Below are positions 1 to 64,000 of a stretch of DNA of 64,000 nt, one piece after another. The stretch is from Hydractinia symbiolongicarpus (taxonomy: Eukaryota; Cnidaria; Hydrozoa; Anthoathecata; Hydractiniidae), in NCBI RefSeq assembly GCF_029227915.1, contig NC_079887.1, positions 7,564,001-7,628,000 on the forward strand, given 5' to 3'. Position 1 is the stretch's first letter. Each line of letters opens with the position of its first letter. The translations under genes and the position numbers were made by a program. The notes below the pieces were generated by a model, which made no database searches, was not told the DNA's origin, and saw only the letters and a list, made by a program, of their open reading frames with translations.

Positions 1-71
1 AGACACTTAACATCTGATGTGTGTGTGTCCCAAAAGGCCTACATAAACTAAGGCACCTAGTGGTTCTAGCG

Positions 72-1141
72 AATCCGTGACCTAAAAGGGACATTCAATT
101 TTCATTTATAATGAAAACAAATTTCAATTTTTTTTATCAATTTTTCTTCTTAATTCAATACAAAAGGAAAATTTCAACTTAAATGTTATACTTCGTTTTC
201 AAATCAAAAAACGAAAAAGGAAGTCCATCTTTTAGCAAAAAAGTACGCTCTCTTTCGCAAACGTTTTTTCTCTACAATCCCAAGGCTTACTTTGGGTCAT
301 TTGGTGCTAAATATGCCAAAATGTAATATCAATTTCCAAATTTTTGATTTTTGATAGAATTTTAAATTTGAAAATGAAATCAATTTCGTTTAAATCAAAA
401 ATTAAATTTCAAGTTCAATTTTTGATTTTTGATTTGAATCAAAAATTGAAATTCAAGTTAAATTGTTAATTGTGATTTAAATAGAAATTTGAAAATCAAA
501 TTAAATTTTTGATCGTTGAGTTAAATTAGAAATTGAAAATCAACTTCGATTTTTAAATTAAATTAAAAAAGCAAATTCGTATTTATTTTTTTTCTGAAGA
601 ATAATCACTTTTTTATTATAATTAGCGGACAAGGATTTACGCAACTAATGATACGTCTACTTAAAATGAAAAAGGGTCCTTACACCTAGCTTAAACCGTG
701 GGCCAGTTTTTAAACTTTTTCCGAGAAGGCTGGTGTGAGAAAATATTCAAACATTTCAAAAATTTCGAAATCAAGCTACAGATTTATATGTCATTGCTAA
801 TAGAGACAATATACGTGTTAGCCATAATAGAGTTGGACAAGCTTTAGCAAAAGCTGCACCCCAAAACCACCAGAGAAGACGCACTTACATTTTGGGATTA
901 TTAGCACCAAATGACCTAAAGTAATCCTTGGGTTTGTGGGAAGAAAAACGTCTGCGAAGAAGAGCGTACTTTTTTGCCAAAAATTGCAGTTTCTTTTTTG
1001 TTTTTTGATTTGAAAAAGAAAAAAGAAAATTGAGTTGAGATTTTCTTTTTGTATTGAATTAAAAAAGAAAAATTGATAAAAAAATTGAAATTTGTTTTTT
1101 TTTTAAAATGAAAATTAAATGTCCCTTTTAGGTCACGGATT
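72..1141. mobile_element. Foldback/MITE element with ~255-bp inverted arms and 6-bp target duplication
   Basis: The left arm (72 to about 330) and right arm (about 882 to 1141) are inverted copies of each other. Termini read AATCCGTGACC and GGTCACGGATT. The inner arm ends share TTTGGTGCTAA and its complement. The 6 bases CTAGCG directly flank both ends (66-71 and 1142-1147), the expected target-site duplication. The interior is very AT-rich, made of simple AAATTGAA-type sequence, with no transposase reading frame. It is therefore a non-autonomous DNA element. It sits 38 bp upstream of the splice acceptor of the amine oxidase exon, inside an intron. The superfamily is not certain. Confidence 0.8.
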
Positions 1142-1179
1142 CTAGCGACATCTGTATTGTTTAGTTTTCTTGTTTTTAG

Positions 1180-4100
1180 AATTTCAAGTAGAAGAGAAGG
1201 TCGCGTCAGACAATCGATCAAATATACACAAAATAATCAACGTTGTCTTAATTGTCATCATTGTTATCGTTTTAATTGCTTTTTTTGCTTATGCAATTAC
1301 AATGGATAAAAAATGTGAATGCATGAAAGTAAGAAAACAGCAAGCATCTAAAAATGTCACATGTAAAGATAAAAGTATTACAATTGAACCACATGCCAAT
1401 GATGAAAATGACATTTTCCGTGAATTAAATTTGAAAGAAATCAACACGATTGTTGGTTACATAGAGCGCAACTTTGTGATACGACGACTAGAGGATGGAT
1501 ACAGTCATAAACTGGCTCAATTTATTAACACTGTAGAATTGTATTTGCCCAACAAAGACAAAGCATTACAGTATTTGGATAATAATGGACCAAAACCAAA
1601 AAGAGAAGCAATTGTGACTCTTCAGACAGCACACAATGTTACATACTATGTGGTTGGCCCACTACCGACACCAAAATATCACAATCTTGCTGAGTTTAAC
1701 GATAGACAAAATCCAATGAATTACTATGTAGATGAGTATTCAATCTTGCACAGTAAAACGATAAAAAAGCTTTTTCAGGAAAATGTTAACAAGACATGGC
1801 CGCTCTTCAAAGCAACGTTCGAAATCTTCGAAAAATATAACAAAGCGAAGGAAGCTTTTGACGCAGGATTGACATATTATCTTGGTGCTGGGGCGGAACA
1901 GAGAGCTGGTGAATTTTATGTTGATATAGTTCTTCTATTGCCTATGCCGTCCTATATAAATATGTTCGATACCATCTCATTTCAATTTAACCTTACAAGC
2001 AAAGATGAAAATGAATGGCGCTTGCTTCAGGTTGGTGTATGTTTACCTGACTTACTTTTCCTTTAGCGGCAGCGTAGCGAAGGCCGATATTTGAGGTATA
2101 CTAATGAAGTTTTTTCTGTTAGAATTGAAAGAATATATATAAATCCATAAAATGCAAACTATGTCGGCGGAAGAAGACTAAGTATACAAAAAGCGAGTAG
2201 AATATCGTTATTAAACATACTTTTTAAACATTAAGTTATTAGTAATAAAATTTGAAAAGGAATACCAACAGAATCAGCAATGAAACAAGAGCTCGTTTTT
2301 ATCAATATTTTCCGCACTAATTTTTGCGTGTACTAGTTTTTGAGCCAGCAAATGGTTGGTTAGTGCACGAAGATTTATAAAGAAATTTTGATTTGACTTT
2401 TGATTTACTTTTCTCATACATTATATAATGTACTTAATCTTCGTGAGAATTAAGTTATTGAGTTTTTTCTGAAATGTTTTAATTGTCACCGTCGCCATTC
2501 GCAAAAAATATGGTCTCGCCAATTTTTTATAATCTTGTAATTCGCGAAATTAAATTCTCGCGCATTTCAATTTTTCAAAACCTTGTTTTTAGTAAAATTT
2601 GGTGATAAAAGTTGACATGTTTATATTTCTTAAAAATAGAAATAATTTTACAATGCGACCATATTGAAAACACAACAAAATGACTAGTAAAAAAAGAATA
2701 CAGACAAATTTGCAAGCTAATGTAGGAAAATACACTAATAAAAAAATGACTTCTGCATGGTTTTTAGTTCTTTTGTTCAGACGTCTGTCTTCTTTGATCC
2801 GAAGTCTAAATCTAAATTCTCGCGAAAATTAATTCTACTTAATTCCTTTAGGTAACTTCCGCAACTTTTATAAAAGAAAAAGAATAGCATCCGTAATTTT
2901 TTCTGAAACTTTAAATTGCGTATTTTATATACCAAACAATCATTGTCCCCATCTCATTATAACTAACAGGAAACACGCCAATCAAACGCTGGCACTATTT
3001 AACAGATTGTGTCTTCTATTTTAGATATTTTACAACCAAAAATATTATGCAAGCGTTGAAGACATTATGCGCAAATACAAAAGCGGAGAACTTAAGGTAG
3101 AAAAAGTAAAACGTCTTTCTGATAATACTTTGAAACTTGCACATCAAACAAGACGAGGTACCCAATCAAATTATTTTCCATCCATTGAACCACTGACTTT
3201 CTATCCAAATGGACCGAGGTTTTCAATTGAAGGGCGGAAGATAACATACCTGGATTGGCAGTTCAATTACATGGTTCAAGCATCAACAGGTCCAGCAATT
3301 TTCAACGTTAGATATAAAAATAAACGAATTGCATTTGAAATTAGCTTGCAGGAAGCTTCTTCATTGTATTCAACAGCCTCACCTTCTATTGGGACTGGAA
3401 ATATTTTGGACAGTTACTATTCTCTTGGGAAATCAAACTCGTTAATAAAAGGAGTTGACTGCCCTTCTCACGCCACCTACATAGATATGTCTTTTTATAT
3501 GTATTACATTGGCAAAGTTGTAACAGTGAAAGACGCAGCTTGTGTGTTTGAAAACAACGCCAACATTCCACTTCGAAGACATCACCATGGTACAGATGAT
3601 TTCGAATATGGAGGTCTAGCAGATGCATATTTAGTCGTTCGATTTTTCAGTAACATGTTGAATTATGATTTTATTCACGACTATATATTTCATCAAAATG
3701 GCGTCGTTGAAGCGCGAACGACAACGACTGGTTACTTGCTGTTAAGTCAACTTTATGAGAAGCAGAAGAATAAATATGGATACGAAGTTGTTGATGGCTT
3801 CCTAGGTGGGGTTCATGACCACATGATGTTATACAAAGTTGATTTGGATATTCTAGGGACAAAGAACAGTTTTAAAACGTTAGATATGACTCTTGAGAAA
3901 ACACAGACGATATATGATTATCAACCCACTGTAAAGAAATTCATTAAAGAAAATAAAATACAAACAGAAAAAGAAGCTGCCATTCGCTATAATTTTGATC
4001 ATCCGAAATATTACATTGTTTACAACGAGAATGAGAAGAACAGATATGGAAATCATCGTGGGTATCGAATTTACTCACCGAATAAAATAAAGCAAGTTTA

Positions 4101-4527
4101 TCTGGATGAGCATAGAGCAACAAAACATACCGAATGGTCAAAATACCAGATATCAGTGTCGCAGTTTAAAGAAACCGAAAGATATGGAAGTTGTATGTTT
4201 AATTTTGTGCCTCAAACACTGACACCTCGATGTTCCTTTGATACACGTATTCATGACAACGAGAGTATTGTAAACGAAGATTTAGTTGCGTGGATTCCAA
4301 TTGGTGGATTGCACATTCCATGCGCGGAAGATTACCCAACAACGCCTACCATAGGAAACCGATTCACAATTTTCATTAAACCGTTTAATTATTTTGACGA
4401 AGACCCAAGTTTTGCGTCTGCAAATTCAGTGTATATTGAACACAAGAACGGAACATCTAAAATTGATACGTATGGTACTCCTAACGAAGCAACTTGTCCA
4501 ATATCATCTTCACGTCAAGTTAATTAG
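1180..4527 (+). CDS. Membrane-anchored copper amine oxidase (AOC family), 5' exon missing
   Basis: This enzyme family oxidatively deaminates primary amines using copper and a topaquinone made from a tyrosine. Two exons are visible: 1180-2030 (acceptor AG 1178-1179, donor GT 2031-2032) and 3025-4527 (acceptor TTTTAG), joined in phase 0, giving about 784 codons against about 763 residues in vertebrate AOC3. The first exon begins mid-codon, so a short N-terminal exon is missing from this view. A hydrophobic segment at about residues 20-42 looks like a type II membrane anchor. The N2/N3 region follows, with motif YYVVGPLP. The catalytic core has the base Asp (codon 3409-3411), NYD with the topaquinone Tyr (codon 3664-3666), the copper pair HDH (3814-3822) and the third copper His in GLHIP (4312-4314). 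The Thr usually three residues before the NY motif is Asn here. Orthology to a particular AOC paralogue cannot be decided. Confidence 0.93.
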
Positions 4528-4563
4528 CATTGAAGACACAGATATTTTCCTACCGTATCTTAA

Positions 4564-5289
4564 CCCTATTCGGTCCGGGGGGTGGGGTTGGGTGGATTCC
4601 GCCACCTCCCCTGACGGTTTTTTTTAATAACTTCTTATTGTTATCTTGCATGGCTATGATACTTACTGAGTTTCAATGTTTATTTGTTAGACACCCGCAT
4701 GCCAAATTTTTAGGTAGCATACCTTTTATAAGTATTGATTCTGGCTATTACTCGAAACTAGCCCTAAAAATCTCTATAAAATCCTTGTAATGGGGAAATT
4801 ATGATAACTCTTGTTAGGATTATCCTTAGAATTTGAAACTTAAAACACAACTTTGTTTCATTAAGAAGAATGATTTTGCATAGTTTAGACACGTAACTAC
4901 TCTGATTTTTTTTGGTTTTACCCGAAAATCGGAAAAAACCTGATTTTCGGGCGATTTTTGGCAACTTTCTATGCGATCCATATAAAAAACGGAAAATAAT
5001 TAAAAAAAATTATTTAGCTTCCAGAAACTTCAAGCAGAATAAAAAAATTCGCTTTAGAATTTAAGTTATTTAATTTTAAGCAGATAGTAACATTTTGAAC
5101 AATTTTTAAGCTTTTGATGACGTCACTGAAAATATGCTGACGCAAGCAAAAATTTATTGCTGCCATTTTGTTCCTTTTGTGACGTAGTATAAGTGTGCCA
5201 AGTTTAATTCAATTTGAACAAGCCAATGAAAAGTTATTGAGGGGGGGAGGAGGGTCATAATATGTTCGAAAAACCCCGGACCGAATAGG
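4564..5289. mobile_element. piggyBac-type MITE, copy 1
   Basis: Terminal inverted repeats read CCCTATTCGGTCCGG at the left and CCGGACCGAATAGG at the right. TTAA (4560-4563) precedes the left end; the right flank has mutated to TTTAG. TTAA targets and CCC termini are the hallmark of the piggyBac superfamily. No transposase is encoded. Copies at 54856-55529 and, in reverse and shorter, at 51412-51711 share the body, including a CGGAAAA-rich segment, AAGCAGATAGT and GATGACGTCA. The insertion begins 36 bp after the amine oxidase stop codon, so it probably lies in that gene's 3' UTR. Confidence 0.85.
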
Positions 5290-6886
5290 ATTTAGTAGAC
5301 TAACTATGTAATTGGTTTTTCCCATTTTTTGCGGTCTCAAAATAGTAGCAAGCATGTTTATCATTGGAGCCTTTTTATAGCAGACATTAATGATGGGTAT
5401 TTACGAACATATTTTACATATTTTTCGTAATCAAGTTTATGTTGTATTTTGCATTACATTTTGCGTGAAAGTTTTCATATTGACACAATTCTTTCGAAAC
5501 AACCAATTGAAGAATCGACGAATTCGTTAAAAACAGTCAGACTGGTATGTCCCTTAATAATAACCGTATTTTTTAAATATAGTTTTGTTGTGGTGTGAAC
5601 ATTTTAACCATTTCTTTTTCATACATTCCTGGGTAACAAATTCTAACTTATCCAAACCAGCAGCTGTTAGAAGTGCAGTTGATTCATTCTGCAAAACCTA
5701 AAACTTAAAGTTTTGCTATTCAAGGTTAGTTTACAATGAATTCAATTAGTTGTTTTCTTTTCACAAAAGAAATTTACCAGTAGCATGAGCAATAATTTTC
5801 TTTGTTAGTGTATGCGGCCAAGTGTTAAAAAATTCTCTTACTATAGAAATAAAAAGTCTTTTGTCGATTACTTGCTCTTCAGTTCCTGCACGCATCTTTC
5901 GCTTCTTCTTCTTACCCAGATACACTTCATATGTGCTTCTGAACACGTTAGTTTCGTAAATAAGAACAAAATAAGGCTAAATTCTGAATTTTTGTTCTTT
6001 GATGGAACTAAATTTTGCTGATATTCGAAAATATTACGTAAGTAATACTTTTTAATTTATTAATAAAATATTTCGTAAGTATTATTTTTCACAAAGGTAA
6101 AAATATTATTTTCAACCATTTATCAATCAAACAGTCACTACAGAAGTTAATGTTCGCTTGTTATTTGTTTACACATCACGATGATTCATACTCGTGATAA
6201 ATGAAATTCTAATTTTATTTTCTATTGAATCAAAATTTCAATAAATTTTTGCCTTTTTTTGGCGAATGGGTTAAAACCCGCGAAAAACAATGCCATTTCG
6301 TAAAAATATTTGATATCAGTTGACCGAGTTAGATTCTACGGCTAATAATTTTGTTATTTTTTATCTCAAAAACGAGGAATTTGTGCTAAGTTCCTATTCA
6401 ACTGTATATGTACAGTGAAATTAATTTCGATTAACAATTTATATCTTTTCTGCGTTACTAAAGGATTCCTGAGAACGAGCATGTTGTTAGAAGATTGAAA
6501 TCTAAATTTAAAGTTTTCTCTAGGCGTCCATGCTATGTTTCACATTGCATTATCTTTTTTATTCTGTACAATTTTTTTGACAGAAAAACCCAGTGCTTGG
6601 GGAAGCATTTCAAAACAAATATTTCCGCTGAATCTTTGTTAACTTTGATTTAGCACTGGGAACGAAAGGGGTTTTAGTGGCGCGAATATTGGCAATAAAA
6701 TCGTCAACAAAATCGTGACCTGGGGTAAACAACGAAAATAATTTTAATATTTTTGTATAAGTTCAAGAGACGTTGAAAATTTGTTTTCTTTAAAAGAAAT
6801 AAGATGAAAAGTTTCGACTGAAGAAATTACAACAAGAAGCCCTGCGGCTTAAAGATTTCCGCCATTAGCAATAATCTGAAAAAAGA

Positions 6887-6920
6887 TATAAAATCGTGAC
6901 ATACATGTCACGATTTTATA
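6887..6920. repeat. Perfect 14-bp-arm palindrome
   Basis: TATAAAATCGTGAC at 6887-6900 is followed by ATACAT and then the exact reverse complement at 6907-6920. No coding context is seen. It may be a transposon remnant rather than a regulatory site. The text AAAATCGTGAC also occurs nearby at about 6709-6719. Confidence 0.6.
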
Positions 6921-7261
6921 GCTATAATGCATTGTCTTTCACGAAAAATATCCAGCCTAAACAATTTCTCCTTAAATTAAAATACATTGATAATTAATTA
7001 GTTCTGCTGAGTATAGCGTTAATCTACGTGCTTACAAAATTGTAGTACAGAAGGAAATGACGTAATTATATAACATCAAAAATGGAGCATTATAAGACGA
7101 TCTTCATTATGCTACACTGCACGAGCTTTAACTTTCGATTTTAAACTTTAAAATAAAGTAATGTTCATTGGATAATAAAACAATTTGTTGCACTGTTAGG
7201 ATTCTTATTGGCTTAAAACTCAATTTAGCCACGTTCTCAGAAAAAAATCTGTCAAAACGAG

Positions 7262-7390
7262 GATTTAAGCTTTAGCCTGGATAAGTTTTAGGCGTCCAGG
7301 CTCTGGGCTGTCTCTATCTATCTATCTCTCTATCTCTATCTCTATCTTCCCAGGCGATATTAAAGATTCCGCCTTCGCCGGCGGAAATCA
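7262..7390. repeat. Dispersed repeat with TCTA microsatellite
   Basis: The run GGGCTGTCTCTATCTATC followed by a TCTA/TCTC tract, then CTTCCCAGGCGAT and TTAAAGATTC, matches the arrangement at about 35899-36010 (GGACTATCTCTAACTATC, then TTCTATCTTCTTCAGTCGAT and TTAAAGATTC). The shared order suggests one transposon-derived family. Ends are not defined. Confidence 0.45.
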
Positions 7391-9261
7391 ATTAAAGTTT
7401 GGTACATAACAACGGTACGTAGCAATGCAACCTCTAGCTGTTATTAAGAAAGCGCATAGCTACTTATGAACTACTCCTTATCACTATGAAATCTCATATT
7501 TACGGTGTTAAATTAATTCGTGTTTTCGTGTTGCCACAACACTCCTTTTTTCTCGCGCGCAAACAGACGGACGGAATATATAAATATTTAAGATAAATTT
7601 AATAGGAGCACAGAGGTCAGAAAACAACAATTGCTTACAATGAGTGTTTTATGCATAATTTATGCATACAATATTTTGCAAATGTTTATGCGTAGTAGTT
7701 CTCGCACAGTGAAAAATAAAGAAACCGTTTTTTGGAGTTATGAGACGATATTTTTTAAGAACAAGCGCGGTAACTAGTTTATCATATAAACTGAGCATAA
7801 ATCATTGTAATTGATATAGTCGACAGATGATTGCTTAATTTCAATCACGGTTGATGAAGTTCAACAGCGAAAATATTTATTGCAAGATAATATGGGTGAT
7901 CTTTTAATTCATGATAAATTGGTGTAATTTATGATAAATCATGCGCGAGATGGTAATTATTCCCAAAGGAAAACAAAACTTGTTTATGTCACGCGTCAAT
8001 GATTAATTAATTGAAAATGCATTTTAGAGCAATATATTTATGTTAGTTCAATACCAATTAGTTGAATTAATGGCATTGACTTAACTTGTAAATTCTTAAT
8101 TTCTTTTCCAAGTGGAAAATCGTTCCATATTATGTTCATCTGGCAAAAATAATTACGTTTGCTTAATAGAACCGCTGAGGTATAAAGTTAAGTTAAACAA
8201 TCGAATTAAACACAAAAGTCTTTCAACGCACTATAGATATATACTCTCTAACCTAAAGTAAACTCAAACTCTCCACGGTGGAGAGCACTGGTACTTCTCT
8301 TTAATGTCGGAACAAATGATAATTGAACTGTGAATATTTATGATTGGTTATTAGTTTTTTTTTTATAAGAACAAAATTATGGAACAAATTTACCGACAGG
8401 TTCTCGTTTCTCAAGAAAACGTTACATAGCAAGTTATTAACCAATCAGGGAAAAAGTTTTTGCACGCTATTTCATCCAATCAGAAAAAAATTTCAGCTTT
8501 TTTCACTGTAGAATTGAAAAATAAGTAAAAATTTCATTCGTTTCTCGGTAGAAAATAAAACTATAGCATATATTTTGTGTATATTAGCCAATCACGTTGT
8601 AAATTAGCCTGACGTCCAATGATATACATCTTAACACCACCAAAGAATATCCAGTATATAGTTATATGTGACAACTTTAATCTTGAGTTGCAATACTGCA
8701 GCCTTTATTTGAGGTAGGTGCATTAAAAAACGTATTATGTAAAATGCTTATATAACTTGCAACTGTCAATACAAAAAAATAGCAGATCTATTCAAACCAT
8801 CTTGCGGTAAACATCAAAGGATTTATCCTGCAGCTAGATGTATATATCTTCAATAGAGCAGATTTATCACTCTCACTAGTAATATATCTGTTTTCTTTAA
8901 TAAGTGTTTAGCAGGTTTTATTTTGTTTGTCTTTCAACTCCGTGTGTGTGGGTCTTTCGCCATGCTTACATTCACCTCAGAATTTAAATCAGTCCTGGCC
9001 GAACCTAATTTTTATCAAAAATATGCGTGATATTTAATGAACAGGAGGATTTGCAACATTTTAATGCTGATGCTGCAGAATTGCTAGCTGCTAACCCCTA
9101 TTTAACTATTCATCATCTTGAAATCATTTATTTTTTATTTTTCTTGCACCGCTAACGACATTACCTCCTTGCTAATTGGTTATTAGGACATGTGTTTAGG
9201 AAAATAATTGTCTAGCAAAACGTTATTTTATATACAGCTATCATTTCACACCGGAGTGTAT

Positions 9262-9351
9262 CCACCGATAGCTCAGTTGGTAGAGCGGAGGACTGTAGTA
9301 GAGGTTGTGGCAGATATCCTTAGGTCGCTGGTTCAAATCCGGCTCGGTGGA
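9262..9351 (+). tRNA. tRNA-Tyr: tRNA-Tyr (GTA) with 17-nt intron
   Basis: The acceptor stem CCACCGA pairs fully with TCGGTGG, followed by discriminator A at 9351. The A box (TAGCTCAGTTGG) and B box (GGTTCAAATCC) match eukaryotic consensus. The anticodon loop reads CTGTAG, giving anticodon GTA. A 17-nt intron (9299-9315) follows the base 3' of the anticodon, the canonical position, and the spliced body closely follows the conserved animal tRNA-Tyr sequence. A TTTT run at about 9360-9363 can act as the RNA polymerase III terminator. The gene appears intact. Confidence 0.97.
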
Positions 9352-9676
9352 GACAAAGCTTTTGTTTAACACCTTTTAGCATTGTTTAGGTTTTTGTAAT
9401 AGAATTTAAATAAAAATTTCAGTTTTCTACTTTCAAAGACATTGGTATTTAACTTATAAAACCATACCACTTATAACTTGCTTTTGGCGATAATGTCAAG
9501 CAAAACATGATATATCGTTTTTATCGTCAGCTGTATTAATTAAAAATAAAAAAAGATTGGTTAGTATTGGCAAAGCAAGGTGGACACTTAAAGTATGGAA
9601 ATTAAGCAAAGAAAAAAATAATTAAAATACTAAAAACTAAACAAAGGTAAACAAATGGGGAAAGTTTCGGAAAAAT

Positions 9677-10253
9677 TACAATGTTCGACACTTATAGAAG
9701 AATGTGAAAAGTTGGATGTGCAACTAAAGTTTAGTTAGCTACAGCGAATATTGAAGTAAATGTTCCAACTAGTTAACCAAAAATAACATGGACTTTAACT
9801 AGTTTTATATTGACTAAGTAACCAAAAAGCTGAAGGAACGAGTCGGAAAATGAGAGGAGAAGTATTTGTTAATTTCGTCGTCCTGTAATTAGTATTTTTG
9901 ATGAAACTGGATATTAGATCATCGTTTTTTATGGACAATATAACCAGTTAACTAGCCATGTTGAAGAAGCATCCAGGCAGTATGGCGCTGAATATGTTAA
10001 CTGTTTAACTGTTAAAATTGACAATTTTGCTGTTTCTATCCTATAAAAACGCTAAATGTATTGTAGGAGTTAGATATATAATTATTCCCAATGCTTCTTA
10101 AAACTTGTTTTTCGCGCTTGTTTACATTTTAAGCTATCTATTTTCTTGTCGACGGGCAAAACCGTTCCATATTGGCCCGTCGTCAAGAGTGCTAAACCAA
10201 TCAGAATGCCTAAAAACCCGCATTACCCGCATGCAAAATCCAGACGGTTAACA
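9677..10253. repeat. Dispersed ~0.6-kb repeat, copy 1
   Basis: It shares its whole length, with point changes, with 41095-41745. Both begin ATGTTCGACACTT, share ACCAAAAAGCTGAAG in the middle, and end CCCGCATTACCCGC...GACGGTTAACA. No coding frame is seen. A small hairpin near the end pairs GACGGGCA with TGGCCCGTC. The family type is not determined. Confidence 0.75.
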
Positions 10254-11537
10254 AAAGACGCATATTGTGATTTTCTTAAATAAGTCTCTCATACTTAAAC
10301 AACGTTTGGTTTTGCTGACATCTTCTAGAAAACTTCTTTGCCAACTTAATAAGTCTTTAATGACTGTTAATCCGAACAATCGCGCTTGTTAGAACGTGCG
10401 ACCGGTGTGTACTGAACTCCTTTTTCCCGAAGAAAATTAAACTTTTTTCAATTCAATGTTACATATCTATTTCGAAAAATAGTACAAAAACTCAAGGTAG
10501 CTGCAACGATGTGACACGCAATAAAAAACACAGTCTCACAAGTCACAGTACAGAGAACATAACAAACTTGAAGTAGTTTCTGAGAAAGATGGCATTTGAT
10601 TTTATACTGTGCAAAAAAAGATAAAATAAGAAGAAACAGCGTCTATCTAGGCTATTGTGCTGAGGCTCGTGCTGAGCAGATGGTGGATTTATTAAAAGTT
10701 AAAGTTCCTGGAGCTAGTTTAATTACTCTGATCCAATCATGTCAAAAGAAATGTTATTATTTCGACCAATTAGAAATGTTCACAAAACTTCAAATATTTG
10801 CCATAATTCACGTCATGAGTGCACGTTCAAATGTAAACTCGTTAAACCGACTTTTCTAGTTGTTCGGCAAATTAAATTGTCATGAAACAAAAATATAAGC
10901 AAGACCCTGAAAAAAAAGCGATTTATTATGAATCATAGAATAGTGAAAGGATTGTATCAAATACCGTGCAACACTGACAACTATTTTAAGCTATCTCCTA
11001 GCTAATCAGAGATAGGTGAGGTAGTCGTGAATGGACCTGTTGTCGTAGAACAGCAAATCTTACTTTGCTATGAAAAGAGTTATGAAAACATATTAAAGGG
11101 TAACTAACAATGTGAAAATGAAAGAAACTACCGTAAGTTAATTAAGTTAATGGAGTATAAACCCTCGCTCATTAAACTGTTTTACATAAAAAGGTAAAAG
11201 AAACATCTGGAACAGAAAAAACATCTGTAAGTTTCAAACATTACTAAGTAATACAAATCTTGTAGCGTGTCCTGTCAATTTTCATTTTTCCTAACTGACA
11301 TAAAACACTTTGTTATGCGAAATAAGCTTATTACTCAAGACTTAAAAATAGCTGAAAAATAAAAACAAAATAAGATCAAAGAGCAGAATAAAATTTTACT
11401 CGTATTTGTTTTTGTCCCCGTACATCCGACCTAATAAATACTTTATCAGAACCATTTTGCAAATCTACTTATCCTTTTTTGTGGCGTATCGTTCCGGCTA
11501 GTTACTAACATCTCAAGGCTACATTAACTCTATTAAG
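10254..11537. other. Intergenic, no recognised gene
   Basis: The sequence is AT-rich. An 87-codon open frame at 10596-10859 (+) has no recognisable domain and no supporting context. Part of this stretch probably holds the 3' UTR of the GPCR gene on the minus strand. Confidence 0.3.
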
Positions 11538-12806
11538 CTATGTCAATGTTATTTTTCTTTGCTTGAAACATGTGTGTTTTTGAAATTCCTTTCTGGTAAT
11601 GAAAATAACAAATGGATTTATTAATGATAATATCGTGGTACCCAGTGTACTATACAAGTAAGCATAATTCATTATCTGCTCATTATAACCCAACTTTGCC
11701 ATAACTCGGATAACTAGAAATGGCGACCAAAATATGAAAAGTAGAATGATCATAGATAAAGTTGAAATATAAATTCGATATTTAAATTTAAAATGAGACA
11801 ATGAACTTTTTAAATCTTTTTCTTTACGTTTTGATTTAACTCTTTTAAAAGATCTTCGCAAAATATTTCCACCTGTCTTGATTTTTTTAGCGTTGATAAT
11901 ATCATATTCCTCTTGAACAGAAGGTGCTACTTTAAAACTTGATACGCCGGTACTCACCCTCTCCATTATGTTACGTGACTCATTTTGCGAATCGACTTGA
12001 ATATGAATTGGATGTACCTTCCTGACTCGGTTATTTTGGACACCAGTGAACGATCTTGTCCAAACCGGACCCCCTGTTGCAGAGTATTTCATAATGCCTG
12101 AGAAAGAACTACTTTGTTGGTCACGCGTCAAAGCTGCGCTAATTTTTTTATATTGATTTTTAGCTACTAAAAACACAATTATATTGCACAGTGTGATTGC
12201 CAACAATGGAAGTACGACATCAACAGCAATGATATAGCTTGAATAAACAGAGTTCATATTGTTAGTTCGAAAGACACACACTAATCCTTGAACATTATCG
12301 TTTTCAATGTATCCCTTCATGATCGTAGCAGGCAACATCGTTAGAATAACTTGTATAAGAAGGCACAGGTTTAAAATACATCCTTTTTCGCTTGTGATAT
12401 ATTTACAATACAAATACGGTTTTGTTATCGCTAAGCAACGGTCCAAGCTTAACGCTGCCAACGCAGATACAGTTAGCATTCCAGCCGAATAAGTAACAGT
12501 TAAAAAGCCTTTGCATAGCATGCCACTTTGCAAAACATCCGAATTAGGTATAACATTCAAACTGAATATAAAAAATGGGGCTGAAAAAAAAATGGGACAT
12601 GTTAGAAAATCTGTAAATGCTAATGTCACTATATACTGATTTAAAGTCAGCTGATGCAATTGTTTATTTTGAAGAATAATTATCAAGATCATAAGGTTTG
12701 CTGGCACACCAAATGCAGCGATAATACTGTACGCGATAGTTAATAATACTCGATGAATATGTGGTATGAGAACAACGTTATTTACAATCTGTGTTATATT
12801 TGACAT
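11538..12806 (-). CDS. Rhodopsin-like (class A) G-protein-coupled receptor, single exon
   Basis: The 422-residue protein has seven hydrophobic segments with class A landmarks: GVPANL in TM1, LAFTDF in TM2, a Cys before TM3 (MLCKG), DRC in place of DRY at the end of TM3, a Cys in extracellular loop 2 (GLVCVF), FWSPF in TM6 and NPFVIF in TM7 (an NPxxY variant). Intracellular loop 3 is long, roughly 120 residues, and rich in Lys, Arg and Ser. The start is the ATG at 12804-12806; the open frame extends eight codons upstream without an ATG. An NIT sequon near the N terminus suggests an extracellular glycosylated end. It should sit in the plasma membrane and couple to G proteins. The ligand is unknown; there is no opsin-type retinal Lys in TM7. 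Confidence 0.88.
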   Translation of the reverse strand: MSNITQIVNNVVLIPHIHRVLLTIAYSIIAAFGVPANLMILIIILQNKQLHQLTLNQYIVTLAFTDFLTCPIFFSAPFFIFSLNVIPNSDVLQSGMLCKGFLTVTYSAGMLTVSALAALSLDRCLAITKPYLYCKYITSEKGCILNLCLLIQVILTMLPATIMKGYIENDNVQGLVCVFRTNNMNSVYSSYIIAVDVVLPLLAITLCNIIVFLVAKNQYKKISAALTRDQQSSSFSGIMKYSATGGPVWTRSFTGVQNNRVRKVHPIHIQVDSQNESRNIMERVSTGVSSFKVAPSVQEEYDIINAKKIKTGGNILRRSFKRVKSKRKEKDLKSSLSHFKFKYRIYISTLSMIILLFIFWSPFLVIRVMAKLGYNEQIMNYAYLYSTLGTTILSLINPFVIFITRKEFQKHTCFKQRKITLT

Positions 12807-13624
12807 TTCTTCTTCTTTTTTAATGAACAAGAATTGAAGACTTGTACAAATTGATAATCTTTTAACTGGTTAAGGATTACAAGGACAATCTTGTGAAAAT
12901 TAAAATTATGATTTTAGATATAATTTGCTCCTATTTCTTTGAAGTCTGTATCTTGTTCTACAAAAATCATCATAAATGGTTAGAAGGCAGGTGAAGGTGT
13001 TTTCATCACCTAACTGATTATGGTTTCTTACTTTATATACAATGAAATATTTGGCTGCTAAGATTTTAATATGCATAATATTATCTTTGTGATCGTTTGT
13101 CAAATTAAAATAATTTACATCTAAGGGTCTCTATCGCAAAGAAATTAAAAATATTGCCTCTTGATCAGAATTTTGGTACAAATCAAGAAGAACAGTAAAA
13201 AATAGAAAATCAATAATCAAATCTTGAATTTTTACGGGAGAGCGTAACGTATCCTGTTTTAATTACAGCTGCGACTCCTCCTCCTACTACTACTACTCCG
13301 CGGTTTTCGACAGCCGGTCGGGCGCACTTATGCGGGCTTTGAAACCATTAGTAGCTAAAGTTTGTGCGGCTTTGAAATCTCACGAAATCTTGGAAATCCT
13401 TGCTGATTTTTTAATTATTCTATGCAACGTATTTTCTCTCAATTCATTTAAAGATTGTGAGAATCTTATTCTGTTTTTATTTTGCTTAGATATTGACATA
13501 TCTGGGAACAGTATTTGTCTTAGACAAGTACTTTAAAGCTCAGATAAGGACTATCTGGGGACAGTGCTTTTCTCAGGACGGTTAAGTACTTTACAAAATA
13601 AAACAAGCTCAAACAAGTAAAATC
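12807..13624. other. Intergenic region upstream of the GPCR
   Basis: No gene is seen. It contains a short CTCCTACTACTACTACT run at about 13277-13293. It likely includes the GPCR promoter and 5' UTR on the minus strand, though no clear TATA or initiator element could be assigned. Confidence 0.3.
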
Positions 13625-16600
13625 ATGTCAACAGAAACAAATATTTTGAAGTCTGTACAAGGCTCCTTTATTCAAGGAAATGAGAGATTTGGATTAACAA
13701 CTGGTAGACAGTGTACATGTAATGCGTTATCTTCACATTGATAAAAAGTCAAGGTACGTGGAATTATAGAGATATGGATTTATTCTTGAAAATGGTGGCG
13801 CCATTTATAAAAGTTAGAGTATTGGTGGATATGTAGCAATGGATCAATTGCCACAACAATTTTCATTTAAAAACTACTCGCAATTTAAAGCCATTTTTCA
13901 AAATTATAGTGTTTTTCCAGTTTATTTGAATAACATGCATTTATATTTTTTGTTAGACGATACTTCTATAGATACTTCAGGTTTTTTATTTACATTAAGA
14001 GGTTTGACAATGTCAGTTACTTGGACAAGTAGACATTACTTTTTGTTTGATTCTCACAGTCGTGACGTTAATCGGAAAATTTTTCCTGGTGGATTTTCAG
14101 TTTTACTTAAATTTTCTCTTCGGAAATCTTTAGAAAGACATATTCTGGAAACTTATTTTAAGGACACAATTGAGGAATATGTATGTTTAGCAGTTCAATA
14201 TGTGAAAATTGAAATGCAAAATGCTCCTAATTGTGATGCTAAATCTACTTACATGCTTGAAGCTGAAAATCAAAGGAAAAATTCTGAAATTGAAAAAGAA
14301 AAATGTCGTAAACGTAAACAGTCTGAAACTGAAAAAAAAGTAGAAAACGTCAACAGACAGAAACTCAAAAAAAAAAATGTAGAAAACGTAAACAGTCTAA
14401 AACTGAAAAAAGAAAAAAAGTAGAAAACACAAACAGACTGAAACTGAAAAAGAAAAAGTAGAAAACGTAAACAGACTGAAACTGAAAAAGAAAAAAGTAG
14501 AAAACGTAAACAGACTGAAACTGAAAAAAAAGCAGAAAACGTCAACAGACTGAAACTCAAAAAGAAAAAGTAGAAACCATAAACAGACTGAAACTGAAAA
14601 AAAAGTAGAAAACGTCAACAGACTGAAACTGAAAAAGAAAAAAGTAGAAAAAGTCAACAGACTGAAACTGAAAAAGAAAAAAGTAGAAAACGTAAACAGT
14701 CTAAAACTGAAAAAAGAAAAAAAGTAGAAAACACAAACAGACTGAAACTGAAAAAGAAAAAGTAGAAAACGTCAACAGACTGAAACTGAAAAAGAAAAAA
14801 GTAGAAAACGTAAACAGACTGAAACTGAAAAAAAAGCAGAAAACGTCAACAGACTGAAACTCAAAAAGAAAAAGTAGAAACCATAAACAGACTGAAACTG
14901 AAAAAGAAAAAAGTAGAAAACGTCAACAGACTGAAACTCAAAAAGAAAAAGTAGAAACCATAAACAGACTGAAACTGAAAAAGAAAAAAGTAGAAAACGT
15001 AAACAGACTGAAACTCAAAAAGAAAAAAGTAGAAAACGTAAACAGTCTGAAACTGAAACTGAAAAAAAAGTAGAAAACGTCAACAGACTGAAACTCAAAA
15101 AAAAAAAAAGTAGAAAACACAAACAGACTGAAACTGAAAAAGAAAAAAGTAGAAAACGTCAACAGACTGAAACTGAAAAAGAAAAAAGTAGAAAACGTAA
15201 ACAGTCTAAAACTGAAAAAAGAAAAAAAGTAGAAAACACAAACAGACTGAAACTGAAAAAGAAAAAGTAGAAAACGTCAACAGACTGAAACTGAAAAAGA
15301 AAAAAGTAGAAAACGTCAACAGACTGAAACTGAAAAAGAAAAAAGTAGAAAACGTAAACAGTCTAAAACTGAAAAAAGAAAAAAAGTAGAAAACACAAAC
15401 AGACTGAAACTGAAAAAGAAAAAGTAGAAAACGTCAACAGACTGAAACTGAAAAAAAAGTAGAAAACGTCAACAGACTGAAACTGAAAAAGAAAAAAGTA
15501 GAAAACGTAAACAGTCTAAAACTGAAAAAAGAAAAAAAGTAGAAAACACAAACAGACTGAAACTGAAAAAGAAAAAGTAGAAAACGTCAACAGACTGAAA
15601 CTCAAAAAAAAATGTAGAAAACGTAAACAGTCTAAAACTGAAAAAAGAAAAAAAGTAGAAAACACAAACAGACTGAAACTGAAAAAGAAAAAAGTAGAAA
15701 ACGTAAACAGACAGAAACTCAAAAAAAAATGTAGAAAACGTAAACAGTCTAAAACTGAAAAAAGAAAAAAAGTAGAAAACACAAACAGACTGAAACTGAA
15801 AAAGAAAAAAGTAGAAAACGTAAACAGACTGAAACTGAAAAAGAAAAAAGTAGAAAACGTAAACAGACTGAAATTAGAAATAAAAAATCTCTAGTACTTA
15901 AGATATCCAAAAATTTGAATTCTCCAAGAGTATTTGTGTTTAAAAAAGCTATCACTGAGGGACCGTACTATATTTGTATTGTCTGTCATAGATGTCTTTA
16001 CAAAAAATCTGTAAAAAAATTATGACAACACATTACAACGTTTCCTGTGATTTTTTTCATGAAATTGAAAGTTTTGATGGGTATAAATATATTTGTATTA
16101 CTTGTGATGAGCATCTCGAAAAAAATGAAATCCTCCACAGATCCTCCACAAGCTGTAACCAAAAAATTAATATTAGATCCAATCCCAAGTGTAGTAGAAA
16201 CATTGAATCGTTTAGAAAAAACCTTGATCTCTAAAAGAATTTTGTTAAAAAAGATAACAGTCATGCCTAAACGCTAACAACCAAAAATAAGAGGTGCTGT
16301 GTGTAATATTCCAGTTCAAGCAGATGCTATTTTTAATGTTTTACCTAGACCTACTGAAGATGATGGTGTTGTGCTAGTCAAGTTAAAAAGAAAAATAGAG
16401 TTTAAAGGACATGATTATTTTGAAAGTGTTTGCCCAAGTTTCGTTGAAATTGCATCTAAAGCAACATAATCCATTTTACTCTGATATTCTTATTGATTTA
16501 GATAATATTAATCGAGATCTTCTTTGTTTATCTGATATTGAAAGTATCATAGAAAAAGATGAATTTAAAATAGCTGTGAAGAATGAAAACGATGAACATT

Positions 16601-17276
16601 AAGGTAGCAATCCCTTAGATTTGGAACGAACGAATAGTGATGAAATGTGTGTCATTCTAAGTATTTATAATGATTCACAAAATGTGCTAGATGTCGCTCC
16701 AGGTCAAAATAAAACCCCTGAATCTTTTTTCAATGACCAATTTTGCGAAGAACAAGCTTTCCCTTTTCTCTTACCAAAAGGTAGATTTGGTTATCAAGTA
16801 ACAAAAGAAGTTTTACTATCCCCTGTCAAATATTTCAATCAACGACTGCTTAATTATACTCAGAGGTTTTCCTCAAATGGTGATTATGTCTTTTTCGCTC
16901 ATTATATTATGCAACAACTTAATTTATCTAATCAGATTAAAATAGCTACAACTAAAGTAAAGGGTAGTTTGAATGCTGGTCAGCTAAATAACAACTTAAA
17001 GGAAACTATTAGATCAATTGTATGTGAAGATAAAGATTACTCTTTTATGAAAGCAGTGAAAGGTACTCCTGCATACTGGAAAATTTTTTTACATGATGTT
17101 CTTGCGATGGTAACACAACTAGGACTACCAACATTTTTTCTAACATTGTCTTCTGCTGATTTGCAATGGAAAGAATTCATTTTGATTATAGCTAGATTGA
17201 ACGTAGTAAACACATTTAAGCGCGTATTACTTAAAAAAAAATTAAAAATTAAATTCGATAAGAGTGTTAACTTCAA
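13625..17276 (+). pseudogene. Decayed Helitron polyprotein (C76-like protease, repeat linker, DUF6570-like, Helitron_like_N)
   Basis: Pieces of one large Helitron-type polyprotein lie in order on the plus strand. First (13625-14265) is a cysteine-protease-like module with GRQCTCNAL and the DSHSRD box, resembling peptidase C76-like domains carried by some Helitrons. A charged linker follows. Next (about 15890-16330) is a zinc-knuckle module matching DUF6570, with GPYYICIVCHRCLY, ICITC and TLISKRI. Last (about 16340-17270) is the start of the Helitron helicase-like N domain, with GTPAYWK and QLGLPTFFLTLSSADLQW. The HUH nuclease and Pif1 helicase parts are absent. Stops at 13739, near 13768 and 13810, at 14421 and between later frames show it is dead. 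Family assignment rests on remembered motifs. Confidence 0.82.
14280..15890 (+). repeat. 13-codon (39-bp) tandem repeat expanding the Helitron linker
   Basis: The consensus unit encodes SRKRKQTETEKEK (AGT AGA AAA CGT AAA CAG ACT GAA ...). About 40 units are present, many shortened by one or a few bases, so the reading frame drifts and stops appear. Neighbouring blocks of several units recur as larger repeats, for example the run passing through GTAAACAGTCTAAAACTG. The first units still lie in frame after the protease module, so the array grew inside coding sequence. Confidence 0.9.
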
Positions 17277-17280
17277 ATAG

Positions 17281-18840
17281 GATACTGATTTTTAAAAGAG
17301 CTATCGAAATTATTATTGACAGCATCATCTATAATCGAACGATAAAAATAAAGTTAATTGTTCGAATGACGTTTGATTAGTGTTTTTATCGCTTATACTG
17401 TTTTTAACATGTAGAATTGCGTGGAACCCAAAGCAAACAACATTTAGCGTTGATGCCATTATTTAAATCAAATAAACAAAGAAATGTTATGTTTTATTTT
17501 TTGTTTAAATCAGGACAATGAATAGTTATTTTAAAAATTCTCATTAACTCATAATCAAAATATTCGATAAACGCAGAATATCAAAAGCAATTCACCACGA
17601 ATTTAAAGCAAAGAAGATCCATTTTCCGACTTAGACTAAGCAAGTATCTTGCATTCTACGCGATAATTTATTTTGGATGTATCATGAACAAAGCTTTTTG
17701 ACAAATATTTCTGTTTTATTTTGATACCATCATAAGATTAGTTTTGTTGAGCTTGAAACTTGTCTGAAATGTTGTCCGAGACACAATCTGAAACCGTTAA
17801 GGTAATGTTCGAAAATTAATGTCTAAAATTGTACGGTCCGAAATTTTTCGGAGTTCATGTTTCATTACTTGACAATTCTAAGTTTAACTTTATTTCTTTT
17901 TTGTATGAAAATATTTCAAAAATTTATCATACACGCGTAGAATCATGTACTTTTTACATACGGTTACAAAAATATTGGGGTTTAAAATCTCTATTTTTAT
18001 TATTAACGGATACTGACCGGTTTTGATGTTGTACTGTAAAACACAAAGCCCGAGGTCAAACATACAGACCGAGCTTGCGAGGCCTGTACCCTTGACCGAT
18101 CCTTTAAATCCTTTAAAAACGAAGTTACATGCAAGCGACAGCCTATTCAGAAAACAGTAAATGAAAAAAAATGGCAAAAAACAGGAATGATTTTCAAAAC
18201 TTTATTCTAAAAATCAAAATTTTAAAAGATCACTAGACTTCTCCGTTTATAATTGAGACTTTGGTTTCTAAACCCTATCAATAAATATTTTTTGTGCCTA
18301 TATCCGAACTAATAATACAACAAAATAAGTATTTATCAAAACATATACCTTGAAACGTTTCCACTGCCTTTTCCGATCTATTACGTTATTCTTACACAGT
18401 CTTTTTCTCGTTCCTTTCTTGATTCTTTTTTATAATATTTCCATTTATAAATACAACCTTATTTATTATAATTAATAATTATTAAGGAGAGTCACAATCT
18501 ATTAATTTTGTGTCAGGAGGATGGTATATATCGTGAAAAATTAAATAAAGCAGGTAATTGCCCATGTTGGCTATCGAGTCACACGAGGATGTGCATTCTG
18601 CTCTCCAGAGCTCTTTGAGACAGACAAAGATCTAGGGACGAGAATGAAGGATATTTTATAACGCAGAAATATAAATACATAACTTACATGTAAATCATGA
18701 TAAAATATACGTTCGAACAAATATATATAGTATTCACAATAACAATATTAGGATGAATACGGAATGTGTGGTATGAATTGCAAATATTAACAGGTCAGAT
18801 CAGGTTATGTTAAACATTACAATTTTTGTGCAGAAATACT
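17281..18840. other. Intergenic, remnants only
   Basis: No gene is recognised. About 18030-18090 carries GACCGAGCTTGCGAGGCC with CCCGAGGTC, the same motifs as the short inverted-repeat element at 40770-40903, so it is probably a degraded relative. Confidence 0.35.
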
Positions 18841-18844
18841 AACA

Positions 18845-19160
18845 GGAGAGACAGTGTCTTCGGTTGGTGCAGAAGTAGAGGTGCTAACGATGGTTGATGA
18901 TGGGGTAATGACTGATGTTGTGGTACTTGATTAAGGCGTTACTGCAGTAAACTTCACATTTTCAGTTTCTGAGTTCTTTTTTCGTCGACATCAACCTGCG
19001 TATTCAGCATGAGTTGCTTTATTTTATCAGGCTCTTTTTGACATCTTTCCAAAGGATCGACACTTTCCTGTCAATAACATCATAAGGAACTCCTTCCTGT
19101 AGTTTACCAAAAAGATTACGAAATAATTGATACTTAGTAGGGTTGTTTTTGAAGGCATTT
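18845..19160 (-). pseudogene. Unidentified degenerate coding fragment
   Basis: Reading the minus strand, about 47 codons starting near 19160 give a complex, coding-like stretch (KYQLFRNLFGKLQEG, then VSILWKDVKKS) ending in a stop. The reading continues in other frames as IKQLMLNTQVDVDEK and a Ser/Thr-rich tail. The frame breaks suggest a decayed gene or transposon protein. No family was recognised. Confidence 0.35.
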
Positions 19161-21057
19161 TAAAATATCAAACTACAATAATTACTCGTATAACTTGATC
19201 CATTGAAAATTAATCAACACTGATTTACAAATACGATCTCAATGTAAACAAGAGAAAATAGAATGTTTGATTTTAATGTTTGAAAATATAAACACTGCAG
19301 TAGATTCGCTTCCTCGTCTATCATTTTCTACTTTGGTGCGAAGGTTGCTTCCTTTATTTTCACTGTTTTTAAAATTGTTTTCAGAAAAAGAATATACGAT
19401 GGACGTCCAAGAAGACAGCAACCCCTTCTACTTAAAAACCAAGTGATTTTTCAAAAGTGTAGTTTTAGTCAAACCAGCTAAATGCATCTTCCAATTTTGA
19501 GCAACTGATGTGACTACTTAACAACAGGCTAAAGTTTTGTTGGTATGTCATGTACACATCACACTTGTGCATAATTTAGTCACACCAGTCACATGTAAGC
19601 CAGGTAGAGAAATGTCAGGTTTTAAACAAAATTTGCGTAAAACACCACAAAAAAGATTTTCAGCTAAAAATATATGAACCAAAGAAACATTTTTGTAATT
19701 AGGGGTAATTCAATAATGAAGTAAAACCTCAGGGGTGTGGGAATGATCATTCTTGTTACACACTCTTACAACGATTTAGGGATTGAGGAAAGTGGAGGGA
19801 GAGTTTTTTTTAAAAATAACAGAAAATTTGTATATATTACGGATATTTTAAGTTATTTTAGCGTATGATCTACATCTTGAATTTGTTTCTTGCCTCTGGA
19901 TTTACGCAAAAGTACTTATAATGTCATCTTGTGTGCTAAATAAATGGCCCTGTTATAAAGCACTAGTTTGCCTGATTACCATGAAAATAAATATGGCACT
20001 ATGGAAATGAATAGACAAGGTCTTTATACGTAACAAGAGGTTGAGTGGTATATCTAGATTTGTGGTAAAATATGGCTAATATGGGTGTTAATAATAAACA
20101 TAACATAATTAATGAATAACCCCCTTTCTTTTGGCTTGGTTTTAGTTTTGTTTCCTTATTGAATATATAACTAGCTAGATGCCAACACTTTCCCCGAAGA
20201 GGTACTAGAGATTTGTAAAACATAAAAGCTAGCTAGCCAGCTAAATTGAGTCTAGGTTGTCTTGTATTAGTGTATCTTTCAAGAGTTGAAAAACATAAAA
20301 AACCAAAAGACTTCGTCCCTGCCATGTGGTAGGAAAAACGAGGACTCGATCAAGTTGTTTTTACTAGCCGCAGAAACTGCAACAGCGAGACAAACTCGTT
20401 AATTATTTATAGTAAGCAATATACTGGTTATGAAAAGCAAAGCAGGGTCTTGTTTAGCCGTCAAGTATACGCTAGCGGGTTTTGCATAAGCAACAAGCCC
20501 TGGCGGCGAGAATCGTGGCTGCTACCTAGATTCATTTTCTTGTACATAAGCGCAACATAACATAATATAATGCATTTTATAATTGAATTGAACATTTTCC
20601 AATAAAACCCTTTCAACTTCAATGAATGCTCTGTTACATTAAAAAGCTGTATTTTATTTTTATTGCGGCTACCGACGGACTTTTTATGAACGTTTACCTG
20701 ACAAAGGAGAATCACTTAATAACAGGGCTTATTTGCTTCTAAACTGAACAACGCTTTCTGACAGATGCAACAATACGCTGTGATCACGGTTTATCTTGTA
20801 AGAATCATTGGACGCAAAAAACGATATGCTATAGGTGTGTTTTATTACGTAAAAAAGAGAAATTACATGCATAAATAAATTACTATATATGTCATAAATA
20901 ATTAACACAACAATAAAGAAATTAGAGAAGTGAGAGTGATCAGCTTCAGGATATATGTTTTGGGTATCTGTAAGTTGGAATTACAAAAATAATCCATAAT
21001 AGGTTATGAAAACTCTCTGTGTGCCAAAATCAACTATAAACTAAAAATATAAGAATG
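19161..21057. other. Intergenic, no recognised gene
   Basis: AT-rich sequence with short open frames that look random. The part next to 21057 should hold the 3' UTR of the TRIM gene on the minus strand. Confidence 0.3.
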
Positions 21058-24000
21058 TTACTGTTGAAAAATTTCTTCCTTAGTAGAAAACATGGCATCG
21101 CTGCAGGCTATATCGGAGTTTTGATCAGATGACATTGAACATGAATCATTTATCGTTTCCATAATCAATTTCACGACGTCTTCGTTTATGATGATATCTT
21201 GTTTGACCATAGTTATCCCTGCAAAGAATCTAGGGGCTGGTGAGGGTGGGACAACCGATGGTGGTGGACTTGTTTTTGGATCAAGCTTATTATCTGCTTC
21301 TAATTTGTGCTGTGTCTCTTGTTGGCCCTTTTCTTCTCCGTCGTCCGGAAGAATTGACACGTCGCTATTAGACGTATACCCTGATGTATCGTCTCCACTT
21401 TCTGACGGAGGTGAAGATGGAGGGACAGGAAAATTTATTTCTGATATATCAAATGACGTCGATTGATTTAATAACGTCTTGATTGGGGGCGGGCTGGTAA
21501 CTAGCGGTGGTGTTGAAATAGGTTCTGAAGTAACGACGGGTGGACTTGTTGGAATAGGAGGAGGTGTGCTAGCACGGACTGTTGTGGCTGGTGGTGGCGG
21601 CGGTGGAACTCGTGGAGGCTGCCTTAACCTTTTGGAGGACTGATTTTTTTTTCGAGGACTAACAAAAATCTGCGGTTGCGACTTGGAGCGAATGAGTGGT
21701 GGTAATTCAACAGGTGGTTGTGGAGGAGCAGATGTAGGTTTATTCGGTATGGATTGTCTTCTTTTGTGGAGTGATCTTGATGAGTTGACTCTTGCAGGAG
21801 GTGGTCTTGGTGGTGGCACTTTCTTTAAATGACGTGGTCTGTTTCTTGCTCGTTCTTCTTGGCTTAATTCTACTGCATCTTTTTTATATTTTTGCTCATG
21901 AAAGTCCCAAACTTCAGTTTGAATTTGCTTTGATGTATCAATATCTGGGGTCATCTCATCAGGTATTATCTTCCTGGTAAGTTGCTCTCCATTATGTACT
22001 ACACTATTTAAATGACACGACTCTGTACTTCTTTTTTTGTTGTTAGCATCAGAAGTCGACACAGTGTTTTCCTGCGTTTTTACTTTTACTTTCTCTTGTT
22101 GTTGTTGTTTGGAAAGGCTTTTTGAGCTTTCCATGTTGTGCTTTTTAAGAGAACTGTGTGGACTGAATGGCTCTTTCTTCTCCGTTTTACTTTCCGTCTC
22201 CAATCCAAGAATTTGAGGTTGAGCGGATAATCGTCGCTTTCCTTTAGCATTTGGATTCGCAGAAACAACTGACTTCTTCTGAATTTTTTCTGCTTCAAGT
22301 AAAGCCTTTGGCTTCATAAAAGTCATCACGGTTATTTCTTCAAGCTGTCTTCTTAGGTTTTTAAATATGTCCATGATTTCTGCATTGCATTTATTGGTCA
22401 TGACAGCGTTGGTAAAGGCAATCCAGTCATCTAACATTTGACTGTTTTCCTGAGCTTTCTTGATTGCTTTCAGTCCTTCGTCATATTTTTTGTTTACAGC
22501 TTTAATCAATAAGTTCTTCTTCGTATTAAGCAACTCATGTATTTTATTAAATGTTTCTTCCAGTAAAATTATTGAATTCTCTTTTGCTACTTTTATGTTC
22601 TGCATAATACCTTCTGCTTCTTTTATTGATTTATTAACCGCCTTCTTTTTCTTTGTTGCACTTTGAAGAAGCAACTTTAGGTTTTCTTTATTACCAGAGG
22701 TAATTTCTTCAAGCAACTCGAAATTATGTCCACTATGTTTTTTGCTGACAGTGCAATCATGACAAATCGTATAGGAGCAACTGTTACAATAAAACTTTAA
22801 CGTCTCATTATGTTCGGGGCATTGCTTAATTCTTCCTTGAGACATATCATCTCTTGATATCTCATCTAGTGGTTGGATTGCATGAGTTTTAAATTTTAAA
22901 CTCCTTTTATGATAGCCTGTGCACACGTCACATAAACGTTCATAACAATCACAACAGAAATTAACTGCTTCATCTTGGTCACATTCATTACAAGTTAGAC
23001 CACCCTCTGATCTTAACGATATGACTTCCATAGCTCCAATAATGTTCTTGACTATTAGGTTCATTGTGAGGCTTTCTGTTCCATTTGCAGTCTAAAGAAG
23101 AAGAATATAAAAATAACCTTTGCTTCACAGTAGTAGAAATGTTTGAGAAAAATCTATCATCAATTTTTACTTCAAATAACATTGCAATTTTAGTACTGAA
23201 TTAACCTGCTATTAAAAAACAGATAAATTTAGAAAAGGTAATATTTGTATTTATATATATCATTGCATTTTGCTGCGCTATTGGGCCAGTTTTTGATCGG
23301 TTTCCCTTACAGTCCAAAGAATTTTTAAATTTATACAGTTGTAATTAGTATATTTCAGAAGATTCCTAACTATCCGTAAAAAATGAATCCGTTTAACTGC
23401 TATTTGAACAAAATGAATTCGGACGTACGTTTTATGGTGTAAATTATACACTAATGGAAGCAAATTTTTCCTCGCAAGGATGATATCATTATATTTTAAA
23501 ACAAAGATGACATCTAAAAATGTAATGTCATGATCCATAGTTCCGTACCATTGACAGGAGTTTAATGATTATTTTTAAGGACAACATTGTTATAAAATAT
23601 TTACAAAATTCACTAAACAAGTAAACTTGTTCAATAAACAAGTAAACTTGTTTAGTGGAGAAATTTTGTATTCCTAGGCCAACACAATCGCAGTGTATAC
23701 CCGACATACGTTATTAAATTTTGAAAGATGGAGAGTTTTTTAATGGTTCGACGTTGATTTTTTATTTTTAAAAAAACACATATTACAGAAAGGCAGTTCT
23801 CTCCTTAATATAATGGATACTTATCAGTCAAACCGTACAGAAAATAAATTATTATGTAAAATTGAAGCAGGCTAAAATTAGATATTATGTAGCAGAGAAA
23901 CGCAAGGTTAGGATACAGATGTCAATTTTCTCATACCTTAGTGATGTGTCTGCAAACTGGACATGTGATTTCTCCTGTATCATATGCAATCAATGGTTTA

Positions 24001-24110
24001 ATGCATGTCTCACAGAACGAGTGCATGCAATCCAGAAGTCTTGGGGAACGAAATACTTCCATACACATGGGGCATGTCACTTCTCTTATAATTTCTTCCT
24101 CTGATTCCAT
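21058..24110 (-). CDS. TRIM-type RING/B-box/coiled-coil protein with proline-rich tail
   Basis: Two exons join in phase 0: exon 1 at 23937-24110 (ATG 24108-24110, donor GTATGAG) and exon 2 at 21058-23091 (acceptor TTCTTTAG), giving 735 residues. Exon 1 encodes a C3HC4 RING (CPMC, CMHSFCETC, CPVC; residues 13-53), typical of E3 ubiquitin ligases. Exon 2 has two B-boxes (about residues 92-132 and 148-185), a coiled coil (about 190-330), then a long disordered Lys/Ser-rich and proline-rich region with runs such as VPPPPPP and PPRPPP (about 480-660). There is no SPRY, NHL or FN3 domain, the usual TRIM C-termini. The proline tracts could bind SH3, WW or EVH1 domains. Likely a cytoplasmic ubiquitin ligase or scaffold; the substrate is unknown. 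Confidence 0.9.
23611..23657. repeat. Palindrome in TRIM intron 1
   Basis: CACTAAACAAGTAAACTTGTT is followed by a 4-base spacer and then its complement, forming a near-perfect 47-bp hairpin. Outside it AAAATT and AATTTT also pair. It is probably a small MITE or its end-product; no regulatory role is evident. Confidence 0.65.
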
Positions 24111-27100
24111 TTTTTAAACCAATTGCTAAAAATAAGTACAAATATATAAGTCAATGCTTAGTTACAAGCCTATGAGGCAATGCCTAATTATAGGCAATAA
24201 TATAATATAATGTAATTTTAAAAAAATGATCATTGTGCAAAATAACGTACAATGAAATGATAACGTTACACAGGCAAAATCAGACTGTTTTAATATCCAT
24301 TTCTATTCCGCACAATAGACAGCTAGAAAAGAACATACTAAAATAAAACGAGGGTAGTTGGAGACAACTTTAATTTTCCAGCGAAGTGATGCACGCATAG
24401 TCTGTTTACCTTTATTATTTCTCAAATTAACTTGTCAAATGGGCTAATTATAAACTTTTAGTAAAAGAAATAGAAAATGGCATTTATTTTATATCCATTG
24501 GGCTTTTAAATTTGCTGGCTTACATTCTTTTCAGGTGTTTAGCTAGTTAAGATGATTAATTTTGATTTTATTTTTTTGCTAAAGTAGCTTTTTTTACTAC
24601 TAGCTAGTTGAGCTTTAACCAATGTTGTTGACATATGCACTCTTTTCTTTGTCATCGGATTTTTTTATATTTTAAAATATCTGTAAATAACATTTTGGCT
24701 TGGATATCCTGAGCATGTTGGTTTCGTGGTATCAGGCTGAATATTGGTCTTCCATCATGTCATATGTTCAACAAAATGTAATAAAATCAATGCAAACATG
24801 CACGGTTAAAACATGCGTATTCAGAAGTACCCTTGAGCCTTTTTTTGAATTATGGTCTGTAAGAAGGTTATAAGTACAGATACTTGTTGCTGTTTTTTAA
24901 ATTCAAAAAAATGTTTCGTCAATAACTAGTTTACGAATTTAGGCATTTTAGAGGGCAATAGGTCTTTTATAAGAAAAACTATGTACTTCAATCGAATAAT
25001 AATAAATAGACATTTTGGGGGAAAACTGATTCCTTTAAAAGCTACGAGAATTGTATTCATAATTTATTTCAAGCCACATAATTTATTTCAAGCCACATGT
25101 TTTTTAATGTAATAACATATTTAACCACTTAAGCTCGGCAGCACTCCTTAATATATGTTTAATACTCAATTGATTTACCCCAAAAACTTAACCTGGTGGC
25201 CTAAGAAAGTTTTCAGTATCTATAGATGGCCTGACAACTAATAAATGACTTTGTTTTAGTCATTAATTAGTTGGATAGTCTAGACAACCTAAGTTTACCG
25301 TTGTCATTATCAAAATAATTGATACAAGCCTACTCCTGCTTTGTCATGTTAATTCCAAAGAGAATAAGAACAATTTTAAGAACCTTGAATCTATTTTCTT
25401 AGAGAAGAAAGCTATACTACATCTACTACATATTTTTATTTTTGTAAATGTGTGACAAATGTTACAAAAACATTTTCGTAACAGCACAGTAGCATATTCA
25501 GTGGTGTCTTCACCTTTTGAAATAATTCGATTATGCCAGCAGCGTTAGCATACCAACAAACAGAATGTAAACTTTTTGGAGGAGTAAGAAAATGTTTGTT
25601 GTCACAAATACACCCTTAATATCATTAAATATTCTTAATTTTTGTCACACTACCACTACTAATACCCTCAATATACTTTCATCCACTACGATTGTTCCAA
25701 TATGGCAGTTGAAAATTATAAAACCAACATTTGTTAGAAAAGCAAGTAAACAACTTGATGTCCTAAATTTTATCTTTACTAACCTCGTTTTTATGCAATG
25801 TTTTAATGTTTTGCCACCACGGCTGATCATGAAAGGCAATATTAAAAAAGGCTCATTAACTCGGATTGTCAACTTTAAAAGTTAACAAAAATTAAATCAA
25901 AGCCCTCAGTGGTTAGAGTATGATGAAATAATTAAAATAACAAAAACACAAAACAATTATTACTTATTTATGCACATTTGTCAACGAGGCAAGACTGAAG
26001 CGGTCTAGACAACTAAACAGAAAATAAAAACAGAGTTTTTTCTGTTCAATTAGTGTAGATTTAAATACTTAACTGTTTTAGTGTATTTGAACACCAGTGA
26101 GGAAGTACATTCACTTAATTAACGCTCTATATTTGAAACCGCTTTAATTAACTCAAACTTTAATTTCTTGTAATAGGGTATGCACATTTTTTTACCAATA
26201 TCAGTAACTTTCACTTGATGTCTTAAGGACACACACTTTTTTTGCATCGCAAATGGTGCCAAATGTAAGTATAAATTATGATATCTTCGTCCCTTTCCTT
26301 ACTTATTCATTTAAAGTCCTAGCAATACCTTCGTGTGAAGAAATAATCTAAAAGAAAATCGTCCATATTTGTTCTCCTCCACATTGTTGCCAGAATGCAA
26401 ACAGATAAAGCAACCTTTCACATAGCAACTAGCAGTGCTTTCGCTCTTTTATTAAACAAACAGTTGTCTTGACGTGTTTAAACTGTACTGAACCGAAGTG
26501 GAAGTGATATTATGTGATGAATCTTTTATTGTGCCCTTAACCGTTTTTTTTTTATTCATGTAAAACCAGCTTGAAATATATGACTTTTAAGATTTAAGAT
26601 ACTAATTGTTACTTAAGAAATCTGTGCCTATATCAGAACATTAATATTGAGCTGAAGTGAATTCTCTTCGGCACTGGATCATAGTAACTCTTAAGAGCCA
26701 TTTTCTCTGTAAATTCGTGCCTACCTCAGAGAATACATAGAGGTCTATATTACTTCGACTATATTATTGCATCGTGCGAAGTTTCGACTCTGGACGTTAT
26801 TAAATCATCCACAATAATTTTATACCTGCTAAGCATGTTAAAACTTTTATTTAGATAAAATATAAGAGTGTTGTTGTGAATAACCATATTCAAAAGGCTT
26901 ACCATGTGAAAGCGGTCTTTCATGGACAGACTTTCAAAAGTTGTTAAAACGCGTTGTTAGCTTGAATGATCAACACAACAAACATCTTACAAGTGATTTT
27001 GTGTTCCTAACCCAGCAAAACTTCGATACGTCATTTTTTTTAATCTCTGCATATCTTGAGTTCCTTTACATCAATACAATACAATGAAAACAGAACTTCT

Positions 27101-28560
27101 TAAGAACATTGTCAAAATGATTAGGCATATCAAAATGTTTTTTAAATAGCTTTATTAGATATGTATTTAAATCTCTATTCTGTTTATAATGTGAATTACT
27201 TCGCTATTAAGTTTTGCTACACTGGGAATTATTTTTTTCTTAGGATGTGGAATCAATTCAAGAGATCAATTCAAGAGTCCACTTATATTAACAGAGATAG
27301 TGTAAATGTAGCATTAAATTTTGTCATTGTCACAGAAGTGTTCAGATGCATGTTAATTCAATTGATACAAAATATAATACATCCTTAACCTTAGCTAGTA
27401 ATGCTAAACTCGTAAATCGCACGAGTAGTATAATATTTTAGTGACTTACTCCTAAACACAAAATGTCAACTGCGATGTAGACATGGATAGTTTTATGATT
27501 CCAACAAAATCGCGGGAAGGAAAGGTTCAACTTCTTGTGTCCTCATTTCGACTTATGACGCAACGTATACACATTGTTAGTAACAGTAGTCGGTGGGCTG
27601 TGGAAAAATCAACGGGTTTGCCCGCCTTTTTTATACCGCATTGCGTGCGTCTCGCTACTTGCGCAATTAAGCTACCATTTTGCGTGACAGACAGACGGAT
27701 GTATACGGGTATCTATATAATAATACGCCAGTTCCGTGTCTCTGTGACAGGCAAAGTTGATATCGTCATTTTCCTTTGATGTTGCCGAAAAAAATCTTTG
27801 ATGTTGCCGAAAAAAATATGTCTTCTTTGTCGTGAAAAGCCGCGAGTTTTGTGTGGTTTGTTAAATGAAGTTCTAGCACAAAGTAACGGCTATTGTGTTT
27901 GCAAAAAAGATGGCTGTCCTTTTTAAGCATTTGTCTTCTCTTGCCTTCAAAATAAATCTTTACAAAAGCATTTAAAAAGGGGCATGGTATATAAATGAAG
28001 TATAGAAAGGTTTCTGTAAGGTTTGTTTATGTTTTTTAAAGTTTTGATGATATTATTGATGCGAGACATGTTTGTTAGCTAGCATCAACCACACCAACAA
28101 CAACTAGTTAGGTAGCTAGGAATTTATAAATATGTAGCCATGTTCTTTATACCTAGCTAAGTCTCCAGTTTATATTTAAGTGACCAGCTATTAGCTGCTG
28201 TAGCTACCTTATGTTAGCTTCAGTTTTATGTTGCTTTTTACATGTAAGCTAATCTTAGTGGTCTTTGCTAAGAATGTGACTGTAACTTATTTTAATTGAC
28301 ATTTTAAGCCTTTTTTTTAAGCATAAGTAAGTTTAAGTTTAAGGACTGTTTTTAAGCAAATAATGTATTTTTTCACAATTTGTGTATGCAAATAATGTAT
28401 TTTTCACATTTTGTGTAACTAAACTTATATACATCGGTTACATGCAATATGACGAAACGATTTTTATTTAACATGTAGTAATTCTGGTACCTTAAGTGTA
28501 GTGATTTTTGTTGTTCTAGATGTTCTGACTAAAATGTTTTTGTTTATGGCATTTTGTCTC
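24111..28560. other. Long intergenic stretch, no recognised gene
   Basis: AT-rich. It includes a direct 20-bp duplication (ATAATTTATTTCAAGCCACA, twice) at about 25060-25100. A degraded short Helitron-like repeat lies at about 27590-27720. A pair of opposing open frames at 25592-25885 has no recognisable domain. Confidence 0.35.
27590..27720 (-). repeat. Short Helitron-like repeat, diverged copy
   Basis: The reverse complement matches 36786-36933: a GACAGACAGACGGA block, GCTACCATTTTGCGTG, TATACCGCATTGCGT, and a GGCGGGCAAACCCGTTGATT run in place of the terminal hairpin. The hairpin and the CTAG end are eroded. Confidence 0.6.
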
Positions 28561-28569
28561 AATTAAGAA

Positions 28570-29950
28570 AGGTTTCAACTTTTTTGAGGGAGTACAACAC
28601 CGAAAAAACTTGTGTTTTTTTTATATTTTGTATAAATTCTTACCGCGCAGGACTCTGTACAACATACCGAAATGACTGATCCCTCTCTATTTATAAATTT
28701 GATGCGTTCCAAATCACAGTTTTTTGAAATTTTGGGTAATATTTAATGAGTACAAGATGCAAATACTGATTTTTGTTGAATCAGAAGTATTTCCTACAAC
28801 CATTCTTTTTTTACACTTTTGTGGAGAAAAAGTGTATGCAATATCATCAGAATAACTGATTTTGTTGCAAACTGTTTTTCTTTTTCACATTTTGGATTGA
28901 AATATTGTTATAAAGGGCATATATCAATAGACATATATATACCAAAATAATTAAATTCTGCAAACTTTGATTTTGTTGTTCACCTCTCATCTTTTATATT
29001 TTGATTAAACTTTTGAGGAAAACCATAGGAATTATTTAGAATTTGTATTTTGTGTTGCAAATATAGTGCAAAAATTTAACTGTTGTGAGGGAGGACCATA
29101 TGCAATTATATATACTAAAAATAATAATTTGATATGCTACAAGTTGTATTTTTGTATGCACTTAAATGACTGCTTTTTCTGAGTTGAATTTGATGGGTTT
29201 CATATCAATTTTGTGGAAGATTTTATGGCTGAAGACAATATAGAACATGCCATTTGAACTGGTTTTTGTTCATATTTTGATTTGCTCCTCATAAACCTTT
29301 GTGTTCTACATTTATTGTAAACTTTTGTGAGGAAGGACCATATATATATATATACAATGTTTTCAAAATAATGATTTTTGTTGATTTGAAATTTACTCCT
29401 TGCTCATTGCTTTTTCGACATTTCAGGTTAAAATGTTTGGTAAAGTCAGTACGGATCATTAGACAAAAAATTGTTTTGTTAACCGGTTAATTTTTACATT
29501 TTGTGCATATTTTTGCGGGAGAGGATGGTATGCAACCGAATAAATGATTTTTCAAAGTTTAACTTTCTGTTTTTAGGTGTTTTGTGTTTGTTTAAGTTTG
29601 GCTTTTTGATATTGTTCAGGTTGTATTGTTGTATAAGCATTTAGGGAAAAGACAATGTTTAAAATGCGTAAAGAACTTATTTCATAGATCTGTGCTTACT
29701 GTTGCAAGCCTTTCTTTTCGACACTTCAGATTAAAATATTGAAGGTTTTCAACATAATCACATAATAAGATGTATACATATTTGAGATATGTGTTATTTC
29801 TGACATTATTATTATTGTTGTCGTAACTGTCTGGGTTGTGACTGTCAATGTTGTAACTTTCTACTAACTAGATTTTACACCTTGCACGCCGTTGTTTTTC
29901 ATATTTTGTCTGACGTTTTGTTGGGAGGATTTCATGCGATTTGACATTTG
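28570..29950. repeat. Degenerate tandem array, period about 100-120 bp
   Basis: A variable core like TTTTGTGAGGGAGGACCATATGCAAT, followed by A/T-rich text and TGATTTTTGTTG, recurs near 28583, 28650, 28820, 28930, 29010, 29083, 29210, 29323, 29508 and 29915. Copies are strongly diverged, so this is an old satellite-like array. No open frame spans it. Confidence 0.55.
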
Positions 29951-30116
29951 ATATTTTGTGTTAGATTTTAAGAACTTTTTTGTTAAATTATGACTTATAT
30001 ACTTTCTTTTTATGCATTTTCAGATTATTTTTTTTAGCATATTCAATATACTGAAATATTTGCTGATGTCATCAAAATTCAAATGACAGAACTTTTCAAT
30101 TGTTTTTCTGCCTAAG

Positions 30117-30145
30117 TGGATTTTTCCACGGGCCTAATCGACTAG
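30117..30145 (+). mobile_element. Helitron-like 3' terminus
   Basis: A hairpin GTGGATTTTTCCAC is followed after a short spacer (GGGCCTAATCGA) by CTAG (30142-30145) and then T. This is the Helitron 3' signature. The matching 5' end was not found. A reverse copy of the hairpin region lies at about 32783-32815. Confidence 0.55.
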
Positions 30146-31032
30146 TTATAATATAGACTAGAGACTCGGCGTCGAAACGCTAGGTTAAGCCACAAGTAAC
30201 TGTTGTTGAACGCCCTGAGGAGGGCTTGATAAGAACTGTAAACCGCGCGACACAGTCAGGTGGAGCGCTTTAGTATGGGTATACAGTATGTTACAAATCG
30301 ATTAAAGAGCTCACATCATTATAGTGTTTCGAGTGTCACATATTTTTCAAAAAACAACTTTTTCGCAACTTTAGTCGAAAAGCTTACAAACTGTTGTTAC
30401 CCTATCATAGCAAAAACAGTCAACCAATATTATTATTGTGCAAAATAGGTTTTCATAAAAGTTCAAAACTTAATCATGACAGCAGGCCGAGAACGCAAAA
30501 TACCCTTTTCCGAAAACACTATACTGCAACTTCGATTTAAGTAAAAACACAGGAAAACCGTGTCACGCATGAGTAATAAGCGTAATATTATTTTCCAACA
30601 AAAACTTCATCACAACGGTTTAAATAAAATCACAGGAATCAGTCCGTTGTTAACACCAGACTGATCAATTAACTGGTAAACCGTGTCATACATGAGCGCA
30701 GGGGTAATACTATTTTCCAAAACTCTTTATCGCTTCCGTTTTAAAAGAAATCAGGAAACAGCCTGGTGTTACCCAGTGCAGTTAATTACTCTGTAATTTT
30801 ATTTTGCAGAATAAATTTTCATAACAGTATTAAAAGATGTGGGCACCTGACTGTATTGAGGATAATTATTTTAAGGAATGTTGTTGGTAGCCAAACTGTA
30901 TTTGGCTACTTTGACTTTTTAGTTAGAGGTAGCTAAAGAGTTAGTTAGATAGCCACAACACCAAATACGAATGAATAACAGTATACCAAACTAAATAAAC
31001 TTTTAAAAAATAGGAATAAGTGAAACTAATTA

Positions 31033-31062
31033 TAGCTAGCTAGCTAGCTAGCTAGCTAGCTA
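31033..31062. repeat. (TAGC)n microsatellite
   Basis: Seven full TAGC units. A matching tract lies at 32125-32149 in the second repeat unit, so both descend from the duplicated element. Confidence 0.9.
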
Positions 31063-32124
31063 AGATGGTTTAAAATCTACATTCCTTGCTAACATCTAAA
31101 AAGTGGTGATTTAAGATATGTAAGTGGGCGTAAAAATATATATTAAATATATATATATAAAAACAAATACTACAAAATTAAAAAGCTTACTTGACACTAT
31201 TTAATTTTCCGAAAAAGCGGCAGGCACCCATTTTGAACAGACAGAATACGGCTATTATTATAGAGAATAGCCGGGGTAGGCCACAAGCTGTGACACACGA
31301 TCAGGTGGAACGCTTTAGTACAAGTATCAGTATGTTGTAAATTAGGTGAAGCGCGTACACCATTATAGTGTGTGACTGCAATATTTTCTTACAAACCGTT
31401 GTTACTCCATTATAGCAAAAACAATCGGTCAATATTATTTTATTTTGCGGAATAAGTTATTGTTAAAGTTAAACAGCAATCATGACAGCGGGCTGAGCGC
31501 TTAGTATAGGTAAACGGTGTTGCACAGGCGTATAGGGATAATACCCTTTTGAAAAAACTTTCTCGCAGACTCTGTTAAAAAAACCCACAAGGAAGAGTCC
31601 ATTGCTAACACAGGGCTGAGCGGCCAGTCCATATAAACAGTGTTGCACACCCATACAGGCGTGATTACCTAGAAAATTTAAAAATTAATTGTCACAGTGG
31701 ACTGACCCTTGGAATAGGTAAAACACGTTGCAAATGCGCATAGGCGTAACAGCCTTTTCCACAGTCTGTTGTTAACTCTGGGTTAAGCGCTTAGTGCAGT
31801 AAAACAGAGATGAACAGGCGTATAGGCATATTACCCTTTTCCAAAAAAAATTCATTGCAACTCTAGATTAAATAAAAACACAGAAAACAGTTAAAACAAT
31901 GGCTCAGCCATTTTATTTGCAGAAAATGTTTTCAGGGAAATAATAAAAAATGTAGTTACATAGCTAGCTAACTGCATTTAGCATAACAATTATTGCTTAT
32001 GAATATTGTTATAGCCAAATTGCATTTTTATTCCTTACCTGAATAGCAACAGCATCAACATAAAAATGAATGTTGACTAGGAGAAAAAGCTCTAATACCA
32101 TACAGAATAGTAATAAGAAGGCTC

Positions 32125-32149
32125 TAGCTAGCTAGCTAGCTAGCTAGCT
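32125..32149. repeat. (TAGC)n microsatellite, second unit
   Basis: Six TAGC units at the equivalent place in the second 1.09-kb repeat. Confidence 0.9.
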
Positions 32150-32486
32150 TTTAAAATCTTTGTACCTAGCCAAAAATCCAAAAACTAGTGCGTTTAAGAT
32201 CTGTACATGGCAAAAAAACGTGACAATTTATCTATCTTTGCCTGTGACGTGACAATATATCTATCTTTCAAAATGGCCTTCGTTCGTCCAGCCGCGAAAA
32301 TCTCTTGGATTGTTTTTTTTAAGCAAAAATCTTGGATTGTTTTTTCAAGAATCAGGCGTCGTGCAAGTAAAAGTCGGTAAAAATATATCACATTTGGAAT
32401 TATTGCGCATTTTAAGAATTTCGTATTTCCTCCACAGGACACGTATTTGCAGACACCCAAACAAAATACAGCTATTTTTAAGGAGA

Positions 32487-32595
32487 CTAGTCGTTAACCC
32501 GTGGAAAATCCACGGGGCCGCATTTCGTGGTGCTGTAACAAAAGGACAAATGGACGCACGAACAGACATACGAAATACAGCTATTTTTAAAGAGA
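32487..32595 (-). mobile_element. Short non-autonomous Helitron
   Basis: In reverse orientation the element runs from TCTCTTTAAAAATAG (5' end at 32595) to a CCCGTGG...CCACGGG hairpin and then TTAACGA-CTAG (32490-32487). A second 5' end of the same family (TCTCCTTAAAAATAG) abuts it at 32472-32486, suggesting head-to-tail insertion. No protein is encoded. Confidence 0.65.
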
Positions 32596-33276
32596 TTTTC
32601 AAATATCCAGAATTTCTTTATTTTATTATTTTTACTCATTTTTTTTAAAGTTAAATTCCATGCGTTCTATCTATTAATTTATTTTTTAGAAATCTTCTTC
32701 ATCCTGTACTTTATATACAGTGTTTGGAAACTTACATAGTATGATTATCAATTCAATTATTATATCAATTGCGAGCAAATAAGGCCCGAGGAAAAATCCA
32801 CTTAGGTAAATAAAAAGTATTGAATTCGCCATTTGAGTTTTGGAGACGTCAACAATGACCCGTCGATGCACAAAGAAACTTTTATCACAATTTTTTTAGC
32901 CGTTATCAGTATTGTGTAGAACTGAAAACGCTGATCAAAGGAGATATAAAGTTTGCTAACGTTAGCAAAGTCCGTCCAATGTAAAAATCTTAGTTAGAAA
33001 TTTATTAAACCGTTGACTCATTTGTGTTTAAAGTGCTGATCAAGAAAATGCATAGGATAATGTATTTTTGACGAAGGGTTGCAGAGATATTCGGGTTTAA
33101 TATTTTTTAATGACGTCAATAACCCATCTGTTCCCAAACGGGTGATCTATTTTGGTCATAGGTGGTCTCAAGTTATCCATGCAGGGGGAGGTGACGTCTG
33201 TTACTTCCAGCCGTTTCCAAGTTACTTAGCTTTAAACTCAAAAGTACAATGCAAAGGCTTCACTAATTTTATTTAA

Positions 33277-33580
33277 CTAGCCGAGAGACCCGGTGTCGAA
33301 ACACTGGGTTAAGTCACAGATAACTGTCTGACCTCGCGTTAAATGACAGGTTAAGTGCTTAACAAGAGACGTAAACTATTCCATACTTCCAGGTGAAGCG
33401 CACACAACATTATGGTATTTCGATTGTAATATATATTTGAGAAAAAATTTTCTGTAACTTTAGCGGAAATAAAACACACTAAAACCCTGTTTTTTCCTTA
33501 TCGTATCAAAAACAATCGGTCAAGATAGATAAATTTCCGTGAAAGTTTAAAAATTATTTGTGACACCAGGCTGAGCACTC
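33277..33580 (-). mobile_element. Helitron-like repeat, partial third copy
   Basis: It begins CTAG (33277-33280) then CCGAGAGACCCGGTGTCGAA with a stem CCCGGTGT/ACACTGGG. It continues with GGTTAAGTCACAG, AGGTGAAGCGC and CAAAAACAATCGGTCAA, all shared with the tandem units at 30158-32205. Confidence 0.65.
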
Positions 33581-34267
33581 AGTCTTAATCGACTTGTGTC
33601 TTAATGGACTTCTAGGAGTACATCTAAAAGAATTTTCTTTTCCTTCCAATGCAATCCAATGTAATGATCTTTTAATAAACGCGAAGACAAAATATATGGT
33701 TTTAATGAAGGTTGATTTGTTTTGTGGCAAAAGAAAAATATAAAAAAGCAAATAATATTAGTTTCTAGTCATTTTAAAGAACGTTCTTTCATCTTTAGTC
33801 ACTTTAAGATAAATGAAAATGATTTTGATGAACAATAGATGAGCAAAAATGTTTCGGAAATAATAAAAATACCCCATGTAAAGAAATAATACGGATTTTT
33901 ATATTTAACAAGTAATTCTAAGCTACTGCAAACGAAATAGCAACAGTTTCCTATCAAAATATTACCCGCCATGAAAAGAAAAGAAATGATCCAAAATTTC
34001 CTTCTAGTAAATGAATGAAACCAAATATATCGCAAATATAAGACATATTTAGTATACAAGACACTTGGATAGATTGAAGAAAGATGTTCTGTTTGTTATG
34101 CTCACCAAAAATAACGCGTAGGGAACGGAGCATGCTATAAACGTGAAGCTATCGACGATTATAGGAAGTCATAAACAAAAATTTTAACCTCATAACTAAT
34201 AAACTTTCAAACTATATTTTTTTAAATTAGATATAAGCAAGAACGTAATATTATGTTGATACGGATA

Positions 34268-34816
34268 CGGTATCTGAAAGGCGGACACCTCTGATTAGGG
34301 AACACTTTGTTTTCTGGTCAAATTCTCATAAAAAACTTTCCAAAAAGTAGACACTTAATTAGCGGATACTCTAATTAGCAGACAATATTTTTTGCACCAA
34401 AGAGCAAATGTGGCTTTTTGTCCCTCCAATTAGCGGAAAGTCCAAAAATTCAAAAGCGAGCAACATTTATCTCAAAAATTTTACAGCTTTTGTGTCCAAC
34501 TTGCATTTAATATTGTCAATTTTCTTTATTGACCACTTTACCAGCTTGTCATGACTACAAAAGCGATAAATAACAGGAACCTCTGCACAATCTTTAATCA
34601 TTTATCCATCATTTGTTAAAATTTGTTTGAAAGTTTGGTACGTTATCATTATGTTAATATTATATTATCATTTGTTATTTTTCTTTTGTGATACAAAAAT
34701 CAGTTAATTTTCTAATTTGCAGCTAAAAATGTAAACCTTTCCAAAAGGCAGACAGTTCCAATTGGCGGACGCTTTGGTCATACAACGATGGTGTCCGCTA
34801 ATTTTAGAGTATACTG
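34268..34816. mobile_element. Tigger/pogo-type MITE
   Basis: The right end reads GGTGTCCGCTAATTTTAGAGTATACTG before TA, and the left end is a diverged inverse beginning CGGTATC and reaching GGCGGACACC after TA. Internal copies of AATTAGCGGA occur several times. CAGTATACTCT-type ends on TA targets are typical of Tc1/mariner-pogo elements. No transposase frame remains. Confidence 0.65.
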
Positions 34817-36348
34817 TAGTTTTCCGTGCGAAATGCATAAAGGCGTAACTTAGGATGGTGTAAACATTGCCAACACAAATATCATCTGCATACTGGTCGT
34901 ACCGCTCGATTAAAAGGCTAGGATTTATAATAAGACAACTAATTCTTTTAAGAAGGCTACATGTTAATCACTGTCCCTTTTAAATAATAAAAAAATGCAA
35001 AATAGTTTTTCAAGGGCTGCTCTAAAAATAAAGTATTATCTAAGAAAGTTATGTTTAAGTGTACTTGCTAACTCGTAGTACTTGTAGTACGCGTATTCCG
35101 ATTATTTATCCTTAAAAAAAGAAACAATCGATTCAACTCGAAGTAAAAATATCGTCATGTAAACAGCTTTTGAACTTAAATTATCAACATTGTTACATTG
35201 TTCTTAACCACGAAAAAAGAATTCACTCAGAACTACTGATATTGCATAATTGCCATTTCCTTATTCATCCAACTATCCTTTCCCTGTTTATTATTTACAT
35301 GAACAACATGTTGATTTTCCAAAAACCACGAGTCTCAAACAGAAAAGTACGATTCCCATATTAACAAGAAGCCTGCAGGTGATGGAAATGATTTTCGCCA
35401 TTAGCAACGCACATAGGCAAACCAGCGTTTCAAATAATCTCGAAAATCATGAAATTTGCAGTAGACCTTGGAAATAAAGAAATATGGGGAATCATTAGAA
35501 TTTTGAAAACCTAAATCTTGATTATTTAAGATATATGACTTTTTAAATTACATACAATTAGCTAATTAAATAAAAAATTGCAGATTTACATGTAGTATTA
35601 CAAAAAAGAGGAAAGAAAAACTTAAACTGTGGTTTTGTTTGAAATCGATGGGAAAATCTAAAATACAATTTAATAACAACTCCATTTCGGTCGTTTCATA
35701 GTGCTTGCTTTTCGTTGTTTCTTGGTGGTTTCTGATGATTTTCCAGTCCTTATCAGAAAATTAACATGCACAAATTGTGCAGCTTTTTTTATGCAGCACA
35801 TATTAATTAAGCATTTTATGCACTGAAGAACTTAGTCTCTTTCTAGAAATATATAGCTGCGCTCGCATCCTCTTACATGGTCTCAAAATAAGTCGGCCAG
35901 TAGCCCCGGGTGAATGGACAACCAACCCTACGCGTTTAGGCTTTGGACTATCTCTAACTATCTATATATTTTTCTATCTTCTTCAGTCGATTTAAAGATT
36001 CGAAAAATGTGTGTACAACAAGCAGAATACAACATTGCATACAGTAAATTAAGCCCGTTTAAATTGTAACCAATTAAATCAATCCTATTCTTGCTCTTAA
36101 TAATGCAACTAAGCTCATCGACAAGAAGCTTGACCAAATTAAAACGAAACCCAAAAGAAGTTTGCTTCCTGTAACATCTTCTTGCTACATGCCTTTAATA
36201 CTGTGTTTACACTTGAGCATTTTTACATATTTTAAAAAAGATAATGGATTCAAACGAAAACGTAATAGCTTGAAAACGGAAATGTTTTTATTTATTTTCA
36301 TCTCTTTAAGCTCATGCGTTAAATCGGATTAAATCACCTTACCTTAAG

Positions 36349-36725
36349 GGCATAAATTATTGTGGCATACATTATTGTGACATAAATTAGTGTGGCATAA
36401 ATTATTGAGGAAATAAATTATTGCGGATTTTGCTTAAAATTGCAAGTGCAAAGAAAAATAGTAATCCATACTAACAAACTTAAATTTTGACTGTAGATTA
36501 TTCAATTTTAAGGGAATAAAAAACTCGAAACTTGAAATAGTAATTAATAATTCCATCCAGAAAATGCATAAAAACATTGTTATTAAGAAAAAAAACCGCT
36601 TAAAAATTACGAAAGTCGCGCTAATTTTATGCCGCAAAATCGTCAAATTATTATCAAAACGTAATAATTTATGTCGCATAATCAAATTTTTTTCACCTTC
36701 GAATCGCAATAATTTATGTTACACA
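36349..36725. repeat. AT-rich inverted-repeat region with 17-bp tandem motif
   Basis: On the left, GGCATAAATTATTGTG-like units repeat four to five times (36349-36425). On the right, the complement AATAATTTATG recurs at 36662-36720. The two ends can pair, so this may be a small MITE with amplified ends. Confidence 0.5.
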
Positions 36726-36785
36726 TAGTTAGTTCACATTAGAAAATATATGCGGATTCGTTTAATATTGTTTATGCTGGATTCA

Positions 36786-36933
36786 TCTATATTATAATGT
36801 CCGTATACGTCTGTCCGTCCGTCCGTCTGTCTGTCACGCAAAATGGTAGCTTAGCTCCGCAATAGCGAGAAGTACGCAATGCGGTATAAAAAGGACGGGC
36901 GAACCCGTGGATTTTCCACGGGATAACGACTAG
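36786..36933 (+). mobile_element. Short non-autonomous Helitron, both ends intact
   Basis: The 5' end is TCTATATTATAATG after an A (36785). The 3' end has the perfect hairpin CCCGTGG-ATTTT-CCACGGG (36904-36922), seven bases, then CTAG (36930-36933), followed by T. Insertion between A and T, a 5' TC, and a hairpin close to a 3' CTAG are the defining Helitron features. It is 148 bp long and codes for nothing. Confidence 0.8.
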
Positions 36934-38147
36934 TATAGCTAAAATTGCAAAATCTAGTGTGAACGCAATCCGTAAAATTTCTATTTTTAATAAGTTTACT
37001 TATGAATCCAAGTAAATCTTCTCATGTGGATATGCTGTATATAAATATTAAAAAAATCATAAAGTAGTTTTTTTCACTTTTGTTTGATTGCAATTTTTAA
37101 TGTTTATCATTAGATTATCGATTACTTTAAAACTGACGTTAGTATCAAGTACACATACAGACACATACAAGACAGGAATGTGTCATTTCTTTGCCTTGCT
37201 GCCTCTCTTTTAGGCGCTGCATTTACTCAGGTTATATTCAAGTTATATATCTCCTTCATTTTTGTTGAACAGAATATGTGCGAGGTCCAAAAACCGCTAT
37301 ATACTTTCTCACTAGGAAACAGCTAGGTGTATAATGAAATTCGAGCCTTATGGTTTGAAAATTGATGAGAAGAAAATATTTTGATATATCATGATATCAC
37401 ATCAATGTCTGTGAAAATTTGCACATGCGTATGGGCTAAAGTTTTGTTTTCTAATACAGGCTCATATTAAGATAGTATATAGGTCTCAAAGGATAAAGTT
37501 ACTTTTACGGCTAATCTCTAGCTAAATGTTGTTATTGTAAATTGAAAGTTTATTTCAGATCTAGCTAGTAATATCTCTCACAAGAAAGGTACATACTTAT
37601 ATAAATTCCTAAATTTCAAAAAGTGTTTATTTGCTTTAGCTCTTGCTATGTAAGCATGCTAAGATTAACTTATGACTCATAACACAGATTAATACCACAC
37701 TTCTCCTCAGAGCTTTTTTCACGCAATTAAAAAACTTCTCATAGGAGATTTATTGACGGATTTTACAACACTGGTTCATTACATTCAAAAGTTAAAAACT
37801 ATTAAATCTACAATGAACTGCTGCAAAATTATATTTTTTTCTAAAAACACTACTTCCGTTTGTGAGAGAAAGCATTCATGATTTAAAGTGAATGAACATT
37901 TTTTCTTTCCGAAACTTTCGTCCATTTATTTACTCAACACAGCTTCGTTGAACAAAAAACAGAACGTCAGCATTCGCGACAGGATGTCTAACCTATGAGA
38001 CATATTGAGAAAGTATAAATACTCACACACAGATACATTAAGCTGATACTATCATTTTAACAGAGAAAAGAATTACATGAAACAGGAAGGAGTTGACAGC
38101 ACTGTTGAAAGCAAAGAAGAATTAAGTCGGAAAAAGAGAAGATACAA

Positions 38148-41100
38148 ATGTTTATCACAAGACTGCTCGCAATCCTGATCAGTTGCTACCTAGCAACTTT
38201 ATGTGAAGGAAACCCTTTTTTAGCTACCTTTCGAAGGTATAACAAACTAAAATGCAGTACGAAAAAATGTTCGAATGTTCACGCATGCGTAGTTGTTTAT
38301 GGCGTTGAAACATGCGTGTGCAGTCACAGCTGCAGACATAGCATTCGAACAGGACCATTGTGTGGCACGGATGGAGTGACATATACACACTTGTGTCACC
38401 TGCGTCGCAAGGAGTGTTACACACGAAAGTTTATCACCGTGAAGCATTATGGAAAATGCCAAGGTAAAATAATTTAAACTTTAAGGTTTAATGTTCATGA
38501 ATAAAAAATGTTCGCGAATGTAAAACTTTTGTTGTGCTTTAATTTCATGTGTTTAAATTATGTTAAAACTTAAGGGGGTAAAGTGGGAATGGGGAGGGGT
38601 TGGGTGAATGGTACATTGGTCTTTTTTAGTTTTACTCATATGTTATTATTCGTCCCTAATTTTTGTTCAAATTTAAGTAAAATCAGTATGAACTTACAAA
38701 ACATTTAATAAGAGACAGATTGACAAATGAATGTGCGACTTGAATAAAGTCAATAAATAAATGTAATGGATGTGCTGTTACTACTAGCGAGGTTTTCCCA
38801 AGATGCAGCTTTCTTGCGACGAATCTTTCTAAAATAGGAGAAAAGTGAATTATAGATGTGCGTTTGTGTCCATTACTTTTTGTATGACTTAAGCATTTTA
38901 TCGGATTAGCGAAGGATTAACTGTTTCTGTTTTCTACGGATACGAGGAATATCATCTTTTTCCAATGAACTTTTTTGTTTGAATGATATATAAGGAAAAG
39001 CTTTGCGTTTCATTTCTTTTTGACTTTATTATCGCAAAAAATTCCAATTCAATTCCAATACAATTCCAATACAACTCTTTTTTAGCTCCTTGTAAAGACG
39101 CTAAAAGAGAATCGACTTCAGGTTTGTGCAAAGCCTGGGCTTCCAGTGGTGCATGTTTGAATAATCCTGATTATATGAAAGAGTACTGTGCTGCAACCTG
39201 TGGCTTATGTAGTAAGTTTAAAATATATCATTTTCTTGAATGGTATTAAATTATAAAAAAAAGTTATTTTTGACCTACATAACACACAAGTATTTAAAAA
39301 TTATTCATAAAGATGTCCAGGATAAATACCTTTCTTTCTGTCTTAGTGTTAAGAATTGACTCCTTATTTCTTCATTAACTTCCTACCTTTAACTCCTGTC
39401 CCTAAACTCTCCCACCCCTTTATTCTATCTGGAATCAACGCCATTAAAACCGAAGAGGTATGGGTGTGAATTGTTAGTTACCTTGTGCGTCACTTGTTGT
39501 TTATATGTTTAAATTTACACTTAATCTCTATATTACGTCAAAAATTATTGTTCTTGTGTATCAGTTATAAGAAATAGTTGTTCAATGACTAACACGTTAT
39601 AAGGAAGGAAATAAATGAGCGGAAGTAGGAAACTAGACGTTAAAAAGAATATAGTATTAATAGTTGGGGAAAACCAAACGAATTATTTAAAAATTGTTTT
39701 TTTTCCCTTGGTAAAATACCGTTCTATTTATATTATCCGGCAATTGGATTCATTAAAAATTCAAAAAGCGCGATTAGAGCCGTATTACCGTATTTAATGT
39801 TCTCTGTTCACTTTATTCTAGTTTATCAACATAAAGAAAGTTTAAAAGAAAATAAATAATATTGAAAATTAAAGAAATAACATTAAGATAAAATAGAACA
39901 GAGGAAGTTATTTTTGTTTCCAAAACATTTATCTAAAAGGATGGACGAAGGAATTATTCTAGGATTATCCACATAAGAACTTGTTTACTTAAATGGCTTA
40001 ATTCACTTCGACACAGGATGTTGGTAATATTTTACTTACGTTTTTGCGTAAGAGTTTTTGTCAACATTTGTGTTACTGAGTAAAGATTATATTCACTTCC
40101 ATATTCACGAAAACAAGTTGTTTAAATACTATAATGGAGTATAAAGTGTTTTTTTAAGCATTAAAACCATTCACTACATCGAATGCCATATTTTTCAGCG
40201 TCTAGCGTCAATATTTTTTAAATTTTTAATATTTTATCATAAAAAAATTTCTTTAAGAAGAGTGATGACGCAGTAGAATTTACTTTCGATATTTGTTTAG
40301 AGCGTGTGGTCTGTGTATGTATCGGGAATATTTACCCGATATATATATAAACTCTTCAGTTGGTTGCTATGAAGATTTTTATAAATTTCCTGCAAAAAAG
40401 TCTATTTCCATGTTTCAGCTGAGACATGAAATAACTAAAAAACAATAACCGCTAAACTGGAAATGTACATAAAGGCTGTTCATTGCGTTTTTTTTTTTTC
40501 AAAATTATGCTAAAATCGACATAGTTTATTTTGCTTTGCCAGAAAACATCTGCTAATATGGGAAAAAATGCGCACGCGAGATCTCAATAGGCGTTTATAT
40601 CATTTTCGCAACTAAATTTTTAAAGTAGTTTATTAGCAAACTGATATTCTGACCTGAGATCATGCTGAAATATATACCCGGTTCCTAAGAAAAGAAATCT
40701 CCATATGATAGCAACCTCTTCTCCTCATGCCGAAAGTTAAGTAGATCAATTTAAACTTTTATAATAACACAATAACAACCGAACACCCCGGGTTTTACTG
40801 CAAAATATCGTCCCGAGGTCTAAGTGCTGACCGAGCTTGCGAGGCCGGTGCAATGACTGAGGGCCATATTTTCAGTACAGCACGGGGTAATAGGTTGTTA
40901 TTGCATTTGTTAACAGTCTAAGTTAGATGAAAATAATAAATAAGAATTTCGGTCTAATGTTCTTATAATACTATAATCCACTAGAGCTACTTTCGTTAAC
41001 ACTCAAGGTCAAAATTCGAAACAGTCCTGTCTAAAAACAAACATTCTATGCAGAATTCGAAAGTCCCTATAGAATAAAACTTCGTAAACAAAACATTACG

Positions 41101-43027
41101 ATGTTCGACACTTCAGAATAATGTGTAAAGTGGAATGTGCAGCTAAAATTTAGTTACAGCGAATATTAAAGTAAATTTTTAACTAGCTGAGAATAACATG
41201 GGCTTTAATGAGTTTTTTATTGACTGAGTAACCAAAAAGCTGAAGAAACAAGTCTGAAAACAAGAGGAGACGTATTTGTTATAATTTTGTCGTTCTATAT
41301 TTAGTTTTTTTTTGATAAAACTGGATATCAAATCATCGTTTTTATGGAGAATGTAGCTAGTTAACTAGCCATGTTGATAATAATAACCAGATTCAGCAAC
41401 ATTCTGCCTGGAATTCATCTTCAACATGGCTATTTAGCTAGCCATGTTGAAGATGCATTCCAGACAAAATGTTTCTGAATCTGGTTATTTTAACTTTTAA
41501 ACTTGACATTGTTTTGTTTTTATCCTATGAAAATGTTTTTATCAATAAATGTATTGTAGAAGTTAGATATATAATCATTTCCAATGCTTCTTAAAACTTA
41601 TTTTCGTGGTTGTTTACATTTTAAGCTATCAATTTTCTTGACGACGGGCAATACCACTTCATATCGGCCCGTCAATAAGAGCGCTAATCCAATCATAATG
41701 CCTAAAAACCCGCATTACCCGCTTGCAAAATCGTGACGGTTAACAATATCTGAGATTATATAATATCTGAGATTTCAAAATATCTAAGATTTTATAATAT
41801 TTGAGATTTCAAAATATCTAAGATTTTATAATATCTGTTGCAACTTCGTACGGAAAACAAACACTTGGTTGATTGAGTAGAAACCTGATTGTATATACTT
41901 TTAGATGTACTTCTAAAGCATAGAGAAATATTTTGAGGATTGGTAGCAAAGATCTCAGGTCTCTACTAAGTTCATTCTTTGAAATAAGTTATTAAACCGA
42001 TGGAAATAGATATCTCTCTGAAATAGCAGAGTATTTCATTATTGCTTTTCCGTATCCTTTTAGCTACCGTTTATTTTACCTCTGTTATAATTCGTTAATG
42101 TATCCGCTGTCATGCCAACTGAACCAACCAATTATATTTGATTCTACTACCCTCATACAAACTAGTCAATGTTATTATATAAGTGGCTGTTTTAACTTTA
42201 GAATTCCCTGCTCCAAAAATAAAACCGAAATGTGCAGATTCACAATATGGATGTTGTTATGCAAGTACACAGCCTGCTACAGGTCCTAATGGAGAAGGCT
42301 GCTTGAGAAGTTAGTTGCTATGTTTTTATGGAGATAAAATATACAACGTCAAGTTGCTGTTGTCATTTAATACATCAAAATTTAAACTGTGCCCTTCTTT
42401 TAAATTTGGGAAACTATTTCTTATTAGAGCGTAACTGAAGAATTCGTATTCTACGTAGATTCGCGTTAGTGAAAAACTAGAAACTTTAGCTTTTTGTATT
42501 TTTCTGAAAAATAACATTGCTAAATTTTCAGAATGTCAGGATGAGAGATGGTGCAATTACTTTATTGGCAACTGTGGTGATTATATAAACAAAGCTTTGA
42601 TGAAATACAGATGTCCAGTAACGTGTCGTTACTGCGGTAAGGATTCTTCCCATTGCTTTTTTCTTCAGCTTGTTTATATATAAATACCAGAGAGTAAAAT
42701 CATGTTCCAAAGAATAGTGAAATCTTATTAAAAGTTGTGATAAAATTTTAATTACAAAGAAAATACGCATGCTGTGTTTTTTCTCAAAGAAGTAATTAAC
42801 CAATAAGTTGACTTTTCCTCTTCCACGTGACTTACAAATCTGGTTTACCTGTTAACCTGTTGGTTTACCTTATAGACTGACACTACACATATTATTACTA
42901 CAAGTCAATTATTTTTGGTAAATCTTTTATGGAGAAACACCTACTGCAAACCCTTTGCACAATTAAAGTTTGTATTTTTATTATCTCATTTCTCTTAGAT
43001 CCTAACAGAAAGAATAGAAAAACTTAA
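38148..43027 (+). CDS. Secreted follistatin/Kazal - ShKT - papilin-like - ShKT protein
   Basis: Five exons, all joined in phase 1: 38148-38463, 39086-39211, 42202-42309, 42532-42636 and 42999-43027, giving 227 residues. Exon 1 encodes a signal peptide (about residues 1-21) and a follistatin-like/Kazal module with CGTDGVTY. Exons 2 and 4 each encode a complete six-cysteine ShKT domain (CAATCGLC and CPVTCRYC ends). Exon 3 encodes a papilin-type module (CADSQYGCC, then GPNGEGC). Exon 5 adds a short basic tail. Kazal modules commonly inhibit serine proteases or bind ligands; ShKT domains occur in metalloproteases and many other animal proteins as well as in channel blockers, so a toxin role cannot be assumed. 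The symmetric phase-1 exons favour shuffling. An AATAAA lies at 43329-43334. The exon joins are predicted, not confirmed by transcripts. Confidence 0.8.
40770..40903. mobile_element. Short inverted-repeat MITE in intron 2 of the ShKT gene
   Basis: Ends CAATAACAACC (40770-40780) and GGTTGTTATTG (40893-40903) are exact inverses. Next inside, ACCCCGGGTTTTACTG pairs imperfectly with CAGTACAGCACGGGGT. The centre carries GACCGAGCTTGCGAGGCC, also present near 18050. It is 134 bp and non-coding. Confidence 0.75.
41095..41745. repeat. Dispersed ~0.65-kb repeat, copy 2
   Basis: It matches 9677-10253 from ATGTTCGACACTT to GACGGTTAACA. It differs by holding a 108-bp hairpin at 41382-41489 that copy 1 lacks. 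It lies in intron 2 of the ShKT gene. Confidence 0.75.
41382..41489. repeat. 108-bp hairpin within the dispersed repeat
   Basis: The left arm starts AATAACCAGATTCAG and the right arm ends CTGAATCTGGTTATT. The arms meet at CATGGCTATTTAGCTAGCCATG with only a few mismatches. It seems to arise by inverted duplication of the neighbouring GCCATGTTGAAGA text seen in copy 1. Confidence 0.75.
41746..41842. repeat. Short tandem repeat AATATCTGAGATTT
   Basis: Alternating AATATCTGAGATTTCAAA and AATATCTAAGATTTTAT units repeat about five times at the end of the dispersed repeat copy. Confidence 0.7.
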
Positions 43028-44130
43028 AAGATGATCAAACAAAAAAAACAGAAATAATTGTTACCCTTATATTCAACAAAAATCATATGTGCATGAAGAC
43101 AAGTTTGGAATATAATATAGCTAAACACAATGACCTTTCTTAAGATGGTATGGACAGAATCTGCATTAGTGAAAGAACTGTATGGAAATATTAAAGAAGA
43201 AGATTGTGATGAAGAGGCGAAATCATATCGAAGATGTCGTGCCACGAAATAGAAGCCAACAATTCACAACTCACAAATGTTGTAATATTAAGAATTGATC
43301 CATTGAAATAACACTTAAAAGTGTTTTTAATAAATAAATCTGTGAAAATTGTTTTTACATGCGATCGTTATCATATATTAGCAATTGCCAAAAATTGCAA
43401 TCTGGCTCTGTGTGGAAAGTACATTAGCACACCATTATCTATCTTCACATGCAGTCTGTTAGTTTACGCCTTACATATAGTTTAATTCGTAAGTAACACT
43501 GCAGTTGTTAACAGTCCTCAAAAGTAATAGAAGACTCTTGAAAGACATTGAAAATCATGCTATGTTTACTTTACGATTGTTGTTTTCGCTGTCAGAAAAA
43601 AAAGCTAGTGACCAACAGGACGTTCGCTTTGTTTTACGAAAATATAACTAAAATATTTATTTACATCGCATTTACATCTCTTTATTATTTTATAGAATAT
43701 AGAGGGATGTAAAAATGACCTTCGTGACTTCGATAAAGCCGCAAAAAGCGATGCACTGCGCAACCTTTCGCAAACAATAAAGACCAAAATATCATTATCA
43801 TCATAGTAAATATAGTAGACAATAAGTCATGAATATTTTTTTGTTTACATAATTTTACCGATACAAGTAGTTTTTTTTTTGCCTAGATATCTTCCGAATT
43901 TGATATAGAAAACGGTTTTATCGAAGATATAGTCGGTTTGAAGGATACTAATAAAAATTGCCGAAGAGACTTTCATGACTTCCACTTCACGTTATCTTTT
44001 TTATTTGGAACTGATGATAATTTATGGAAATTAAAATATAAAGTTAAGAAAAAAAAGAAATTTTTGTATTTACATAGCATTATTACCATATCATTACCAC
44101 ACTTTTGTCAAATCCATTATTATATTACAT
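43028..44130. other. 3' UTR and intergenic region
   Basis: Contains the likely polyadenylation signal of the ShKT gene (43329-43334). Nothing else is recognised up to the receptor pseudogene. Confidence 0.4.
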
Positions 44131-45646
44131 TTAGATTTCTTCATATATCAATGCTGGAGAAACTTCATAAGTGTGGAGAGGAATTTCAAAGGGTGCTACA
44201 GTATCAGCATTTAACACAAAATAACTTCCCCGAACATGCTCATTAGCTTCCATATAATTTTCGTCGTCTGGGTTTGAAGTAGAAATCTGCACTCGCCCAT
44301 TACTGTTGTATTTCGCACGTTTTCTATTTTTATATATCAATTTTACGAGAATTGTTAGTATAACCACAACCAAAAAGCTTGCCACTGAACATGATATATG
44401 TCGTATTTATACTGCTGTGAGTACCTAGAATAATAAAAGACAAAGAAGTCATAATAAAGTTTCATAGAGAAAGGTTTAATTATACCTTAGAAAAGTCACA
44501 TTAAAAAGAAATACGGATACTAAGTTGAGGTGAATGTGTACACCATTAGGTGAATGTTAAAAGTAAAGGGCATATTAAAACAAAAATTTTTTAAAATGAA
44601 GCTAAAGGTTTCCGATGTGATGAAACCATTCCAAGTGTTAAAAGTGGATACAAAGTTGATTCTTTTACATTTCTAAAGCACTGAATTACTGCAACAGCTT
44701 GTAAAACATTGTTAAAAGCTAAATGCATGACTAGTTTTTTAACTTTAGGGAGGAACGTGTTTGTAATTTAAATAGACACTGATGTGTTTTACCATTTACG
44801 ATCTTTCAAATCAAGTTAAACATTTGCTAAAATGAGACAATACTTCCCGCTAGGTGTATATTATAATACTTTCTATCTCCACATGTGTATGTACCAGAAT
44901 CGGTTGTTTGGACATTCCGAAACCTCGATTGACTTGCATTTAATATTGTACTTATTGTTATGCGTCACTTTTTTCCCATTAAATGTCAACGACAACGTAC
45001 TGAATGAACAACCTAGCGCTATCGCTTCACCTTGTCTTACCTTGATGCTAAAGTTACCTAAAGCAAGATACAAATTATTTTGTTTCAACTAATCCTGCAT
45101 TTGATTTTTATCTTCGTGATGAGAAATTTGATTTTTAACAAATTAGTTTTGATCATGTAATCTTCACCTTAAATTGTTTATCCTTAAATGAGTGTTTGGG
45201 GGCAATAATCAGTTTGTTTTTCCTTTTCCAATTTTTATCGAGGTGGTTCCACTTAATAAAACTCCACGTTAATTTAGAAGCCTAATTAATTTACTATTTC
45301 CTTTTAAATTACCATAAATTATGGCATCATACATTGTTCAAGAACTTAGTTAAGGCGGCGACGTAACATTGGGGTTTGCAAGTAACATCTTGATGAGAGA
45401 ATAAAAACTATATTTAATTTACCAGGAACAATGCAGACTTCGTTTGCACAGGAAGATGTTAAATCTAGTGGTATACTATATTGTACGTTGACTTCAGGAT
45501 TAACACATTTCATGACTTGACAGTTTCTTAACAGGAATTTCTACAATCAGGTTTTCCTGAATGTGTGCAGTTGCATCTTTCTTTGATGTTTAAAGTATAT
45601 TTATATTTTTGGCTTGTAAACTTCTGTCCATTCTTTTCACAATCAG
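44131..45646 (-). pseudogene. Inverted, broken copy of the receptor's VWC, Ig and TM/tail exons
   Basis: Three blocks on the minus strand match the last three exons of the receptor at 50264-52650, in the same order. The VWC copy (45423-45646) has lost its acceptor (AG to AC) and has a stop after RNSC. The Ig copy (about 44849-45057) keeps its acceptor but has an extra T that shifts the frame after SIEV, and its core Trp is replaced by Leu. The TM/tail copy (44131-44424) keeps its acceptor but a 2-bp deletion shifts the frame into the membrane segment. The tail retains NEHVRGSY and YEVSPA, but the first ITAM half reads YMEA instead of YVEL. No signal-peptide or PAN exon copy was found upstream. 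The locus should not make a receptor. Confidence 0.85.
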
Positions 45647-46272
45647 GTAAATTAAGAAATACAATATGTTATTAAATGACACTAAATGTCACACGATCAT
45701 GCTAGAATCATGTATAATTTTAGAAGCAGGTTGTTCGGTATGATAAAACATTATTGCATTCAGAGATTGAACGTGTTTTACCATGCAAAATGCTGAGTAT
45801 ATGAAGATTTAGCATAGTATTTTAAGAAAAAATTAAACTGTAAATGTTGTTACTCTTTGTAACTTTAGGGTGTTTGTTACAAACACTGATGTCAAAACAG
45901 AGGGTTGATACATACTTGTAATGTATATCACTCTACGGTTAGGTCAATTGAGACGGCAACAATAGCTTTCACAACTTTTAAATTTGATTAAGATTAATTT
46001 ACGTAGATTCCTTGGTTAAGCGTAAATATGGGGGAAGATACGCTAGAAACTACTTTAAATCATAAAAAAATATTTCTAACATTACACACACATCTGTGTT
46101 ACCGAACAGTAAAAAAATATCTAAGTGACTGAGAATTATCAAAGAATATCATAAATTCCATAAATACAAAAACAAAAAAGAATAACATGCAATTAAATTA
46201 AAACTAGAAGTCAGAGATTTGATGTATGTATTCTTACTCTATAGTAATGTACGGCTGAATTTACTATTTGCA

Positions 46273-46345
46273 GAGTACAGTTGACTCCTTCTAATTCGAA
46301 TCTCTATAATTCGAATATTTTTATAATTCGAACGAGTGCTCAGCC
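46273..46345. mobile_element. Solo end of a Tigger/pogo-type element
   Basis: TACAGTTGACTCCTTCTAAT followed by repeated TATAATTCGAA resembles the ends of 47201-47711. No matching right end was found. Confidence 0.5.
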
Positions 46346-47200
46346 TCCGTCAAATTCCAGAATTTCAGTTGATTAATTCAACATTTTAAGGTAAACTATC
46401 GGAACACCTGACATGCTGCTAAATGATTTTTAGTTTTCGAAGGAAATTTAAAGAACTCTTGAAGTTTTGCTAAAATGTGGCACTTAATATAAGGTTAAAT
46501 CAGAGCACGTAAGTCCATTAGTATCATTTTACCTGCCTGCCGTGATGTTCAACTAATTGGAGCAGCCAAGCATAACTACGTCACGTCAAAGTATTAATTT
46601 CCTTTTTTTTTTGATTACAGGTACTGGTAATCTTTTTGTTACTACTGCTGGTGAGATGGCTGCAAGGGTTAAAGTGTTACGCGTGTCTTCTCAATAAGCC
46701 TTTCATTGAGAAGATTGCAGACTGCAAGATGTGAACATTAGACTTACACAATTTTGGCTCTAATATTTCTTTACAGTACAATTTTCGGAGCTTTTTGATA
46801 AAATAAGGACTATTTTTTCTGCGTGTTATGTTTTTCCTTAAATCCACAGGTCCTGGATTCAACAGCAACAAGAAATCATTAAAGCATTAAAAACTCTGAG
46901 AATGACATTCAGATCTCTCCATGGATGGCCAATTGGAAGTCCTAGCCGTAATGCAACGTACTGTACCACTATAATAAAATTTTAGATTATAACTTTGTTG
47001 GTGTCAAAGATATTAAAAACTTCTTAAAGTAATGTATCCGCTAATTTTTAAATAACACAATTAACTCATACTATGTTTGGAAAAGCAAGTTCTAATGGTC
47101 GTATAGGTACTCACTGTTCACAATTTGCTTAAAAGATTATTGGCTACTTATCCTAGATACCCGAGTATCAAGCACCGATTTGATCTGTAGCATATATCTA

Positions 47201-47711
47201 CAGTAGACGTCCGTTAATTAGAATGCCGCTTAATTCGAACTTTCCGTTATTACGAACAAATTGCTAAGTCCCTTGAGTTTGGTTTAATAAAGTCTTATAT
47301 ATTGAACTGCTTAATTTGAACTCCGCTAATTCGAACATTTCGCTAATTCGAACAATTTTTTAGTCCCAAGGCTGCGTTATGCTCGTTAATTCGAAATTTT
47401 GTGTATCGATAATTGAAATCTAATTGGGAAAATAAAAAAAACGTATTTATTTTTATTGCATCAATGGTGGCAAAATGTTTTTCAATTTATCAATTAAATT
47501 CGCATTCCCTATACAAGGAATTTGAAGGCCATGCCCAGCAAACAACGTTAAAAGAATTTTATAAAAAGTTGTAGTAAAGTTGTAATAAAGTTATATTAGC
47601 ATAAAACGTTTATTAAAATTCTTGTTTTTTTAACTTCCGATAATCCGAACATTCGTTAATTCGAACAAATAATATAGTCCCTTGCGTGTTCGAATTAACG
47701 GACGTCTACTG
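47201..47711. mobile_element. Tigger/pogo-type MITE with TA duplication
   Basis: The left end CAGTAGACGTCCGTTAATT and right end AATTAACGGACGTCTACTG are exact inverses, flanked by TA (47199-47200 and 47712-47713). Internal TTAATTCGAA-type motifs recur. The 511-bp element codes for no transposase. Confidence 0.88.
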
Positions 47712-50263
47712 TATAAACATCTTAAATGAAAAGCTCCAAGAAAAAGAAAGTCTTATTGAAAATATTTCGAACATATTATACGCTAGACGTATAAATAGAT
47801 ACATTTGTTTGCATCTACTTACCTAGGATTTGGACATTTTTCACAGTAGGCTTCCTCTATCATTAGCCACGTGTATTGAAGAATAGACATTTGCAATGAT
47901 AATCTTGTTAAATTAGTTGAGAGATTCCCTTCAGTTATTCATCATGTCACGAAAAAACATACGCTTCCAGGTTTGTTCTATAAGAAATGTGACCTTTCAC
48001 CATACACAGCAGAAGAATCATAAAGTGTTAACAAAAATGCTTTTGCAGCAGTTGATAAAAGATATATCTCTACAATTTATCTGGAGGTATAAGAGACGGC
48101 ATCAACAAAAAGGATTGCGTTATTACCCCCTACGAAAGACTTTCGCGTAAGGAAACAATCGAGAACACGACAACTTATTTATTTGTATCTAAGATTTATT
48201 TGCCAGTAATAAATATTTTTGTGCTAAGGAAACTGTCTTATTAAAAGGATTTTTTATTAAAATTTTATCGAACTCAAATACTTAAAATTGGTCCTGATAA
48301 AGCTTCCAAGTGATTATTTTTACTTTGCTTTAAAAAGTTTTTGTTCGCACTATATTTTTAGCTATTTAGGACACCGCATCTTGCAAGACGCTTTTTCCGT
48401 AACAAACCCAGTTGTCCCCAGACTTATGCTGTCATTTTTAATAGTTGAGATTGCAGGCAGACACGAGCAGAACTGTTTTTCAGCTCAACTTTTTTTGTCA
48501 CATGAGATAACCTTTAAGCCAGCGTTTCTGCGCATATCCCTCCATCTAGTATTACTACATTATAACTAAATTAAAGGCTTCATTCGTCCAAACGCTTACC
48601 ACAAGATTTTTCCACCGAGGACATTAATAACAACAGATAATTCAGTTTATACCAACGCCGGTTTTCACAAAATTGTAAATGACGAATTTAGCGGCGAATT
48701 AGTTACAAATTATCTTTTCACTTTTCCCTAAGAAACTAAATTTTAATTATTTAAAGAATAAACACTAAAGATTGCCTTCTGACTGGTTAAATGTTTACAA
48801 CAAAACACTTCGCCACTGAAAACATGATCTATACAAAAAAGGATTTAATGCAGTACGAACACTTTGTACAGATTTTACTTAATTCAAAATGTTTAAATAC
48901 TTTGTTGTTCCATTTTTACGAATGGAACGTTTATAAATCTTGTAAATATGGTTATCATCAGATAAAAGCCATCCAAACACAGCACATGTAAACTCCAGAC
49001 TGTTACCAATGATGAGTTCAAATTTTTGCAAAGCGAAAGGTAGTGCTTCAAAAGTACTCTGTCATCATGAAATGCAATCTTCCAGCCATGAAGTTTAATT
49101 TTTTGAATTCTTTTAACAAAGTCAATAAGTGTTGATAGACAACATCTGTAGTATGTACATTTGCACTGTCCTTGACTATATTAATATGGCGTCTCTCTTT
49201 TAAATGTGAAGTTGATTCACGGGACAAGTAGTTGGTAAAGCACTAAGTTTCAATGTTTTTTTTCAGTCTCTAAAAATCAAAACACAACAATTGTTGATCT
49301 TACATTTTTCAGACCAGAAAACTGTTCAAAAAAACATGTACATTTTGCAGACTTGCAGTGTGCCGATAGAATTTAATACGCACAATTCGTGGCTAATCTG
49401 GCACTTAAAATAGACGTGGTAAAAGTTTTGAAAGTGTAAACAAAACAAGCTCACTTGTTCGCTCAACATCTTTTTCTTCGAAGCTTCTTTCACATATGTA
49501 CACTTTTCCTTGGTCAACACGCTTCTTTAGAAAGATTTCAACAAGCGATAACGACCACACGATATTTCGTTATTGCACCCACCCAAGTTTTTTCTCCATT
49601 TTTTGTAAAAATTGTCATTTCTGATTCGTATTGTGAACATACCAACACCTTCGTAACTGAGGCACCACAAAGTCAGAAAGCACAGTTAGCAGCAGGCATG
49701 ATTATGATTTTGATAAATAAATTAATTTTTGTAATTTTATTATCTCTTGATGATAAATTAATTGTTTGGTCTTTTTTCACAATGAATTTAATTGTGAAGT
49801 GTATCACGCCTGTGAAACACAGTCTTTGAATGTGCTCGCTTTAGTCACGTGATCAAAATCGGATCGAACAAATAGCTTTAACAATAGCGCTCCAGACCAT
49901 CCCTTTTTCGAATATGGTTAAATTTAAGCAGCAAAACATATCGCACTAAAAAGTAGAAACTTTTCCTACTTTTCGGCGAAGCAAAATCAAAACATACAAA
50001 AATTCCCCCTTTACGTTTGTATCTTCGTTTAAAAAGTGACATTAATGACAGTGCTGCTCACAAGGATAACCAAATGTTTGTTGTTGTAAAATTACTAAAA
50101 AATCTCTATTTTTAGTTCAACGATAATTATTGTGGTGACAAAAAGAATATTTAAATGACGATTTAAAAAGTCGTTAATGGGAATTTCTTGTCATTGTTAA
50201 AAAACAAATTATTGTGCACTTTTAAACTTTTAACTATTCTCAGTAAATCTGTTAAACATAAGG

Positions 50264-52650
50264 ATGATATGTGCAATGTACCTGTCCCCTGTCTTAATCA
50301 TATACTGTTTTTATTTGCAGCAAGCAAGAGGTAAGATAATATTTCGCTTACCTACTATAATTTATTGTTGATTTGTATCTTTTAAATCACTACAGTAACT
50401 GAACATATTTTCCACTTCCTTGAAAATTCTAAAAAACAATGCAAGACGATAAACAAATAACGCTTTTTCCATCTTCTTTTTCAATTTAGCAAAATGTATA
50501 AAACGTCCTGGAGAAAGATACTCGCCTCACTTTGAGGGACTACCAATGGGTGAAATTGACTGTATGAAAAAATGCGAAAATAACACAAAATGCTATAGAG
50601 CGACATGGATCGGTCGCAGTTGTTATTTGCATGGGGATAATTTTTTTAAAGGAAAAGACGTCAATTCTGTTGGATACATATGTAAAGGTATCATTATTAT
50701 TGTGTTCTTACTAACAATGTGTAGTTTTAGAAACATACAAGTTAAAGATTGACATAACGGAACAACGACAATGAAGTGGATAATTTTTTCTAAAAAAAAC
50801 CTGCAGATTCAATTTTTCAACAAATTTGTTTGAATTTTAAAAAAATTGACCGTTGTCAAAGTCCTCATAAATAAAAACGAAACACCAAAACGAAACACCA
50901 AATATTTCGTCATTCAAATAATATAAGTTAACATTAACGTTCGTGTAGCTAGGTCCAATTCTATTCATATAGCTACATGAATGGTAATATATAGTTCCGT
51001 CACGTGCTTTTGTGACTCATCTAACGCCAAACTGACTAAAAAAGATATTGCTCAGCGAAAACCTGAAATGTCAACTAACTTCCACATAATTACGCGTATT
51101 TAATGTTTCTCAATTACAAGTTTGTATTTTCTTAATTTAGCTGATTGTGTAAGGAATGGACAGAAGTTTACAAGCCAAAAGTATGAATTTACATCAAACT
51201 GTCAAGAAAAATGTAGGTGCACACTTGTAGGAAAACCTGATTGTAAAAATTCTTGTCGGACAACTAGCATAAAATGTGTCAGTCCAGAAGTCAAAGTACA
51301 GTATGCTATGCCGCTAGTGGGAAGCTGCTTTTGTGGAAAGCTTTGCGTTGTACCTGGTAGGTAAATATATGTAGTATTCGTTTTTCTTAACTTAATGTTA
51401 GAGGTCTTTAATACGACTGGGGTTTCAATCGTCCAAACTTCAAATTTATTTAAACTTAACACTTATAGTACGTCACAAAAGAAAAAAGAAGTTAACAATA
51501 AATTTTTGCTTATGTCAGCACTTTTACTCTGACGACATTTAGAGCTTGAAATTTGATCAAAATACCACTGTCTACTTAAAGTTCAATTACTTTAGTTCTA
51601 AAGCGAATTTTTGCATTCTGTTTGATGTTTCAAACCAAGCCAAAGTAAAGTTATATAAAATATATTCCGGTTTTTACACAGTTCGCCTAAAAAATTCCAG
51701 ACCGAATAGGGTTAAAATAGTAATTTATGATATATTCGACATTGAATGTCTTACTTTTATTATATTTAAACTGGTTCTTATATTTTCGTGTAGATTAAAA
51801 TTCGCGCAATTATATCTTACGTACAACAAAGTCAAGTTGTTTACGCACTTAAATAATAGCATTAAATAATAAGAAACACGTGAAGTCAAAGAAAACTGGG
51901 GTCTTGGCTTGATATAAGAAAGAAAATATAGAGTCTCTGGATCATTTAAAATGACTTTATAAAGAGTAATATTTAAAATCGCTTATATCCTTCTTTAGGT
52001 AACTTTGGCATCAAAGTAAAGCAAGGTGAAACGATAGCGATAGGTTGCTCATTCAGTACGTTGTATTGGACATTTAATGGAAAAACATTGAAGAATATTG
52101 CCAAATACAAATTTAAGCGCAATTCAATCGAAGTTCGGAATGTCCAAAAAACCGATGTTGGCTCATACACATGTGGAGATAAAAAGTATTATAATATTCA
52201 CCTGACAGAAGGTAATGTATTATTTCGGTAAGGTTTATTCATTACCTGTTCTTAAAGGGCGTTAGAAGAAGAACGAATTTAAGAAACAGGTTTTTAGGGA
52301 ATATTTCAAGAATTTTTTTATTGTTAACCTACTTTATTATTCTAGATACTTGCAGCAGTACGAACACAATATACATTGTGGTATGTGGAGTTGCCAGCTT
52401 CTTGGTTGTGGTTTTACTAATAATTCTCTTCATATATAAATATAGAAACGTAGAACGTTCGAAAGTAAATAACAACACCAAGGCGAGAGTGGAGATTCCT
52501 GCACCCAATATAGACGATGCAAAATACGTGGAACTTGGCGAACATATTCGAGGCAGTTATACCGGTTTGAATGCAAGTAATGTAGCAACTTATGAAAATT
52601 CGCATTACGGTTATGAAGTTTCTCCAGCATCAGTAAATGAAACTAAATAA
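50264..52650 (+). CDS. Type I receptor: PAN/Apple - VWC - Ig - TM - ITAM tail
   Basis: Five exons joined in phase 1 (50264-50330, 50490-50687, 51141-51356, 51999-52211, 52346-52650) encode 332 residues. Exon 1 is a signal peptide (ATG 50264). Exon 2 is a PAN/Apple-like module (six Cys; CMKKC, CYRATW). Exon 3 is a VWC-like module with ten Cys (CRC, CFCGKLC). Exon 4 is a short Ig domain (Cys, Trp, then DVGSYTC). Exon 5 has a transmembrane helix (about 240-262) and a 70-residue tail. The tail contains D289-x-x-Y292-V-E-L295, seven residues, then Y303-T-G-L306, an exact ITAM pattern, plus two further tyrosines in YENS and YEVS. In other animals, phosphorylated ITAMs recruit tandem-SH2 kinases such as Syk. 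This suggests an activating surface receptor; ligand and partners are unknown. AATAAA lies at 53073-53078. Hydrozoan Alr allorecognition proteins also combine Ig-like domains with ITAM/ITIM-like tails, but this ectodomain differs. Confidence 0.85.
51412..51711 (-). mobile_element. piggyBac-type MITE, copy 3, inside receptor intron 3
   Basis: TTAA lies on both sides (51408-51411 and 51712-51715). In reverse orientation it begins CCCTATTCGGTCTGG and shares GCAAAAATTCGCT, AAATTTCAAGCT and TGACGTACTATAAGTG with copies 1 and 2. It lacks the first part of their body and is 300 bp. The opposite end has decayed to TACGACTGGGG. Confidence 0.85.
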
Positions 52651-53755
52651 TTACTGACTATAAAACAATTAGTTACAAGAGATGGTTACAAAACAAGATA
52701 AATTCTCGATCTAGCCCAGGGTGTTTGCTTGAGAATTGTATTTAAATAGACAGAGCCATTCTATTGACTTAAAACGAGAAAGTTTGTTAATATATATCTA
52801 TATGTATCTCTTTTATGTTTTTGATCCAAGAAACAAGACACCATGTGACCATATTTTATATAACCTGCGCTCCCTTTTATTTAAAAATTTAAAGTTCCTT
52901 TAAAATGATTGAACTTAACATAAATTTTCTGTAATCACTTTAAACTGCTGGTCAAACAAGTACAACATGTAATGCAAAGTATCGAAAGTGTCATTAATTT
53001 CCACATTGTTAGTTACTCTTTGATGTTTTTTATTATAGCTAAGTAAGATTTGTTAGTTCGCGACAACAGGTCAATAAAAGGTTACCTAGAGCTTAGTGAT
53101 ATATTTATCAAAATCTTTGAGCCTAATTAATAAAAATCCTTTTATACCTATGACTTAAAATTAAAATTTTATTAAAATTTATTTGTTTACACTTTTTTTC
53201 AGGGCCTCGCTTAAATTTTTGTTTAACGACGTTTTTTTGGTGCATTTTGCCGAACAACTGGAAAAGTCGTTTTAACGAGTCTCTTATGAGGACACGTGCC
53301 GTTAATTAATACGAAGTATTTAAGTTTTGCGAACATTTATTATCTCTGATTGGGCGAGTAAACAATTTTTAAATTTTCATGACTGCACGACGCGCTTCAG
53401 TACAATAGCAAATTGCTGTTGTGTCTTTTTTTCCTTCATTATACCTCTATGAATAAATGTTGCATCAAATGTTGTATCAGATGTTATACTCAAAATTGTT
53501 ATTAGCATAGCTAATAACAATATTAAGTATAAGCTTATGAAATATGCTAATTAAACTGTTTTACAAGGTAAAGGCACATCTGCAACAAAAAACATATAAA
53601 ATAAATAGAATTTAAAACACTTGTAGAATGATTGTCCAGTCAATTTTCCGTGACCGACATTTACATCCTCTGACGTTCCTATGCTAAATATACTTACAAC
53701 TTAAGAACGATTAGGCTAAGAATGGCTTTTTTCTTAATTCTTCGACATTTCCTCT
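52651..53755. other. Receptor 3' UTR and intergenic region
   Basis: Contains the likely polyadenylation signal at 53073-53078. At 53457-53490 there are inverse copies of the 12-bp minisatellite unit (ATGTTGCATCAA, ATGTTGTATCAG), an inverted outlier of the array that follows. Confidence 0.4.
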
Positions 53756-53760
53756 TTAAC

Positions 53761-54295
53761 CCAACGCAACATTTGATGCAACATTTGATACAACATTTGA
53801 TGCAACATTTGATGCAACATTTGATACAACATTTGATACAACATTGAATACAACATTTGATACAACATTTGATACAACATTTAATACAACATTTGATACA
53901 ACATTTGATACAACATTTGATACAACATTTGATACAACATTTAATACAACATTTGATACAACATTTGATACAACATTTGATACAACATTTGATACAACAT
54001 TTGATACAACATTTAATACAACATTTGATACAACATTTAATACAACATTTGATCCAACATTTGATACAACATTTGATACAACATTTGATACAACATTTGA
54101 TACAACATTTGATGCAACATTTGATACAACATTTAATACAACATTTGATGCAACATTTGATACAACATTTGATACAACATTTGATACAACATTTGATACA
54201 ACATTTGATGCAACATTTGATGCAACATTTGATGCAACATTTAATACAACATTTGATACAACATTTAATACAACATTTGATACAACATTTGATAT
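53761..54295. repeat. 12-bp minisatellite, about 44 units
   Basis: The unit is CAACATTTGATA with common variants GATG and AATA, once GATC. Because 12 is divisible by three, all frames stay open (TFDT, HLIQ and, reversed, VSNV repeats). These are not genes. The array runs directly into a Tigger transposase remnant. Confidence 0.95.
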
Positions 54296-54850
54296 TGCCA
54301 TTATTAAACGCTATATAACAAGCATTGACAGTGGCAGGTCCCCTACAAAAGTTAACATGTTAGAGGCCATGACTTTTCTATCTGCAGCTTGGAAATAAGA
54401 CTCACCAATGAAAATAACTGCTTCAGGAAAGCCGGCAAAAGTTCTGAGAACCAAGCACGAAGGTGGTATGATGAAGGTAATACCTTTTTGCAGTTTCAAG
54501 GCAGGTATGAATCTTTAATTGATTTTACAATTCATGACTAAGCAGATGCGGATGAAGATGTTGTTCCTTCAGAATGACAACTTCTCACAAATTGTAACAT
54601 CATAGCACGAGTTACTCAAAGGGCACCTGACGCAGCGGAAAATGATAATGAGAGTAATAAAGATAATGTGAATCGGGAAATGTCACCGCCAAAAAGGGAT
54701 CAAGTTCGCCAAGGTTTAGAAATTCTTCAGTCTTGCAGTCCTTACCAAGATGAGCAAAAGATGCAGATAAAAGTGGTAGATATAGCGAAACTCTATGAAA
54801 TGTCATTGTTCAAGCAAAAACAACAATCCCTTCTTACTGAATTTTTATGT
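54290..54850 (+). pseudogene. C-terminal remnant of a Tigger/pogo-type transposase
   Basis: Just after the minisatellite the reading gives a pattern typical of the end of Tigger/pogo transposases: IDSG, then KVNMLEAMTFLSAAW. A frameshift follows, then ENNCFRKAG, and later, in another frame, PKRDQVRQGLEILQ. Stops and frame changes show decay. The DDE catalytic part is missing. The frame ends where a piggyBac-type MITE inserted at TTAA (54852-54855). Confidence 0.7.
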
Positions 54851-54855
54851 TTTAA

Positions 54856-55529
54856 CCCTATTCGGTCCGGGAGGGGATTCCGCCCCCCCCCCCCTCCCCT
54901 TGAGGTTTTTTTTTAATAACTCCTTATTGCCATGTTATATGTCTATGAAACTTACTGAGTTTCAATATTTATCTTTTAGGCACCTGCATGCCAAATTTTT
55001 AGGCTACAGACCTTTCAAAGGCTTTGATATTTGCCATTACTCGAAACCACCCCTAAATATCTCTATGAAATCTCTATAATGGGGAAAGCTTAATAACAAA
55101 TGTTAGGATTATCCTTAGAACTTGAAACTTGCAACGTGATTAATCCGATTTCCCGATTTTGTCCGATTTTACCCAAAAATCGGAAAAATTTTCGGGCATT
55201 TTTTGGCAATTTCTTAGGCGATCCACGTAAAAACCGGAGAATATGTTAAATATCTTTTATTTAGCTTTAAGAAAATTCAAACACAATGCAAAAATTCGCT
55301 CTGAAACAAAAGTAATTAAACTTAAGCAGATAGTGGTATCTTTAACAAATTTCAAGCTTCTGATGACGTCACAGAAAATGTGCTGACGTTCTTTTATTGT
55401 TTGTTCCTTTTATGACGTACTATAAGTGTGCTAAGGTTGATTCAATTTGAACATCCCTATAAAAAGTTATTGAGGAGGGGGGGCGCCCCCCGGTCATAGT
55501 ATGTTCGAAAAACCCCGGAACGAATATGG
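54856..55529. mobile_element. piggyBac-type MITE, copy 2
   Basis: TTAA flanks both ends (54852-54855 and 55530-55533). The left end is CCCTATTCGGTCCGG; the right end reads CCGGAACGAATATGG. The body matches copy 1 at 4564-5289. It interrupts the Tigger transposase remnant. Confidence 0.9.
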
Positions 55530-55533
55530 TTAA

Positions 55534-56340
55534 GACCAGCCATTTTAAAATACCTTAAAAATTATTATAACCCCCAAAAGTCGTTTGTTTAGGCTATAAT
55601 TTGTTTCAATTTTCTACTGTTTTTGTTTTGCCTATCCTCGTCCTTTCTGGAAGGGCTTCTTCTTTTCGCCATTTAAATTATCAGAAAGAGAAAAAGAGCC
55701 CTAGGTACAAGGTTGACCTACCCGTTCCTTTTATTTCCAGTGTTGCTGGAAATCTGAAATACGTTTTTAACAAACTCTTGAACTCTCTTTATTTCTACTG
55801 TAATATAACAGATGAAATAAAGTTTTAGTCAGACAAAACTTTTGTAACCTGGATAAAACTTCGTCACTTTTTTTTATTTATTTTTGGTCAGATTAAGTAC
55901 ATCAAAATTTACGCAACACTATCGTGTAAAATGGTGCAATTATTTACTTATTTAGCCAGCGCTTACAACACTGCTATGACAAAATGGAATTTGGGCAATT
56001 TGAAGGATGACGCCAACTGTTGAGTATCAAGCAGAATTAAACTGCTTATTGAGATTTATATTCCTATCCCACCAGCCGACCTTAAGAAAATTCATTTTCG
56101 CGATAACAGCAAATACTAACAAGAATTCCACGAAAAAAGAACCAAAAACTATTTTTTAAGGATTTGAACTTTTTTTGTTGAAAACAAAAAAAGACAAGCT
56201 GAAGTTGCGAATTGCACTAAATTTTAAATAAGACAAGAAAAATAAGCGAAAGTAGATTTTTTTGAGGCAAATCTTTTTGCAATGCACTGAAAGAAAGCTT
56301 AATTGAAACATTGAGTTTTTTATATTGAAGAAGAACTACT
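55534..56340. other. Intergenic, no recognised gene
   Basis: AT-rich; short open frames without recognisable domains. Confidence 0.3.
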
Positions 56341-56342
56341 TT

Positions 56343-56455
56343 GTTCATCACTAACGTACTGCCAAGCAGTGAGCGGGATTCGATCCGCGGTCCCCAGAAC
56401 TGGGAGGCGCAGACGAACCCACTACACTACGTGCGGCAATATGTTAGTGATGAAC
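56343..56455 (-). mobile_element. tRNA-like SINE head or tRNA pseudogene between inverted repeats
   Basis: GTTCATCACTAAC and GTTAGTGATGAAC form exact flanking inverted repeats. Between them, on the minus strand (56437-56360), lies tRNA-like text: an A-box-like TAGTGTAGTGG, a B-box-like GGATCGAATCC, and TGCC/GGCA at the ends. The anticodon loop lacks the usual U33 and most of the acceptor stem is mispaired, so it is unlikely to be a working tRNA. The D-arm resembles that of Val or Asp tRNAs. Confidence 0.6.
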
Positions 56456-56493
56456 TCAGATATTTTATCCGGATGGTGTGTATTACATATGTG

Positions 56494-56568
56494 AATATTT
56501 ATCATAGCACATCCGTATTTCATTCTTAACTGTTAAGAATGAAATACGGGTGTGCTATGATAAATATT
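56494..56568. repeat. 75-bp palindrome
   Basis: The left arm begins AATATTTATCATAGCACA and the right arm ends TGTGCTATGATAAATATT. The arms meet at TTCTTAACTGTTAAGAA, with about one mismatch per arm. It lies about 40 bp from the tRNA-like hairpin and may belong to the same mobile unit. Confidence 0.8.
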
Positions 56569-57584
56569 TGTCTATGTATTGAGTTTTTTGTTTCGCTTTT
56601 TAAATATTTTAAGTAAATTTTGAGGAAGAAAATATCTCTTTCTGGAGAACAACGCATAATAGAGCATGCAAAGCATTCATTACAAAGGTGTGCATGAAGG
56701 TACATCACGTCAGATAGTCAATATAGTGTAGATTTTGGACCAATGCGTATATGTGCGATGTAGGATAGGTGAGATAATATTATAATGTTTAAGCATATAG
56801 TGAGACATTGATTTCATTTTTTTTTATGTATATACTGCTTTAGTTACGTCCTTTAGTTACTGCTTTTGCGACGTCGAAAAGTATGTATTCCGTGAAAATT
56901 TTCGTCGCATTTATATACTTCGCGAAGTTTATTTTTGCGAATAAAACAGTTTAACCTTTCTGCAAAGAGTTATTTTCGCCAATCTAGTATTCCTTTTTTA
57001 CAATTTTAATTTATTTTACGCCTGTTGAGATAAGGTCGCCTTAACTAAACTGGCACATGACACAGAGGTTGACTATTACTTTAATCAATACAAACGATTA
57101 AAATCATACGTTTTGTAGTTGGTTTTAGGAAAATTCGAATTCGCATTTCCGAGAATTTTCGAGCAGACAAATTTTAATAGAAATGGTTAAAGTCTGCTTA
57201 GGCATGCAGTCCATCATTCAAAACACAATTTAAATAACTTTTTGCAACATTTCTTTTCACCACTTCCTTATATTAATATTATATGTACATAATATATTAT
57301 ACCCTGTTATATATTTATATACCCAAAATTCTACTTACAAAAATTATTGCAACTGAAACTTATGCAAATACACTTTTCACCAAACCTCAAAAAATCGTGA
57401 AGGTAAAAGAATTTTCATACAGGTCGCAAAATCACAGGATCTGGAGGAGCTAAATTTCCCATTGTATGGGGCTCCGCGCAATTTTTATTGATAAGAACCT
57501 CTATATGATGGCACCTGGTTATAGTCTAGTCTTTTTAGAGCCTATACGAAATGCATACACACTTTGCAATTATTTTCATTAATT
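56569..57584. other. Intergenic and CFAP410 3' UTR
   Basis: No other gene is seen. A TTTATT at 57484-57489 reads AATAAA on the minus strand, about 100 bp past the CFAP410 stop codon, a likely polyadenylation signal. Confidence 0.4.
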
Positions 57585-58445
57585 TCATTTCTCAACATCT
57601 TCGACAAGTTTCAAATCTTGAGAATCATTCTCAAATTGACTTGATATCAAGGTAGAAGCTTCAGCAACAACTTGTCGCAGTTCATGAGAATCTAAATCAT
57701 TTATCAGCAGTAGCACTGCTTTTAAAGTATTTGATTCGTTTTCATTGGAAACAGTTGCTAGGTTACCGGTCGATGGATTTGCATCGTCAGCATCCTGATT
57801 AGCATCGTCGTCATCCTGATTAGCATCAATCGAACAACTCACTCCTAAACTTAAATCGAGTTCTGTCGCGTTATGCTCAATGCATGGAATCTCATCATTC
57901 TCTGAAATAGATGGTTTCTCTTCATCATTGGAATTTAACAAGCTGATTTGCCGCAGCACATCGTCTGGTGATAACGTGTGATTTAAATCAAGTTCATCGA
58001 AAGTTGGTAGTGTTAGATCGTCCTCAAAGAGTTCACCTTTGTCCATAGCTAACCGTAGTTCATCTTCAGTCACCTCAATATTATCTATTTTCGATAAAGA
58101 CGGCAAGTTTCTCAAGATTGTCTCTCTGTAATTTAATGATGTCTTTACGCAGGGATTGTCTTCAAGCCAGATAGCTTTTAACCGTGTTAAATTTTTAAGA
58201 TATGTAATTTCTTTCATAGTTTGAATTTGATTTTTACGTAAATACAGTTCCTTTAGTTTTGGGCAAAATGATAAATCTTTTAACGTTAAAACGTTGTTCA
58301 CGCTTAGGTTTAAGACTTCTAGATTTACCATTTGTCGTACGATAGATATATCTGAAATATTGCTCCCCCAGCAATTCAAGTTTTTAACGTGAGCTAAACA
58401 TGACGCATGAGATCTCCCAAGTGACTGCTTCTCTGTGAGAGACAT
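57585..58445 (-). CDS. cfap410: CFAP410 (C21orf2) orthologue, ciliary leucine-rich-repeat protein
   Basis: The 286-residue single-exon protein follows the human CFAP410 layout (256 residues). An N-terminal leucine-rich-repeat region (about residues 20-95) has LNCWGS, LEVLNLSVN, LKELYLRKNQI and IWLEDNPC. An LRR cap with LRNLPSLSKIDN and VTEDEL follows. A variable acidic linker comes next, then a C-terminal helical segment with LKAVLLLINDLDSHEL (about 250-268), matching the family's oligomerising end. CFAP410 acts at basal bodies and cilia and works with NEK1 in vertebrates. The linker contains an Asp/Asn/Ala-rich repeat (DANQ units). The start ATG is at 58443-58445. The lack of introns is notable, but the frame is intact and conserved. 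Confidence 0.92.
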   Translation of the reverse strand: MSLTEKQSLGRSHASCLAHVKNLNCWGSNISDISIVRQMVNLEVLNLSVNNVLTLKDLSFCPKLKELYLRKNQIQTMKEITYLKNLTRLKAIWLEDNPCVKTSLNYRETILRNLPSLSKIDNIEVTEDELRLAMDKGELFEDDLTLPTFDELDLNHTLSPDDVLRQISLLNSNDEEKPSISENDEIPCIEHNATELDLSLGVSCSIDANQDDDDANQDADDANPSTGNLATVSNENESNTLKAVLLLINDLDSHELRQVVAEASTLISSQFENDSQDLKLVEDVEK

Positions 58446-59238
58446 TCTATAATTTAAAAAAAAAACATGAAAAATTAATGCACGACTTTTTAGCAGGCAT
58501 TATATTTTCGTGCGAAACAGTTTCTTTATTAACACAATATAATAAACACCATTATACTTATTAAATCCTTAATGGAAATGTGCATTTATCTTTTTTAAAC
58601 AATTCGTAAAAATATATGTTCCACCAAAGTTGAAGTTGTTGAAAATAATTAGTACAACTTTTAATGTATTTTACATCTCAGTTACTTTTTGTAATTATTT
58701 CCAGAAACAGTTTTTCTTGTGACCACTTTACTTAAAATATTTGAAAGACAAAATTAAAAAAAAGTTTCTGCATTCTACACAGTACATGACCTAAGAAGTC
58801 TTTTAATTCACCTTTATAATATCTATGCATTGATAAAGTTTGAATGTACATCCCTTAACAGGTCTAAAATTACTGATGACAGAAAATGTCACAATTTGCT
58901 TTTACTTAAATATGACATCATAATTTATGCCGCATAAATAAATATAAAGTTCTTTAAATGTGAATATCTTAGAACAAAAAGTGCTTTTTAGGAAATTTAA
59001 GAAGATTTGTTAACTAACTTTTTAAGCTCTAAAGTTTAACATCATTTTATACCTCGGTTTCCCTTTTAAATTATTGATTTATAAAACTTTTATTATATAT
59101 ATTAAAGTTGCTGTAACTTTGTTTCCTGTTTTTTTAAAAAGGAACAGTTCATATCAGTAAGACTACTTGTTAACAGTCAACAACCTTATTTTCATCTTCT
59201 TTCCTAATATATGTTAGTTTTTTTTTCAAAATTCCCAG
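58446..59238. other. Intergenic, CFAP410 upstream region
   Basis: AT-rich; contains the CFAP410 promoter and 5' UTR. No motif is clear and no first half of a THAP domain was found. Confidence 0.3.
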
Positions 59239-59388
59239 CGCAGAGAAAAAAACGAGCTTCAAAAAAGATGGTTACATAATATTAGTAGAACTGGTCCCTT
59301 GCCTAAGGATTCAGGATTTTATATATGTTCAACGCACTTTGAGCCAAACTGCTTTAAAAAAGTTCCTTCAGGCAATTACCTGATTTGC
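59239..59388 (+). pseudogene. Isolated THAP half-domain exon
   Basis: After an acceptor-like TTCCCAG the frame reads RW, then PKDSGFYICSTHFEPNCF, matching the second half of a THAP zinc finger (the CxxH pair, HFxxxCF). A GT donor-like site is at 59389; otherwise the frame runs to a stop at 59446-59448. The first half, with CxxC, is not visible upstream. THAP domains are DNA-binding and common in P-element-type transposases and host factors. It may be a transposon-derived remnant or one exon of a gene not otherwise seen. Confidence 0.55.
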
Positions 59389-59980
59389 GTAAATCATTTG
59401 TTTTTGTATGTATCAACAAAACACTTTCTTATTTGTTTATCAAAATAAAAAGATACAAGCTCGGTATAAACTTCGTGTTGGTAACCAACAATTACATACC
59501 AAGCCAATAAAAATTATATTTTACACAATGATAATTCTTTCTTTAAACATTAATGATTTCCTATTAACTTCGTCTCGTTGATTCATTTTTTTTTCAAACT
59601 TACTTTGACTTTTAAGTTCAAAAATGATGCACCTCACAACAAGTAAATGTTTTCTTCGTCGCATGCATGCCTTGACAGACGGGGGTAATGACAACAATTC
59701 GGAAATATCTATCGGCTGTATAGTATTTATTTCGGATTGCCCATAAAGCACACGAGGGTATGTTTTTTTTAACATCTTTTTATAATCGATTGTGTACCCA
59801 TCAAATCTATAATACATGTTTTTCCCAAAATAGGAAATTTAAAATTTACCCCCTGTTCACGTAAACTCATTAAGAGCACATCTCACTATTGTATTTCTTC
59901 ATTAGAACGCATCTTCGTATTCCATTTTTTTAATCCCTTCATCATTGTTGCTTTCCGGGCCTTCTACATTAAATTTCAAA

Positions 59981-60016
59981 TGAATGAATGAATGAATGAA
60001 TGAATGAATGAATGAA
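59981..60016. repeat. (TGAA)n microsatellite at the LINE 3' end
   Basis: Nine TGAA units. It lies downstream of the minus-strand reverse transcriptase fragment. CR1/L2/jockey-like LINEs often end in short microsatellites rather than poly(A). Confidence 0.85.
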
Positions 60017-61265
60017 ATAAACATATATACTAGGAGATGAATACATTATTGATTAAAAATTATGCCCTGGTAAACCCCGGAAACTGCCAAAGTTAGCAGA
60101 GCTCGAAGTATGACCGCCACCGTGGACAATACAAAACACACAACTTGACACAACAACACAGACCACACTACAAAACAAGACAGACAAGCGAAAAAATGTG
60201 AAAAATATTGCAACTGCAAATCCCAAGAACAAAAGTGGTGTGAAAGTGATTGTGAACAATAGTAATTTTAGGTATATATAAATTTAACATAATTAGACAA
60301 GAAGGTATGCTTTATTAGGGATTTAAGTCTATGAAATTTCAGGTAAGGCATTTTGATAACTAGATCATGATAGGACACTTTGATGCCTAATGGATTTCAA
60401 ACCAAATGCAAAAGTACGAACAGCACGCGAATTTATAAGGCCTAGGCTGTTTGCACGAGTATTATGAGAGTGAGAGAAGTCAATTGAAAAGGTACCAATC
60501 AGAGGAACAGGTAGATTGTTGTGAAATAAATTATAAATAAATAATACATTTTGCAGTTTCACAGTATCTGTGAATTTATAATATTGGTTTGCATTTGTTC
60601 TATGGTTGGTAAAATTCGTAAGATGTAAAGCACAATTTTGAAGGACAGTGATTCGGTTCACTTGTAAACTTATGGACTGACCCCAGACTTGGGAGCAATA
60701 ATTTAGATTTGAGTGGAAAAGAGCATTATAAACTGACAGGAGAACATCCATCGGCACATAATGTCTTTTTTTTGCAATGATTCCATTAACCTTTTTCAGT
60801 TTGGTTGCAATTGAATTAATCTGGGACTTCCATCCTAAGTTAGAATCAAGCAGTACGCCAAAATATTTTATAGTTCCACTAGGAAAAACCTTTTGACCAC
60901 CAAAAGAAAGCTTAACTTCACAGTTAATGGGTTTAGAGGAATGTCTAAAGAGTATATATTCCGTTTTACTAGCATTAAGAGATATTTTGTTAGCACTGAG
61001 CCAGTGCCAGAGGAATCTAAGATAAAGAGTGACTTTTTTGACGAGGGATTTCAATGAGGGATTAAAATGCAGCAAGTTTGTATCGTCAGCAAAGTGATGA
61101 ACTAGGGAAAATTTTATTGCTTCGTGTAAGTCATTAATATAGAGCAAGAAAAGAAGTGGGCCAAGTACAGATCCTTGAGGAACACCATGTTTCATAAATA
61201 CTTTATTTGAGAAAATACCTTTAATGGAGACAAACGAGTGTGTTTCCCAGCATAGGTTGCTGGTT
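59981..61265 (-). pseudogene. LINE A, 3' fragment: reverse transcriptase C-terminal half
   Basis: The open frame (60365-61195, extended in frame to about 61250) encodes the second half of a non-LTR reverse transcriptase: GVPQGSVLGPLLFLLYINDL, the catalytic FADDT, then LSANKISLNASKTE and a WGQ-type C-terminus. It resembles jockey/CR1-type LINEs. The first half of the RT is missing. It is in the same orientation as the PHD-endonuclease fragment at 62398-63275, and together they appear to be one element with its middle lost. Confidence 0.82.
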
Positions 61266-62385
61266 TGTGATATTATCTAAGAGTGTTAAAGAAGTTAAGG
61301 GAAAGTACTGGCCCCGTCGTAAAGTCTGGAAGCAGAAGGAAGAGATTGTAGCAAGACAATTTAGTGCAAAAGTTCAGCAGTTAGCCCACAATGGTCAATG
61401 TTGAAAGTACTTGGATTACTTTGAAGAATTGTCTTCTAGCAGCTTCTGATGATACCTGTGGGTGGACGAAAGGACCAGCTAGACATAGACAGACCTGGTG
61501 GTGGAATAATAAGGTTGACCAGTGTATAAAGGAAAAGAGGAAACTTTGGAAAGAGTGGAAGTCAGGTGGTAGTAAAAATATTTACTTAGAAGCTAAGCGT
61601 CGTGCTCGTACAGCAGTGTATAAGGCAAAATCAGAAGCAGAGAGAAACAGATTTGCAGATGTGTCAAGAAGAAAGACCAGCGCAATGAGGTATTCAAGAT
61701 AGCAAAGCAAATGAAGAAGACTAATCAAGATGTTGTAGGAGAGAAGTGTATACGTAATGATGAAGGTGTTTTAGCTAGCACAGAGGAGGAGAAAAGGGTA
61801 GCTTGGAAGAATTATTATCCGAGGTTGCTTAACACTGAGTTTGATTGGGATGAGGATAATTTGTCTGATGATGATGTTGTAGAAGGGCCAGCTATGCAGA
61901 TCAAGACAGAATGGGAAGTGGAGGCTATTAGGAAATTGAACATTGGCAAGAGCTATTCCGAGTAAGTGGGAGTCGAGTGTAATGGTGAATTGTTTCAAGG
62001 GCAAGGGTGATGCATTAGAAAGAGGTAACTATAGAGGTTTGAAGTTGGTTGATCAAGTAATGAAAGTTATTGAAAGAGTGATTGATAAGTAACTTAGAGA
62101 AAGAATTGATATAGATAAGATGCAATTTGGTTTTGTTCCAGGGTGTGGCACTACAGATGCAATATTTTTACTCAGACAGCTTCAGGAAATGTATGTAGAT
62201 TTAGAAAGGGCTTTTGATAGAGTGTCAAGTTTTTTGGTGGGCTATGAGAAAATTAGGTGTGGATGAGTGGCTATTTACGATGGTACAGTCTATGTACAGC
62301 AATGCTAGAAGTCGTGTCAGGATTAGCGATTCACTTAGGGATGAATTTAGTGTAAATGTGGGTGTACATCAGGGTTCTGTATGAG
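61266..62385 (+). pseudogene. LINE B fragment, opposite orientation, central part only
   Basis: Frames at about 61266-61702, 61711-61965 and onward give typical non-LTR retrotransposon text upstream of and into the RT: TWWWNNKVDQCIKEKRKLW, then GNYRGLKL, QFGFVPGCGTTDAIF and DLERAFDRV. It ends at HQGSV. Frameshifts and stops separate the parts. It lacks the YxDD-containing half and any 3' tail, so it is not a simple fresh insertion. Confidence 0.78.
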
Positions 62386-62397
62386 TATTAGTATTTA

Positions 62398-63275
62398 CTT
62401 GCATAATATTGATGTTGAAGTCACCCATCAGTGTCAGTTTTTTTTTTTTTTTTTTCAAGCGAGATTTTTTCCAGGAGAGGCATTAAAATATTATTGTTGA
62501 CGATCTCAACAGGCATTTTAGGACGTCTGTAGATACAACCTACAACAACATTTTTCGGTTTTTGAGAATGACTTCAATAAATTTAGATTCTACTTCGAGT
62601 GACCTATAGGCAAGCTATCTAGATCAACACGAGTGGTATAATTAAGACTGTTGGATACATAAAGTAACGCTACCCCCTTTTCTCCATCACATGGAGTGTG
62701 CTCAATTGTATAATTTGAAAGTGAAACATTACTTGGGATGATTTTATCTTGGAATTTTGTTTCAGTTATACCAATGATATCGAAAGCAAATTCAAGGTTT
62801 TGGAGGAGAGCTTTAAGCTCATCAAAATATACACACTAAGAGATGCTATATTCATGTGAAAAAAAGAAAGAGCTTTGTGTTCTCATGCTCTTATGTTGTC
62901 CAACTTTAATGATGTAAATTCGCCGTTGACACCCTCAACACCCATAGTTTCCTGTACAGTCTCGTAAAAGTTATTGAGATCATTCAAGCGGGACAAAAAA
63001 GATTTTAGTTTAGTATTTTTTGCAAAACTGGAATTTGAGAAGTCAGGAGGAGAGGAAGTACTCATGTTAGTAGAGTCATCACAGAAAACATTTCTAAGGG
63101 ATTTTTGACAGGCCCAGTTAAATGGTGACTCTTGGAGCAGAATATATTCACTAGCTGTAATGCTGTTACATTTGGTATGAGACCATAATTTGCAGAGATC
63201 ACAAAATACTGCAGTATGGTTGTCATTTACTGATTTTCCACACACACTGCAAGGGAAAGGGATTGCAAGGCACAT
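62398..63275 (-). pseudogene. LINE A, 5' fragment: PHD-like finger and start of endonuclease
   Basis: The frame from 63275 encodes a PHD-like zinc finger (CSVCGKSV, FCDLCKLWSHTKC, WAC). After a stop at about 62883, other frames give endonuclease text (IGITETKF, HTPCDGEKGVALLY, GDFNIN). This order is that of jockey/CR1-type LINE ORFs. A 20-base T run at about 62437-62456 interrupts the endonuclease. The element is broken at about 62398. Confidence 0.75.
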
Positions 63276-64000
63276 TTTTCACACACAAACTAGACACCAA
63301 AATAAACAAAAACAAAATAATGTTAGCTAGACACAAAATAATGAATCTAGCTAAACTGTAAAAATTGTCAGGGGCGACTGGAAAAAATAAATGGAGCGTA
63401 AGTTATCAGCCAGAATGTTTTGGAGAGAAATTTACCTGTATTTGAGGAGCGTAGAACCAAGAAACCAGCGTTCTTAAGCAAATTAAAAAACAAGTTCTCC
63501 TTCACAATGCGAACGATAGCACAACTTAATCTGCCATCATGAACTTGTGAAAAGAAAATCATGAAGGTTTCGGCGCCAAAGTTTAAATCGGCTCATCAGT
63601 TATTAAAAAAAAGGAATGGGGGAAGTGTAGAAACTTATTTTAAAACGTGTATTCGCAAAACAGTCTTACGAAGTCCTGTTCATCAGTAATTTTGATAGGG
63701 TTATATCGTTTAGTTCAATACGGATCAGCACAGCAGAGCTTTTAAACCAAGTTTGCGAAATTTCGTCGTCTTTTTTTAGTCTGGGACCCATCCAGGCAAG
63801 TTTTTGAAAATATTGGCATAAAATTTAGATTCACGTATATCCCTTGTTTCAGTTTTTTTTCATTTTTAACAATTTCGTGACATCTTTTTCTGTTTGTAAA
63901 TCGAATGATCGTCTTTTTCGGGGAAGTTTTTGAGTTGAGGCTGTGGCAAGCTTCAATTTCATGTTCGTCTAGATGAACACCAATCTCTGCAAAAAGTAGC
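63276..64000. other. No recognised gene
   Basis: May include the 5' UTR of LINE A near 63276-63600. The rest is AT-rich with short random open frames. Confidence 0.3.

Follow-up and report, generated by a model that had tools for sequence, protein, structure and literature searches.

A PAN, VWC-like and Ig membrane protein with an ITAM tail: a candidate Syk-coupled receptor from a multigene family of Hydractinia symbiolongicarpus

A five-exon gene at positions 50,264 to 52,650 of the window (the whole stretch of 64,000 nucleotides that was analysed, bases 7,564,001-7,628,000 of contig 13) encodes a predicted membrane protein whose tail carries an immunoreceptor tyrosine-based activation motif (ITAM). 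We consider that it is probably a single-chain, type I activating ITAM receptor that belongs to a Hydractinia multigene family and signals via Syk. The evidence comes from the gene model, from the conservation of the motif in the paralogues and from a Syk-type gene in the same genome.

Gene model, extracellular modules and tail

Translation across the splice joins showed that the five exons, stop codon included, give a protein of 332 residues and that all four introns are GT-AG introns in phase 1. All exons are on the + strand. Exon 1 (50264..50330) carries the start codon and a signal peptide and ends in phase 1 at the donor GTAAGATA; the N-terminus of the protein is hydrophobic and is followed by ARA. 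Exon 2 (50490..50687) holds a PAN/Apple-type domain with six Cys, exon 3 (51141..51356) a VWC-like domain with ten Cys, exon 4 (51999..52211) an Ig domain (C..W..DxGxYxC) with two Cys, and exon 5 (52346..52650) a short stalk, an uncharged transmembrane (TM) helix, the cytoplasmic tail and the stop codon. A search of 5.8 billion proteins (354 candidates) returned a single record at E ≤ 10, the NCBI 'uncharacterized protein LOC130623443 [Hydractinia symbiolongicarpus]' from a 28.4 Mb contig, which is 100% identical over 100% of the protein, exon 1 included. This identity indicates that the NCBI annotation drew the same joins and rules out wrong splice joins, so that the 332 residues from five phase-1 exons proposed in an earlier note on this DNA are borne out. 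No transcript-like record of the window gene was present among the six proteins recovered by the family profile search described below; the two records of that kind are paralogues.

The note had also proposed the extracellular order PAN, VWC, Ig. A Pfam scan of the whole protein showed that the Ig domain is the sole module over its cut-off (PF00047, 25.1 vs 21.8 bits), with neither PAN nor VWC listed at E ≤ 10. On the PAN exon alone, PF00024 matched at E = 0.00051 with 20.3 bits, below its cut-off of 21.4 bits. PAN_1 and PAN_4 each matched five of six family exons (best E 0.00051 and 0.00015, respectively), PAN_4 scored 16.0 and 16.3 bits in two whole family proteins against a cut-off of 27 bits, and a profile of six PAN exons matched the coagulation factor XI heavy chain at E = 0.07. 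Exon 2 is likely to encode a PAN domain. The VWC pattern consists of ten Cys with CxxCxC and CCxxC. The first motif reads CxxxCxC in the window gene and CxxCxC in the paralogue L013 and the protein record P0003, and the second is CxC, not CC. PF00093 (VWC) matched weakly in two of seven family domains (best E = 0.0016), the window gene's own domain being without a match, and a profile of the VWC exons found no VWC among solved structures, only two unrelated weak matches. VWC-like appears to be a fair label for exon 3. In a structure model built from a six-row alignment, the mean pLDDT was 47, with blocks of 60-82 over most of the Ig domain; in the model of this same protein the PAN blocks reached about 26-67 and the VWC-like domain stayed under 30. 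The Ig part of the proposed order therefore stands over its cut-off, and the PAN and VWC-like parts stand on weaker matches.

The most hydrophobic 19-mers of the protein lie within residues 240-261 and contain no charged residue, and the low-confidence structure model has a helix at 237-274. The tail after the hydrophobic stretch comprises 69 residues, the membrane topology being a prediction. Within this predicted cytoplasmic tail, the sequence DAKYVEL-x7-YTGL (52516..52569, + strand, residues 289-306) agrees with the rule D/E-x-x-Y-x-x-L/I, 6-8 residues, Y-x-x-L/I, with an acid at -3 and a spacing of seven, and lies exactly where the consensus ITAM had been claimed. In 20,000 shuffles of the window tail, the strict motif ([DE]xxYxx[LI]x6-8Yxx[LI]) arose in a fraction of 0.00055 and the loose motif (without the acid, x6-12) in 0.01. 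Shuffles of each family tail (20,000 each) gave fractions from 0.00055 (window gene) to 0.00455 (record P0002) for the strict motif and from 0.01 to 0.048 for the loose one. A chance motif was rejected on these fractions together with the recurrence of the motif in paralogues. A DNA pattern for the first box was uninformative, with 1461 + 1360 matches compared to 2454 + 2508 for the backward control.

Elsewhere in the window, a tandem array of 44 copies of a 12-base unit (CAACATTTGATA) occupies 53767-54294, 1.1 kb downstream of the ITAM gene, and is crossed by long open frames on both strands. An ORF whose N-terminal domain is Helitron-like (16603-17277) has about 41 copies of a 39-base repeat upstream of it (14284-15887). 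The + strand carries pieces of a copper amine oxidase (N2 and enzyme domains) in two ORFs at 1146-4524. The - strand carries a rhodopsin-family GPCR (443-aa open frame, 11541-12869), a B-box zinc finger protein (677-aa open frame, 21061-23091), a leucine-rich repeat ORF (57588-58499), a reverse transcriptase fragment (60368-61276) and a PHD finger ORF (62886-63278).

The paralogue family and conservation of the ITAM

The 481 Mb genome assembly was searched with the window protein and a relative as queries. Piwi exons were found at 16.507-16.509 Mb of contig 13, which matches the published place of Piwi1 (chromosome 13, 16,493,941-16,509,130; PMC10411563), indicating that contig 13 is chromosome 13. 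From the numbering, contigs 14 and 2 would be chromosomes 14 and 2.

Two decayed close relatives were found on chromosome 13. One lies in the window itself, head-to-head with the ITAM gene (44131..45646, - strand), and consists of remnants of the VWC, Ig and tail exons. Inspection by eye showed an in-frame TAA and a frame shift in its VWC exon, an acceptor AG before that exon that reads AC, and a frame shift in its Ig exon; the tail exon itself is open, and a PAN exon of this copy was not found. The other (L009, contig 13, 10.8582-10.8627 Mb) has stops in its PAN, VWC and Ig exons and holds three PAN exon remnants, suggesting exon duplication.

Four further loci lie on contig 14. L010 (4.378-4.391 Mb; LOC130625749, protein record P0006) has a VWC exon that is broken by a frame shift in this assembly. 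For L011 (4.418 Mb), the PAN exon and the first VWC exon were not found upstream. L012 (4421085-4425810, or L012:1085-5810; LOC130625909, P0002) encodes PAN-VWC-Ig-VWC-Ig-TM-tail, and our own splice model of it equals the NCBI protein. In this gene the VWC-Ig pair is repeated, and the tail of 214 residues has 13 tyrosines and one strict ITAM. L013 lies at 4.617-4.620 Mb (LOC130625989, P0004). Three more distant Ig-TM relatives (L014, L015 and L020) lie on contig 13 at 12.968-12.990 Mb. Each of them has the Ig domain and the TM helix in one exon, and VWC-like Cys-rich ORFs were seen by eye upstream of two.

The family profile search gave six proteins in all (P0001-P0006) among 5488 candidates. 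A second profile search with six sequences listed five of the six known relatives and no new one. The complete PAN-VWC-Ig-TM order is present in four of the six records (P0001, P0002, P0003 and P0005); the PAN exon that the loci of P0004 and P0006 contain is missing from these two NCBI models. P0003 (411 aa) and P0005 (418 aa), whose longest contigs measure 1,537 and 1,959 bases, share 88% identity with the L013 model and 89% with P0006, respectively. Both carry the source label 'lgn', which we take to denote assembled public read sets. Neither contig could hold the introns of its corresponding locus (about 3.3 kb and 13 kb), and the best interpretation of the two records is that they are spliced transcripts from the paralogues or from their alleles or orthologues. 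Relatives in other cnidarians were not found by a search that needs shared five-residue words, which makes this a weak absence.

All six protein records carry one strict ITAM each. The boxes are DAKYVEL-x7-YTGL in the window gene, EAFYSEL-x8-YSEL in L011 and P0002, EAAYVEL-x8-YSKL in P0004, EAAYIEL-x8-YLKL in P0003 and EAAYSEL-x8-YLKL in P0005 and P0006. Since L011 and L012 are near copies, P0003 is close to L013 and P0005 is close to L010, these amount to about four independent lines. Beyond N274, the columns A290, Y292, E294, L295, Y303, L306 and N307 are invariant in P0001-P0006, as are Y321, E322, V323, P325 and K332. All six records also share a second conserved box after the ITAM, YEV[SN]P.

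Among the genomic tail exons of the close family, the strict ITAM is present in five of seven (window gene, L010/P0006, L011, L012/P0002 and L013/P0004). The two YxxL motifs are thus mostly conserved, which favours the claim of an ITAM, with the qualification that in the close group on chromosome 13 only the window gene, one of three copies, has the strict motif, the other two being the decayed ones. The boxes read YMEA and YFVL in the copy at 44131-45646 and YMEF and YTSL in the copy at 10.858 Mb; the first Leu is changed in both, and both tail exons are open, but other exons of these copies carry stops or frame shifts. As these are the only two misses, the link between decay and loss of the motif is drawn from two copies. 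Intact and decayed genes are not cleanly separated, for L010 (with its VWC frame shift) and L011 (with its 5′ part not found) keep the motif. The strict motif was present in none of the three distant Ig-TM relatives (two scanned, one inspected by eye); YAEI-x11-YDEI was seen in one of their tails, a lone YAEI in another and neither in the third. This distribution suggests that selection keeps the ITAM in the close relatives.

In the TM-plus-tail regions, comparison of the window gene with L012 gave saturated synonymous sites (dN 0.71), and comparison with L013 nearly saturated ones (dS 2.49, dN 0.54). Recent shared ancestry is therefore no explanation for the identity of the ITAM, and on these estimates the family tails are old. 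L011 and L012 are identical at all 57 ITAM sites and differ at 48 of about 558 sites elsewhere in the tail, where dN and dS are about equal. The identical ITAM of this pair could also be due to gene conversion.

A Syk-type gene and the readings of the tail

Genome scans gave 60 SH2 matches and 165 tyrosine-kinase matches. Among the matches listed, two SH2 exons and kinase exons lie together on contig 2 at 25.112-25.121 Mb. The second SH2 exon matched SYK first (2e-37) and then ZAP-70. The joined kinase pieces matched SYK at 5e-85, ZAP-70 at 8e-83 and TYK2 at 4e-67; the one row ranked above SYK was titled EGFR and comprised two matched stretches. Between the SH2 exons lie 25 ORFs of at least 38 aa, of which 23 were scanned and none gave an ankyrin match (20 had no Pfam match at E ≤ 0.001 and three no ankyrin at E ≤ 0.1). 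The gene, which is not fully assembled, thus has two SH2 domains and a kinase with no ankyrin found between the SH2 exons, and given its best matches to SYK it looks like Syk and not like Shark/HTK16. Vertebrate-like Syk/Zap70 is recorded for Cnidaria (PMC5978004).

Under the preferred reading, the PAN, VWC-like and Ig modules would face outside and bind a ligand, which may be a protein or a glycan. In ITAM signalling, the tyrosines are phosphorylated by a Src-type kinase. Once ligand had clustered the receptor, such a kinase would phosphorylate both ITAM tyrosines; Syk would then dock on the doubly phosphorylated motif through its tandem SH2 domains, and the output of the downstream signalling would be activating. 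A further SH2 protein may dock on the YEVxP box that follows. A receptor whose own chain carries the ITAM and whose TM helix has no charge would need no adaptor; single-chain vertebrate ITAM receptors likewise work without one.

YxxL boxes double as endocytic sorting signals, and PAN, VWC and Ig are common adhesion modules. YVEL and YTGL might accordingly be read as paired YxxPhi sorting signals in an adhesion or uptake receptor that engages the AP-2 clathrin adaptor and does not signal through Syk, a reading to which we give roughly one chance in five. As the rule is generally given, YxxPhi covers both boxes and also YMEF in the decayed 10.858 Mb copy. The same rule demands neither an acid at -3 nor a pair and leaves the spacing free, whereas the acid, the pair and a spacing of 7-8 are present in all six records.

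Draper, CED-1 and MEGF10 carry EMI and EGF-like repeats and paired tyrosine boxes. The window receptor resembles them in being single-chain with paired tyrosine boxes, and has PAN-VWC-Ig instead of their extracellular modules; no EMI, Nimrod or EGF domain was listed for it at E ≤ 10, in a search whose HMMER filters drop most weak matches. That it is a phagocytic receptor like Draper or CED-1, acting through the ankyrin-containing kinase Shark/HTK16 rather than Syk, is less probable still. A hydrozoan has that kinase too, since HTK16 of Hydra is described as having ankyrin repeats between its SH2 domains (PMC9486129).

The least supported of the three rivals, and a very improbable one, is a role in allorecognition beside Alr1 and Alr2, which would be compatible with ITAM signalling and is favoured by the shared animal, the Ig domain, the ITAM (Alr candidates carry ITAM/ITIM; PMC12065747) and the divergence of the PAN domain, which is the extracellular module that differs most between P0003 and the L013 model (57/73 identical, compared to 71/74 for VWC, the least divergent), but this pattern is not repeated between P0005 and L010/P0006 (PAN 65/72, C-terminal VWC half 30/37), and the window gene is on chromosome 13. 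Chromosome 3 carries the allorecognition complex, and the three named Alr homologues that lie apart from it are other genes (PMC11876637). Membership of the complex by location was rejected, and the allorecognition role that the earlier note had raised is left unsupported by this location.

Known receptor systems and implications

The closest comparison within the animal is with the Alr genes. Work by Huene in 2022 is said to have described Alr Ig domains without the usual diagnostic motifs; the Ig domain of the window gene, unlike these, has an ordinary Ig motif and scores over the PF00047 cut-off. Both sets consist of Ig-superfamily surface receptors of the same animal, with ITAM/ITIM on the Alr candidates, and both consist of clustered genes, many of the Alr genes being likely pseudogenes (PMC11067881). 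The window family differs in lying on chromosome 13 and contig 14 and in having PAN and VWC-like modules.

FcgammaRIIA and CEACAM3 are single-chain vertebrate ITAM receptors. Like the window receptor, they combine extracellular modules, one uncharged TM helix and an ITAM in the same chain; they have no PAN or VWC, and common descent of the whole receptor is unsupported. The fuhc-linked receptors of Botryllus are likewise invertebrate receptors, with ITIM/hemITAM (PMC12065747), and differ in animal, ectodomains and locus.

Since ITAM/ITIM motifs, together with their pathway, have already been published for Hydractinia allorecognition candidates (PMC12065747), an ITAM in Hydractinia is not new by itself. 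The claim that no receptor with PAN-VWC-Ig and an ITAM had been described agrees, for the combination, with the open-licence papers searched, among which full-text search found none on PAN, VWC and immunoglobulin in cnidarians. Within the open-licence papers searched, none names LOC130623443, LOC130625749, LOC130625909 or LOC130625989.

From the shared distribution of Syk/Zap70 and CARD-CC/Bcl10, ITAM receptors upstream of Syk were inferred in 2018 to be ancient (PMC5978004). With this family there are annotated cnidarian genes in which the ITAM recurs, and the animal is a laboratory species that also has a Syk-type gene; this makes the idea directly testable. The family also extends the use of the ITAM in Hydractinia beyond the allorecognition complex. 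Tentatively, the PAN-VWC-Ig-ITAM genes of chromosomes 13 and 14 may be a fast-turnover family that gives Hydractinia another set of immune-type receptors, located away from the allorecognition complex and acting upstream of a cnidarian Syk. If true, an animal that has no lymphocytes would possess a Syk-coupled system of activating receptors whose variety is encoded in the germline.
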